Shown: positions 1 to 64,000 of the stretch, piece by piece
Layout of the letters: each line of letters begins with the position of its first letter
Numbering within the stretch: position 1 is the first letter of the stretch
Assembly: GCA_030035585.1 (NCBI GenBank)
Contig: CM057482.1
Location: 50,263,501-50,327,500, forward strand
From: Dugong dugon
Taxonomy: Eukaryota > Chordata > Mammalia > Sirenia > Dugongidae
Direction: 5' to 3'
Length of the DNA stretch: 64,000 bases
Made by a program: the position numbers and the translations under genes
Notes under the pieces: model-generated
Told to the model about the DNA's origin: nothing
What the model saw: the letters and a program-made list of their open reading frames with translations, nothing else
The model's database searches: none

Positions 1-419
1 TAGGCTTTGTATATGTAAGATTTCTAAGCTCATTTAGGGAAATAGGGAAAAGCAAGTAATTTTCAGAACTACAATGGATTCAAAAGCTGTGCATTCCATT
101 TCTGGAAAAAAATATTACTTGAAGTACACAAGCCAAATGAAAAAAAATATATCAGTTAAGGTAAATCAAGAAATGGGAAGCAGTGGTATAAACAATGCAG
201 AAGGGAGCAATTAAGCTAATAAAATATAAAGTTAAGTTTGAATAATGGGATTGCTTCAATAGAATCTGAGAGATAGGCTGGAGTATAAAATCTTGCCATC
301 TTGCATAAAGTCTAGAATATGTATACCATTGATACATGCTTATTATACATATTTGATTTCAAATAGGTGTTTAGAAAGTAGGCCAGAAAAGAGATGTGTA
401 ATTTACAAATCACTAGAAA

Positions 420-929
420 AAGAGAAGAACAAACAAAAAGAAAAGTTGACCAAAATAACAAAAGACAGGAAAATAAGAAAAATAAAAGATAAGAAAATAC
501 AATAAACAAACCTAAAATAAGATGTGAGGAAAACATTCAGCAATTTGATCTATCATGATAAATGTTAATTACTTAAATTCCCCTATTAGAAGATCCTGCT
601 TTTGGATTGGGACAAAAAGCGAAAGTCAAATATATACTATTAACTGCAAAAAAAAAAATAAGCTTAAAATAACAGACCCAGTGGGTAGACAAAGAGGTAT
701 CTGGCAAAGGCAAGTAAAAAGAACGTAGGATTACCAATATTAGATCAGACAGAGTGCAGTACAAAAACAGCTGTAAACAGAATAAGGAGGATTTAAAAAA
801 TGTTAATGCAGGTATAATCATCATCAAAGATATGTTTGGTAATACCTTGTCTGGTGGGTTTTGATGATGGAAATAGAATGTACTGAGCCAGTAGAATTAG
901 AAGACCCTGCCCAACATGACTTGGTTGGA
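420..929 (+). repeat. Decayed sense L1 fragment (ORF1-ORF2 spacer and early ORF2)
   Basis: The A-rich text with 'aaattcccctattagaag' near 576-596 matches the spacer and start of ORF2 in old mammalian L1M/HAL1-type elements. A parallel copy of the same region lies at 32560-32620. No frame survives. The fragment ends where the antisense L1 at 945 was inserted. Positions 1-419 are A/T-rich and hold nothing I can name. Confidence 0.45.
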
Positions 930-3013
930 AAGAACAAGATTCTTAAAAAAAGAAAAAAATAAGTTTTTTTTTTATTGTACTTTAGATGAGGTTTACAGAA
1001 CAAATAGTTTCTCATTAAACAGTCAGTACACATATTGTTTTATGACATTGGTTAACAACCCCACGACATGTCAACACTCTCCCTTCTCAACCTTGGAGGA
1101 CCTTGTTTTGGTGAAAATATACATAGCCAAAACTACACCACTTCAAAAGTTTCTACATGTACAATTCAGTGACATTGATTACATTCTTCCAGTTGTGCAG
1201 CTATTCTCATTATTCTTTTCCAAATTATTCCATCGCGATTATCTTCAACTTACTGCCCTCTAGGCTTCCTGTCAAACCTTTTGAGTTGCTGTTGTCAATT
1301 TGATGTCACATAGATAATTCTTTTTTTTTTTTTTTGTACCTTAGATGGAGGTTTACAGAACAAACAGTTGCTCATTAAACATTTAGTACACGTATTGCCC
1401 TATGACAATGGTTAACAACGCCACGACATGTCAACATCGTCCCTTCTCAACCTTGGGTTCCCTATCACCAGCTTTCCTGTCCCCTCCTCCCTTCTAGTCC
1501 TTGTTCCTGGACTGCTGTGCCTCATTAGTCCCATTTTGTTTTATGGGGCTATCCAATCCCTGGCTGAACGGTGAACCTTGGGAATGATTTCACCACTGAG
1601 CTAAAAGGGTGTCTGGGGGCAATACTCTTTCTGTTTCTCCAGTCTGTCAGGCCAGTAAATCTGGTCTTTTTTTGTGAGTTAGAATTTTGTTCTGTATCCT
1701 TTTCTAGCTCTGTCCAGGACCCTCTATTTTGATCCCGGTCAGAGCAGTCAGTGGTGGTAGCCAGCCACCATCTAGCTGTACTTGACTCAGTCTGGTGGAG
1801 GCCATGGTAGCTGTGGTCCATTAGTCCTTTGGACTAATCTTTCCCTTGTATCTTGTTTTCTTCATTCTCCCTTGCTCCTGAATGAGTGAGACCAGTAGAA
1901 TATCTTAGATGGCTGCTCACAGGCTCTTAATACCCCAGACGCTACTCACCAAGGTAGGATGTAGAACATTGTCTTTATAAACTGTGTTATGCCAATTGAA
2001 CTAGATTTTCCCCGAGACCATGAATCCCCACAGCCCTCCGGCCAGCAGTTCAGTCCCTCAGGGAGTTTGGAAGTGTCTATGGAGCTTCCATGACCTTTTC
2101 TTGTACAAGTTGTACTGGCTTCCCCAGTATTGTGTACTGTCTTACCCTTCACCAAAGTTACCACTTATCTATTTTCTGTTTAGTTCCCCCACCACCCCTC
2201 CCATCCCTTGTAACCAACAAAGATTATTTCTTTTTGTGTGTAAACTTTTACATGAGTTTTTACAATAAAGGTCTCATACAATATTTGTCATTTTGTGATT
2301 GACTTACTTCATTCTGCATAATGTCCTCCAGTTTCATCCATGTTATGAGATGCTTCACAGATTCATCGTTGTTCTTTATTGTTGTATAGAATTCCATTGT
2401 GTGAATATACCATAATTTGTTTATCCATTCGTCCATTGATGGGCACCTAGGTTGTTTCCATCTTTTTGCTATTGTGAACAGTGCTGCAATGAATATGGGT
2501 GTGCATATATCTATTCATGTGATGGCTCTTATTTCTCTAGGATATATTCCTAGGAGTGGGATTGCATTTTGTAGTGCTTTTTTTGTGGTGCTGATGTTTT
2601 CTTTGTTCCTCTTACTCTCCTGTGCTGAGTTCCTTTTATGGATTTTTTTTTTCATTTCTTTTGTTTTTGTGGTTTTGTTTTTACTGAGACTTTATGTTTT
2701 TCTTCTTTATTTTGATGAGTAGGTTTGTTAACTTTCTTTGTGGTTACCATGTAATTTACCCTTATCTTCCTAGATTTGAACAAGTCTTGGTATTGCTTGA
2801 CTTCCTCTCCATTAGAAGGTTCTGTATCTACACCATTTATTCCCTCTTTTATTGTTCTGATGCTGTTGTCATTTACAAAGTAACCTCTCTGGTTCCCTTT
2901 TGTAATTCTTTTGGTTTTGCATAGTCCTTAAGTGTTCATTTCCTAGGTTGGTATCTGGCTAGTACAATCCTGTGTCCTATTCAGCCTGTGGTCTGATATT
3001 GTTTGTTCTCAGA

Positions 3014-4038
3014 TCAAAGGACTTTCTTTAATAAGTCTTGTAAGTTTTGTTTGGTTCTTACATAGTCCCTTAATTTCTGTTTATCTGGAAATGACCTAAT
3101 TTCACCATCATATTTGAATGAGAGTTTTGCAGGATATATTATTCGTGGCTGGAAATTCTTTTCTTTCAAGGTTTTATATATGTCATCCCATTGCCTTCTT
3201 GCTTGCATGGTTTCTGCCAAATCATCCGAGCTTAATCTTATTGTTTCTCTTCTGTATGTAACTTTTTTTTTTTCTTGAGTTGCTCTCAGGATTCTTTGTC
3301 TTTGGTTTTAGCAAGTGTGATTATGATATGCCTTGGTGATTTTCTTTTGGGGGTCTATCCTATATAGGGTTCGTTGAGCTTTTTGGATGGTCAGCTTTTC
3401 ATCTTTCATGATATTGGGGAGTTTTTCTGTCAGCAATTCTTCAATGATTCTCTCTGTATTTTTTGTTTTGTCCCCCTGTTCTGGAACTCCGATCACCCGC
3501 AGATTTTTGCTTTTGATTGTATCCCACATAATTCTCAGGGTTTCTTCATTTTTCTTTGTTCTTTTCTCTGATTTTTCCTCAAAGTTGTGTCCAATTCCTT
3601 GCCTTCAATTTCGCTGATCCTATCTTCCATCGTTTCAAACCTGCTCCTCAGCCTTTCTATGATACTGTCCATTTCTGAAGTCTTGTTGTTTATCTTTTGG
3701 ACTTCTAATTGTTGTTTTTGTATAATTTCTAGTTGTGAATTTATTTTGGCATTTTGTTCCTGCATTATTTTCCTGAATTCTTCCATTTTTTTTGTCTGTA
3801 TTTACTGTGAATTTTTCTGCCTTTTCCATGAATTTGTCTATTTTTTCCTCATTTTTGTCTGCTTTTTGATTCAACTCTTGGATAACTCAGAGTATTAGAG
3901 CTCTGAATTCCCTATCAGGTAGTTCTGGTGGCTTTCTTCCATTGGAAAGTCATCGGGTGTTTTATTTTGGATCCCTACTAGAACCATCCTGTCCTGTTTT
4001 TGTAAATGTTTTGATATTGTCTACTGTCTTCAGGGCAT
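3014..4038 (-). pseudogene. L1 ORF1 pseudogene
   Basis: Minus-strand frames here match ORF1p of the copy at 15139-16188: coiled-coil part (3535-3874), RNA-recognition part with NLRVIGVPEQG (3308-3529) and C-terminal part with YPAKLSF (3014-3220). The frames shift between segments. The aligned start codon at 4036-4038 is followed at codon 3 by a stop (ATG CCC TGA). ORF1p is an RNA-binding trimer that coats L1 RNA; this copy cannot make it. Confidence 0.8.
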
Positions 4039-4039
4039 T

Positions 4040-5498
4040 CAGTGGTTATTTTCCTCATTTATTGATTGTAGATTTGTTTGTTTCATCCTGTTTTTTTGTT
4101 TTATTTGGTTATGTCTGAGCATGCGGGCTGTGTGTTCTTTGTTGTTTGCTTATCTGTGGGCATGATACTTTTCACCTCTTCTCCAATGGGTAGGGTCAGT
4201 CACTCAGGTATATTACAACAGGGCAGGTCCAGCTGAAGGGAAGTTGCTGGGATGGGTTTTTTGTAGCACGTACCAGGGCTGACACTGTGCTGCTTGGGAG
4301 TGTGATGTTCAGTGCGTGGTGCAGGTAGGCAGGAAGGAGAGGATAGATGGTGATGTGTGGAGCTAAGATGGGTATTGGGAAGATGAGAGAGAGGAGAGAA
4401 GAACAGGAGCCAAAAACATACACACAAAGAAAGAAGAGTGCTAAGGGAGCTTGCTATTGGAGTGGAGAGATGAGAGACTTGAGAAATGAAGAAAAACAAA
4501 AATGAGAAAAAAGAAAAAGGGTAAAGGGGAAAAAAATGAACAAATTGAGAAACTGGAAATGAAGAAAGACAAAAAGGGAATAAGTGAAAGAAGAAAGCAA
4601 AACAAAGAAACAAACAAACAAACAAACAAAAAAACCCCAAAAACAAAAACAAAAAACAAGAGAAAAGAAATGCTCCCAGGGATGTTCCTGTGCATCTTTG
4701 CAGAGTAAGGGAGTAGCTTCCAAGCCGCGTGGTACTTCCTGGCTAGAAGGGGCTCCCAAGCCAAGAAAAGAAAAAGAAAACAAACAAGCAAATCGAAACA
4801 GAACAAATCAGAGCAAACAAACAAACAAAAAAAGCCCCGGGGCTCCTACCAGTGTGGAGGCACAGGCCAGGAAGCAGTTTCACAGTCAAGCAGTTTTTCG
4901 CAGCCTTTCAGGAAGAAGCAAAGATGGCACACAGAGCCAGGTATTTGAGAGAAAGGAGGGGGAGGTCGTGAGAGGTAAGGAGGAAATCTAAAGAAGTGGA
5001 AAAAAGCAACACCAGCAGCCAACAAAAGGCACTCAGAGAGCCGGCCAGTGCAGGTGGGTAGAATCCAAGAGACACCAGGGTGAAGCTGGTGTTTCCCAGC
5101 CAAGAGACTGTGGCTACAGGAAGTAGAGGAGGCTAAGTGGGGGTGAAGAAGGGTGGGGGGTGGGAAAGCCTGTATTGCTGGTTGTTCTGTCTCCTGCTGG
5201 AAGCTCCGTGAAGCTGCTTTCTCATACCCCCTGTTTGCTGATCTGCGATAGGAGTCCAAGATGGCAGATCCATGCTGTGGTAGCTGATAGGGGACCTCTG
5301 CATGTATCTCTCCTTGCTCTCTGTTCTTGGTCAGTTTCTTATTCCATTTGGTGCTTGGCTGAGTTCTTTATCTCTTCATTTGATGCTTAGGGTTTCAGGA
5401 TTGAGGTGTGACTCTGTTTCACTTAGTTTTTCTGATCTTTGTTGTGGAGGGATGGCGTTTTGCTTCCGACTGTAGTGCCATGTTGCCCGAAAGTCACC
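4040..5498 (-). promoter_or_regulatory. L1 5' UTR, long form
   Basis: The ends of this segment align with the 570-bp 5' UTR of the copy at 16189-16758, for example 4207-4370 with 16253-16450 and 5175-5498 with 16455-16758. Between them lie roughly 780 extra bases (4380-5165), including an A-rich tract with repeated AAAC units (4600-4670). Either this is the ancestral long form or it gained the block. Promoter function is inferred from position. Confidence 0.6.
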
Positions 5499-5513
5499 AA
5501 GAACAAGATTCTT

Positions 5514-5869
5514 GAAGACACAGACATGATAGAGACTTGATATTCTTGTGACTGCAAGTGAGCAGGGGAGAAGACCTGGGGAGAATTTGATTGGAATTTG
5601 CACAGAGGACAATTTGCAGAAAGGCTTGAGTTGTAAAGCAATTGGAATGTGTTGAGGCTGTGAACTTGAGGAAGACTTGTGCATGACCTCATGATGAAAA
5701 CCGATATAAATAAATCAAGAGTTAGGGGAGCCCCCTGTCCTCGCCTCTTCTCCCTGTGGTTGATACTCTCATGTTAGGCTGCTAGTGGCTGAGGCAGCCC
5801 ATAGCCTGGATTGCACACCCCTCACTGGAGAGGTTGGAGCCTGCGCAGAAAGGGTGGGAGAACGTCAAC
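5514..5869. other. Unassigned non-coding sequence
   Basis: This is right-hand flanking DNA of the L1 insertion. I recognise no repeat, exon or RNA gene in it. Confidence 0.4.
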
Positions 5870-6200
5870 GGCAATATTAACCTCAGCAATCTCCGTGATA
5901 GAGAAAATTGGGAAACAGTCTATGTGTCTGTCATTAGAGCACTGGTGTCCACAGAAGTGTGCAATATATTTTAAAATGAAAATGTATGTACTTGGAGCCT
6001 AGTCTTTGTTTAAAAAAAAAAAAAAAGAAATTTGTGAGTAGAAAAAAATCTAGCTCTAAATATATTTACATATTAAATATTGCCATTGGCTTATATCTGT
6101 GTATATAGGTGAGTTTTACTTTCTTTTCTATACTTTTTCATGTTATCTAAATTTAGCAATATGAATATGTATTATTCATATAGTCAGAAAAAGCTATTTC
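5870..6200 (+). repeat. Old sense L1 3'-end fragment
   Basis: The text 'gggaaacagtctatgtgtct' and the later 'agcaatatgaatatgtatta' follow the wording of 3' ends of old mammalian L1 elements (L1M type). The copy is diverged, with an internal A-run near 6010-6025. Confidence 0.5.
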
Positions 6201-6212
6201 CATATTGTGTGT

Positions 6213-6223
6213 GGGGGGGGGGG
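6213..6223. repeat. Poly-G run of 11
   Basis: Eleven consecutive G follow a short GT tract. It is a simple homopolymer and may be length-variable. Confidence 0.9.
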
Positions 6224-6808
6224 ACCAACAGCCTACCTTATCTCTCCTTTCTCTGAATTTCTAGTATAATTTCCTATGCCAGCATTTCCTATAGCATGTT
6301 CAGCAGAGAACTACTTATGCAAGATGTTAACTATGTATTTTGAGTTTAAAAAAAAAAAAAAAAGATTACAAGGTCACATTGGGGAAGGCCTGATTATCCA
6401 AGGTTAAACTGTTTTTTTCCTGTAATATATATTGGAACTTCTCAGACCCTTTGTTATCCTGATGTGCACGGTGACTCTTTGTTAAAGGGATATACTCTAT
6501 TGTATTTTCAGATCTCATTAATTATGCAATCCTTTTTTAATATATATTCCTTAAGAAATTTGTATTCTGTGGTGAACTTTTTGAGAAACACTCATTTCTA
6601 TCCCAAAATCATTCATTTGATTATGTAGCTTGGATTCCATCCAGGCCCTCTCAAGCCCCCAGGATCTGGGTATAAATGGCTGGGGCCCACATTAGTTCAT
6701 CAGCCAGGATAGCCAAAGCTGTTCTCCGTGTTCTAATTTCCACTGATTATGTGCTCCATCCTCTGGAATCCCTATGGTAGGGGCTGTCTCAGCTGTCCTG
6801 TCTTATCT
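6224..6808. other. Unassigned non-coding sequence
   Basis: A/T-rich, with an A-run near 6347-6363. I see no recognisable gene or repeat. Confidence 0.4.
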
Positions 6809-6809
6809 G

Positions 6810-7104
6810 GATTGTTATTAGCTACCTTCCAGTTGGCCCGACTCATGGTGACCCCATGAACAATGGAATCAGACTGTTGTGATCCATAGGGTTTTCAATG
6901 GCTGATTTTTAGAAGTAGGTCTCCAGGTCTTTCCTCCTAGTCCTTCTTACTCTGGAAGCTATGCTGAAACCTGTTCAGCATCATCGCAACACACAAGCCT
7001 CCAGTGACAGATAGATTGAGGCTGTGCTTGAGGTGCATTGGCCAGGAATTGAACCTGGGTCTCCGGCATGGAAGGGGAGAACTGTACCACTGAACCGGCA
7101 CTGC
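6810..7104 (-). repeat. Composite SINE with a tRNA-Gly-like head
   Basis: Read on the minus strand, 7104-7034 is a tRNA-Gly-like head of about 71 nt: GGTTCAGTGGTAC (A-box side), then box-B-like GGTTCAATTCC, then GGCCAATGCA at the 3' end. A body follows, containing 'aaaatcagccattgaaaacc', then the tail 'ctcatggtg' complement shared with AfroSINE and RTE. Ordinary AfroSINE copies in this window have a different head (gagccctggtggc). The tRNA part is degenerate and sits inside a SINE, so it is not a functional tRNA gene. Confidence 0.75.
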
Positions 7105-7111
7105 CCTGCTT

Positions 7112-8105
7112 ATCTAGACTGGACCTGCAAAACTTTTGTGAGTCCCTGTCACCTTCCCTCTACTCTAGTCTACCTAGACAAAGGAATCTTCTCTGAAGCA
7201 TCCAAAAAAGCAAGTTTACTGATGATTTTGTAGGAAAGATTGTTGAGAATGAGAGATTTGCCTGGCATAGCTGAGAACCAACAATTTTCAACATTACAGC
7301 TGTCCAGAGTTCTTGGGCCTTCCAGCCACCAAGGGTCTTGCTTGCCTACTCTTACTCATTTAATGTGTACATTTGCTGACTTTTTCCTCCCCAGATGGCC
7401 AGATTTTACTCCTGTCCTTTCCCCTTTGCCAATCCAAGAATTTAACTTCCCGCTATTGAAGGACTTTTGCTCAGCCTCAGATGCTGCTCCCAAACTTTCA
7501 CGTGTTGTTAAAACACCTGAGAGGCAGAAGAGAGATGCTAAGAATATGCAGTCCTCATCCTAGGTAGAGGTGATGGCTCGCGCACTTCAGCTGGCCTGTC
7601 CTTGTTTTTAGTTTTTTTCCAGGGCTCCACCTGGTCTTTAGCATCTGGCATGATGTGGGCTCCAGCCCAGTACTTAAGAGTATGTTGCTCATGAAATAAT
7701 AATTGAAGAAATTAACTAATTTTAATCTTCTTGGTGATTTGGGGGTAGAAACATCTGATTTTCTTCTCCCTATGATACTATGAAAGATGGGAAGACTTGG
7801 GAGTTTTGGCATAATCTAGGAGAAGTTAACCTCTGTTTATATTTTAAAAATTTCAAATGTTATTCTCCCACACGTTCTCCCACAAGTATTGTAGATGCCG
7901 GTGTTACTTACGTGGTTTTAGCATTTCAAGTTTTATGTAACTAAAAGGAAAAATATTTGTGTCTGCCTACTTTTTAAATTACTTTTTATGCCATTACTAA
8001 ATAAGGACATAGTTTAAAAAGTCACATAGCAAATAGGAAACCCCAGCAGTTCTCTGCTCTGACCCTCCCCACTTGCCAAGAGGCAACTATTTTTGACTCT
8101 TAGCT
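7112..8105. other. Unassigned non-coding sequence
   Basis: Mixed-composition DNA. An open stretch at 7240-7563 (+) has no family resemblance and no splice-site support, so I do not call it a gene. Confidence 0.4.
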
Positions 8106-8106
8106 T

Positions 8107-8355
8107 TTTTTTTTAGTGATTTTTAAAAATTTTATTTATTTTGGTGGTGTTGTTGAGAGTATACACAGCAAAACATACACCAATTCAACAGTTTTCTACA
8201 TGTACCATTTAGTGACACTGATTACGTTCTTTGAGTTGTGCAGCCATTCTCGCCCTCCTGTTCTGAGTTTTTCCTCCCTCATTAACAAAAACTCACTGCC
8301 CCCTGATGTTCCTATCTAATGTTTTGAGTTGATGTTATCAATTTGATCCCACATA
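8107..8355 (-). repeat. L1 3' tail module B
   Basis: This segment resembles the terminal 3' UTR of an older L1 type: on the minus strand it runs through 'gaattgtac'-like text to a tail at 8107-8116. The same module occurs at 1084-1320, 9890-9968, 35050-35180, 36893-36996, 37240-37313, 48570-48830 and, in sense, at 63770-63870. It lies directly 3' (in L1 sense) of module A at 8376. Confidence 0.65.
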
Positions 8356-8375
8356 TATCTTTTTTTTTTTTTTTT

Positions 8376-9838
8376 GGAACATTTTATTGTATTTTAGGTG
8401 AAGTTTACACAGCAAAGTACTTTCCCATTCAACAATTCATACACAGATTGTTTCGTGAGATTGGTTGCTATCCCTGCAGGGTGTGAGCGCTTTCCCCATT
8501 TCTACCCTGCCTTCCCTGTGAGCGCTTTCCCCATTTCTACCCTGCCTTCCCTGTTTCCGTCTCTCCAGTTTCCCTGCCCCTCCTTGCCTTCTCATCTATG
8601 CTTTTGGGCAAATGTTGCCCCTTTGGTCTCGTATAGTTAGTTGTTCTAAGGAGCACATTCCTTATATTATTGTTTATTTTGTAGACCCATCTGTTATTTG
8701 ACTGAAATGTGACCTCTAGGAGTGGCTTCAGTTCGAGGTTAAAAGGGTGTCTTAGGTGATAGTCTCAGGGATTCCTCCAGTCTCTGTCGTTCCAATAAAT
8801 CTGGTTTGTTTCTTTTTTTTTTGGATTTGAGTTTTGTTCTACATTTTTCTCCCATTCTAACCTGGACCATCAGTTGTGGACTGGAAGGTAACTAATAACA
8901 ATCCAGATAAGACAGGACAGGAGGACAGCCCCTACTCGTGGGGATTCAGGAGGATGAATCACGTAATCAGTGGAAATTAGAAGAACGCGGAGAACAGCTT
9001 TGGCTATCCTGGCCAATGAACCAATGTGGGCCCCAGCCATTTATACCCAGAGCCGTTGGTAGTGGTAGTTATGCACCATCTAGTTCTCCTGGTCTCAGAC
9101 TAGAGGAGGCTGTGGTTCATGTGGACCATTAGTCTTGTGGACTAATTGCTTCCCTGAGTCTTTGGTTTCCTTCACTCTCCTCTGCTGCAGAGAGGAAGAG
9201 AACAATAGTTGTATCTTAGATGGCTTCTCACAAGCTTTTAAGACCCCAGGTGCTACCAAGCTAGGATGAAGACCATTATTTTATGAACTATATTATGCTA
9301 GTTGACCTAGATATCCCCTGAGATATGGTCCTTAGCCTTCAAACCCAGTAACTCAGTCCCATGAGGTATTTGCATATGTCTAAGAAGTTTCCATAACTGT
9401 GCCCCCATGTGCTCTGTTCTCTATATGAATGTATATGCAGCACATACAAATATATGTATACAAATGCCCACAACTATACCTGTATATGCACATGCATGTA
9501 CTCCCATACACCCTCCTACACCTATGTAGCATACATGTCTACCTTCATAACCACTCACAAATTTTTGGTTATTACTGTTGTTGTAGAATGCTATAGGTCA
9601 TGTAGCATTTACTGTAGTTATCCTTTATTTTTGTGTACCTCTCAGTGTCTTCTTTACCTTGGTCAGGTTGTGCTGACTTCCCCATATTGTGTATTGCTCT
9701 TCCCTTCACCAGAATTTACAAGTGTCTACTATCTAGTAAGTGATTCTCTCTCCTTCCCCTCCCATCCCTGGTAACCATCAAAGAATGTTGTTTTCTGTGT
9801 GTAAACCTATTCTTGTCTTTTTATACAAGTGAGACCAA
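8376..9838 (-). repeat. Antisense L1 3' UTR (module A and upstream part)
   Basis: After a T-run at 8360-8374 the sequence follows the L1 3' UTR seen also at 1335-2290 and 9970-10900, though more diverged. It holds a 35-bp tandem duplication at 8483-8517 and 8518-8552. Near 9832-9838 it joins ORF2-derived text, skipping the last few hundred bases of ORF2, so an internal deletion is likely. Whether it belongs to the same element as 16775-19811 is uncertain. Confidence 0.65.
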
Positions 9839-9861
9839 TTTCCCCACATCCTCACCAACAT

Positions 9862-9877
9862 TTGTTATTTTCTTTTT
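9862..9877. repeat. Left target-site duplication of the full-length L1
   Basis: TTGTTATTTTCTTTTT, 16 bp, is repeated exactly at 16759-16774. The flanking text reads continuously as older L1 when the insert is removed. Confidence 0.85.
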
Positions 9878-10901
9878 TTTTTTTATTTTAACACCATTTC
9901 AAAACTTTTTACTTACACATTTAAGTGATATTGACTATGCTCTTCCAATTGTGCTGCCATTCTCGCCCAAGATGAAGGCTTACAGGACAAAACAGCCTCC
10001 CATTTAATAGTTACTACAAATGTTGCCCTATAGCAGTGGTCAACAATCTCACAATACATCGACAGTGTCCTTATTCAATTTGTGTTCCTTATCATCAGTT
10101 TCCTACTCCCCCTCTGCCTTCTGGCCCTTGTCACCAGACTCCTGTACCTCGTTAGTCCCATTTAGTTTTACTGGGCTGTCCATTCCCAGGATTAACATCG
10201 AACCTCAAAGGTAACTTCACCTCTGAGCTGAAAGGGTGTCTGGGGGCCACACTCTTGAGGTTTCTCTAGTATTCTTTAGGCCAGTAAATCTGGTCTTTTT
10301 TTTTTTTTTTTTTGGGAGTTAAAATTATGCTCTACATCTTTCTCCAGCTCTGTCCAGAACCCTCTGTTGTGATCCTGGTCAGAGCAGTCAGTGGTGGTAG
10401 CCGGGCACCATCTAGCTGTACTGGACTCAGTCCAGTGGAGGCCTTGGTAGCTGTGGACAATTAGTCCTTTGGACTAATCTTTTCGTTGAATCCTGTTCTC
10501 TTCTTTCTCCCTTGTTCCCGAAGGGATGAGACCAGTGGAGTATCTTAGATGGCCGCTCATAGGCTTTTAAGACCCCAGACGCTACTCACCAAGGTAGAAT
10601 GTAGAGCATTATCTTTATAAGTAGTGTCATGCCAATTGAGCTAGATGTTCCCCGAGACCATGGTCCGCAGAGCCCTCCGTCCAACAACTCAGTCCCTCGG
10701 GGGGTTTGGATGTGTCTATAGGGCCTCCATGACCTTTCCTTGTGCAGGTTGTGTTAGTTTCCCCTGTACTGTGTACTATCTCACCTCTCACCCAAGTTAC
10801 CACTTATCTATTACCTATTTAGTATTTCCCCCCCCTCCCCTCCCATCCCTGGTAACCAACAAGAATTGTTACATTTTGCATGTGAATTTTTTCATGGGTT
10901 T

Positions 10902-13900
10902 TTACAATAGAGGTCTCATACAATATTTGTCCTTTTGTGATTGACTTATTTCACTCAGCATAATGTCCTCCAGTTTCATCCATGTTATGAGATGGTTCAC
11001 AGATTCACTGTTGTTCTTTCTCGTTGCATAGTACTCCATTGTGTGTATGTACCATAGTTTGTGTATCCATTCATCTGTTGATGGACATCGAGGTTGTTTC
11101 CATCGTTTTGCTATTGTGAACAATGCTGCCATGAACATAGGTGTGCATATGTCTATTCGAGTGATGACTCTTATTTCTCTAGGATATATTCCTAGGAGTG
11201 GGATTGCTGGATCGAATGGTATGTCTATTTCTAGCTTTCTGAGGAAGCACCATATCATTTTCCAAAATGGTTGTATCATTTTGCATTCCCACCAGCAGTG
11301 TATAAGAGTTCCCATCTCCCCGCAGCCCCTCCAACATTTGTTATTTCCAGTATTTTTGATTCGTGCCAGTAATGCCGGGGTGAGATGGTATCTCATTGTG
11401 GTTTTAACTTGCATTTCTCTAATGGCTAGTGATCGCAAGCATTTCATCATGTGTCTGTTGGCCATTTGAATGTCTTCCTTGGTGAAGTATCTGTTCATTT
11501 CCTTTGCCCATTTTTTGATAGGATTGGTTGTCTTTTTGTTGTAGAGGTGTTGGATTTTCTTGTAGATTATGGAGATTAGACCTTTGTCTGACTTGTACTG
11601 TCCAAAAATTTTTTCCCAGTCTGTAGGTTCTCTTTTGACTCTTTTGGTGAAGTCTTTTGAAGAGCATAGATGTTTGATTTTTAGAAGATCCCAATTATCT
11701 AGTTTATCTGTTGGGTGTTTTGTGTTGATGTTTATGGTTTGTATCCTGTTAATGCCATGTATTAAGGCCTGAAGTGTTGGGCCTATATTTTCTTCTATGA
11801 ATTTTATAGTTTGAGGCTTTATATTCAGGTCTTTGATCCATTTTGAAGTAGTTTTTGTATATGGTGTGAGGTATGGGTCCTGTTTCATTTTTCTACAAAT
11901 GGATATCCAGTTTTGCCAGCACCATTTGTTAAAAAGACTGTCTTTTCCCCATTTGATTTATTTTGGGCCCTTGTCAAAGATCAGGTGACTGTAGGTGGAT
12001 GGATTTACATCTGGGTTCTCAATTCTGTTCCATTGGTCAGTGTCTCTGTTGTTGTACCAGTACCAGGCTGTTTTGAGTACTGTAGCTGTATAGTAGGTTT
12101 TCAAGTCAGGTAGTGTGAGTCCTCCAACTTTATTCTTCTTCTTCAGTAGTGCTTTACTTATTTGGGGCTTCTTCCCTTTCCATATAAAGTTAATAATTAG
12201 TTTTTCCATCTCTTTGAAGAATCAGGATTGCATTGTATTTGTAGATTGCTTTAGGTAGAATTGCCATTTTCACAATGTTGAGTCTGCCTATCCATGAGCA
12301 TGGTATGTTTTTCCATTTATGTAGATCCCTTTGGGTTTCATGCAGCAGTGTTTTGTAGTTTTCTTTGTATAGGTCTTTTACATTCCTGGTCAGATTTATT
12401 CCTAAGTATTTTATCTTTTTAGGGGCTATTGAAAATGGTATTGATTTCCTGATCTCCTTTTCAGCGTTCTCTTTACTGGTGTATAGGAATCCAACTGAAT
12501 TTTGAATGTTTATCTTGTATCCTGCTACTCTGCTGAATCTTCCTATTAGTTCCAGTAGATTTCTCGTGGAGTCTTTAGGGTTTTCTATGTATAGTATCAT
12601 ATCATCTGCAAACAGGGAGAGTTTAACTTCTTCATTACCAATTTGGATGCCATTTATTTCTTTCTCTTGCCTTACTGCTCTAGCTAGAACTTCCAGCACA
12701 ATGTTAAATAGGAGTGGTGATAAAGGGCATCCTTGTCTTGTTCCTGTTTTCAAGGGGAATGTTTTCAGCCTCTCTCCATTAAGAATGATGTTGGCTGTTG
12801 GTTTTGCATAGATGCCCTTTATTATGTTGAGAAATTTCCCTTCTATACCTATTTTATTGAGAGCTTTTATCAGGAATGGGTGTTGGACTTTGTCAAATGC
12901 CTTTTCTGCATCAATTGAGATGATCATGTGATTTTTTTCTTTCCTTTTATTTATGTGGTGGATTACGTTGATGGATTTTCTAATGTTAAACCATCCTTGC
13001 ATACCTGGTATGAATCCTACTTGGCCGTGGTGTATTATTTTTTTGATATGATACTGAATTCTATTGGCTAGAATTTTGTTCAGAATTTTTGCATCTATAT
13101 TCATGAGAGATATTGGTCTATAATTTTCTTTTTTTGTGATGTCTTTGCTTGGTTTTGGTATCAGCGTTATGCTGGCTTCATAGAATGAATTTGGAAGTGT
13201 TGCTTCCTCTTCTATGCTCTGAAATAGCTTGAGTATAACTGGTACAAGCTCTTCTGTAAATGTTTTGTAGAATTCTCCAGTGAAGCCATCTGGGCCAGGG
13301 CTTTTTTTGGTTGCGAGTTTTTTTTATTACCTTTTCAATCTCTTCTCTTGTTATGGGTCTGTTCAGATTTTCAATATCACTTTGTTGTAGTTTGGTTAGG
13401 CCGTATGTTTCTAGAAATTTATCCATTTCCTCTAGGTTTTCAAATTTGTTGGAATATAGTTTTTCATAATATTCTGTTATAATCCTTTTTATTTCGGTTG
13501 GGTGTGTTGTAATGTCCCCCATTTCATTTCTTATTTGGGATATTTGTGCCCTCTGCTGTTTTTCTTTTGTCAGTCTGGCCAGTGGTTTGTCGATTTTGTT
13601 GATTCTTTCAAAGAACCAACTTTTGGTTTTGTTGATTCTTTCTATTGTTTTTCTGTTCTCTATTTCATTTATTTCTGCTCTGATCTTTACTATTTCCTTT
13701 CTTCCGTGGTTGTAGGCTTTTTTTGTTGTTCTCTTTCTATTTGTTTGAGTTCTGTAGTTAATGTTTTGATTTTGTCCCTTTCTTCTTTTTTGATATGTGC
13801 ATCTATTGCTATAAATTGTCCTCTGAGGACTGCCTTTGCTGTGTCCCAACGGTTTTGGTATGATGTGTTTTCATTTTCATTTGATTCTAGGAATTTTTTG

Positions 13901-14707
13901 ATTCCATCTCTGATTTCTTCTATTACCCAGTGATGTGTAATCAGGGTATTATTCAGTTTCCATGCAGTTGATTTTTTTTCCTTGCTCTTTCTAGTGTTAA
14001 TTTCTACCTTGATGGCATTATAGTCAGAGAAGATACTTTGAATTATCTCAAGTTTTTGGATCTTGTTGAGGATTTCCCTGTGGCCTAAGATGTGGTCTAT
14101 TTTGGAGAATGTTCCATGTGCATTGGAAAAGAATGTGTACTTTGCAGCAGGTGTATGGAGTGTTCTATATATGTCTATGAGGTCAAGTTGGCTGATTGTG
14201 CCCTTTAGGTCTTCTGTATCTTTGCTGAGTTTCTTTTTAGTTGTTCTGTCCTTTACTGAGAGTGGTGTGCTGAAGTCTCCTACTATTATTGTGGAACTGT
14301 CAATTTCTCTTTTCAGTGCTGTTAGAGTTTTTTTTATGTATTTTGGAGCCCTGTCATTGGGTGCGTAGATGTTTATTATGGTTATGGCTTCATGATGGAT
14401 CGTCCCCTTAATCATTGTATAGTATCCTTCTTTGTCTTATGGTAGATTTTGTTTTAAAGTCTATTTTATCTGATATTAGAATTGCCACTCCTGCTCTTTT
14501 TTGATAGTTGTTAGCTTGATATATTTTTTTCCAACCTTTGATTTTTAATAAATTCACATCTTTGTTTCTAAGGTGTGTCTCTTGTAGACAGCAAATTGAT
14601 GGATCCTGTTTTCTTATCCATTCTGCCACTCTCTGTCTCTTTATGGGTGCATTGAGTCCATTTACTTTCAGTGTAATTATTGATAGATGGAAGTTTGTTG
14701 CTGTCAT
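10902..14707 (-). pseudogene. L1 ORF2 pseudogene (endonuclease and reverse transcriptase)
   Basis: The start codon is at 14705-14707. The first segment (14408-14707) begins the AP-endonuclease domain and contains the NGLNAPIKRQR and LQETHL motifs. A frameshift near 14410 leads to the rest of the endonuclease (INIYAPN; VGDFSTPL) down to 13690. Further shifts or stops fall near 13690, 13310 and 13105. The reverse transcriptase segment at 12190-13104 keeps the first catalytic aspartate in [10 protein letters not shown] and the FADD box at 12601-12612. The C-terminal segment at 10902-11888 carries the [11 protein letters not shown] region and ends PLL-stop. Normal ORF2p nicks target DNA and copies L1 RNA. 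This copy lacks one continuous frame. Confidence 0.88.
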
Positions 14708-15138
14708 TTTGTAGTGCTTTTTTTTGTGATGCTGAAGTTTTCTTTGTTCTTCTTACTCTCTTGTGCTGAGTTACTTTTGTTTGTGGATTTTGTGTTCATT
14801 TCTTTTGTTTTTGTAGGTTTTGTTTTTGTTGAGACTTTATGTTTTTCGTCTTTATTTTTATGAGTTGGTTTGTTAACTTTTTTTGTGGTTACCATGAATT
14901 TTACCCTTATCTTTATAATTTTGAAGCAGTCTACGCTTACTTGGTATCGCCTTGCCTTCCTCTCCTTTAGAAGGTTCTATACCTATGCCGTTTGTTCCCT
15001 CTTTCATTGTTTTGATGTTGTTGTCATCCTTTGATTGATTTCTCTGATTCCCTGTTGTATTTCTTTTGTTTTTGGAAAGTCCTCTGTAGTTCAGTTCCTA
15101 GAATGGTATCTGGTTCATGTGAACCTGCGTCCTAGGTC

Positions 15139-16188
15139 CTAGGTCCTGCCTGAGGGCTGAAGCTGTTTGTCCTCAGATTGAAGAACTCCCTTTAATAATT
15201 CTTGTAAGTTTGGTTTGACTTTTGCATATTCTTTTAGTTTCTGTTTATCTGGAAATGACTTAATTTCACCATCAAATTTGAATGAGAGTTTTGCAGGATA
15301 TATTATTCTTGGCTGACAATTTTTTACTTTCAAGATTTTATATATGTCATCCCATTGCCTTCTTGCCTGCATGGTTTCTGCTGAATAATCTGAGCTTAGT
15401 CTTATTGTTTCTCCTCTGTATGTGACTTCTTGTTTTTCACGAGCTGCTCTCAGAATTCTTTGTTTGTCTTTAGTTTTAGCGAGTGTGAATATGATATGTC
15501 TTGGTGATTTTCTTTTGGGGTCTCTTCTATATGGGGTTCGTTGAGCTTCTTGGATGGCCAGCTTTTCATTTTTCATGATATTGGGAAAGTTTTCTGTCAG
15601 CAGTTCGTCAGTGATCCTCTCTGTGTTTTCTGTTTTCTCCCCCTGTGCTGGTATGCCAATCGCTCGTAAGTTTTTGCTTTTAATTGTGTCCCACATAACT
15701 CTCAGGGTCTCTTCATTTTTCTTTGTTCTTTTTTCTGAGTTTTCCTGAAACAGAGTTGTATCCAAGTGTTTGTCTTCAGTTCCACTGATCCTGTCTTCCA
15801 TGGTTTCAAATCTACTTCTCAGTCCTTCTGTGACACCGTCCATTTCTGAAATCTTGTTGTTTATCTTTTGGATTTCTAATTGTTGTTTTTGTATAATTTC
15901 GAGTTGTGAATTTATTTTGGCATTTTGTTCCTGCATCATCTTTCTGAATTCTTCCAATTTTTTGTCTGTATTTTCCATAAATTTGTCTATTTTTTCCTCA
16001 TGTTTGTCAGCTTTTTGCCTCAGTTCTTGGAAAATTCCGAGTATTAGTGATTTGAGTTCCGTATCAGGTACTTCTAGTGCATTTTCTTCCACAGGAGAGT
16101 TATCTGGTGTTTTAATTTGGACGCTTATTGGAGCCATCTTGTCTTGTTTTTGTAAATGTTTTGATATTGTTTGCTGTTTTGGGGGCAT
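15139..16188 (-). CDS. L1 ORF1p, apparently intact (349 codons)
   Basis: One unbroken frame starts at ATG CCC CCA and ends at a stop before the spacer. Residues about 60-160 are heptad-rich and predicted coiled coil for trimerisation. Residues 172-250 match the RNA-recognition domain (NLRAIGIP; then LRAAREK at 246-252). Residues 255-330 match the C-terminal domain, with YPAKLSF at 297-303. The length is close to the usual 330-370 of mammalian ORF1p. The family binds L1 RNA and acts as a nucleic-acid chaperone in the cytoplasm. The 5' UTR upstream is present, so expression is possible in principle, but the element is antisense in an intron and its partner ORF2 is broken. Confidence 0.85.
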   Translation of the reverse strand: MPPKQQTISKHLQKQDKMAPISVQIKTPDNSPVEENALEVPDTELKSLILGIFQELRQKADKHEEKIDKFMENTDKKLEEFRKMMQEQNAKINSQLEIIQKQQLEIQKINNKISEMDGVTEGLRSRFETMEDRISGTEDKHLDTTLFQENSEKRTKKNEETLRVMWDTIKSKNLRAIGIPAQGEKTENTERITDELLTENFPNIMKNEKLAIQEAQRTPYRRDPKRKSPRHIIFTLAKTKDKQRILRAAREKQEVTYRGETIRLSSDYSAETMQARRQWDDIYKILKVKNCQPRIIYPAKLSFKFDGEIKSFPDKQKLKEYAKVKPNLQELLKGVLQSEDKQLQPSGRT

Positions 16189-16758
16189 TCAGTAGATATT
16201 CTCTTGTTTATTGATTGTAGATTTTTTTTTTGTTTTTGTTTCGTCCTTGTGGTACAGCTGGGCAGATCTAGCTGAGGAGGAGCCACTGGGACGGGTTGTT
16301 TGTGGCACTCACCGCAGCCCCCAGGACGGTCGGTAGTCAGTGCTGGGCAGGTTCCAATAGGGCGTGCCTGCACAGCTTGGTGGTGTGATGTCTAGTGCAC
16401 GGTGCAGGTAGGTAGTTTGCAGCGGGAAGATGGTTATGTGTGAAGCTAAGCGGTCGTTCTGTCTCCCATCGGATGCTCTGCAAGGTTGCTCTCCCATTCG
16501 CTGGTCTCCGATAGGAATCCAAGATGGTGGATCCGCGCTGCGTTAGCTGGTAAGGAATCTCTGCATGAGTCTCTCCTTGCTCTCCGTTCTCTTTTAGTAT
16601 TCTCACTCCGTTTGGTGTTTGGCTGAGTTCTTTATCTCTTCATTTGGTGTTCTAGGGTTTCAGGATTGTTGATTCTCTGTTAGGCTTAGTTTTTCGGATC
16701 TTTGCTGTGGAGGGACAGCGTGGTGCTTCTGCCTAGAGCGCCATCTTGCCCCGCCTCC
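16189..16758 (-). promoter_or_regulatory. L1 5' UTR, short form, with YY1-like site
   Basis: The 5' terminus on the minus strand begins GGAGGCGGGGCAAGATGGCG. The plus-strand complement of CAAGATGGC lies at 16740-16748, the place where mammalian L1s carry a YY1-type site that fixes transcription start. Compared with the copy at 4040-5498 about 780 bases are absent near 16450. Confidence 0.65.
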
Positions 16759-16774
16759 TTGTTATTTTCTTTTT
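16759..16774. repeat. Right target-site duplication of the full-length L1
   Basis: An exact 16-bp match to 9862-9877. Confidence 0.85.
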
Positions 16775-19700
16775 AATTATTATCTTAGCCATCCTAGTGG
16801 GAGTGAAATGATATCTCAGTTGTGGTTTTGATTTGCATCTCTCTGATAGTTAATGATGCTAAGCATCTTTTTATGTGTTTGGTGGCTATTTGAGTGTCCT
16901 GTTTGGTGAAGTGTCTATTCATATCCTTTGCCCATTTTATGATTGGATTATATGTCTTTTTGTTAAATTGTTTTAATTTATATATATTTTGGTTATTAGA
17001 TTCTTGTTGGATGTTTGGGTTCTGGTATATTCTCCCATCAGTAGCTTGTCTTTTAACTTTTTTAGTAAAGTTTCTTGATGAATAAAATTTTTTAATTTGT
17101 ATGAGGTACTATTTATTTATCTTGTCTTTTGCTATTTGTGCTTTTTGTTATTATATTAGGTAATCTACTGTTAACAGCTAGGCCTTGATAGTATTGCCCC
17201 TGCTTGTTCTTCTAAGAATTTTATGGTTTTACTTTGCATATTTAGGTCTTTAATCTATTTTGAATTTGTTTTTGTGTATGGTGTGAGACATGGATCCTGT
17301 TTCATTTTTCTGCATGTGGAAATCCAATTTTCCCAGCACCATTTATTGCAGAGGCTCTTCTTCCCCCATTGAATGGACTTAGCACCTTTGTCAATCATTA
17401 GTTGACCATATATGTGGGTTTATTTCTAGACTCTCACTTCTATTCCATTGGTCTTTGTGTCTATTGTTATACCAGTACCAGGCTGTTTTGATTACTGTGG
17501 CTGTGTAATATATTTTAAAACCAGGAAGTGTGAAGTCTCCTACTTTGTTCTTCTCCAACATTGCTTTAGCTGTTCAGGGCCACTTGCCATTCCATATGAA
17601 GTTGAGGATTGGTTTTTCTATTTCTTTAAAGAAGGCTGTTGGAATTTTGATTGGGATTGCATTGAAACTATAGATCGTTTTGGGTAGTATTGACATCTAA
17701 CAATATTAAATTTTCTAATCCATGAACATGGAACATGTTTCCATTTATTTAAGTCTTCTTTAATCTCTTTCAGCAGTGTTTTATAGTTTTCATTGTACAA
17801 GTCCTTCACATCCCTGGTTAGAATTAATCCTACTTACTTTATTCTCTTAGATGCTATTGTAAATGGAATTGTTTCCCTAATTTCTTTTTCAGATGTCTCA
17901 TTGCTGGTGTATAGAAACACAGCTGATTTTTGTTTGTTGACCTTCTACCCTGTAACTTTGGTAAATTCCTCCATTAGCTCTACGAATTTTCTTCTGGACT
18001 CTTTGGGATTTTCTATACATATACTACTATCTGTGAATAGAGTTAATTTTACTTCTTTTCCAATCTGGATACCTTTTATTTATTTTTCTTGTCTTATTGC
18101 CCTGGGTAGGACTTCTAATACAATAATGAATAGAAATGGTGAAAGTGTGCACCCTTGTTTTGTTCCCAATTTCAAGAGGAAAGCTCTCAGTCTTTCTCCG
18201 TTAAGTATGCTATTGGCTGTTGGCTTTTCATATATGCCCTGAATCATACTGAATAATTTCACTTATATTCCACTCTTTTTAGAGTTTTCATCAAGAAAAG
18301 GTGTTGGATTTTATCAAATGCTTTTTCTGAACCCATAGAGATGATCATGTGGTTCTTTTCATTTGTTTTATTGATGTGGTGTGTTACGTTGATTGATTTT
18401 CTAATGTTGAACCATCCCTGCATTCTTGAAATAAATCCCACTTGGTCATGGTGTATGATGCCTTTAATATGCTGTTGGATTCCTTTTGCTAGTATTTTGT
18501 TGAGGATTTTTGCATCTATGTTCATAAGAGATATTGGCCTGTAGTTTTCTTATGGTGTCTTTGTCTAGTTTGGTATCAGAGTTACATTTGCTTCAGAGAA
18601 TGAGTTAGGGAGTATATCTTCCTTCTCTATCTTTTGGAAGTGTTTAGAAAACAGTATTGGTGTCAATTTTTCCATAAATGGTTGGTAGAATTACCAGTGA
18701 AGCCATCTGGCTAAGGACTTTTTTTTTGGTTGGGAGGTTTTTGATCACTGATTTGATCTCTTCACTAGTTATGGGTCTGTTGAGACTTTCTGTTTCCTCT
18801 TGAGTCAGTTTGAGTAGGTTGCATGCTTCTGAGAATTTGTCCCTTTCATTTAGATTATCCAGATTGTTGCCGTACAGTTGTTCATAATGTTCTGCCATAA
18901 CTCTGTTTCCATTAGGTCAGTTGTAATGTCCCCTCGTTCATTTCTTATTTTGGTTATTTGCATCATTTATCTTTTTTCCTTTGTCAGTCTAGCTAAAGGT
19001 TTGTCAACTTAATTGATCTTTTCAAAGAAACAACTTCTGGTTTTATTGATTCTCTTTATTGTTTTTCTGTTTTTGATTTTATTTATTTATCATCTGAGCT
19101 TTGTTATTTCCTTTCTTCTAGTTTGTTTAGGCTTAGTTTGCTTTTCTTTCTCTTATTCCTGGAGTGGTTGAGTTACGCTGTTAATTTGAGGTATTTTTTC
19201 CTTTTTGCATTTAGGCATTTATTGTTACAAGTTTCTCTGTGATTACTGCCTTCGCTGCTTCCCATAAGTTTTGATATGTTTTTCTTTCATTTTCATTTGA
19301 CCCTAAAAAGTTTGTGGTTTCTCTTTTGATTTCTTCCTTGACCCGTTCTTAGTTTAATAGTATGTTGTTTAATTCCCATATATTTGTGTATTTTCCAGTT
19401 ATTTTTTCTATTATTGATTTCTAGCTTCACTCCGTTGTGGTCTAAGAAAGTACTTCGTATGATTTCAGTCTTTTTAAATTTATCAGGACTTGCTTTGTGA
19501 CCTAACATGTGGTTACTCCTGGAGAATGATCCATGTGCACTGGAGTACAATGTATATTGTGATGTTGTTGGGTGGAGTGTTCTATATATGTCTGTTAATT
19601 CTAGTTGATTTATAGTGTCATTCAAGCCCTCTGTTTCTTTTGTTGATCTTCTTTGTAGATGTTCTGTCCAATATTGAAAGAGGAGTATTGAAGTCCCCAC

Positions 19701-19811
19701 TTACTACTGTATTACTATCTATTTATCCCTTCAATTCTGTCAGTGTTTGCTTTGTATATTTAGGTGCCCTAATTTGGGGTGCATATATATTTTTGATGGT
19801 TAAATCTTCTT
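16775..19811 (-). pseudogene. Older antisense L1, ORF2 region (host of nested insertions)
   Basis: Minus-strand fragments follow L1 ORF2 from the C-terminal part (16775-17100) through the RT domain (17618-18525; FNIRKSINV and the AEKAFD-like GSEKAFD) to the endonuclease (19293-19700; DIYRTLH). Many stops and shifts break it and it is more diverged than its neighbours. Joined across the younger insertions it continues left at 9838-9861 and right at about 25366-25502 and 27117-27322. Confidence 0.8.
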
Positions 19812-22800
19812 TTTTTATATTTTCCCATACAAAAATTTATATATACATTGTTATGTGACTCTAATTGCTCTCCCCATACTGTGACAGCACACTGCTCCTT
19901 TCCACCCCTGATTCCCCATGTCCATTCAACCAGCTCCTAACCCTCTCTGCCTTCCCATCTCACCTCCGGACAGAAGCTGCCTGTTTAGTCTCTTGTATCT
20001 ACTTGAGCTAAGAGTCACATTCCCCACGAGTATCATTTTATGTCCCACAGTCCAGTCCAATCCCTGTCTGGAGAGTTAGCCTTAGAAATCGTTTTAGTTC
20101 TGGGCTGATAGAGAATCCAGGGGCCCTGCTTTCTGGGGTTCCTCCAGTCTCAGTCAGAGCATTAAGTCTGCTCTTTTTACTAGAATTTGAGTTCTGGACC
20201 CCACTTTTCTCCTGCTCCATCAGGGATTCTCTGTTGTGTTCCCTGTCAGGGCAGTCATTTGTGGTAGCCAGGCACCATCTAGTTCTTCTGGTCTCAGGCT
20301 GATGAAGTCTCTGGTTTATGTGGCCCTTTCTCTCTCTTGGGCTAATACTTTCCTTGTGTCTTTGGTGTTCTTCAGTCTCCTTTATTCCAGGTGATTGGGA
20401 CCAGTTGATGTATCTTAGATGGCCACTTGCAAGCTTTTAAGACCCCAGATGCCAGTCACCAAAGTAGGATGCAGAACATTTTCTTAATAAGCTTTGTTAT
20501 GCCAGTTGACCTAGATGTCCGCTGAAAGCGTGGTTCCCAGACCCCTACCCCAGCTACTCTGTCCCTCAAAGTGTTTGATTGTATTCAGGAAACTTCTAAG
20601 CTTTGGTTTAGTCTAGTTGTGCTGACTTCCCCTATAGTGTGTGCTGTCCTTCCCTTCACCTAAGATAATTCTTATCTACTATCTAGTTAGTAAATAACCC
20701 TCACCTTCCCTCCCCACACTCATAACTATCAAAGAATGTTTTCTTCTGTGTTTAAACCTTTTCTTGAGTTCTTATGATAGTTATTCTGTGACTGACTAAT
20801 TTCACTCAGCATAATGACCTCCAGCTTCCTCCATGTTATGTTTCACGGCTTCGTTGTTTTTCGTTATAGTAGCGTAGTATTCCATTGTGTGAATATACCA
20901 TAATTTGTTTATCCATTTGTCCGTTGATGGGCACCTAGGTTGTCTCCATTTTTTGCTATTGTGAACAGTGCTGCAGTGAACATGGGTGTGCATATATCTA
21001 TTCGTGCAACAGCTCTTATTTCTCTAGGATATATTCCAAGGAGTGAGATAGCTGGATCGTATGGTACTACTATTTCTAGCTTTTTAAAGAAGCACCAAAT
21101 CGACTTCCAAAGTGGTTGTACCATTTTACATTCCTACCAATACTGTATAAGTGTTCCAGTCTCTCCGCAACCTCTCCAGCATTTATTATTACTATTTTTT
21201 GGATTAATGCTAGCCTTGTTGGGGTGAGATGATATCTCATTGTAGTTTTTATCTGCATTTCTCTAATGGCTAATGATCGTGAGCATTTCTTCATGTGTCT
21301 GTTACCCACCTGAATATCTTCTTTGGCGAAGTGCCTGTTCATATTCTTTGCCCGTTTTTTAAATTGCATTTTCTTTTTGTTACTGAGGTTTTGCAGTATC
21401 TAGATTTTATAGATTAGATGCTGATTGGATTTGTTGTAGCCAAAATTTTTTTCCCAGCCTGTAGGTTGTCTTTTGACTCTTTTGGTGAAGTCTTTTGATG
21501 AGCAGAACTGTTTGATTTTTAGGAGCTCCCATTTATCTAGTCTCTCTTCTGGTGCTTGTGCATTGTGACTTACGTTTTGTATTGTGTTTATGCTATATAT
21601 CAGGGCTCCTACCATTGTCTTTATTTTTTCTTCCATGATCTTTGTTGTTTTGATTTTATATTTAAGTCTTTGATCCATTTTGCTTTAGTTTTTGTGCATG
21701 GTGTGAGGTATGGGTCTTGTGCATGGTGTGAGGTATGGTTATCCAGTTCTGCCAGCACCGTTTGTTAAAAGAGACTGTCTTTTCCCCAGTCAGTGGACTT
21801 TGGGCCTTTGTCAAATATCAGCTGCTTATAGGTGGGTGAATTTACGTCTGGATTCTCAATTCTGTTTCGTTGGTGTATGTATCTGTTGTTGTACCAGTAC
21901 CAGGCTGTTTTGACTACTTTGGTGGTATAATAGGTTCTAAAATGAGGTAGTGTGAGGCCTCCCACTTTGTTCTTCTTCAGTCATGCTTTACTTATTCAGG
22001 GCCTCTTCCCTTTCCATATGAAGTTGGTGATTTGTTTCTCCATCTCATTAAAAAATGCCCCTGGAATTTGGATTGGGATGGCATTGTATCTGTAGATTGC
22101 TTTGGGTAGAATTGACATTTTCACAATGTTGAGTCTACCTATCCATGAGCAAGGTATGTTTTTCCACTTATGCAGGTCTCTTTAGGTTTCTTGCAGTAGG
22201 GTCTTGTAGTTTTCATTGTATAGATCTGTTACATCTCTGTTTAGATTTATTCCTAAGTATTTTATCTTTTGGGGGGGCTATTGTAAATGGTATTGATTTG
22301 ATGATGTCCTCTTCGAGGTTCTCTTAGTTGGTGTAAAGGAATCCAACTGATTTTTGTAGGTTTATCTTGTATCCTGAAACTTTGCTGAAATCTTCTGTTA
22401 GTTCCAGTAGTTTTCTTGTGGATTCTTGGGGGTTTTCTGTGTATAAGATCATATCATCTGCAAGTAGAGATACTTTTACTTCTTCCCTACCAATGCGGAT
22501 GCCCTTTATTTCTTTTTCTAGCCTAATTGCTCTGGCTAGGACCTCCAGCGTAATGCTGAATAAGAGTGGTGTTAATAAAGGGCATCCTTGTCTGGTTCCT
22601 GTTCTCAAGGGGAATGCTTTCAAAGCCTCCATTTAGGATGATGTTGGCTGTTGGCTTTGTATAAATGCCCTTAATTATACTGAGGAATTTCCCTTCTATT
22701 CCTATTTTGTTAAGAGTTTTTATCATGAATGGGTGTTGGACTTTGTCAAATGCCTTTTGTGCATCGACTGATAAGATCATGTGGTTCTTTTGTTTTATTT

Positions 22801-25365
22801 ATATGATGAATTACATTGATTGTTTTTCTAATGTTGAACCATATCTGCATACCTGGTATAAATCCCACTTGATCATGGTGAATTATTTTTTTGATATGTT
22901 GTTGAATTCTATTGGCTAGAATTTTGTTGAGGATTTTTGCGTCAATGTTCTTGAGGGATATTGGTATGTAAGTTTCTTTTTTTTTGTGGTGTCTTTACCT
23001 GTTTTTGGTATCAGGGGTATGCTAGCTTCATAGAATGAGTTTGGGAGTATTCCATCCTTTTGTATGCTCTGAAATACCTTTAGTACTAGTGGTGTTAACT
23101 CTTCTCTGAAAGTTTGGTAGAATATTCCAGTGAAGCCATCTGGGCCAGGGCTTTTTTTGTTGGGAGTTTTTAAATAACCTTTTCAATCTCTTCTTTTGTT
23201 ATGGGTTTATTTAGTTGTTGAACCTCTGTTTGTATTAGTTTAGATAAGTAGTGAGTTTCTAAAAATGTGACCATTTCCTCTAGGTTTTCAAATTTGTTAG
23301 AGTACAGTTTTTCATAGTATTCTGTTATGATTCTTTTAATTTCAGTTGAGTCTGTTGTGATATCACCCATCTCATTTCTTATCCAGGTTATCTGCTTCCT
23401 CTCCTGTTTTTCTTTTGTCAATTTGGCCAGTGGTTTATCAATTTTGTTGATCTTTTCAAAGAACAAACTTTTGGTCTTGTTAACTCTTTCAGTTGTTTTT
23501 CTGTTCTCTGTTGCATTTAATTCTGCCCTAATTCTTATTATTTCTTTTTTTCTGGTGCCTGTGGGCTTCTTTTGCTGCTCTCTTTCTACTTGTTCCAATT
23601 GTAGGGTTAATGTTTTGATTATGGTTCTTTCTTCCTTTTGGATGTGTGCATTTATTGCTACAAACTGACCTCTGAGCACTGCTTTTGCTGTGTTCCAAAG
23701 GTTCTGGTAGAATGTGTTTTCATTCTCATTTGATTCTATGAATTTCTCTATTCCATCCTTAATTTCTTCTATAACCCAGTAGTTTTTGAGCAAGATGTTG
23801 TGCAGTTGCCATGTGTTTGATTTTTTTTTCCTTGCTTTTTCTGTTATTGATTTCTCCTTTTATGGCTTTATAGTTGGAAAAGATGCTTTGTAATATTTCG
23901 ATGCTTTTGATTTTGTTAAGGCTTGTTTTATGGCCTAATATGTGGTCTGTTCTGGAAAATGTTCCACGTGCGTTGGAAAAGAAAGTACACTTATCTGCTA
24001 TTGGGTAGAGTGTTCGATGTATGTCTGTGAGATCCAGTTGTTTGATTGTAGCGTTTACCTGGTCCGTGTCTTTGTTGAGCTTCTTTGTGGATGTTCTGTC
24101 CTTCACCAGAAGTGGTGGGTTGAAGTCTTCTACTACTATTGTGGAGCTGTCTATCTCTCTTTTCAGTGGAACCCTGTCATTGGGTGCATGAATATTTATT
24201 ATATTTATGTCTTCCTAGTGTATTGAGCCTTTAATCATTATATAGTGTCCTTCCTTATCCTTTGTGGTGGATTTTACTTGAAAGTCTGTTTTGTCAGAGA
24301 TTAATATTGCCACTCCTGCTCTTTTTTGAATATTGTTTGCTTGATGTATTTTTTTCATCCTTTGAGTTTTAGTTTGTGTCTTTAAGTCTAAGATGTGTCT
24401 GCTGTAGGCAGCATATAGACTGATTGTGTTTTTTATCCATTCTACTACTCTCTGTCTCTTTATTGGTGCATTTAGTCCATTCATATTCAGTATAAGTATT
24501 GATAGGTGTGAGTTTAGTGCTATCATTCTGATGTCTTTTTTTGTGTGCTGTTCACAGTTTCTTTGTTCTGCTTAATTTTCTGTGCTGATTCATTGTTCTT
24601 TATGTATTTTCTTTTCATCTTTTTCATTGTTGTTGATTTTATATTTGCTGAGTCTCTTTATTTTTCTAGTTTTTTATTTTGACTTGTAGGATTGTTAGTT
24701 TCCTTTGTTGTTACCTTGATATTTACCCCTATATTTCTAAGTTTATACCAGTCTTTTATTTTTTTATATTGCCTTGACTTCCTCTCCATATGCAAAATCT
24801 ATGTCTACATTTTTTAAGTCCCTCTTTTTTATTTTAATGTTGTCATCTTTTACATATTGACATGTTTCCTATTTTCAGTGTTTTCGCCTTGATTTCCTTT
24901 TGTGTCTTCCCTATTTGGGTTGATATCTGGTTGCTCTCTCCTATGTTCTACTCTTGGGTTGTTATCTGATGTTATGATTTTCTAACTGTAGGACTCCCTT
25001 CAGTATTTCTTGTAATTTTAGTTTGGTTTTTTGCAAATTCCCTAAACTTCTGTTTATCTGGAAATGCCCTAATTTTGCCATCATATTTGAGCAACAGTTT
25101 TGCTGGATATATAATTCTTGGCTGGCAGTTTTTTTCTTCGAGGCTTTCTATATGTCATCCTGTTGCCTTCTTGCCTGCATGGTTTCTGCTGAGTAGTCCA
25201 AGCTCATTCTTTTTGACTCTTGTCTGTAGATGACTTTTCGTTTATCCCTAGCTGCTCTTAAAATTCTCTCTTTATCTTTGGTTTTGGCAAGTTTGATTAT
25301 AGTATGTCTTGGTGACTTTTTTTTGGGATCTACCTTATGTGGGTTTCAATAAGCATCTTGGATAA
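19812..25365 (-). mobile_element. Antisense L1, 5'-truncated in ORF1, inserted in the older L1
   Basis: In minus-strand order it holds a short C-terminal ORF1 piece (about 24970-25365), a spacer (24527-24969), ORF2 (20802-24526) and a 3' UTR (19812-20800) ending in a short T-run at 19809-19815. The 3' end has module A only and lacks module B. Flanks 'ggttaaatcttct' on the left and 'ggataaatatctt' on the right may be a worn target-site duplication. Confidence 0.75.
20802..24526 (-). pseudogene. L1 ORF2 pseudogene
   Basis: The start region at 24215-24526 carries NGLNAPIKRQR. The endonuclease part at 23759-24106 has DIHRTLY and DHILGHK. The linker region is at 23170-23793. The reverse transcriptase at 22324-22780 has the catalytic box as LADD rather than FADD, preceded by SVDAQKAFD. 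The C-terminal part is at 20802-21678. Frameshifts separate all of these. A 22-bp direct duplication with a 25-bp period lies at 21692-21738. Confidence 0.85.
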
Positions 25366-25501
25366 ATATCTTGAAGTACTTTATAGTGTCTTTTCCCTTC
25401 CATATACAGAATCTCATTAGTATTTTTTGCAGGGCCAGTCTGGTGGATGTGAACTCTTTCAGCTTCTGTTTGTCTGGAATGTTTTAATTTCACCCTTATT
25501 C

Positions 25502-25502
<1 letters not shown>
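25366..25502 (-). repeat. Continuation of the older L1 (ORF1-ORF2 spacer)
   Basis: The text around 'gcagggccagtctggtggat' and 'ctcattagtattttttgcag' is the L1 region between ORF1 and ORF2 in reverse. It resumes at 27117 after the next insertion. Confidence 0.6.

Positions 25503-25540
<38 letters not shown>
25503..25540. repeat. (TG)19 microsatellite
   Basis: Nineteen perfect TG units lie exactly where the A-tail (T-run) of the inserted L1 at 25541 should be. It is likely polymorphic in length. Confidence 0.95.
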
Positions 25541-25542
<2 letters not shown>

Positions 25543-27116
25543 TTAGGTGAAAATTTACAGCTCAATTTCTTGTACAAAAATTTATACACGTATTGTTATG
25601 TGACATTAGTTGCAATCCCTATAATGTGACAAGACACTCTCCGTTTCCACCCCAGATTTCTTGTGTCCATTCAATGAGTTCCTGTCCCCTCCTGGCTTCT
25701 TATCCTGCCTTCAGACAGGAGCCGCCCATTTGATGTCATGTATCGGCTTGAAGTAAGAAGCACACTCTTAACGAGTATTATTTCATGTTTTATAGTGCAG
25801 TGTAATCTTTGTCTGAGGAGTGGGCTTCAGGAATAGTTTTATTTCTGGGGTAACAGAGCATCTGGAGGCCGTGGCTTTGGGGGTTCCTCCAGTCTCAGTC
25901 AGACCATTGAGTCTCATCTTTTTGCGTGAATTTGAGTTCTTCTCCACACATTTCTCTCGCTTTGTCAGGGACTCTGTGTTATGTTCTCTGTCAGGGTGTC
26001 ATTGGTGGTAGCTGGGAACCATCTAGTTCTTCAGGTCTCAGGCTGAGGGTGTCTTTGGTTTATGTGAACTTTTGTCTCTTGGGATAATAGTTTCCTTGTA
26101 TCTTTTGTGTTCTTCATTCTCCTTTGTTCCAAGTGGGTTGGGACCAGTCAATGCATCTTACATGGAGACTTGCAAACTTTTAATACCCCCAGATGCCACT
26201 CACCAAAGTGGGATGCAGAACATTTTCTTAATAAACTTTGTTATGCCAATTGACCTAGACCTCCCCTGAAAGCATGGTCCCCATACCCCATCCCCAGCTA
26301 TTCTGTCCCTCAAAGTATTTGGTTGTGTTCAGCAAACTTCTTAGCTTTTGGTTTAGTCCAGTTGTACTGATTTCCCCTGTATTGTGTGTTATCTTTCCCT
26401 TCACCTAAGATGATTCTTGTCTACTATCTAGTTAGCGAAGTCCCCTCTCCCTCTCTCTCCACCCTTGTAACCATCAAAGAGTGTTTTATTTTGTGTGTTT
26501 AAATCTTTTCTTGAGTTCTTATAATGGTGGTTTCATACAATTTTTGTCCTTTTGAACTAATTTCACTCAGTGTAAAGCCTTCCAGATTCATCCATGTTGT
26601 GAGATGTTTCACAGATTTATCATTGTTCTTTATCATTGCATAGTGTTCTGTTGTGTGTATGTACCTTAATTTGTTTATCCATTTGTCTGTTGATGGGCAC
26701 CTAGGTTGTTTCCATCTTTTTGTTATTGTGAACAGTGCTGCAATGAACATGGGTGTGCATGTATCTATTCTATTTGTGTGGCGGCTCTTATTTCTCTAGG
26801 ATATATTCCAAGGAGTTGGATTGCTGGATCATTTGGAACTTCTATTTCTAGCTTTTTAAGGAAGGGCCAAATCGATTTCCAGAGTGGTTGTACCATTTTA
26901 CATTCGCACCAGCAGCACATAAATGTTCGAGTCTCTCCACAATCTTTCCAACATTTATTATTCTGTGTTGTTTAGATTAGTGCCAGCCTTGTTGGGGTGA
27001 GATGGTATCTCATTGTAGTTTTGATATGTGTTTCTCTAGTGGCATTATCTGTTAGTTGCCTGAATGTCTTCTTTGGTGAAGTGTCTGTTCATATCATTTG
27101 CCCATATTTTAATTGG
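25541..27116 (-). mobile_element. 5'-truncated antisense L1 nested in the older L1
   Basis: The 3' UTR (25541-26520) and ORF2 C-terminal part (26521-27116, with STDKWINKLRYIHTTEHYA in reverse) are present. The flanks 'acccttattcttg' (ending 25504) and 'accctcattcttg' (about 27119-27131) look like a 13-bp target-site duplication with one mismatch. Module B is absent. Confidence 0.75.
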
Positions 27117-27322
27117 ATTTACCCTCATTCTTGAAGGATAGTTTCGCTAGATATAGTATTCTTCGTTAACAGTTTTTTTCTTTCAGCACTTCCACTTGTA
27201 TCATTTTATTGCCTTGTGGCCTCCAAAGTTTCTGAAGAAAAATTGACAATCTTATTGGGGATGTTTTGTATGTGACTGTTTACTTCTCTCTCAGTGCTTT
27301 CAGGATTCTCTCTTTATCCAAG
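27117..27322 (-). repeat. Continuation of the older L1 (ORF1 C-terminal region)
   Basis: Reverse-strand wording 'agtttttttctttcagcact' and 'ttgccttgtggcctcc' matches L1 ORF1 C-terminal text in old mammalian L1. It completes the host element of the nest. 27323-27576 holds nothing I recognise. Confidence 0.6.
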
Positions 27323-27588
27323 TGAGGGTGTTTACAGTGATGGTGGGAAAAGTGTTTTCCTACCGTTTGTGACTCTTCGTTGATTCATCGATTCTTGCCT
27401 GTTTGCTATTCCCCACTGCTTTCCTCTGCTTCACAATTCAGCGTCCCTCAATGCTAATACCATTTCTTTGTTGTATTTCTTGTTTTGTTAGTCAAGGAGG
27501 GTCAGAATAATGGTCTGTTTACACCCCCATCTTCCCAGAATCCTCCAGCTCTTAGCTTTCTTTTTTCTGTCACTTACCATATCTCCAA

Positions 27589-27798
27589 GAGCCCTGGTGG
27601 CATGATGGTTAAGCTCTTGACTGTTAACTGAAAGGTTATAAGTTTGAATTCACCAGCCACTCCATGGGAAAAAGTTGTGGCAGTCTATTTCTGTAAAGCT
27701 TACAGCCTTAGAAACCCTGTGGGGAAGCTCTTCTCTCTCCTCTTGGGTCACTGTGAGTTGGAATTGACTCAGCGACAGTGGGTTTGTTTTGGTTTTGG
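27589..27798 (+). repeat. AfroSINE, sense
   Basis: The head GAGCCCTGGTGGC with a box-B-like segment near 27640-27655 is followed by the 'gagttggaattgactc' tail and GGTTTTGG end. Flanks CCATATCTCC (27577-27586) and CCGTATCTCC (27799-27808) form a 10-bp duplication with one mismatch. Confidence 0.9.
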
Positions 27799-27808
27799 CC
27801 GTATCTCC

Positions 27809-28504
27809 TCATTTCTAAGTAGTATATAGAACCTGCTGTCTTTTATTTGTCAGTTTTAGACATTATATACTGACTTTTTATTATGGTGATGAAGATTTAG
27901 CTTTCTGCATCACCATTCTGTTTGCTTCCCTTCCTCTTCCTTCACAAAGTGGGTGTATTGTAAGTTTAGTTATATCAGTATTTGGGTTTATTTTACTATG
28001 CCTATGGAAATGTCATTCAAAGCATGGTTGAGAAGTACATTATGATTGTTTCCTAACTTACTTTTAGTTTTCCTGAAGTTGATACGGGCCTTATTTTTTC
28101 ATTTGTTTAATCATCCAATACCTCCCCTGTCAGTAGCCTTTCAATACAAGTTTGCAGAAGGTCAATCCCAGTTGATAATCTCTCTGTTGCTGTTTTCTCT
28201 TGGAGACCTTGTTCTCCTGTCTTGTGTTGGTAGCTCTCTAGGCCTGCTGCAAAACTATCATTCTGGAATCTCCCTTCGCTATCCTGTCTGGAATTCTCTT
28301 TACCCATTTTCTGGATCCCATATCTTCTTCCTTCTGGCTCTGCCCTGTTGTTTTGGTGTAGTGTATCCTGCATTTGCTTCATCTAAAAGGTGCTATAGCA
28401 GCAAAAGGCGTGGTGGTGTTGGCCTCAGCATGCCTTCTCTTGGGTCATGCTGCTGCAGTTTGGACTGGTGATGGTAGATCCCTGTGCCACAGACTTTCTG
28501 AGAC
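27809..28504. other. Unassigned non-coding sequence
   Basis: An open stretch at 28046-28471 (+) has a hydrophobic start but shows no family match or splice signals, so I leave it uncalled. Confidence 0.4.
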
Positions 28505-28655
28505 TTGTTGTTAGTTGCTATTGAGTTGGCTCTGACTCATGGCAACCTTATGTATAACAGAATGAAACATTGCCAGCTTCTGCATCATCCTCATGATCGT
28601 TGGTATGTTTGAGTCCATTGTTGTGGCTATTGTATCAATCAATTTCATTGAGTAA
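28505..28655 (-). repeat. RTE/BovB-like 3' end, antisense
   Basis: It starts with the complement of the RTE tail (ttgttgttagttgct), then 'aacagaatgaaacattgcca' and 'gagtccattgttgtggctat'. The same text occurs in sense at 53440-53585 and antisense at 43170-43385. Confidence 0.75.
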
Positions 28656-29019
28656 TCTACAGAATTTCGCTAGGGTAAAGGGAGGAGGGAGAGAAGTGTT
28701 CTTAAAAGCCTTTCCCAACTCCCTTTCCTTATTTTAGCCCCCTTGCCAATTCCAGCCCCAGTTCCAGAGATACCTAGTGATGCTGTGCCTGAGCCGTCTG
28801 AGGATTCTGAGATGGGCACAGACATGCTCTGTTATCTCTGCTGCTGCTTTAGGATTCATTTTCCTCAATTCTGCTAAGTCAGTCCCTTGTCTGTCTTTTT
28901 CATAGCTTCTGAAATTTGGTTGCAGTCCATATTCAGTCCATATTCCTTCACCCTTTCCATCAATCTTTATTCCTTCCTGCCAATCTGGGTTTCCCTTTGA
29001 GTATTTTCCTTTTGCCTTA

Positions 29020-29740
29020 TTTTAGTGGAGATTTGCTGGTGACAAATACTGCTTTCATTGTCTGAAAATATTTTACCTTCATTTTTTTGATTTTTTTTTT
29101 TTGTTGTTGTTATAGAACTCTAGGTTTGTAGGACTTGAAAGGTGGTTTCCATAATTTCTGTCAGAAATTGACAGTCTTCTTGTTACTTCTTTGAAGGTAT
29201 TGTGTGTCCCATTTCACCCTCCACACTCACTTTTTTTTCCCTTTTCTTCCCTTTCTCCCTCCCTCCCTCCCTCTCTTCCTTCCTTCATTCCTTTCTTTCT
29301 TCTGTTTTTCTTTCTTTCATTTTATTTTGGTGATTGTCTGGCTTGGCTTTGGGGAACTTTTTGAATAATTTGTGGTTTGAAGTTTTATTTTTTTGGAAAA
29401 TTCTTGGCCATTATCTCTTCTACCCTAGTCAGGGTTTTTTTCTCCCCCCCCCCCCCCCCAGTCTAGGATTTGAATTACACATATGTTAGGTTTTTTCATT
29501 ATGTCTTACATTTCTTTAATATACTTAAATATTTTGTATATTTATGCTTCAGTTTGGACTTTTGTTTTAATTGACCTGTCCTCCAGTTTACTAATCCTAT
29601 CTTCTTCTGTGTCTGAAACCATCTATTGAGTTATTAATTTCAGCTATTTTGATTATTTTTACAGATTACCATTATCTGGTGAAATTCTTTTTTTCATTTA
29701 TTTTGTTCATCTTTTTCTCTGTTTTTTTGAACATATTATA
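29020..29740 (-). repeat. Old antisense L1, ORF1 region
   Basis: Reverse wording such as 'ttggccattatctcttc' and 'gacctgtcctccagtttact' follows L1M ORF1. It contains a TTCC/TCCC-rich simple repeat (29226-29320) and a C16 run (29444-29459). It is interrupted by the SINE at 29741 and resumes at 29887. 28656-29019 is unassigned. Confidence 0.6.
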
Positions 29741-29886
29741 AACCAAAAATCCAAACGCTTTGCCGTCAAGTCAGTTTCAACTCATAGCAACCCTATAAGA
29801 CAGAGTAGAACGGCGCTTGGGGTTTCCAGGGAGCATCTCGTGGATATGAACTGCCAAGCTCTTAACCACTGTGCCACCAGGGTTTT
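29741..29886 (-). repeat. AfroSINE, antisense
   Basis: The text 'ttgccgtcaagtcag', 'agacagagtagaac' and 'cttaaccactgtgccaccag' is the full short AfroSINE in reverse. It lies inside the old L1. Confidence 0.9.
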
Positions 29887-30350
29887 AAAGTCTGTCCACT
29901 AACTTCATTATCTGGATTATCTGGTGGCTAATGAGCTTAATCCAAGCAGGCACTGTGTTGACTCCAGGCTGTTCTATAGCTCTGGAAAGATTCAGTCTTG
30001 CTCTTTGCCTCTGGTCTTTCAGGGTTTCTAAGTGAGAGTCTTTTGTATTCTTCACAGCCCCTCCGTTTGAGTTCTCCAGTCACAGCCAAATTATAATCTT
30101 TGTCTGGCTCTGTTTTTTAATGGCTTTTTGTTAAGATTTGTCTCCTAACTTCTGCAGCCCAGAATTTGGACCATGTCCTGAGGGGAAAGGCAGCCATATA
30201 CATGGGCTCCTATGTCTCCACCTAAAGTCCTATGACATCTCCCCCAGTATAGCTTTTCTGTAGGTGCAAAGCTGGGGTTCCTAGGCTTCTGCTTGTGGCC
30301 AGAATTGGCAAATGCCCCCAAGATAAAAGAAACTAAAGAAGTTAGCTCAC
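29887..30350 (-). repeat. Old antisense L1 continuation
   Basis: 'aaagtctgtccactaacttc' continues the L1 text cut by the SINE. The right boundary is unclear. Confidence 0.45.
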
Positions 30351-32399
30351 TTGTGGGAGGAGAGTTTGTTCCTCTCTGCAGCCCCTCAGGATTTTGTTGC
30401 TCTCAGCTGCCTCCGAAGAGTTGATGTCTGTATTTTATCTAGCTTTCTAGTTCTTCTTGATGAGGAGCAACGTTGTGCTGCAGACCTCTTCATCTTGCCT
30501 GGAAGCATAAGTACTGTACAAGGGTGAACTACCTTTTTAAAGCAGGAATAAACATAAGTGTATCCCCCTACCTGCCCTACCAATTTAGGACCTTCAGGTA
30601 GGTCAGATATGGCATACCAGCACAGACTATTAGTAATGGTACCTGGAATAGTGTGTTGAGGAAGATTCCAAGGTCACATATGAGCTCGGCTGGTAACGGT
30701 GCAGTGAGAGATGAGCATTGCCTCTCGAGGTCATGGGAAGAGGTGGCCACCTGTTTGCCATTCTTGTGTTAGTTGAACAATCCCACTTTACTACTTTATA
30801 GACATTTGGACAAAGCCCTTAAAGAAAAGGAAAGCACATTAGGTTAAATGCAGCTTTTATACACGGAGGGAGCTGGTGAGTAGTGAAGGTTTGATAAAAG
30901 TTTAGATTTTTTAGTACTGCTGTTATTAATGTTTTGAGTAAATACTGTGCATTTGTAGTTTGTGTAATACATAACTGAAACTTTGCAGTCTACTCCACGG
31001 TGATATGTCTTTAAAACGTGTTTGCTGTAAATTCTGAATAAATTTTTCCAATCATTATTCTAAAGTGTTGTAAATTGCTCCTATTCTTAATACTGTTAGT
31101 ATTCCACATATTATGCCATTCTGATTTTTTGCTGAGCAAAACATAATTGCTTTTGTGGAATATGGCTCTATTGATGGCATAATCAAATATTAAAAATACA
31201 ACTGTAGAGTTTTGCAGAAAATGCAATTAAAGAAGCATGTGTCTTTTTACCCCTGTTCATAACCATTCTTTTCAGACTAGAGCTATTAGAGAAAAATCAA
31301 ATCTTGATTTGAGATGATTTCTATGGAAAATAGCCATGAATTATATTTGCAATATAATATAGAAATACTTACATATTTTAATCAGAAGAAAGTTTCTTTT
31401 TTTTTTACTTAGATTATTGCACATAAGCCTGGACACTTAGAACAGTCTTATTTCAGTATAGAATTGTTCCTGTGGTATAACTTTGTAGTCTCCCATTGTT
31501 AACTCTTTCATGGGATTGGTTAGACTTTTCAGTGTTGAATATACAACTTACTATGTGTAGCCTAGTTCACATCTTGGAGACTTGATTTCTTTATCTGTAA
31601 AAAGGGAGACAATGTGTACCTCAGAGCTCATGCTTAATGAGATAGTCATTATGAAAATCTACAGCATGACTTAGTCCCTTGGGCTCTAATCTGTGAAGCT
31701 AGCAAAGTGTGCTTCCTCCACCCTGCATGTTTCCCTGGAAGTCTAGGTAAAGTTTTAAAAGTTCTAATAAAGTTTAGGAGGAAGAGGAGAAGAGATGGTT
31801 TATGAGCTAAGTTTTGTACTGTAGGGGTTGTGATTGGAGAACCCTGGTCACAGTCCATTTTGGAAATTGTAGATTTTTAAGTAGTGCTTTGGGTCAAAAT
31901 CCATGGAAACGGTGGTATAGGAGAGAGAGATCATTTGAAAAATAATCTGCTATACCAGATAAATATCTTTAAGAATCTTGGAATTGTACTGGGAGTTATG
32001 GACAAGGACATACGTCTATACTGAAATAATAGATCCAAGAAAAAGATAGAACTACCAGAGAAGCAAACAAAAAGCAGGACCAATGGCAGTGTGTTCTTCC
32101 TCCCTGTTGACAATACTGAGCCCATTTGCTTTTCATCTTATTAATAAGTAAAGAGGAAAAAATTAAACAATATGATTTATGAATATATTTCAGAACAGGG
32201 AAAAGAGAATAGCATCTAGAAGACTAAAAAAAAAAAAAAATGCAGTGTAGTATCCAGAGAAGAATATTAGGAAATTGACATCCTCAGTAGACTGGAAGAA
32301 AATATGGCTTCTAGAAACTGGAGAGAATGGTTAATTTTTTGTTTAATTTTTGACTTCTTTAAGTCCATATAAGTGGTTAAATTTCAGGAGGGGATTACT
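30351..32399. other. Unassigned A/T-rich non-coding sequence
   Basis: I see no gene, RNA or recognisable repeat apart from an A-run at 32227-32240. The last part grades into the sense L1 that follows. Confidence 0.4.
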
Positions 32400-34740
32400 A
32401 AAAGAGTATATAAATTCAAAATTAGTAGGAAGAAAAAAGAGGAGTAACAAAAAAAGGGAATAAAATTTTTCAATCAAAAAATAAAATGCAAGAGAGGAGA
32501 TAAAGAGAAAAAGCAAGATAAATAATATGAAAAATAAGAAGATAGAAACAAATCCAAATCGTCCAATGATCTTAGTTAATGTAAATGAAGTAAACTCACC
32601 TGTTAAAAGATAGATTATCAGATGAATTGTCAGTCAAACCTGACACATAACTTAAGCATGAGATGTGGAAAGGTTGAAATAAAAGTTGTAAAAGATAATA
32701 CAGTCAGATATTAACCAAAAGACATTTGGCAGGGCTATTTTAAAGTCAGACAAAATTGATTTTAAGTCAAAAAGCATTATTAGAGGAGAAAGAGGGCCAT
32801 TACATACAGCAGACAGATAAAATTCTGTGCTTATACACTTATAATAAAATGACAGCAAAATATATAAAGAAAAGAGGACCAAGTACAGGGAGAAACTGTT
32901 AAGTTTACCATCACAGGGGGATATTTCACCATACGTCAATTTTCAATAGATCCATCAGAAATAAAAAATTGAAAATAATGTAGATGATTTGAAGAGTGCC
33001 ACTTAGCAAAGTTAATATAATTAACAGGCAATATTCTGCATCCAAGTTAAGGATATTCTCAAGCAAACATGGAATATTTTTTAAAAAACTGATTGTAGGA
33101 GTTCATAAAGCAGAGGTATCAAAGAATGAATACAATAGACTGTAGTCCAATTAAGTTAGGAATCAATAACAAAAGAAAAGTCACTCCAACATATTTATAA
33201 ATTTAAAAATCATATTTTAATAACTCATAAGCCTAAGAAGAAATTATACTGGAAATTAATGTTCTTAAATACTTGTAAAGAAGAAAGACTAAAAATAAAT
33301 GAAGTAAGTGCTCAAGGTAAGTTAGAAAATACATGTATAAATTCAAAGAAAGTAAAGAACAGAGATGAGTGAAATAGGTAACAAAGCTACAACAAAGAGA
33401 ATCAATAGGCCTAAAGGTGGTTCTTTGAAAAGACTAATGAAATAGACAAGCATGGTGAGAATTAGCAAGAATGAAAAAGAGCAGGTGCAAGAATCCACTA
33501 TTATGAATGAAAAGGGGGATGTAATTACAGATAGAGAAGAGATAAAAAATTAGTGAGAATATACATTTGACAATTCAGATGTCATGGACAAATTCCTAGA
33601 AAAACATAACAGAATTTAAGTTATAAAAAAAAAAAATGTTACTTAACTGATTCATTCTTATTGGAGAAACATTGGAAGCATTCTTTTTAAAGTCGGGAAC
33701 AAGATATGTACAAAAATATGTATATTTTTTAAATAATAAGAGTTTAGCAAGGTGGTTAGCTGAGAGATTAATATACCAAAAATTGATTGTATTTTTATAC
33801 TCCAGCAACAGACAATAAAAAAAAAATTAGCTTTAAAAGGGGAATCATTTACAATAGCACAAAAACTAAGGAACCTAGATATATATCTAACTAAAGTTGT
33901 AAAAAACTTGTATGTAGAAAATTATAAAACTTTACTGAGAGATATTACAGAGGACCTAAATAAATGGAGAGATATCCTATATTCATTACTAGGCAGACTC
34001 ATTATTGTGAATATGACTAGTTTTTTAAAAATTAGATTCAATTTATAATTCAATTTATTCCATTAAAATTCCAACAGATTTTTTTTTTTTTCAGAGTGGG
34101 GTGCGATGTAACAACCTGATTGTAAAGTTATATGAAATAGCTATAGGTCAAGAGAAGTCAAGAGACTACTGAAGAAGTTGGGAGAATCTGTACTGCCAGA
34201 TATCAAGACTCATTATAAAGCTATGGAAACTAAGCTAGGTGCAAAGATAGACAAATTCATTGGTAAAACTTAATACAAAGGCATTAAGCAGGTGTGTGAA
34301 TCTGCTGTATGGCAGATCAGGCGGAATGCAGGGACCACAGTATAAATGGTGCTGAAGCTATTGATTATCCTTACATAATTATTAGTTGCAGGTAGATTAA
34401 AGACTTAAATGTGAAAGGCAAAATTTTAGGCCTTTTAGAATAATATTTAAAATGTAAGAGAATATTTTTTCACCATAGATTTGGGAAGAATTTTTTAAAC
34501 AAGACACAAAAATACCAAAGGTGAAAAAATGTTTGAAAAATATAACTACATTACAAATACATTTTTATTTACTGAAAGTTATCACAAAGAAAGTAAAAAG
34601 ACAACTGTAAGAAGATACTTGCAATGCATATAGCTGACAGTGACTTTGTGTAAGAACTCCCACAAATCAATAGGAAAAAGACACAAAATTTAATAGAAAA
34701 ATGGACCAGGAAAAAAGAAAAAAGATTCTGGCAGTTCCCT
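32400..34740 (+). pseudogene. Decayed sense L1, spacer and ORF2
   Basis: 'cctgttaaaagatagattat' near 32600 matches the L1 spacer. 'aagcattattagaggagaaa' near 32770 matches early ORF2. 'gaatcatttacaatagcaca' near 33842 and 'aaactttactgagagatatt' near 33928 match the RT part. No frame over about 70 codons remains. It is one of the few L1s in sense with the inferred gene and the most decayed. Confidence 0.7.
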
Positions 34741-34758
34741 GTCAATGCATGGCTGCAG

Positions 34759-35007
34759 TCATTTTTCAATTATCTTCAGTAAAATTTTGCCAGCATATGA
34801 TATTAATGATATTGTCCGATAATTTCTGCATTCTGTTTCTTCACCTTTCTTTGGAATGAGCATGAATATGGATCTCTTCCAGTTGGTTGGCCAGGTAGCT
34901 GTCTTCCAAATTTCTTGGCATACTTGAGGAAGCGATTCTAGCATTGCATGAGTTTGTTGAAGCATCTCAATTGGTATTCCATCAATTCCGGGAGCCTTGT
35001 TTTTCAC
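34759..35007 (-). pseudogene. RTE reverse transcriptase, N-terminal fragment
   Basis: The frame contains NKAPGIDGIPIEMLQ, CQEIWKTATWPTNWKRS, IPKKG and NYRTISLISYAGKILL, the early RT motifs of RTE/BovB. It ends before the YADD catalytic box. Confidence 0.85.
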
Positions 35008-35055
35008 TAATGCCCTCAGTGCAGCTTAAACTTCTTCCTTCAGTAACATCATTTC

Positions 35056-35462
35056 TTTTTTAAATTTTATTTTTGGCGACAATATACACAGCAAAATCCG
35101 CTCCCATTCCATAGTGTCTAGGCATAATGATCAGTGACACTGGTTACATTCTTCACAATGTGTCACCATTCTTGTTATTTCTGTTCTAGTTGTTTCACTT
35201 CTTTTTACTTAATCTCCCTGCCCCTCAACCTTCTCATCTATGCTTTACAATAGCTGTTGACCCTTTGGTCTCACATAGTTTTGTTTTTTTTTTAAAAGAA
35301 ATACAATACTCAAGGGTGACAACCTTTAGTCTTTGGCTACACTGTTACTTAGTTTAAAGGTGACTTCAGAAGATAGTTTCAAGTCAAACTGTGAAGAGCA
35401 AATCAGGGACATAGTCTCAGGGACTCCTCCAGCATTAATAGGTCCACTAAGTCTGGATTCCT
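35056..35462 (-). repeat. L1 3'-tail fragment inserted in the RTE
   Basis: It resembles L1 tail module B (35060-35180) followed by diverged 3' UTR text. Flanks 'cagtaacatcatttctt' (35041-35057) and 'tagtactatcgtttctt' (35463-35479) form a worn target duplication. The RTE frame resumes on both sides. Confidence 0.6.
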
Positions 35463-35873
35463 TAGTACTATCGTTTCTTATCACATGTTGCCTCCTGATA
35501 TGGTTGAATGTCGACCAATACTTTTTGATATAATGAGTCTGTGTATTCCTTCCATCTTCTTTTGATGCTTTCTGTGTCATTCAATTTTTTGCCCATAGAC
35601 TCCTTTAGAATTGCAACTACAGCTTGAATTTTCTCTTCATTTCTTTCAGCTTGAGAAATGCCAATCATGTTCTTCCCTTTTGGTTTTCTAACTCCAGGTC
35701 TTTGCACATGTCATCATAATGCTTTACCTTGTCTTCTTAAGCCACCCTTTGAAATCTTCTGTTCAGCTCTTTTACTACATCATTTCTTCTGTTCGTTTTA
35801 GCTACTCTGAGCTTAAGAGGAAATTTCAGAGTCTCTCCTGACATTTATTTTGGGTCCCCCCCCCCCTTCTTTC

Positions 35874-36284
35874 TTATCTTTTTAATGACCTTTCACTTTC
35901 TTCGTATATGATGTCCTTGATATCGTGCCACAACTCTTCTGGTCTTTGGTCACTAGTGTTCAGTGCTTCAAATCTATTCTTGAGATAGTCTCTAAATTCA
36001 GATGGGGTGTATTCAAAGTTGTACTTTGACTTGCTTGGGCTTGCTCTGATTTTCTTCAGCTTCGGTCTGAACTTGCACATTGAGTAACTGAGGGTCTGTT
36101 CCACAGTCAGCCCCTGGCTTTGTCGTGACTGATGTTGAGCTTCTTCATTGCATCTTTCCACAGATGTAGTTGATCTGATTTCTGCATAATCCATTCTGTG
36201 AGGTCCACTTCTACAGTCATCAGTTGTGTTGTTGAAAGAAGTATTTTCCATGAATAAATCTTCCGTCTTGCAGAATTCTATCAT
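35874..36284 (-). pseudogene. RTE endonuclease, C-terminal fragment
   Basis: The frame has MIEFCKTEDLFMENTSF, DDCRSGPHRMDYAEIRSTTS and LTVEQTLSYSMCKFRPKLKKI, matching the C-terminal half of the RTE endonuclease. It is cut at its N-terminal side by the L1 insertion. A C11 run lies just beside it at 35856-35866. Confidence 0.75.
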
Positions 36285-36394
36285 GCCATCTCCAGCATTG
36301 TTCCCATTGCCAAGACTGTATTTACCAACTACTGATCTTTATTCTTGGTTTCCAACTTACACATTCCAATCACCAGTAATTATTAATGCATCTT

Positions 36395-37739
36395 TTTTTT
36401 TTTTTTTTTTGGCTTAAATAAGTTATTTTATTTTCTTATTAAGATATAATTCACACAACGTAGAAGTCACCATTTTGAAGTGTACAATTTTGTGGTTCTT
36501 AGTATATTTACAAGGTTGTGCAATCACCACCACTAATTCCAGAATATTTTCAATACTTCCAAAGGAAACTCTGTACCCATTAGCAGTCACTCCCCATTTC
36601 TTTCTTCACCCAGACCCTAGCAACCACCAATCCACTTGCTGTCTTTATGGATTTGCCTATTCTGGACGTTTCATATGTTATCATACAATATGTGGTCTTT
36701 TTTTTTTTTTTTTTGCTTTTTATTTTTTTTTTTAATTTTATTTTATTTTTTTATATATATTTTATTGTACTTCAGGTGAAAGCTTACAGAGCAAATAGTT
36801 TCTCATGAAATAGTAGTACACATGTTGTTTTTTTTTGACATTGGTTAACAACCCCACAACGTATTAAGCCTCTAAATTCTCAACCTTTTTTTTTTGATGA
36901 AAATTACAGATGGCCAAAGATACACCGTTTCAAAATTTTCTACATTCACAGTTCAGTGACATTGACTACGCTCTTCCAACTGTGCTGTTATTCTCACTTA
37001 AGATGAAGGCTTACAGAACAAAATAGTTTTTCATTTAACAGTTACTACACATGTTGCCCTATGACAATGGTTAACAATCTCACAGCACATCAAGAATATC
37101 CTTACTCCACCTTGTGTTCCCTATCACCAGGGGGCTTCCTTGTCCCCTTCTGTCTTCTGGACCTTGTCAGTGGACTATTGTACCTCTTTAGTCTCCTTTG
37201 TTTGTTTATTTATTTATTTATTTTTATTTTATTTAAACACCATTTCAAAACTTTTTACTTACACATTTAAGTGATATTGACTATGCTCTTCCAATTGTGC
37301 TGCCATTCTCGCCCAAGATGAAGGCTTACAGGACAAAACAGCCTCCCATTTAATAGTTACTACAAATGTTGCCCTATAGCAGTGGTCAACAATCTCACAA
37401 TACATCGACAGTGTCCTTATTCAATTTGTGTTCCTTATCATCAGTTTCCTACTCTCCCTCTGCCTTCTGGCCCTTGTCACCGGACTCCTGTACATCGTTA
37501 GTCCCATTTAGTTTTACTGGGGTGTCCATTCCCAGGCTTAACATCGAACCTCAAAGGTAACTTCCCCTCTGAGCTGAAAGGGTGTCTGGGGGCCACACTC
37601 TCGAGGTTTCTCTAGTATTCTTTAGGCCAGTATATCTGGTCTTCTTTTTTTTTTTTTTTTTTTGGGAGTTAAAATTAAAATTATGCTCTACATCCTACTC
37701 CAGCTCTGCCCAGAACCCTCTGTTGTGATCCTGGTCAGA
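36395..37739 (-). mobile_element. 5'-truncated antisense L1 with extra 3' sequence, inserted in the RTE
   Basis: The 14-bp repeat TATTAATGCATCTT at 36381-36394 and 37740-37753 bounds the whole unit. On the minus strand it begins with L1 3' UTR (37739-37314) nearly identical to 10386-9970, then module B, a TTTA-rich A-tail (about 37200-37235), then further module A and B text (36757-37199), then an older L1 3' end (36412-36690) and a final T-run (36395-36410). The extra about 840 bases downstream of the first tail look like transduced 3' flanking sequence. Confidence 0.75.
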
Positions 37740-37809
37740 TATTAATGCATCTTGATTGCTGGTTTGATCAACTTCAGACTGCAGCAGATGGTAAAAATCT
37801 TTAATTTCT

Positions 37810-38187
37810 TCATATTTGGCATTCGTGTTTGGTGCATAAATTTAAATAATAGTCATTAACCGGTCTTCCTTGTTGGTGTGTATATATTAACCTATCACTG
37901 ACTGTGTTGTACTTCAGGATAGCTCTCAAAGTGTCCTTTTTAACAATGAATACAACCCTGTTCCTCTTTAATTTCTTGTTCCTGACATAGAAGACCATAT
38001 GATGATCAGATTCAAAATGGTCAGTACCAGTCCATTTCAGCTCACTAATGTCTAGGATATTGATTTTCAGGTGTTTCATTTCCTTTTTGATGGCTTTCAA
38101 CTTTCCTTGATTCGTACTTTGTACATTCCACGTTCTGATTACTAATGGTTGTTTGCAGCTGTTATTTCTTATTTTGAGTTGTGCCAC
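37810..38187 (-). pseudogene. RTE AP-endonuclease, N-terminal fragment
   Basis: The frame carries RTWNVQSTNQGKLKAIKKEM, DISELKWTGTDHF and DRLIYTHQQGRPVN, the N-terminal endonuclease motifs (the catalytic N and E of the WNV and ELKW motifs are present). It ends near the L1 insertion. Confidence 0.85.
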
Positions 38188-38189
38188 AT

Positions 38190-38520
38190 CAGCAAATGAA
38201 GATCTGGAAGACTTTACTCTGTCAACCTCATTAAGGTTGAGTCTATTTTGAGGAGGCAGTTCTTCCCCAGTCGAGTACCTTCCAACCTGGGGGGCTCATC
38301 TTCCAGCACTATGTTGGACAACATTCTGTTGTTTTCCATAAGGTTTTCATTGACTGATTTTTGGAAGTAGATTGCCAGACCTTTCTTCCTAGTTTTAGGA
38401 AACTCTTCTGAAACCTGCCCACCTGTGTGACCCTGCTGATATTTAAATACTAGTGGTATAGCTTCCAGTATCATAGCAACATGAAAGCCATCACAGTATG
38501 ACACACTGACAGAGGGGTGG
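38190..38520 (-). other. RTE 5' UTR-like segment, shared with the SINE body
   Basis: The text 'ttttcattgactgatttttg' and 'gtagattgccagacctttct' (38343-38395) also occurs in the central part of the long AfroSINE copies at 6890-6940, 42110-42150, 45115-45150 and 47275-47310. It lies where the RTE 5' UTR should be. Confidence 0.55.
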
Positions 38521-38789
38521 TGGATCTATATCCATATTCATTTCCATATCTATATCTTTGCTGGCCTGGGCCATGGATGGTCCTCCAGGATCCTCTCAGC
38601 AGCCCTAACCCCAGCCCTTGGTCCAGTGACTTTAAATCTGTGTCTCATTTCACCTCTGAATTCCTTATCAGAAGTCTATTCTGTGAAAATGGAAAAATAA
38701 AGCTTTGGTTAAATATAGACTAGAGATGGCAGACAGGGTGCTGCTAGACTCTAACTACACTCAGCAGCCCGGTAGTCAGACCAGGATTG
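38521..38789. other. Unassigned non-coding sequence
   Basis: Nothing I recognise lies between the RTE and the next L1. Confidence 0.4.
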
Positions 38790-39450
38790 GACCACTTTTT
38801 TAAAATTGTATTGTGGTAAAATATATATAACAAAACATTTTCCATTTTAACCATTTTTAAGTGTATAATTCAGTGACGTTAATTGCATTCAGTATGTTGT
38901 AGAACCATCACTACTATCCATTTCCAAATGTTTTTCATCACCCTAAACTGAAACTCAGTGCCCCTTAAGCAATAACTCCCCACTTCCTTCTCTCCCCAGT
39001 CCCTGGTAACCGCTAATAAACTTTGATCTCTATGGATTTGCCTATTCTAGATACTTCATAAAAGTGAGATCCTATAATATTTATCATTTGGTGTCTGACA
39101 TATTTTACTTAGCATAATGTTTTCAAAGTTCAGTGTTGTAGCACATATCACAATTTAATTTTTCTTTATGGCTGAATAACATTTCATTGTATGTATGTAC
39201 CATGTTTGTTTATCCATTTATCTGTGGATGGGTACTTGGATTGTTTCCTCCTTTTGGCTATTGTGAATAATGCTGCAGTGAAAATTAGAGTACAAGTCTC
39301 TGAATCCCTGCTTTGTAGTCTTTTGGGTATATACCTAGGCGTGGAATTGCTGGGTCACATGATAATTCTGTATTTAACTTTTTGAGGAACTACCAGACTA
39401 TTTTCCACAGAGGCCACACCATTTTACATTCTCACCAGCTTTTCAGAGTT
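38790..39450 (-). repeat. Old antisense L1 3' end
   Basis: 'ttaaccatttttaagtgtat', 'tatggatttgcctattctag' and 'gctattgtgaataatgctgc' are reverse wording of an L1M-type 3' UTR and the last part of ORF2. Confidence 0.8.
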
Positions 39451-40480
39451 CTTACAACACTGAGTCTGTCAGCTTCTGGTTGTTTTCCTTGGTGTTCCGG
39501 AGCGAGGTGGGGGAAGGAGTGTATGGGACTGCACACACCGCCATCTTCCAGGAAGTCTGCCAATGTGTGTACTTTTTTAATGATGTGAACTATTATATCA
39601 CAGTGAAAATGAATAAACTATAGCTGTGTGCACCAACATGATAGATGGATCCTAAAAATGTACATTTTCTTAACCTGGATTATTCTTGAAGCAGAACTGA
39701 GTTTGGAGCTAACATGTGGGTAGTTACCTGGGAGTTTTCAGTATCACAGGGAGAGCAAGTAAGGTTGGAAGAGTAAAGCAGAGAGGAAAGGACTTGGCCC
39801 CTGGGAGTGATGTACTTGATCCTGACAGGACCTGTGAGGGGCTACAGAGCAGTTTCCAGATTTGTCTGCCTAAGGCCCATTGCCTCTCGCCCTCTGTTGC
39901 TTCAGGGTTACTCAGAGGCACTGACTTCCATCAGAGCAGCCCCTGCAGGAAGTAAGAGATACAGACTGCACCCTGAGTGGATTTGCTCCCTGTGTCTGAG
40001 AAATATGTGAAATATGCAACAGTTTTAAATTATATCATTTCTATAAAGTACTAAAATAAGCAAAGTAAAATAAGCAAAGCCTTATTGTACGGAGAGTATA
40101 AGTAAGTGGAAAAAAAAGAAACTTTAAAGAGAAAGAGAATAAAATGATAATGTAAAATTCAAGATTGTGGTCCTCCAATAGCATCCAGGTAGAAAAACTT
40201 ATTTCTATTTACCCGAGCTATCCTTCATAGATGACAACAGCTGAAGCAGATGGGAAATCTGGGATGGTACTTTTAAAGCAGCTGAAGTGTGCTCAGATAT
40301 TCATGGGTCTGGAGGTCATCAAATCGATCGGAAGAAAAACTATCTGAAGACGTACTTCAGCAATTTCCGATGTAAAGTCAGCAGCTCAAGTTGGTGAAGT
40401 CACGGGATAAGAGAACAAATGAGAAGCACTGAAACTAGTTAAAGCTGAAAGTGGAAATTATAAATATATATATATCCGAA
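39451..40480. other. Unassigned non-coding sequence
   Basis: I recognise no gene or repeat. Overlapping open stretches at 39716-40010 lack splice support. Confidence 0.4.
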
Positions 40481-40481
40481 G

Positions 40482-40677
40482 GAGTCCCTGGGAGGTGCCA
40501 ACGGTTAACTGCTAACTGAAAGTTTGGAGGATTGAGTCCACTCAGAGGTACCTTGGAAGAAAGGTCTGGGGATCTGTTTCCGAGAAGTCAGCCACTGAAA
40601 GCCCTGTGGAAACACAGGTCTGCGCTTACACACGTGGGATTGCGTTGAGCTGGAGTCGACTTGATGGCAACTGGATG
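40482..40677 (+). repeat. AfroSINE, sense, long form
   Basis: It has the head GAGTCCCTGGGAGG, the middle 'gtcagccactgaaagccctg' and the tail 'tggagtcgacttgatggcaa'. Confidence 0.85.
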
Positions 40678-40779
40678 TTATTAACAAAAGAGACTGAATA
40701 TACAATATATAAACAATATAATAGTTCGGATCTAAAATTCCAGATTATAGTAGCAAAAAAGGAGAAGATGAGGTGAAGG

Positions 40780-40948
40780 AGAAAAAAAAGAAAGAAAATC
40801 TGTTGCTGTCGAGTCGATTCCAACTCATAGTGACCCTATAGGACAGAGCAGAACTGCCCTTAGAGTTTCCACGGAGTGGCTGGTGGCTTCGAACTCCTGA
40901 CCTTTTGGTTGTCAGCTGAGCTCTTAATCACTGTACCGCTAGGGCTCT
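40780..40948 (-). repeat. AfroSINE, antisense, short form
   Basis: 'tgctgtcgagtcgattccaa' leads to 'accgctagggctct'. The exact 10-bp repeat TGAGGTGAAG at 40769-40778 and 40948-40957 marks the target duplication. Confidence 0.9.
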
Positions 40949-41254
40949 GAGGTGAAGAGAAGAAAGCATACTCGTGTTAAAACTCTTGCTTACACTGTAG
41001 GGGCTTTAACAGAAACTACTCTTAATTGAAAACTTATATAGAGGTATGTGGGCTAAAAATTAGCTGAACATTTAAAGTTAACCAACTGTATAAATTAAAA
41101 TCATGTATATATATTCCAAATTACTAGATACTGTAACTTAGTTTGAACAGATCAACTGTAAGATGATATCTTGGGTACAACCTAGGAAATTTGAATGAAG
41201 ATCAGGTATTAGATGATACTAAGATATTTTATTAATAATTAATAATTTTTTAGA

Positions 41255-41483
41255 TATATTGATAGTTTTGTGGTTCAATAGAGAAATGTTTTTAGAGATG
41301 CATATTGAAATATTTAGGGGTGAAATGTCATGACGTTTGTAATTTATCTTAAAAAGCAAAGACAGAGATAAAGCAAGTATGGCAAAATTGTCAATCAAGG
41401 TGATGGTTAGGAGATGGGATTGGATATTCTTAATTTTCTAGTTTTCTAACTACTTGAAATTTTTCACAATAAAAAGATTCAAA
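41255..41483 (+). repeat. Old sense L1 3'-end fragment
   Basis: 'tgaaatgtcatgacgtttgt' and 'tgaaatttttcacaataaaa' follow L1M-type 3' UTR text. 40958-41254 and 41484-41929 are unassigned. Confidence 0.55.
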
Positions 41484-41929
41484 ATCATCACAAGGGTTGA
41501 AAGATAAAGTTGAGGAAATCTCTCAGAAAACTGAACAAAAAAGACCGGGAAGTGGGAGATTGGAAGGAAAGAAAAGAGAGCATCAGGCAGCAAATAGGAA
41601 CAGGAATTGCAAAGAACAAAGGAAATAGAGTGGAAAGAGCCATGACAAAATAATACAAGAAATACTCCCAGAACTGAAAGAGATGAGATTCCAGGTTCAG
41701 AGCAAGTACCCAGCTCAATGAATGAAAAGCAAAGAGCCACACGTGCCCCTGTGGGTTTCATATATTACCGCCAGGAATCAGGGGCATCAGACCCCTGGAT
41801 ACCCTTTTGCCCTGTTGGGATCAGTCACCCTAGAAGCCCAGTATTTCCTGTCTCCTGAGGCTACCCTGTCTCAGTCTTTTGTTTCTTCATTTGGTGTATC
41901 CCTGTCTAACATACCACATTGCTTTACTC

Positions 41930-42290
41930 ATTATTTTCTCCCTGTCTTCTGCCCCCCAGAATGTCAGCCCCATGAGGGAGGCCCTGCGAGTCACCTTTGT
42001 TAACTGCTGAATCACCAGCGCCTAGAACCAAAAACCAATTGCTGTTGAGTTAACCCCAACTCATGGTGACCCCCTGTGTGTCACAGTAGAACTGTGCTCC
42101 ATAGGATTTTCAGTGGCTGATTTTTTCAGAAGTAGATCACCAGACCTTTCTTCCGACGTACCTCTGGACTCCAACCTCCAACCTTTTGGTTAGCAGCTGA
42201 GCACATTAACCGTTTGCGCCAGCCAGTGCCTAGAACACTGCCTGGTAAATGTCTGGCACTCAATAAAAATCTGTGAATCAGATTTCTCAG
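41930..42290 (+). repeat. L2 3' end, sense, split by an AfroSINE
   Basis: 'gaatgtcagccccatgaggg', 'tgaatcaccagcgcctagaa' and 'tggcactcaataaaaatctg' follow the LINE-2 3' end. The SINE at 42029-42222 divides it. Confidence 0.75.
42029..42222 (-). repeat. AfroSINE, antisense, long form, inserted in L2
   Basis: 'gctgttgagttaaccccaac' leads to 'tagcagctgagcacattaac'. The flanks CCAGCGCCTAGAAC (42015-42028) and CCAGTGCCTAGAAC (42223-42236) are a 14-bp target duplication with one mismatch. Confidence 0.9.
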
Positions 42291-42994
42291 CAGCAATGCT
42301 GAAAGTCAGAACATATTAGAGCATTATGTAAAAAATTCTGAAGGAAAATAGTCTGCAGCCTAAAATTTCTACCCCTATATTTCAGACATGGAGGGTTTTA
42401 AGATTTTTACCTGCTATGAATTATTTCTCTGAAAGTTACTGGAGGATGTGGTCCCTCAAAAATCTGGGGAAAAACCAAGAAAAAGGAAGACGTGGGATCA
42501 AGAAAACGGGCTCCACCCAGGGGTGGTGAAAGTGAGTCCAGGGTGATGGTGAAGGAACTCCCTGGGAGCTGAGGTGCTCCAGGCCAGGTGAGGAAGGGGC
42601 AGGTGGAGGGAGGGCCCCCAGAGTGACATGGCCGAGAAAGCTGGAGTGGATGGAGCACTTACTGCGCCCAGACATGGGGAGAGAGGAGAGGAGATTCTCA
42701 GGGGTGTTGGAGAGCTGGGATGAAGTTTTGATAGATGTATAGAAGATAAATGCAAAAAAGGGCAATTCACCCCAATTAAATATAGCAATGTGGTTTTAAA
42801 AGGCAGTGTAATTACAGTACTCCTTGTGGTTCAGCTACGGGTAGTATTACATAGTCACCATGATGTCAACATCGAATGCTGAAATATTTAAAAAAAAAAA
42901 AAAAAAAAGGACTACTGCTATTGGGAGCGGGAAGGAGCTGGGAGGAAGGGCAGGAAGGCTGTGTCTTGTGTGTTTATGGAGATTGTTGGGAGGG
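42291..42994. other. Unassigned non-coding sequence
   Basis: G/A-rich from 42480 to 42730, with an A-run at 42891-42908. Antisense open stretches here are compositional. Confidence 0.4.
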
Positions 42995-43053
42995 CAACTG
43001 CCAACCTTTTGGTTAGCAGCCGAGCTCTTAACCACTGCGCCATCAGGGCTCCA
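42995..43053 (-). repeat. AfroSINE head fragment, antisense
   Basis: Only the tRNA-related head remains ('ccaaccttttggttagcagc' to 'gcgccatcagggctcc'). Confidence 0.85.
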
Positions 43054-43169
43054 AACAATTACTTAGACTGATGTAAATAAATTTAAAAAAATTAAATATA
43101 TGCTCCTATATTTATATGCTTGTTCAAAAACATTTACTTGTGTGTTTATGACTTAAAATGTTTATAGAT

Positions 43170-43385
43170 TAATAGTTGTTAGGTGCCGTTGAGTCAGTTC
43201 CTACTCTTAGTGACCCTGTGTACAACAGAATGAAACACTGCCAGGTCCTGTGCCATCCTCACAATCGTTGTTACTCATGAGCCCATTGTTGCAGCCACTG
43301 TGTCAGTCCATTTCGTTGAGGGTCTTCCTCTTTTTCGCTGACCCTCTGGTAGTAGGACTCTTTAAAGCAATGGTAGTGTATTCAT
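43170..43385 (-). repeat. RTE/BovB-like 3' end, antisense
   Basis: It has 'gttgttaggtgccgttgagt', 'acaacagaatgaaacactgc' and 'ttgagggtcttcctcttttt', the complement of the sense copy at 53400-53585. Confidence 0.8.
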
Positions 43386-44007
43386 ATGAACCATTAAAAT
43401 GATGTAAACAAATAAATATTGTGATGTCATGATCATGATGAATTATATTGTAATGGAAAATTATTGACAACACTATGATCTGATTTTTATAAAAACCTTT
43501 AAATAGAATCCTACCACATGTTAACAGAAGTTAGAACAGAAGTGGCGAGGGTATAGATGGTTTAATATCCTTCCTTTAGCTTATATGACATTCTTAACTT
43601 TTTTATACGTTGACCTTGCATTGCTTTTGTTATAAAATTAAGAAAGCAAGTGAAAATATTGTCCTTCAAAGGCAGTGCTACCCCGGGGCCCCTGCACAAT
43701 TGGACAGGAGAGTGGCAGAGAAGGATGCCCGCCCTGGAGGAGGGCGCCACACGGAGCATTGCATGCTGGGCCTTGCTTTGACTGCCTTCAGGAGACAGGG
43801 TTTCTATCTTACTGAGGCGCCAGGCCCCTCACTCAGTGTGGGACTGCAGGACCTGCACGTTACAACAACCACAGGGTGCTGGTTCCCTGACGGGCTGCAC
43901 AGAGCACAGGGGAGCAGCCATACGAGGCAGGACGAGGGGGTGGGGGGCAGGCCCCTCAGCCTGGAGGTGAAAGGGTATGAGCAGGGAAGAGGGGCCCCCC
44001 TGAGGTT
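43386..44007. other. Weakly L1-like, then GC-rich unassigned sequence
   Basis: 43425-43640 resembles an old L1 3' end at low confidence. 43670-44007 is GC-rich with no recognised gene. Confidence 0.35.
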
Positions 44008-44273
44008 TGCATTTTAGCAAGGTGATTCTGCAGTGCTGTGGAAAATAGGCTGAAGTGGCCAGCAGCAGAGCAGGGAGACTCCATGTAGAGTGTTGGAGTA
44101 GTTCAGGGAGAGGTGACAGCCAGGTGTGGTGGTGCGGGGATGCATTTTAGCAAGGTGATTCTGCAGTGCTGTGGAAAATAAGCTGAAGTGGCCAGCAGCA
44201 GAGCAGGGAGACTCCATGTAGAGTGTTGGAGTAGTTCAGGGAGAGGTGACAGCCAGGTGTGGTGGTGCGGGGA
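44008..44273. repeat. 133-bp tandem duplication
   Basis: Unit 1 is 44008-44140 and unit 2 is 44141-44273. I see one difference (aatagg versus aataag at 44045 and 44178), so it is a recent duplication. Confidence 0.95.
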
Positions 44274-45047
44274 TCTGGAGTTCTCCTGCATACCTCCTCA
44301 GGAGGAGGAAGTAGACAGACGGGATTTGAGAGAGGTGGAGAGAGGGAAGCTGGGCAGTGGTAGCTGGTTTCTAACAGCCCCACCTGGTTGGATAGGGAGT
44401 GGCCCTGACAGAGGGTAATGTGCCCACAGGGCAGCTGGGTGTGGGGTGGTTGATGGTGCAGCTTGGCTACATTGAGTCAGAGCTGCTGGCGAGACACCCA
44501 GCAGCAGATGTCCACTTGGCAAATGGTGTACACGGGACTGGAGGGGACTGAGAGGGGCTGAGAGAGGGAGTTTTAGAAGCGAACTGGGAAGGAGCAAGGG
44601 AGGGGTTGAGATCTCCTGTGATGGGTGGTGTGCGGAGGGGAGAAGGGAAAAAGGGTAGAGGGAATCTGCAAGGAGCAGCCCTGGAGATCAAGGTGGGAAA
44701 CCAGGGGCAGCTGAGGGAGGAGGTTGCTCTGGAAAGGCAGGAGAGGGCATTAAAGTCGGCCAGTAAGGGCTGAAGGGGGCCCTCAAGACTCAGGGACCCA
44801 GAGGCCCCTGGTGACCAGGGCATAGGAGTCCTGGGAGCGGTGGATGCAGATGGAGGCAGGACCCAACTGAAGGGGAAGGGGCACAGAAGGCTGAAAGGAG
44901 ACAGTGTTACAGGGGTGCTGGTCCCTGCTGACCTCTTGCAGGGCCACTGCATCTGTTTGGGGCCACTTGGTTGGCGGGGGACTCCCTTCATGCCAGCAGC
45001 GTGGGTCAGTTGTACAGGTTCCCCACTTTCTATTTGAGGGCCTTACC
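44274..45047. other. G/A-rich unassigned sequence
   Basis: High GC and few CpGs. Long antisense open frames here come from composition. I see no exon I can defend. Confidence 0.35.
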
Positions 45048-45236
45048 AGTTGCTGACTAGTGAACGCTGACTCACTGAGACCTCATGTGCAGAGTAGAAC
45101 TGTGCTCCATAGGTTTTTCAGTGGCTGCTTTTTTTGGAAGTAGATTGCCAGGCCTGTTTAGAAGATAGGTGCCTCTGGATGGGTTCGAACCACCAACCTT
45201 TCGGCAAGTATTTGAGTGCTTAACTGTTTGGCCCAC
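45048..45236 (-). repeat. AfroSINE, antisense, long form
   Basis: It has 'gcagagtagaactgtgctcc', 'ttttggaagtagattgccag' and 'gggttcgaaccaccaacctt'. Confidence 0.85.
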
Positions 45237-46453
45237 CTGTTGACTCCTTTGGGTGGACCTAGGCGGTGAGTGAGGGGCCATGGCCTAGGCAGAGTCCTGG
45301 CATGCCGGTGTGTGTTGCTCATGGCGTGGGATGGCAGCTTCTGGCAGCCTCCTGGTGCTAACAAGAAGTGCTCCTTGTCCCCTCTGCTCTGTAGTCAAGC
45401 CCCATGCCCCTTCCTTGCCTGTCCCAGTGGCCCTCTGCCTCCTTCTGGGTCTCACCAAGTTTGAGGACAGAAGACTCACTCTGCACCCAGGTCTGTGTGT
45501 GGCCTGGCAGGGGCTGAGGAGGGCAGGGCCAGTGCTAGAGCAGAGGGCAGGAGACAGTGGGCACCTGGGGCAGCACTGGGGCCTGGAGGCAGGAGAGCAG
45601 CCTGTAGGCCCTGAGTGGGTTCTGAGGGTGGGGCAGAGCGGGGATTTGGTGGTTACATTGAAGGGGCTCAGAGGGGTGATTGTGGAAGCTGTGAATTCAG
45701 AGACATTCCATGGTCTGCTGACTGGGCTCGTAGGCCAGGAGTTCCCAGAAGGGAATGTGCTCTGGGGCGCAGATAACCTAGCATGTGGCCTGGAGAACCA
45801 GCTGGTCCTGGGAAGGCCCAGGCTAAGGCACCTTTACAGAACAGAACTGGGTTTTGGACTTTGTATAAGGAATGTGTGGTTTATAACATTAGTGTAGTGG
45901 GCTTTTATTCAGAATCATTTGGAAATGAAAGAGCAATTTATCTACCAGACAGGTTCAGTTCCTATTGTAATTCCAGTGGATTTAAAAGTTTATGTAGGTC
46001 TGTGAATTTGCTTGCATAATTATACTCTGATAGCTTTTCATTACACTTAATGTGATTTTAATGGAATTAATGTTCTGAATCAACAAATTACATTGTTTTT
46101 ATTGTGCAAAGAGGAGACTTCTAAAAGAAGAGAATCAAAATGATTTGTGAATAGTTTATAGAAAGTTCTTTTCCAAACAAGGCAGTATACCTGCATGTTT
46201 AATATTGTCTTTCCAACACTGGGTTGAGAAAGGGAGGAAGACAGGGGCCTCTTGTGTACATTTGGGTGCTGGTTGGAATGCATCCTTGAAACTTGCATTT
46301 ATCTTTTAAATCCTCATAATCTTCCATCAAAGAGCAGCAGCCCACGTAGAGGTGCCCATGACCACCTGGCATCTTTCTTGGCAGGCTAGGTCTCCCTGCT
46401 TCCCACACATACCTGGGACCCTGCACAGTGCTGGGATTCTAGTTCCCGCCCTC
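45237..46453. other. GC-rich then A/T-rich unassigned sequence
   Basis: An open frame at 45310-45897 (+, 195 codons) has no recognisable domain. It overlaps an opposite-strand frame and probably reflects GC content. 45900-46100 is A/T-rich. Confidence 0.35.
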
Positions 46454-46464
46454 TTACTCAGCCA

Positions 46465-46647
46465 GGGTGTCCCTGGCTGGTATAACTGCTAATTGAAAGG
46501 ATGGAAGTTCGAGTTCACCCAGAGGCTCCTCAAAAGAAAGGCCTGGTGATCTACTTCTGAAAAGTCAGCCATTGAAAACCCTATGGAGCACAGTTCTACT
46601 CCCACATGGGGTCACACTGAGTCAGAATCAACTTGAGGACAACTGGT
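46465..46647 (+). repeat. AfroSINE, sense, long form
   Basis: It has 'gggtgtccctggctgg', 'aaaagtcagccattgaaaac' and 'gtcagaatcaacttgaggac'. Flanks TTACTCAGCCAGG (46454-46466) and TTACTTAGCCAGG (46648-46660) are a 13-bp duplication with one mismatch. Confidence 0.9.
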
Positions 46648-46660
46648 TTACTTAGCCAGG

Positions 46661-47138
46661 AAGCCATCTTGTGTGCAGAAACCTTCAATGTCTTTTCTGA
46701 AGCAGAGGGCCCCTTGCAGTGAAGCATTGGGGTTTGTCTTGCCAGATTCACTGGTAGAAGGGAGCATCAGAGGGAGTTCTAGTCCCTCTTAGATTAAGGT
46801 GGAAACAGTGGTTGCTGGCTTGGGTTTTAAATACTGTGTTTTCTCTGCTATGCGTAAAGCACTGGAAAGAAACAAATACAAGGAGGGAGTTGACATCCGG
46901 AGATAGCTGTGAATGACTTCGGGGTTTCTTTATGTGTTTGTGTGTTGATGGCTCTATTTATTGACTTGATACAAGGGAAATTACTCCCACTCTCCCCTTC
47001 AAAAAAAAAAAAAAAAAAAAAAAAACGAGACATTCTGTAGCCTACTTTTACTTTTCTTTATTTTTTCTTTTATGTAGTGTGAATATTTACACATGGTATT
47101 CAGTATTCTTCCATAACATGATTTAATGCAGCAGTTGG
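46661..47138. other. Unassigned sequence with a poly-A run
   Basis: It holds A25 at 47001-47025 and otherwise nothing I recognise. Confidence 0.45.
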
Positions 47139-47139
47139 G

Positions 47140-47350
47140 ATTGTTGCCGTGGTTAGCTGCCATTGAGGTGACCCTGACTCATGGCGACCCCACGCACAGT
47201 AGAACGAGATGCCACCAGGTCCTGTGCCATCCCCATGATCAGTTTCGGATCAGACCATTGTGATCTGTAGGGTTTCCACTGGCTGATTTTTTGAAGTACA
47301 TTGCCAGGCCTTTCTTCGTAGTCCATCTTAGTCTGGAAACTCCACTGAAA
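47140..47350 (-). repeat. SINE/RTE composite, antisense
   Basis: It begins with the tail complement, carries both the RTE-tail text 'ccaggtcctgtgccatcccc' and the SINE body 'tgatttttt', then stops without a clear tRNA head. Confidence 0.75.
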
Positions 47351-47390
47351 AGGACTCTTGAGGACTTCGGATCAAAGGGCATTAAAAAAG

Positions 47391-47553
47391 AAAAAAAAAA
47401 AAAGTTGCTGTTGAGTCAATTCCGACTCATAGTGACCCTGTAGGACAGAGTAGAACTGCCCCATAGGGTTTCCAGGGAGCACCTGGTAGATTTGAACTGC
47501 CAACCTTTTGGTTACCAGCCATAGCTCTTACTCACTATGCCACCAGGGTTTCC
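47391..47553 (-). repeat. AfroSINE, antisense, short form
   Basis: A well-preserved copy from 'gttgctgttgagtcaattcc' to 'tatgccaccagggtttcc'. Confidence 0.92.
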
Positions 47554-47559
47554 ATGCAT

Positions 47560-48560
47560 GGTTTAAAATACACATAAAACAATATATGCACAGGGTTAAA
47601 GATTAATATTACAGAAAGTGAAAGTAAGTCTCCCTTCACAGCATTCCTAATCCAGTTTGCCATTAACTTTTTCTTGTGTATCCTTCCTAAAAAAAAAAAA
47701 TGTTTGTACGAAACTCATACATCCATATTCTTTCCTTAATATACAGATGGGGATCATTCTATACACACTGTACTATGTGCTGTGTGTCTGTCTTTGAGGT
47801 CATTCTACAGCAGCATGAACAGACCTACCTCTGACTTCATAATACATCTATTTTACATTGTATGTAAATATCAAAGTGCTTAACTAGCCCTTTATTGTTA
47901 CTCACTCATTACAAGTTTTTGTAGGAAACGTCCTTGTGTAAATGATTTGGTGTACTTCTGGTAGTACACCCATAGGCTAAGTTCTTAGTAACAGTATCAC
48001 TGAGTGTGAGTATGTGCATTTTTGATCGTGAGCGATATTATGAAATTGCCTCCCAGGAACGCTACATCAGTTTCTACCACTACCAGTAATGTGTAGGAGG
48101 AGCTGTTTTCTCCTATGCGCTTGCTACCACTGGGTTTTATCAGACTTCACACTCACACCCTCACGCTCACACACACATACATGCACATTTACACACGCAC
48201 ACACACACATGTGCACACTCACACATACACATACACTCACACACTCACACATTCGGACACACACATGCCCATAGATGCACAACAAAAACAAAAAACCTCA
48301 ACAGTCTGATTGATAAAAATATATATCTTTGTGTTTTGACTTACTTTTTAAGAAATTGAGTGGACTTAAGCATCTTTTAATGTATTTATTGTCCATTAAA
48401 AAATCTGAACATTCTGTTCAGTCTTTAGCCATTTTTCTTTTAAATTTATATGAATTCTTTGTAAATTAAGAAAATTAACCTTTTGCCTATTGTATGTATT
48501 ATAAATCTTTTCCCATTTGTAATTCGTCTTTGATTTTACATTCTTTTTAAACTACACGTA
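47560..48560 (-). repeat. Old antisense L1 3' region
   Basis: 'gtgtgagtatgtgcattttt', 'gaaattgcctcccaggaacg' and the following text match the end of old L1 ORF2 in reverse. It is split by a CA-rich microsatellite at about 48153-48263. Confidence 0.6.
48153..48263. repeat. CA-rich imperfect microsatellite
   Basis: Repeated CACA, CACTCACA and CATACA units. Confidence 0.95.
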
Positions 48561-48569
48561 TGTTAGTTG

Positions 48570-49527
48570 ACTCTTTTTTTAGTAATTTATTTTAGTTGTG
48601 TTGAGAATATACACAGCAGAACATACACTACTTCAATAATTTCTACATATACAAATCAGTGATATTGATTACATTCTTCGAGTTGTGCAGCCATTCTCAG
48701 CCTCCTTTTCTGAGTTGTTCCTCCTCCATTAACATAAGCTCACTGCCTCCTAATTTTCCTATCTAATCTTTCGAGTTGCTGTCGTCAGTTTGATCCCAAG
48801 TAGTGAGATCTTTAAAAAGCACACTGCTCAAGGCATGCATTCTTTAGAAGTTAAACTAAACTTTTAAAAAAATTATTATTTAATATTTTATTGTGTTTTA
48901 GGTGAAAGTTTACAGAGCAAATTAGTTTCTCATTCAACAAATTGTACATGCAGTGTTCCATGACATTGGTTATAATCTCCACACTGTGTCAGCACTCTCC
49001 CCATTTCCACCCTGGGTTCCCCATTTCCTTTCATCTGGTTTTCCTGTCCCTTCCTGCCTTCTCATCTTTACTTTTGGCAGAATGTTGCCCTTTTGGTTTC
49101 GTATAATTGTTTGTGCTACGGAGCATGTTCCTTTTGGGTGTTATTATTTTATAGGACAGTCTGTTTCTTGACTGGAAGGTGGTTTCTGGGAATGGCTGCA
49201 GTTCCAAGTCAGAGGGATGTCTTAGGGCCATAGTCCTGGGGGTTCTTCCAGTTTCTATCAGGCCAGTAAGTCTGTTTTTTTTTTTTTTATGAATTTGATT
49301 TTTTATTTTATATTTTTCTCCTGCTCTGTCCAGGACTGTCTGTCATGATCCTGGTCAGAGTGGGCAGTAGTGGTAGCTGTCTAATTCTTCTGGTTGTGGG
49401 GTCGCATAGGCTGTGGTGCATGCGGTCTGTTAGTCCTTTGGACTAGTTGCTCCCTTGAGTCATTAGTTTTCTTCACTCTCCTTTACTCCAGATGGGAAGA
49501 GACTGCTGGTTGTATCTTAGATGGTGT
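48570..49527 (-). repeat. Antisense L1 3' UTR, modules B then A
   Basis: Module B (48570-48830) is followed by an A/T-rich joint and module A (48880 on: 'gtgttttaggtgaaagttta'). The 3' UTR continues to 'gtatcttagatgg' at 49525. It is 5'-truncated before ORF2. Confidence 0.8.
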
Positions 49528-49930
49528 TAGTTGGTGCTTGCCACAATATTGCTATGTAAAAACCACCCAAAACTCAGTGGTTTATAATAACAACCCTTTG
49601 CTTTCTCCCTGGCCTTGAAGGTCAGCTGGGGTGGCTCCACTTTGGGCTGTAGGCTTCAAGTCGGATTTGGGTCTGTGCCCTATGCCCATTCTGGGGTCCA
49701 GGCTGAAGGGGCAGTGGCCACCTGTGCTGTGCTCTTCTCATAGCTAAGAGTTGGGAGTACTCGAGAGCAGGCGAAATGTGATGCCTCTGAAGACTCTGGG
49801 GGAACTGACCCAAAACCACTCCCATCCAGCATGCCCATGCAAGTCCCATGGCCAAGCCCAGCATCAGGGGCTGCGGGACAGTACTTCACCACTCACGTGG
49901 AGAGACCAGTGTAACATCACATATCAAAGA
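49528..49930 (-). repeat. MaLR/MLT-like LTR fragment
   Basis: 'ctcagtggtttataataaca' and 'atgcaagtcccatggccaag' are typical reverse wording of MLT-type LTR relics. The boundaries are approximate. Confidence 0.45.
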
Positions 49931-49939
49931 CCAGAAAAA

Positions 49940-50030
49940 CCAAACTGACTGCCGTCGAGTTGATTCCATCTGATGGTGACCCCATGTGTTACAGAGTAGA
50001 ACTGAGCTCCATAGGGTTTTCTTGTATAGT
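49940..50030 (-). repeat. AfroSINE tail fragment, antisense
   Basis: 'aaccaaactgactgccgtcg' to 'gctccatagggttttct'. The head is missing. Confidence 0.85.
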
Positions 50031-50044
50031 TTTATTAGCTAGTT

Positions 50045-50905
50045 GTATTGGTTTTGTACTGCTGTATACCAAGTTACCACAAGCTCAGAGGCTTAAAATG
50101 GCACAAGTGTATTCTCTTACAAATTCATGGACTAGGAGTCTGGCATGTTTTATCTGAGTCCTCTGCTCAGGGTCCAAGGCTGAAATCAAGGTGACACTGG
50201 GTGCATCCTCATCTGGAGGCTTCACTAGGGAAAGATCCTTTTCTGAGCTCTTTCAGGTTGGTTGCAGAATTCATTTCCTTGTGGTTGTATGACTGAGGTC
50301 CCTGTTTTCTTGCTGGCTGCAGGGGGCAGAAACTCTCAGCTCCTAGAGGCTTTCTCACACAACATCATGGGAGCTTCCGTCTTCAAGGCCTGCAGCAGAA
50401 TCTGTCTCACACATGGAATTTCTGACTTCGAAGGGCCCAGACTCTTTTAAGGGACTTCTTGATTATGTCTGGCCCACCCAGCATGATCTTCCTTCTAATT
50501 AACTCAAAGTCAACTGGTTTGGGACTTAATTACACTGCAAAAATTTCTTCATCTTTGTCCTATAATGTAGCCTAATCACAGATGGAGTCCCTCGGTGGTA
50601 CAAATGGTTAAGCACTCAACTACTAGCTGAAAAATTGGTGGTTCGAACCCACCGAGAGGGGCGTCAAAAGACAGGCCTGGCAATCTGCTTCCAAAAGATG
50701 GTGGCCTTGAAAATCCTGTGGAGCAGTTCTACTCTGTACACATAGGCTCGCCATGAGTCAGAATCAACTTGACAGCAACTAACAACAACAACCACGGGGT
50801 TGAAATCCATCATATTCATAGTCCTGCCCACGTTCAAGGGGAGGGGATTATATAGGGTGTGTACACCAGAGAGTGGAATCTTGGGAGTCATCTCATAGTA
50901 CTGCA
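50045..50905 (-). repeat. MaLR-like LTR split by an AfroSINE
   Basis: 'tgtattggttttgtactgct' and 'ttaccacaagctcagaggct' begin the reverse LTR. It is interrupted by the SINE at 50585-50791 and resumes with 'tgcccacgttcaaggggagg'. Confidence 0.6.
50585..50791 (+). repeat. AfroSINE, sense, long form
   Basis: The head is GAGTCCCTCGGTGG, with box-B-like GGTTCGAACCC at 50640-50650, and the tail ends in repeated AAC after 'gacagcaactaac'. Confidence 0.92.
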
Positions 50906-50939
50906 CTCCATACTAGTATTTTCAGAGTAACTAAAAATA

Positions 50940-52270
50940 CAAGTGATGGCTGTGGACATCCTTGTCTTGTCCTATGTTACTAAGAGTCCTTTTTTTTTTT
51001 TTAAATAAAAAACAGAGAATGAGTTTTATCAAATGTCTTTTAGGAATCTACTGAATGATCATATTTTAAATTTTTTTCATATTAATATGATTGGTTTTAT
51101 TAACATGTTTCTTCTTACTGAGCTATCTTCTTATTCTTGAGACAACCCCCTGCCTTGTGGCCTGTTCTTTTAAATGTAGTGTTGAAATCTATTTTCTAGC
51201 ATTTTATTTAAAATATATGTACCACTGTTTATAAGTGAAACTGGTCTATTTTCTGTACTTGGGCTATTTTTTAGGTTTGTAGTTGTTATGCTGACCTTTG
51301 TAAAAATAATGTGGAAAGTTTCCTTTTTATTTTTTTCTCCATGCCTTGAAAAAAAAAATCAGTGTTGGAATTCTCAGTACTTAGAAGCATTTGAAGAATT
51401 TGTCTGTAGCTGTTAGATGACTTCCCTGATTTCTTGGTGTTCATTGGTACTGTTAGTTTTTCAGTCTCTTTTGGAATCAAGTGTAGTTTATAGTTTCCTG
51501 GAAAATCATCTATGTTATCCTGGGTTTTGGATTTATTTGACTAGAGAGTATTCTCATTTTTCAAAAAATAATTCCTGCCGGTTGAGAGTTGCCCTCTTGA
51601 TGATGTGAATTCTCTGTGGCCACATGAGAGAGCATTATCAATCTTTCTAACCACTGCCAGTTTGACAGGCAGAAAAAAAAAAATACTCATTGCCGTGGAT
51701 TCCAACTCCTAGCCACCCTACAGGACAGAGTAGAACTGCCTCATAGGGTTTCCAAGGAGCGCGTGGTGGATTTGAACTGCCGACTTCTTGGTTAGCATCC
51801 GAGTTATTAACCACTTAGCCACAGAAGGGACTTAACTATTTTACTTTGCTTTTTATTGATTACTTAGAAGGTTTGTTCCTCTTTTTTTTTCTTTGGGGAT
51901 TTTTTTGAAGGTAGGAAATCTATTTATGAATTTTAACTAGTTACCTGGGGAGTTAATTATTTATATTTAATTTTTCAATCACTTTGTAATGTGTTTTGAT
52001 TCATAGCGGTTATTTTATTTTATGTATTTAGAATTGGTGAGCAATTGTCTTGGAACCATGTACTGAACAACCTTTCTTTTCCCTGCTGGTTTAGAAGGCC
52101 ATCCTCATGTAATTAAAAACTAATATGTGCTTGGGCCTGTATTGAAGCTTTATATTCTATTCTTTTTATCTGTCTATTCTCGAGCCACTTTTAGGTATTG
52201 TGGCTTTCTAATATGTTTTTGTTCTGATACTTTTTAACTTGGAATTTTGAAGAGAGGAAGAATGTATCTG
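50940..52270 (-). repeat. Old antisense L1, ORF2 region
   Basis: 'gacatccttgtcttgtccta', 'gagaatgagttttatcaaat' and 'ttcttgagacaaccccctgc' follow L1 ORF2 in reverse. Strongly decayed and split by the SINE at 51673. Confidence 0.6.
51673..51831 (-). repeat. AfroSINE, antisense, short form
   Basis: 'tgccgtggattccaactcct', 'gacagagtagaactgcctca' and 'ttaaccacttagcc'. Confidence 0.9.
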
Positions 52271-52494
52271 GCAATGCTTAAACCTGTCCCACTTTCTTAG
52301 TTCAGTGACATTTGTTTCTTCACTGTTGAGAGCCCGAAGTCTATGGCATTCCCTTGTTCTTCTGGGCCTCGCAAGTTTTCCACCTTTGACAGGGTGCAGT
52401 CTTAACCACTTTTCTATCTCCTGCTTTTAGTAGAAAGTATTTGAGTTTTTCTTCTCTGACAGGTTACACAGGTTCTGGCTTTCACAGGTTTTAC

Positions 52495-52797
52495 TGTGCA
52501 AGTAGTCCGTGACTTAAGGCAGATTAGAGTTACAACAAACTGTACTTACGACTGTCTTTTTTTTTGGTATAGTTTATGGTTAGTAACATACTACATACAG
52601 TGTTGCAGTGTATGATTTGCTGTTATCATTGTCAGATGTTTACTCACAGACAAAGATCAGATTTATAAAGATACTGATAGTGAAAGGCAATAATAATAAA
52701 AAATAAAACAAAAAGAGGTATTCAACTTACATCATAACTGACTTATGATGGAATCGTCGGATTGGAACTCTGTTGTAAGTAGGGGACTACCTGTATT
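52495..52797. mobile_element. Short inverted-repeat DNA transposon (Tigger/pogo-like)
   Basis: The ends are imperfect inverted repeats: 'tgcaagtagtccgtgactta' at the left against 'gtaagtaggggactacctgt' at the right. The length of about 300 bp and the wording suggest a non-autonomous Tigger-like element. The family name is a guess. 52271-52494 is unassigned. Confidence 0.5.
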
Positions 52798-53140
52798 TAT
52801 TTCTCTTTCAGATAAACTTTAGAATCATTTTGTCAAGCTTCAAAGAATCCCGCTGGGATTTTGACTGAGAGTTAACTAGATTAATTTATAAATATGGAGA
52901 AAACTAATATTTTTACTATATTAAGTTTTCTTATCCTGGAACATGGTATGTGTCTCCATTTATAAATCTTCCTTTATATCCCTCAGGAGAGTTTGTAGTT
53001 TTCTTGGTAGCAACCTTATATGTTCTCATGGAGTTAATTCTTGGATAGGTATTAATTTTTTGTTTTTGCGAATGGAATTCTTTTCTTGCCTGTATTTTCT
53101 TACCATTACATAGGAAGGCTATAGGCTTAGAAAGTTTTAA
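52798..53140 (-). repeat. Old antisense L1, ORF2 fragment
   Basis: 'ttatcctggaacatggtatg' and 'ccctcaggagagtttgtagt' are reverse RT-region wording. It probably continues the L1 at 50940-52270. Confidence 0.6.
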
Positions 53141-53149
53141 GATGGTATT

Positions 53150-53586
53150 TTCAATCAGCTCATATGCATGTGAATGTTGGACTGTGAATAAGGAAGACCG
53201 AAGAAGAATCAATGCCTTTGAATTATTGTGTTGGTGAAGAATATTGAATATACCATGGACTACCAGAAGAACGAACAAATTTATCTTGGAAGAAGTACAT
53301 CCACAATGCTCCTTAGAAATGAGGATGGTGAGACTTCATCTCACCTACTTTGGACATGTTGTCAGAAAGGAACAGTCCTTGGAGAAGGTCATCATGCTTG
53401 GTACAGTAGAGGGTCAACAGAAAAGAGGAAGGCTGTCTACCAGATGGATTGACACAGTGGCTGCAACAATGGGCTCAAACAGCAATGATTGTGAGGATGG
53501 CGCAGGACTGGGCAGTGTTTCGTTCTATCGTACATTGGGTTGCTGTGAGTTGGAACCAACTCGATGGCACCTAACAACAACAACAA
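53150..53586 (+). pseudogene. RTE/BovB-like C-terminal ORF fragment and 3' tail, sense
   Basis: With frame changes it encodes a 'CECWTVNKEDRRRINAFEL'-like stretch, IPWTTRRTNK, LHLTYFGHVVRKEQSLEK and RGRLSTRWID, the C-terminal end of the RTE protein. The element ends in 'gagttggaaccaactcgatg' and an AAC-repeat tail, the same tail seen on the SINEs. The 5' part is absent. Confidence 0.8.
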
Positions 53587-54704
53587 GATGAGAATAATAA
53601 TTATTTTTTCCAGGAAGGAAATAGAGGGAAAGAATTATTTGGGAATAACATTTTATTTCTTTGCAAGTAATAAGATTTGAGAAATATGTAGTTGTAAGGG
53701 CTAAATGACTAAATAATAAAATACACGGAATATTTTTAAATTTATAAATAATAGTTGATTTTATTAATTATAAATAATTAAAACAAAGTCTTTTTTAAAT
53801 AGGAGTTTATTATTTTGATAAATTTAAAAAAATAAGTAAAAGTGGCACCTATTCATTCTTCTACTAGTGTACTCCCATGGCCATGAAAAACAGCAGGAAT
53901 GGGAGATTTCCTTCAGGTTTGGCGTTGTGGTTGACTCGGTGCTTTGAGGAATGCTCTTTCTACAGAACAACTATGGTCTGCAAAAGACATGCTCCTTGAG
54001 ACATTGCAGGTGTCCAGAGACCCCCACCTCACCCTTAAACAAAGCAACAAACTATGGCAGAGAAATAGGTAGCTGGAGTCAGAGTGTCAGGCCACCTTAA
54101 CACTGTTACTGGGACATGGAACCTTGCACCTACAGCAAGGTAGGGGGCTCAGTGTGTGATTTGCACACTGAGCCTTGAGCTGAGGACCCCGGGACCATGA
54201 TGTTTCCAAGTCCTGGGTGCTCCCTGGTTACTGGCAGAAATAAACATCTTTAGAGGAAAATTTCTCCAACTCGAGTCCACAGAACCTCACTGATTAAGAT
54301 CAAGCATTGTCTTCACAATAAGACTTCCACCATGTTAGCATAATAGAAAGGAAGTGATAATAAACGAGACCCATCAGAAACAAACAACAGACTTAGACGC
54401 ATTCCCTTAAACTACACACATTGGAATTCAGAGCATTTATAAATTAAATATTCAAAGCAATTATGGACAGAGTCATAAAGGTAAGCATGCAGTAAGAAAC
54501 TATCAGAAATGAATTGTGATGTCTAGGGAAAAAATAAAAACTTCTAAATGTATAAATTATAATAATTTAAATTTTCTAAAACAAATACAAATGTATAGTT
54601 TGGCAGTTGATTAGACACAGTACAGAGACAATTAATGATCTGCAAGATTTAGCTAACAAAAATTACCAAGAATGAAGTACTGAATGACATGGGTATGGAA
54701 TGCA
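53587..54704. other. Unassigned non-coding sequence
   Basis: A/T-rich to 53830 and mixed after. I recognise nothing. Confidence 0.4.
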
Positions 54705-55605
54705 TGGAGCTTCTCAGCACAGGGACCCTGGGTCCAAAGGACACGCTATTCTCCTGGCTGTTGTTTCTTGGTGGTATGAGGTCCGTGTGTCTCTCTGCTC
54801 GCTTCTCTCTTTCATACTTCAAAAGAGACTGACTTAAGACACAACCTAATCTTGTAGATTGAGTCTTGCCTCATTAACGTAACTGCCGCTAATCCCGCCT
54901 CGTTAACATCATAGAGGCTGGACAGTGGCCGGGTAGGGTTCAGCCACTGGACAGCAGCTGGGTAGGGCTAAGCTAAAACCTTGAGAGTGAAAAATAAGGA
55001 GCTGGGGCGAATACCTGACAGAATCAGTCTGAGGTGCCTGTGCAGGTGCATAACCATGCATGCACAGAGAGCCTCAACTTGTCTTCCTGGTGACATATCA
55101 CAGAGATGTTGCTGACAAGGGGGCTGAGAGGAGGTAAGTCACCATTTTCCCTTCACCACGGCCAAGGGAATCCTGAACCCCAGTGTGACTTGTGAATCCT
55201 GAACCCCAGTGCGACTGCATCAACCAGAGGACAACGACATCATCATAGAAGTTGTCCACCAACCCTGATGGACCACATTCCTGAACATGCCCTGGAGAAG
55301 AGCCCCTACTCTGTTTTCCCTTCCCACGTAAACCCCTGTGCCTGCTGATCAGGGAGCCATCTTGGCGATGCAGGTCCTGGTGTGCTCCTTTGCTTGGCCA
55401 ACCAAGTAAAGTTTTCTTCTTTTGCTTTCACCCAACTCCTGTCTCAGTGTCACATTGAGCGAGACCTGGAGGACCGGTAACAGGATTTACAACACAGGAA
55501 AATCACATCAGTTGACAAAATAGTGGACATTCACACAATCCTGGGAATTGTGGACCAACCAAGTTGACGCACATTTTCGGGGGACACAATTCAAAGCATA
55601 ACATT
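54705..55605 (-). repeat. MaLR-like LTR, antisense, interrupted
   Basis: 54705-54917 and 55483-55605 are the reverse of 59521-59865, the intact copy: 'gggtccaaaggacacgct', 'gcctcattaacgtaactgcc' and 'gggggacacaattcaaagca'. The gap holds another LTR. Confidence 0.7.
54919..55482 (+). repeat. Solo LTR nested in the MaLR-like LTR
   Basis: About 564 bp from TGGACAGTGG to GGTAACA. The 3' part with 'aagtaaagttttcttctttt' and 'cattgagcgagacctggagg' looks like an R-U5 end. A 26-bp-period duplication lies at 55168-55219. No internal viral genes are present and no clear target duplication is visible, so the boundaries are approximate. Confidence 0.5.
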
Positions 55606-55689
55606 TGTTAACTCATTAAATAAAAGCCAGTGTCAGGTCTAATAACTACCCTGATTTCACACAATTAAGTGTTCTGGAATTCCCATTCT

Positions 55690-57020
55690 TTGCAGTATTA
55701 GCCATCATTTGTTATGATTAACACAGTCGAATGCCTTTGCATAGTCAATAACACACAGGTAAATATCTTTCTGGTATTCTCTGCTTTCAGCCAGGATCCA
55801 TTTGACATCAGCAATGATATCCCTGGTGCCATGTCCTCTTCTGAATCCGGCTTGAATTTCTGGAAGTTCCCTATCGATATACTGCTGCAGCTGCTTTTGA
55901 ATGAGATTCAGCAAAATTTTACTGGCATGTGATATTAACGATATTGTTCGATAATTTCCACATTTGGCTGGCTCACTTTTCTTGGGAATAGGCATAAATA
56001 CGGATCTCTTCCAGTCAGTCGGCCAGCTAGCTGTCTTCCAGATTTCTTGGCATAAGACGAGTGAGCACTTCCAGTGCTGCATCTGTTTGTTGAAACATCT
56101 CAATTAGTATTCCATCAATTCTTGGAGCTTTGATTTTTGCCAAGCCTTCAGTGCAGCTTGAACTGCTTCCTTCAGTACCATTGTTCCTGATCATATGCTG
56201 CCTCCTGAAATGATTGAATGTTGACTAATTCTTCTTGGTATAGTGACTCTGTGTATACCATCTTCTTTTGATGCTTTCTCCGTCGTTTTAATATTTTCCC
56301 TGTAGAATCCTTCAGTATTGCAACTCGAGGCTTCAATCTTTTCTTCAGTTCTTTCAGCTTGAGAAATGCCAAGCATGTTCTTCCCCTTTGATTTTCTATC
56401 TCCTGGTCTTTGCACATTTCATTATAATACATTACTTTGTCTTCTCGAGCCGCCTTTTGAAATCTTCTATTCATCTCTTTTACTTCATTGTTTCTTCCTT
56501 TCGCTTTAGCTATTCGATGTTTAAGAGGAAGTTTCAGAGTCTTCTGACATCCATTTTGGTCTTTTCTTTCTTTCCTATCTTTTTTTTTTCTTCATGTGTG
56601 ATGTCCTTGATGTCATTCCACAACTCATCTAGTCTTAGTGTTCATTAGTGTTCAGGGCATCAGATCTATTCTTGAGATGGTCTCTGAATTCAGGTGGGAT
56701 ATACTCAAGGTCATACTTTGGCTCTCTTGGACTTATTCTAATTTTCTTCAGTTTCAGCTTGAACTTGCATATGAGCAATTGATAGTCTGTTCCACAGTCG
56801 ACCCCTGACCTTTTTCTGACGGATGATACTGAGCCTTTCCATCATCTCTTTCCACAGATGTAGTGAATTTGATTGCTGTGTATTTCATCTGGCGAGGTCC
56901 ATGTGTATAGTCACCACTTATGTTGGTGAAAAAAGGTATTTGCAATGAAGAAGTCGTCGATCTTGCAAAATTCTATCATGTGATCTCTGGCATCGTTTTT
57001 ATCACCAAAGCCATATTTTC
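55690..57020 (-). pseudogene. RTE/BovB-like internal fragment, antisense
   Basis: RT motifs at 55705-56103: CQEIWKTASWPTDWKRS, PIPKKSEPAKCGNYRTISLI, QAGFRRGHGTRDII and IDYAKAFDCVNHNK with its catalytic aspartate. The linker is at 56172-56474 and the endonuclease end at 56754-56945. It stops before the YADD box and lacks the endonuclease start, so both ends are missing. Confidence 0.85.
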
Positions 57021-57029
57021 CAACTACTG

Positions 57030-57146
57030 ATACATAGAGTAATCACATCACATCAGATCACAAAATAGTGGACAACCACACAATACTGGGAATCATGGGC
57101 TAGCCAAGTGGACATGTATTTTGGGGGGAACACAATTCAATCCATG
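57030..57146 (-). repeat. MaLR-like LTR end fragment, antisense
   Basis: The text 'acacaattcaatccatgaca' matches the reversed start of the LTR at 59521. Confidence 0.65.
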
Positions 57147-58553
57147 ACAGGTGGCATGAGTGTGAAGATGGGTGTGTTCCCCAAGGGGGAGCTGAGGTGG
57201 AGACAGAGGCTGAAGACCTGAACGAGCCCTGCCATGTGGCCCCAGGGAGACCAAACCAAACTAAACTACACAGAAAGAAAAAAAAATGGTTGTAGGGTAA
57301 GCCTCTTCAGGAGGGTCAGGCTCAGCTGTTCCATGAGGCTGACGGAAGAACTCTGCGCAGCATAGGGCAGTACTCTTAAAGCCTTTGGAAGACAGAGTCA
57401 GTAGATTCTTCTTATTCTAGGCAGATCAGAATTGTATTCGCTTCATTTTTGCAACAATTGTTCTTTCTCCGGAAGTTAGTGAACACTGGATTCTTAGTGG
57501 TAAATTGGCATTACAGTCTCTTGGGCACACCTAGCATATGTTTTGTGAAAGTAATTTAATTGGCTTTCCAGTCGACATTTGAGTAGGACTTAATTCACTA
57601 CCTAAAATGTTGCATTGCCATTTGCCTTTCAACCAGATTTGAAGATCTGAAGAAAACTCTTGATTTAAGGCAGTGAAAGGACTTCTCAGTCTTAGAGGAT
57701 GAGATTGAAAGAGCTGATTTATTCCAGGCTCTGTGTCCAGGCAGCACTACCAATCACATGGTAAGGTCTTTGGCTCCAAAGTTGCCATGACTTCCTAGCA
57801 GTTCATTATCCCCTTTCATTGCCCTCAACAGCAGGAAGTTCTTTATCATTTCTAATTTTATCTCTTGCCTCCATTTGGGCTGGGTGAGGAAGTGAAGGAG
57901 AGTGAGTTGGCGTCTTTATAATAACTCATAGGTGCTTCAAAAGTTAGGCCTCCTCTCTCTGAGCAATATCATGCCTTTCACATTCCTTTTGGCTTTTCTT
58001 TCACAGCTGTTTAATTATAAGTTACTCTTCTCTGACCCTCTTCAATTTCTTCGAATTCTTTGTACACTGTGGGCTTTGAGCAACAATACTGGTAAATTAA
58101 ATGGGACAAAAGTTTGATAAGATGCAGTAATTTCACAGCTAACTAGATTCATGACCCTTTTCCTCACAGAAGTAACACAAAATAAACCTTCAGAATTACT
58201 GAGATGTCAGAACATGCAACAGAATCCTCTCTGGTAGCTGGAATTGAGCAAAAGTAGTTCAAAATAAGACCTGATGCTTTTGGAGCGGTGGCTCTGAAAT
58301 TCTTTCACACCAGCACTCTGAGGAGCACACTCTACTCCCCTCAGTCATCAAGCGGACCAAAGCAGGGGTCTTCAGGAGGTGGCACCCTGGAATCTAGGCT
58401 TTGCAAGTCATCTCCAGGCCTTCTCATGTTGCCCTCCCTGAAAGCTGATGCTGTGTTTCTGGTATTAGAGGGGCAAGGAAGTCTACTCCTTCTGGGGAGG
58501 TATAGAAATGGAGTGGATATTTTGGAACAATAATCCAATATCCCCACTCTGGA
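57147..58553. other. Unassigned non-coding sequence
   Basis: No repeat recognised. The open frame at 58288-58533 (+) lacks splice support and family resemblance. Confidence 0.4.
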
Positions 58554-58842
58554 TGTACTAGTTTTTTATTACTGCACAGCAAATTACCACAAACTTAGTG
58601 GCAAAACAACATCCATTTATTATCTGACAGTTTTCATGGGCCAGGAGTCTGGTCACAGCTTGGGTGAATCCTCTGGTCAGGGTCTCACAAGGCTGCAATC
58701 AAAGCATTGCCAGAGCTGCATCATCTCAAGGCATGACTGGGGGAAGATCAATGAAGTGATAGTCTACCATATTCATACTCAAGGGGGAGGCATTGCACAA
58801 GGCCATGGGTCATTGGGGGTTATCTTAGAGTTCCACCTATCA
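58554..58842 (-). repeat. MLT/MaLR-like LTR fragment
   Basis: 'attactgcacagcaaattac' and 'agtggcaaaacaacatccat' are reverse MLT-type LTR wording. 58843-59520 is unassigned. Confidence 0.5.
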
Positions 58843-59520
58843 CTTGAGTTTGGTGATTTTATTTTCTTCATTTGTGTAGAGGAATTTGATCGGTTCTATA
58901 TTACACTTATTAATGATGTTTAGAATTGTAAATTGTCTTCAATAAGCAAATCATGTTTGTTGGAAGTAAAATTATTTGTGTCTTTTCAAGGAATAATATC
59001 TTCATGATGAAGATAGGAAAAGTCAAAATGAGTTCTTACTGTAGCCTCGGAGAAAAGCAACACTAACTAACTTCTTTTATGTTTAGAAATGCCTGCTATT
59101 TGGAGATTTGTTGATTTCCAGCAAAATCCTTGTTTTAAGGGACTTTATTACTGTAGAGTTTTGATAGTTTTATAAATTTTAGCTTAGAAGAGATGAAGGA
59201 GTTCTATCTGTTGTTCAGTTCTTATTAAAGGCATTTTGAGAGGTCTGGTGGTAGTTTGGGATTTTAAGGCGAGCCCTTGTACTCTTGAATTCATACGCCT
59301 TTCATGATTGCTGAGGCATTGGACCATGTCTCAGAGAACAGGTAAAATTTTCAGTGGTAGAAATGGAAAGTAGAAGGCAATGTATAAACAAACTTTTTAG
59401 GATGTTGATCATTCCTATCTCATATGTAGGCCTGATCTGGGTGAGGCTGGTGTTGGTGTGTGGGAAAACAGAGGACCCTTTTTGGAAGTCATGTGTCAGA
59501 GAGATGCCAGGGTCAGACCC

Positions 59521-60042
59521 TGTTATGGATTGAATTGTATCCCCCAAAAATGTACGTCAACTTGGCTAGGCCATAATTTGCAGTATTGTATCGTTGTCCT
59601 ACATTTTGTGATCTGATGTAATTTTCCTATGTGTTGTAAATCCTAACCTCTATGATGCTAATGAGGCAGGATTATAGGCAGTTATGTTAATGAGGCAGGA
59701 CTCAATTTACAGGATTAGATTGTAGCTTGAGTCAATCTCTTCTGAGATATAAAAGAAAGAATAGAGCAGAGAGGAGAGGGACCTCATTACCACCAAGCAA
59801 GAAGAGCCAGTAGCGAAGCGTGTCCTTTGGACCTGGGATCCCTGCACTGAGAAGCTCCTAGACTGGGTAAAATTGATGACAAGACCTTCCCTCAGAGCTG
59901 ACAGAGAGGGAAAGCCTTTCCCTGGAGCTGACTGCCTGAATTTGGACTTCTAGCCTCCTAGACTGTGAGAGAATAAATTTCTGTTTGTTAAAGCCACCTG
60001 CTTGTGGTATTTATGTTATAGCAGCACTAGATAACTAAGACA
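59521..60042 (+). repeat. Complete MaLR-like solo LTR
   Basis: 522 bp from TGTTATGGATTG to AACTAAGACA. It has a TATA-like 'gagatataaaag' near 59745, 'gagaataaatttctg' with AATAAA near 59972, and the wording of MST/MLT-type LTRs. Flanking pentamers GACCC and GAGCC match at four of five positions. No internal region remains. Confidence 0.7.
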
Positions 60043-62624
60043 GAGCCTAAGGGAAGAGAAAGAGGTAGGGGCTGAGCCATGGATCTAGAAGGACTGGGGT
60101 GATAGAAAAAATTCTGGAAAAGGTGAGACATTGGGAGGCTAAGTGTGGAAGGACAGCCTGTAGGGGTCTTGGAGTTGGCATGGGCACATGCAATGACTGT
60201 TGTGTAGTTCTTCTCCTCACCAGGGTTACTCAAGGTGCCCAGAGTGGCCTGAACAGGAGTGGAGGGTCATTTAGGGAAGTACTGGTGGAGAATCAGGACC
60301 TAATTCTTGTGGGTTGGGAGCGTTGGACCAGACAGATGAGATTCGCCTGGCACGGGTGTGCAGGATGGGTTTAACAGAGAGGGCAGAGGTAAAGGACAGA
60401 AGTGAGATATGGGTGCCATCCAGGCAGATAAGACAAGAGAGGGGTGGCCAAGGAGATGGACAGGAACAAGCAGATGGACAGACATCGAGGGGAAGAACTG
60501 ATCCAACTTCGCAACTGACTGTTGCACTGAACACAGGTGCGATGAGCTCAGAAGGTGGTGGGATTATTGGAAGAAATTTCAAACTCACAAAAAAGGTAGT
60601 TTGGGGTTGGAGAAATGAACTCAGCATTTGAAATGTTGAGCATGAGATGATGCTGAGAACTCTAGCAATGTATCCTTATGAGCAATGACAATTTAATCTG
60701 ATTCTAAGATAGCTTGGGGGAAATTGGTTTATGGATTATGAAGAATCCAACAGCAGAGAGGCTGTTTTGAGAGTTCAAGTGCTGAGTATAGAAGGTAAGA
60801 GAGAGGTTTAGGAGGAATTGTGGAGGAAGAACTTGTGAGTTTTGGCCACAGAGAGACATGAGTAACCAATAGTCAAGGATTTCACTCATGGTTGGAGCGC
60901 TGGTGGCAGGATCATGAAGAGCAGATGTTGGGTAGATGGAAACACATTTGTGAAAAATATTTGTCAATATTGACTCTGTCTGGAGGATTTGTGTGTGTTG
61001 AAGACTAGAATATTTGTGTGCCATACTGGGGAGCAGAGTCCTGTGGTTTGTGGGAAGGTACATAAATCCTTCATATAAACTCCTGGTCCAGAGTGTTTGA
61101 ACCTCTGCCTGAGACTGGCATGGTGCAGGGTGTGGTGGAAGCTGTTTGGTTACAAGCCTTGGTTCTGCCCACTGAAGAAGTGGTTAGGGGTGAACCAAAG
61201 GGACTTTATGGCTCTGTTGAGTAGTGTGTTCTCCTCAGGTTCTGAGATCAGGTCCTTTTGGATTCACAGAGGAAATCTAGCCAAGTCCTTCCATCCAGGT
61301 CTGGTCCACAGTAGAAAGTCTGGGGCTATTTATCATTACAAGAAAATTCATATGAAAAACAGGTCCCTAGTGGCCCACAGTAGAAAATCTGGGGCTATTT
61401 ATCATCACAAGAAACCTCATATGAGAACACCAGGACCTTTCTTATAACGGAGCCTCCTCAATATTGCCCTGTTGAAGGGGAAGCCACAGCCACCTCCGCT
61501 TCACCATGTCTGATTAGATATTGGGAGTGAAGCAGAGGGGGGTCATCTCCCAAGGTTTTGGCTTGAGTGACCAGGGGGTGCTATTTTGGAAGATAGAGAT
61601 TACAAGAGGAGGACTGGGCTTGGGACATGCTGAGTTGGAGAAGACACCAGAGCAGTTCCTGATAGACACTGGAGTGGCTGGGCTGAGACTCACGTGTGGC
61701 AACAGCCAGCATGTGGGTGTTAGAGGAGCCTCAATCATAGCTGGATCTCCAGTGAAGCCATGGAGTAGAGAGAGACAAAAGGCCAAGGAGAGGATCTGGA
61801 GAAACTGGAAGAGGAGGGGGAGAGGAAGGAGGATGCGGAGGGAGCCTGAGAATAGGAGAAGCCAGAAAAGTAAGAAGAGTATCGGGGAGAGCTATGTACA
61901 GAAGTCTAGAGAAAAGTTTCTTAAGCTGAAGGACTGGTCAGTCTCCAGCTGGCAGGGTGATGGCTGGACCTGTAACCTCTCAGTGACCTTTGTAAGAAGA
62001 GTTTCTGAGGACCAGTGGGAACAGAGCCAGGTTGTAGTGGGTGGGGGAGTGAGTGTGTGTCCCCATGGTTCCACTGGCCCTCTTGAACCTATGGAGACTG
62101 GCAGCACAGGGGCATAGGTCTGGGGAGCAGCCAGTCAGATCCTGTGACCAGGAGTGTGGACTTCTGAGGCAGCCTGGAAGAAAGATAGGCCAGTAACTAA
62201 CAAAGGGCTGAAGGTGGTTTTTCTAAGATACAGAAGACTTTTGGGTATTCCTGTGGTAAGGACAGTAGGTAGGAGCCAGGAGAGAGGGGACAACTGCTAG
62301 AGAAGGAGCTAGGCCAGGTGGGACATGGTAGCCTGGGAAGAGAGTCGGTCAGCAGAAAGTTAGGGAGCCTCATCCAATGATGTGTATTGACTCAGCAAGG
62401 TTCAAGATGTGCTGAGTGGTGGGGAACACTTTCCCAGGGCCAGGAGGGAAGAGAAAGGTGTGTGGTGGGAGGATGTGCTGTAGACGGGAGAGAGCCAGCC
62501 AAGCATGGATCCTGCAGGTCAGGACAAGTCCTGCAGGTCGACAGCACTCAGAGCAGAGGGAGCAGGAGGCTGGGTTACAGGTGAGGGGGAGAGCTTTGCC
62601 CTTCTCTAAAACGGTGCTTTAAGC
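60043..62624. other. G/A-rich unassigned sequence
   Basis: Long purine-rich DNA with open frames on both strands (60099-60631; 61097-61447; 61521-62117) that I attribute to composition. A 69-bp tandem duplication lies at 61302-61439. I recognise no gene. Confidence 0.35.
61302..61439. repeat. 69-bp tandem duplication
   Basis: Unit 1 is 61302-61370 and unit 2 is 61371-61439, diverged at several positions. Both contain 'ctggggctatttatcat'. Confidence 0.9.
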
Positions 62625-62846
62625 CGTCGCCGGAATATGGTGCAAATGGTTAATGAGCTTGGCTGCTAACAGAAAGGTTGGAGGTTCGAGTCTACCCAGA
62701 GGCACCTTTAAAGAAAGGCTTATGATCTACTTCAGAAAAATCAGCCATTGAAAACCCTGTGGAGCACAGTTCTACTCTGACAAAAGGGGTTGCCAAGAGT
62801 TGGAGTGGGCTCCATAGCAACTGGCTTGGGTTTTTTTTTTTTTTTT
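62625..62846 (+). repeat. AfroSINE, sense, long form, worn head
   Basis: 'gaggttcgagtctacccaga' (box-B-like), 'aaaatcagccattgaaaacc' and a T-rich end at 62831-62846. 62847-63108 is unassigned. Confidence 0.85.
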
Positions 62847-63108
62847 GGTGATTTTTAAGTAGCATAGCCAAATAACTTATAGGACCAAAATGGAGTATGT
62901 GGCCTGGCAGAGGCCTTTCAGAAAGTGCACAGACTCTTTGTACCAGTGCAATGCTGGGTGTAAATAAAGGGCCGCGTGTGCCTTTCAGTGTGGCTGCAGG
63001 CCAGAAGCTTCGGAGTGGAAAACAAGGCCGTTGTAACTGTGCTCATAATTTCTGCTGCATTCTGCAGCCCTTCCTCAGGTTGAAAAGGTGAATTTTGTTT
63101 CAGTTGTT

Positions 63109-63158
63109 TATTGAAAGCTCCTGACGCATCTTACCTCCTGAACCATTTGTCTTTGCAG
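63109..63158 (+). promoter_or_regulatory. Splice acceptor region of the ENTREP-like exon
   Basis: A CTGAC motif at 63121-63125 puts a branch adenosine 34 nt before the AG. It is followed by a moderately pyrimidine-rich run ending in GTCTTTGCAG. No other AG falls between 63145 and the acceptor, so the exon start is well defined. Confidence 0.65.
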
Positions 63159-63215
63159 GTGCTGCTGTCCGGACTCATTGGCGTGGTCTCCTGGAAAAGG
63201 CCTCTCTCGCTGGTG
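63159..63215 (+). CDS. ENTREP2: Internal coding exon, ENTREP/FAM189 family, probably ENTREP2 (FAM189A1)
   Basis: The exon is 57 nt and phase 0 gives 19 codons, VLLSGLIGVVSWKRPLSLV. Upstream lie a branch-point-like CTGAC with its A at 63124, a pyrimidine-rich stretch ending TTTGCAG (AG 63157-63158), and downstream the strong donor GTAAGT at 63216-63221. Its length divisible by three fits a phase 0-0 cassette. The peptide is the end of a hydrophobic helix followed by the SWKRP basic turn that I recall from the ENTREP (endosomal transmembrane epsin interactor, formerly FAM189) tetraspan proteins, which act at endosomes and bind WW/HECT-type ubiquitin ligases such as ITCH through C-terminal PPxY motifs. 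Choice of paralog is inference: more than 63 kb of upstream intron suits ENTREP2 better than the compact ENTREP1 or ENTREP3. No other exon of the gene is visible here. Confidence 0.65.
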
Positions 63216-63539
63216 GTAAGTTGCTCTGCGTTTCCAGCATGGCGCGCGCAGCGAGGCTCCCCTGCAGAGGCCTGAGACCCTTAGAGGCGAAAGGAAGGAG
63301 AATCCTGGCGTCTTCACAGAATGTGGCATACAGACCTTGAGAAAAACGAATCCAGTGTTGATGAAAGAACCACTGTGTGTACTCTAGATCCCACTTCTGA
63401 GAGTATGCCTTGGATATTTTTCTAAGCTGTCCGGGTGTTGTCCTCTGTTTTGTTTTAGGTGCCCTCCTATAAGACATACCCTGAGCAAATACATTTTAAA
63501 AGGTAGATCCAAACCTTGTCTCTAGGCGTTAAAACCTAT
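63216..63539 (+). other. Start of the downstream intron, no repeat recognised
   Basis: It begins with the consensus donor GTAAGT. A short GC-rich patch with CpGs (63238-63260) follows, then ordinary sequence. I see no second exon or repeat here. Confidence 0.5.
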
Positions 63540-63885
63540 GCGCATATGCTACAACATGGATGAACCTTGAAAACATTACAGCAAAGTGTGGCAAAGGACA
63601 AATACTGTATGATCTCACTTATATAAAATAAGCAAATATAGAGAGACTGAAAATGATTAGTGGTTACCAGGGGTAGGAGGGAGGGGCAAAGGGGGAGTTT
63701 TTGCTTAGGGGGCACTGAATTAATGTTACCAGTGGTGGGATAATTTGGAAAAGGATAGCAAAATGGTTGTACAACTTGAAGAACGTAATCAATGTCACTG
63801 AATTGTACATGTAGAAAATGTTGAATTGATGTATGTTTTGGTGTATATATTTTCACCACAGTAAAAAATAAAATAATAAAATGAA
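63540..63885 (+). repeat. Sense L1 3' end with tail module B
   Basis: 'tgctacaacatggatgaacc', 'gattagtggttaccaggggt' and 'cactgaattgtacatgtaga', ending in an A/T-rich tail. It shows module B as the native end of an older L1 type. It lies in the intron after the exon. Confidence 0.8.
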
Positions 63886-64000
63886 ACAAAGACATGCATA
63901 CATGTCTTCACACAAGCAGGACATATTTTATCAGAGTTCAGGAAATGGTATTTGTGTACGTGTATATTGGAGACTGCACAATTCTGGGAAGGTGAAATGG

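Follow-up and report, generated by a model that had tools for sequence, protein, structure and literature searches.

A 57-nt open interval close to the end of a 64,000-nt stretch of dugong DNA (contig C25, CM057482.1; the whole stretch is hereafter the window) is bounded by splice-like signals on both sides. Is this interval a genuine coding exon and, if so, to which gene does it belong and how is it spliced? The original prediction, made from the letters alone, had proposed a cassette exon of an ENTREP/FAM189 family gene, probably ENTREP2, with a branch-point candidate, an acceptor, a 19-codon frame and a donor. On re-reading the window, the exon letters, the coordinates, the acceptor, the frame and the donor all turned out to be exact. 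The features are given below, where C13 and C3 are the contigs that carry the paralogous exons.

Window 63159..63215, plus strand: 57-nt internal coding exon, phase 0-0, VLLSGLIGVVSWKRPLSLV, read directly and by homology
C25:50326659-50326715: place of the same 57-nt exon in the genome
Window 63139..63158, plus strand: 3' splice site tgaaccatttgtctttgcag, ending tttgcag; the C13 paralog has the same boundary
Window 63216..63221, plus strand: 5' splice site gtaagt; compare gtatgt in the C13 paralog and gtaggt in C3
Window 63121..63125, plus strand: branch-point candidate CTGAC with its A at 63124, by consensus only

The exon consists of 19 open codons in phase 0-0, and the frame survives its skipping. 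The donor agrees with MAG/GTRAGT at 7 of 9 positions, and the pyrimidine tract is middling (11 of the 17 positions between -20 and -4). The A of the predicted branch-point candidate lies 35 nt 5' of the exon; CTGAC is present, though as one of three fitting yTnAy words within 60 nt of the exon (A at 63110, 63124, and 63133). A minus-strand frame had also been described opposite the exon; in fact three overlap it, measuring 49, 91, and 106 aa from stop to stop. The weight that such signals can bear was judged from a census of both window strands, which collected every loose acceptor followed within 30-250 nt by GTRAGT with an open phase 0-0 frame. The census gave 12 rows, six on each strand, representing 7 distinct intervals in the window, with the exon at 63159-63215 among them. 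Since the window holds 7 distinct in-frame candidates, splice anatomy by itself is no proof of an exon; the splice pattern is not beyond chance.

Homology provides a far more discriminating criterion. A search of the whole assembly (3.158 Gb, 196 contigs), for which the exon peptide was extended by one residue at either end, returned two places, one in the window and the other at C13:78211327-78211389 (62% of 21 residues, E 0.185). The C13 copy also measures 57 nt in the same phase, is preceded by cag and runs into the donor gtatgt. The E value is modest when taken alone; the rest of the case is carried by the common length, phase, and boundaries. The C25 and C13 exons are identical at 35 of 57 nucleotides and 11 of 19 residues, with 11, 17, and 7 of 19 identities at codon positions 1, 2, and 3, respectively; in the 100-nt flanks, 30 and 34 positions are identical. 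In gapless BLOSUM62 comparison with the C13 paralog peptide the exon peptide scores 67, and the runner-up among the 49,888 open (overlapping) 19-codon frames of both window strands scores 30. Shuffling the peptide 100,000 times never gave 67; the largest value was 55. On these comparisons, the homology of the exon to its C13 paralog is well beyond chance.

A third copy is found on C3, where only the last residues, WKRPFTLV, can be read at the donor gtaggt, the preceding sequence being N. The ENTREP/FAM189 exon type (57 nt, phase 0-0, ending in WKRPxxL[VL]) is hence seen whole on C25 and C13, and by its tail on C3. SWKRP had been put forward as the family signature: the WKRP part stands, while the S part is better left off, since C25 has S at that place and C13 has T. 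On C3, the N run takes up the greater part of the 57-nt exon of ENTREP3 together with the sequence before it.

To tell the three genes apart, we relied on the PPxY motifs of the family. In the HGNC renaming (PMC9825485), FAM189A1 became ENTREP2, FAM189A2 became ENTREP1, and FAM189B became ENTREP3. In PMC8811627, the overlapping motifs PPPYYPPEY are given for FAM189A1 as well as for FAM189B, and the motifs of FAM189A2 are PPSY and PPPY. A DNA pattern for PPPYYPPEY has two exact matches in the whole genome, C3:188685341 and C25:50678086, both on the plus strand, and its reversed control has none. On C25 the motif shares the strand of the window exon and is situated 351 kb downstream of it. Because PPPYYPPEY is carried by FAM189A1 and FAM189B according to PMC8811627, the C25 gene is not ENTREP1. 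The exons found on C3 span 188683370-188685608, compared with more than 351 kb on C25; C3 being the compact copy, C25 is taken as ENTREP2 (FAM189A1). In human, the ENTREP2 gene is very long. From the PPxY motif, the gene size and published family facts, we infer that the C13 copy is probably ENTREP1 (FAM189A2) and the C3 copy probably ENTREP3 (FAM189B). The putative ENTREP1 shares with C25 the 57-nt exon, its phase and splice boundaries and 11 of 19 residues, but it lies on a separate contig, reads TWKRP instead of SWKRP and has no PPPYYPPEY match on C13. The putative ENTREP3, although compact, shares WKRP at the same donor, PPPYYPPEY and a 108-nt helix exon.

A protein search of the genome with the ENTREP3 (C3) query gave 14 matches, nine of which were used (six on C3, two on C25, and one on C13, the last with E 1.06). 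On C25 the query matches the PPPYYPPEY exon (57%, E 1.4e-9) and the interval C25:50663501-50663608 (42% to C3, E 0.029), where the following exon is read:

C25:50663504-50663611, plus strand: 108-nt helix-4 exon between cacag and gtgagt, with length and phase as in C3

In the exon after PPPYYPPEY on C25, 14 of 31 residues match (E 1e-5, small database). These exons would presumably be joined with the window exon in one transcript. The C25 PPPYYPPEY exon ends at a weak donor, gttcgt (C25:50678142-50678147), and the corresponding donor in C3 is gtgagg. The five other matches of the ENTREP3 query (two on C7, two on C3, and one on C19; E 0.012 to 4.6) are all interrupted by stop codons and were regarded as noise.

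The gene order around the exon agrees with this assignment. Upstream on C25, at a distance of about 446 kb, lie ZU5 exons with the same orientation as the exon, the first of which matches ZO-1 (TJP1) at 52 of 54 residues; the sequence read upstream of the window amounts to 3.5 kb at TJP1. On the downstream side, about 109 kb from the exon and before the PPPYYPPEY exon, the plus strand holds an uninterrupted MAGE frame whose best PDB match is the NSE3 homolog/MAGE-G1, i.e., NSMCE3, a gene nested within human ENTREP2. Beyond the PPPYYPPEY exon, the minus strand carries PID-domain matches at 50734799-50735080 and 50747141-50747248, the former with two stops, as happens when a match enters an intron; these PID-domain exons probably belong to APBA2. 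C13 likewise has PID-domain matches (78326512-78338199), downstream of its 57-nt exon and on the other strand. APBA1 is known as a neighbour of ENTREP1. A PID-domain gene accompanies both ENTREP2 and its C13 paralog in this genome. In the published descriptions, APBA2, NDNL2, TJP1, and FAM189A1 are found together on human 15q13 (PMC6525444, PMC7217839), and APBA2, FAM189A1, and TJP1 follow one another on chicken GGA10 (PMC11050503). PMC11050503 also reports that expression in human is biased towards the brain. Compared by such descriptions with ENTREP2 of human (FAM189A1; 15q13.1-q13.2) and chicken, the dugong locus has the same TJP1, NSMCE3 (NDNL2), and APBA2-type neighbours, the PPPYYPPEY motif and a long gene, and no difference was found.

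Taken together, the paralog exons, the PPPYYPPEY motif and the gene order back the original prediction as to both family (ENTREP) and paralog (ENTREP2). The window exon is very probably an internal exon, spliced constitutively between very long introns, of ENTREP2, which was formerly called FAM189A1. As such it would be an ordinary exon of a known gene that lies where it is expected, and its significance beyond annotation is small, except that a 57-nt exon was recognisable from reading 64 kb of raw sequence.

Two other origins of the interval have to be weighed against ENTREP2. In C3 the 57-nt exon is followed by exons of 111 and 120 nt, the 111-nt one being present in C13 too. On C25 these two exons were found neither by protein searches of the whole genome nor by gapless scans and tblastn in 90 of the ~337 kb of the interval. 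A degenerate pattern for the 111-nt and 120-nt exons gave 89 forward and 86 reverse matches and is unspecific, because its reversed control outnumbers it (494 and 459); the matches listed run as far as C11 and do not bear on C25. The C3 first exon, within the ENTREP3 query, matched only C3, and a 5' exon on C25 was not found with it. For the 120-nt exon, the C25 sequence read gave one weak match (E 0.018), which was rejected for its in-frame stop and unfit splice sites. The two adjoining exons missing from the 90 kb read, like the frequency of splice-like in-frame intervals in the window, would suit a chance frame or a decayed pseudo-exon. This reading nevertheless carries a negligible probability in view of the score of 67 to the paralog peptide, more than any other window frame attains, the coding-shaped conservation with respect to C13, and the position of the exon within a syntenic gene. 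Conversely, the exon could be genuine and belong to another ENTREP paralog or to some other gene of the CD20 superfamily, which is many-membered (for PF04103, the genome has 37 listed matches). However, none of these 37 listed matches lies on C25, the two other copies found are already placed on C13 and C3, and the combination of PPPYYPPEY with TJP1, NSMCE3, and PID-domain neighbours on C25 fits ENTREP2, so that such an origin is very improbable.

The designation as a cassette exon is not supported by the comparison between paralogs. Length, phase, and boundaries are common to the C13 paralog (C3 is readable only at the 3' end), which indicates a constitutive exon of ENTREP2. A true cassette exon, whose regulated skipping would generate an in-frame isoform with altered membrane topology, is suggested by the 57 nt in phase 0-0, with the frame kept on skipping, but phase 0-0 is also found in the 111-nt and 108-nt family exons. 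Symmetry is therefore a trait of the family and not of the 57-nt exon; moreover, the exon is retained in paralogs. PMC8811627 describes a FAM189A2 transcript that skips exon 5 and is devoid of the transmembrane domain; as exon 5 need not be the equivalent of the 57-nt exon, this transcript lends no support to a cassette here. Altogether, we consider a cassette exon unlikely. By the same token, it is unlikely that regulated skipping would give ENTREP2, and perhaps its paralogs, a second topology, in which the PPxY tail would come to lie on the other face of the membrane or the protein would be destabilised.

As a constitutive part of ENTREP2, the exon would encode a segment of a CD20-like region. 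The joined peptide of the C13 57-nt and 111-nt exons matches the CD20 profile PF04103 with 34.8 bits (cut-off 27.9) over profile positions 41-93, and the joined C3 protein does so with 54.7 bits. The C25 57-nt exon alone and the 108-nt exon alone gave no match to PF04103, and the exon peptide by itself had none in Pfam or PDB, as may be expected of only 19 residues. The MS4A/CD20 family (PF04103) has a similar helical region; MS4A proteins are not known to carry a PPxY tail. Outside the C9 cluster, two mirrored CD20-family exon sets are found ~1.7 Mb apart at C24:59232188-59246504 and C24:60952651-60961005; they are possibly due to an inverted duplication of a TMEM176-like pair or to an assembly effect.

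Within the CD20-like region, the exon peptide is predicted to supply the latter half of transmembrane helix 2, and WKRP would make up a positively charged turn leading to helix 3. According to the positive-inside rule, positive charges favour the cytoplasmic side, and WKRP is likely cytoplasmic because it is positively charged. In the survey PMC4815072, FAM189A1 and FAM189B are CD20-domain four-helix proteins. On the other hand, PMC8811627 presents an ENTREP1 isoform as a single-pass protein with a signal sequence and an extracellular CD20-homologous part; this layout is at odds with the four-helix one, and the topology literature is divided. The ENTREP2 protein would reside in the membrane of the cell surface (plasma membrane) or of endosomes. 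Its tail is predicted to be cytoplasmic and to bear PPxY motifs, which would be expected to bind WW-domain HECT ubiquitin ligases by analogy with the ENTREP1-ITCH pair. Indeed, ENTREP1 activates ITCH and associates with it via its PPxY motifs (PMC8811627). Ligase binding by ENTREP2 is deduced by us, since that paper leaves ITCH binding of FAM189A1 unexamined.

The exon had further been claimed to be the only host coding sequence in the 64 kb. Among the 24 window ORFs of at least 120 aa, 10 were scanned with Pfam at E 0.1, of which three belong to reverse-transcriptase or L1 families and seven have no match at that threshold. These 10 of 24 ORFs bear on part of the claim, and other exons as short as this one would escape such a scan. 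Scans of the window with Rfam (gathering scores) and for tRNAs found nothing. The window contains on the minus strand an L1 element (10902-16188) with an open 349-aa ORF1 (Transposase_22, Tnp_22_dsRBD), beside which lie broken frames, with a reverse-transcriptase match at 12190-13104. A reverse-transcriptase fragment (PF00078) at 55705-56103, also on the minus strand, presumably resembles an RTE/BovB-type element. At 44008-44274, a 133-bp unit is present in two tandem copies that are 99% alike, probably a recent local duplication. Finally, a short core occurs in five close copies in the window (0 expected) and is probably part of AfroSINE, which makes an afrotherian source likely. This element is specific to Afrotheria according to PMC11292518.
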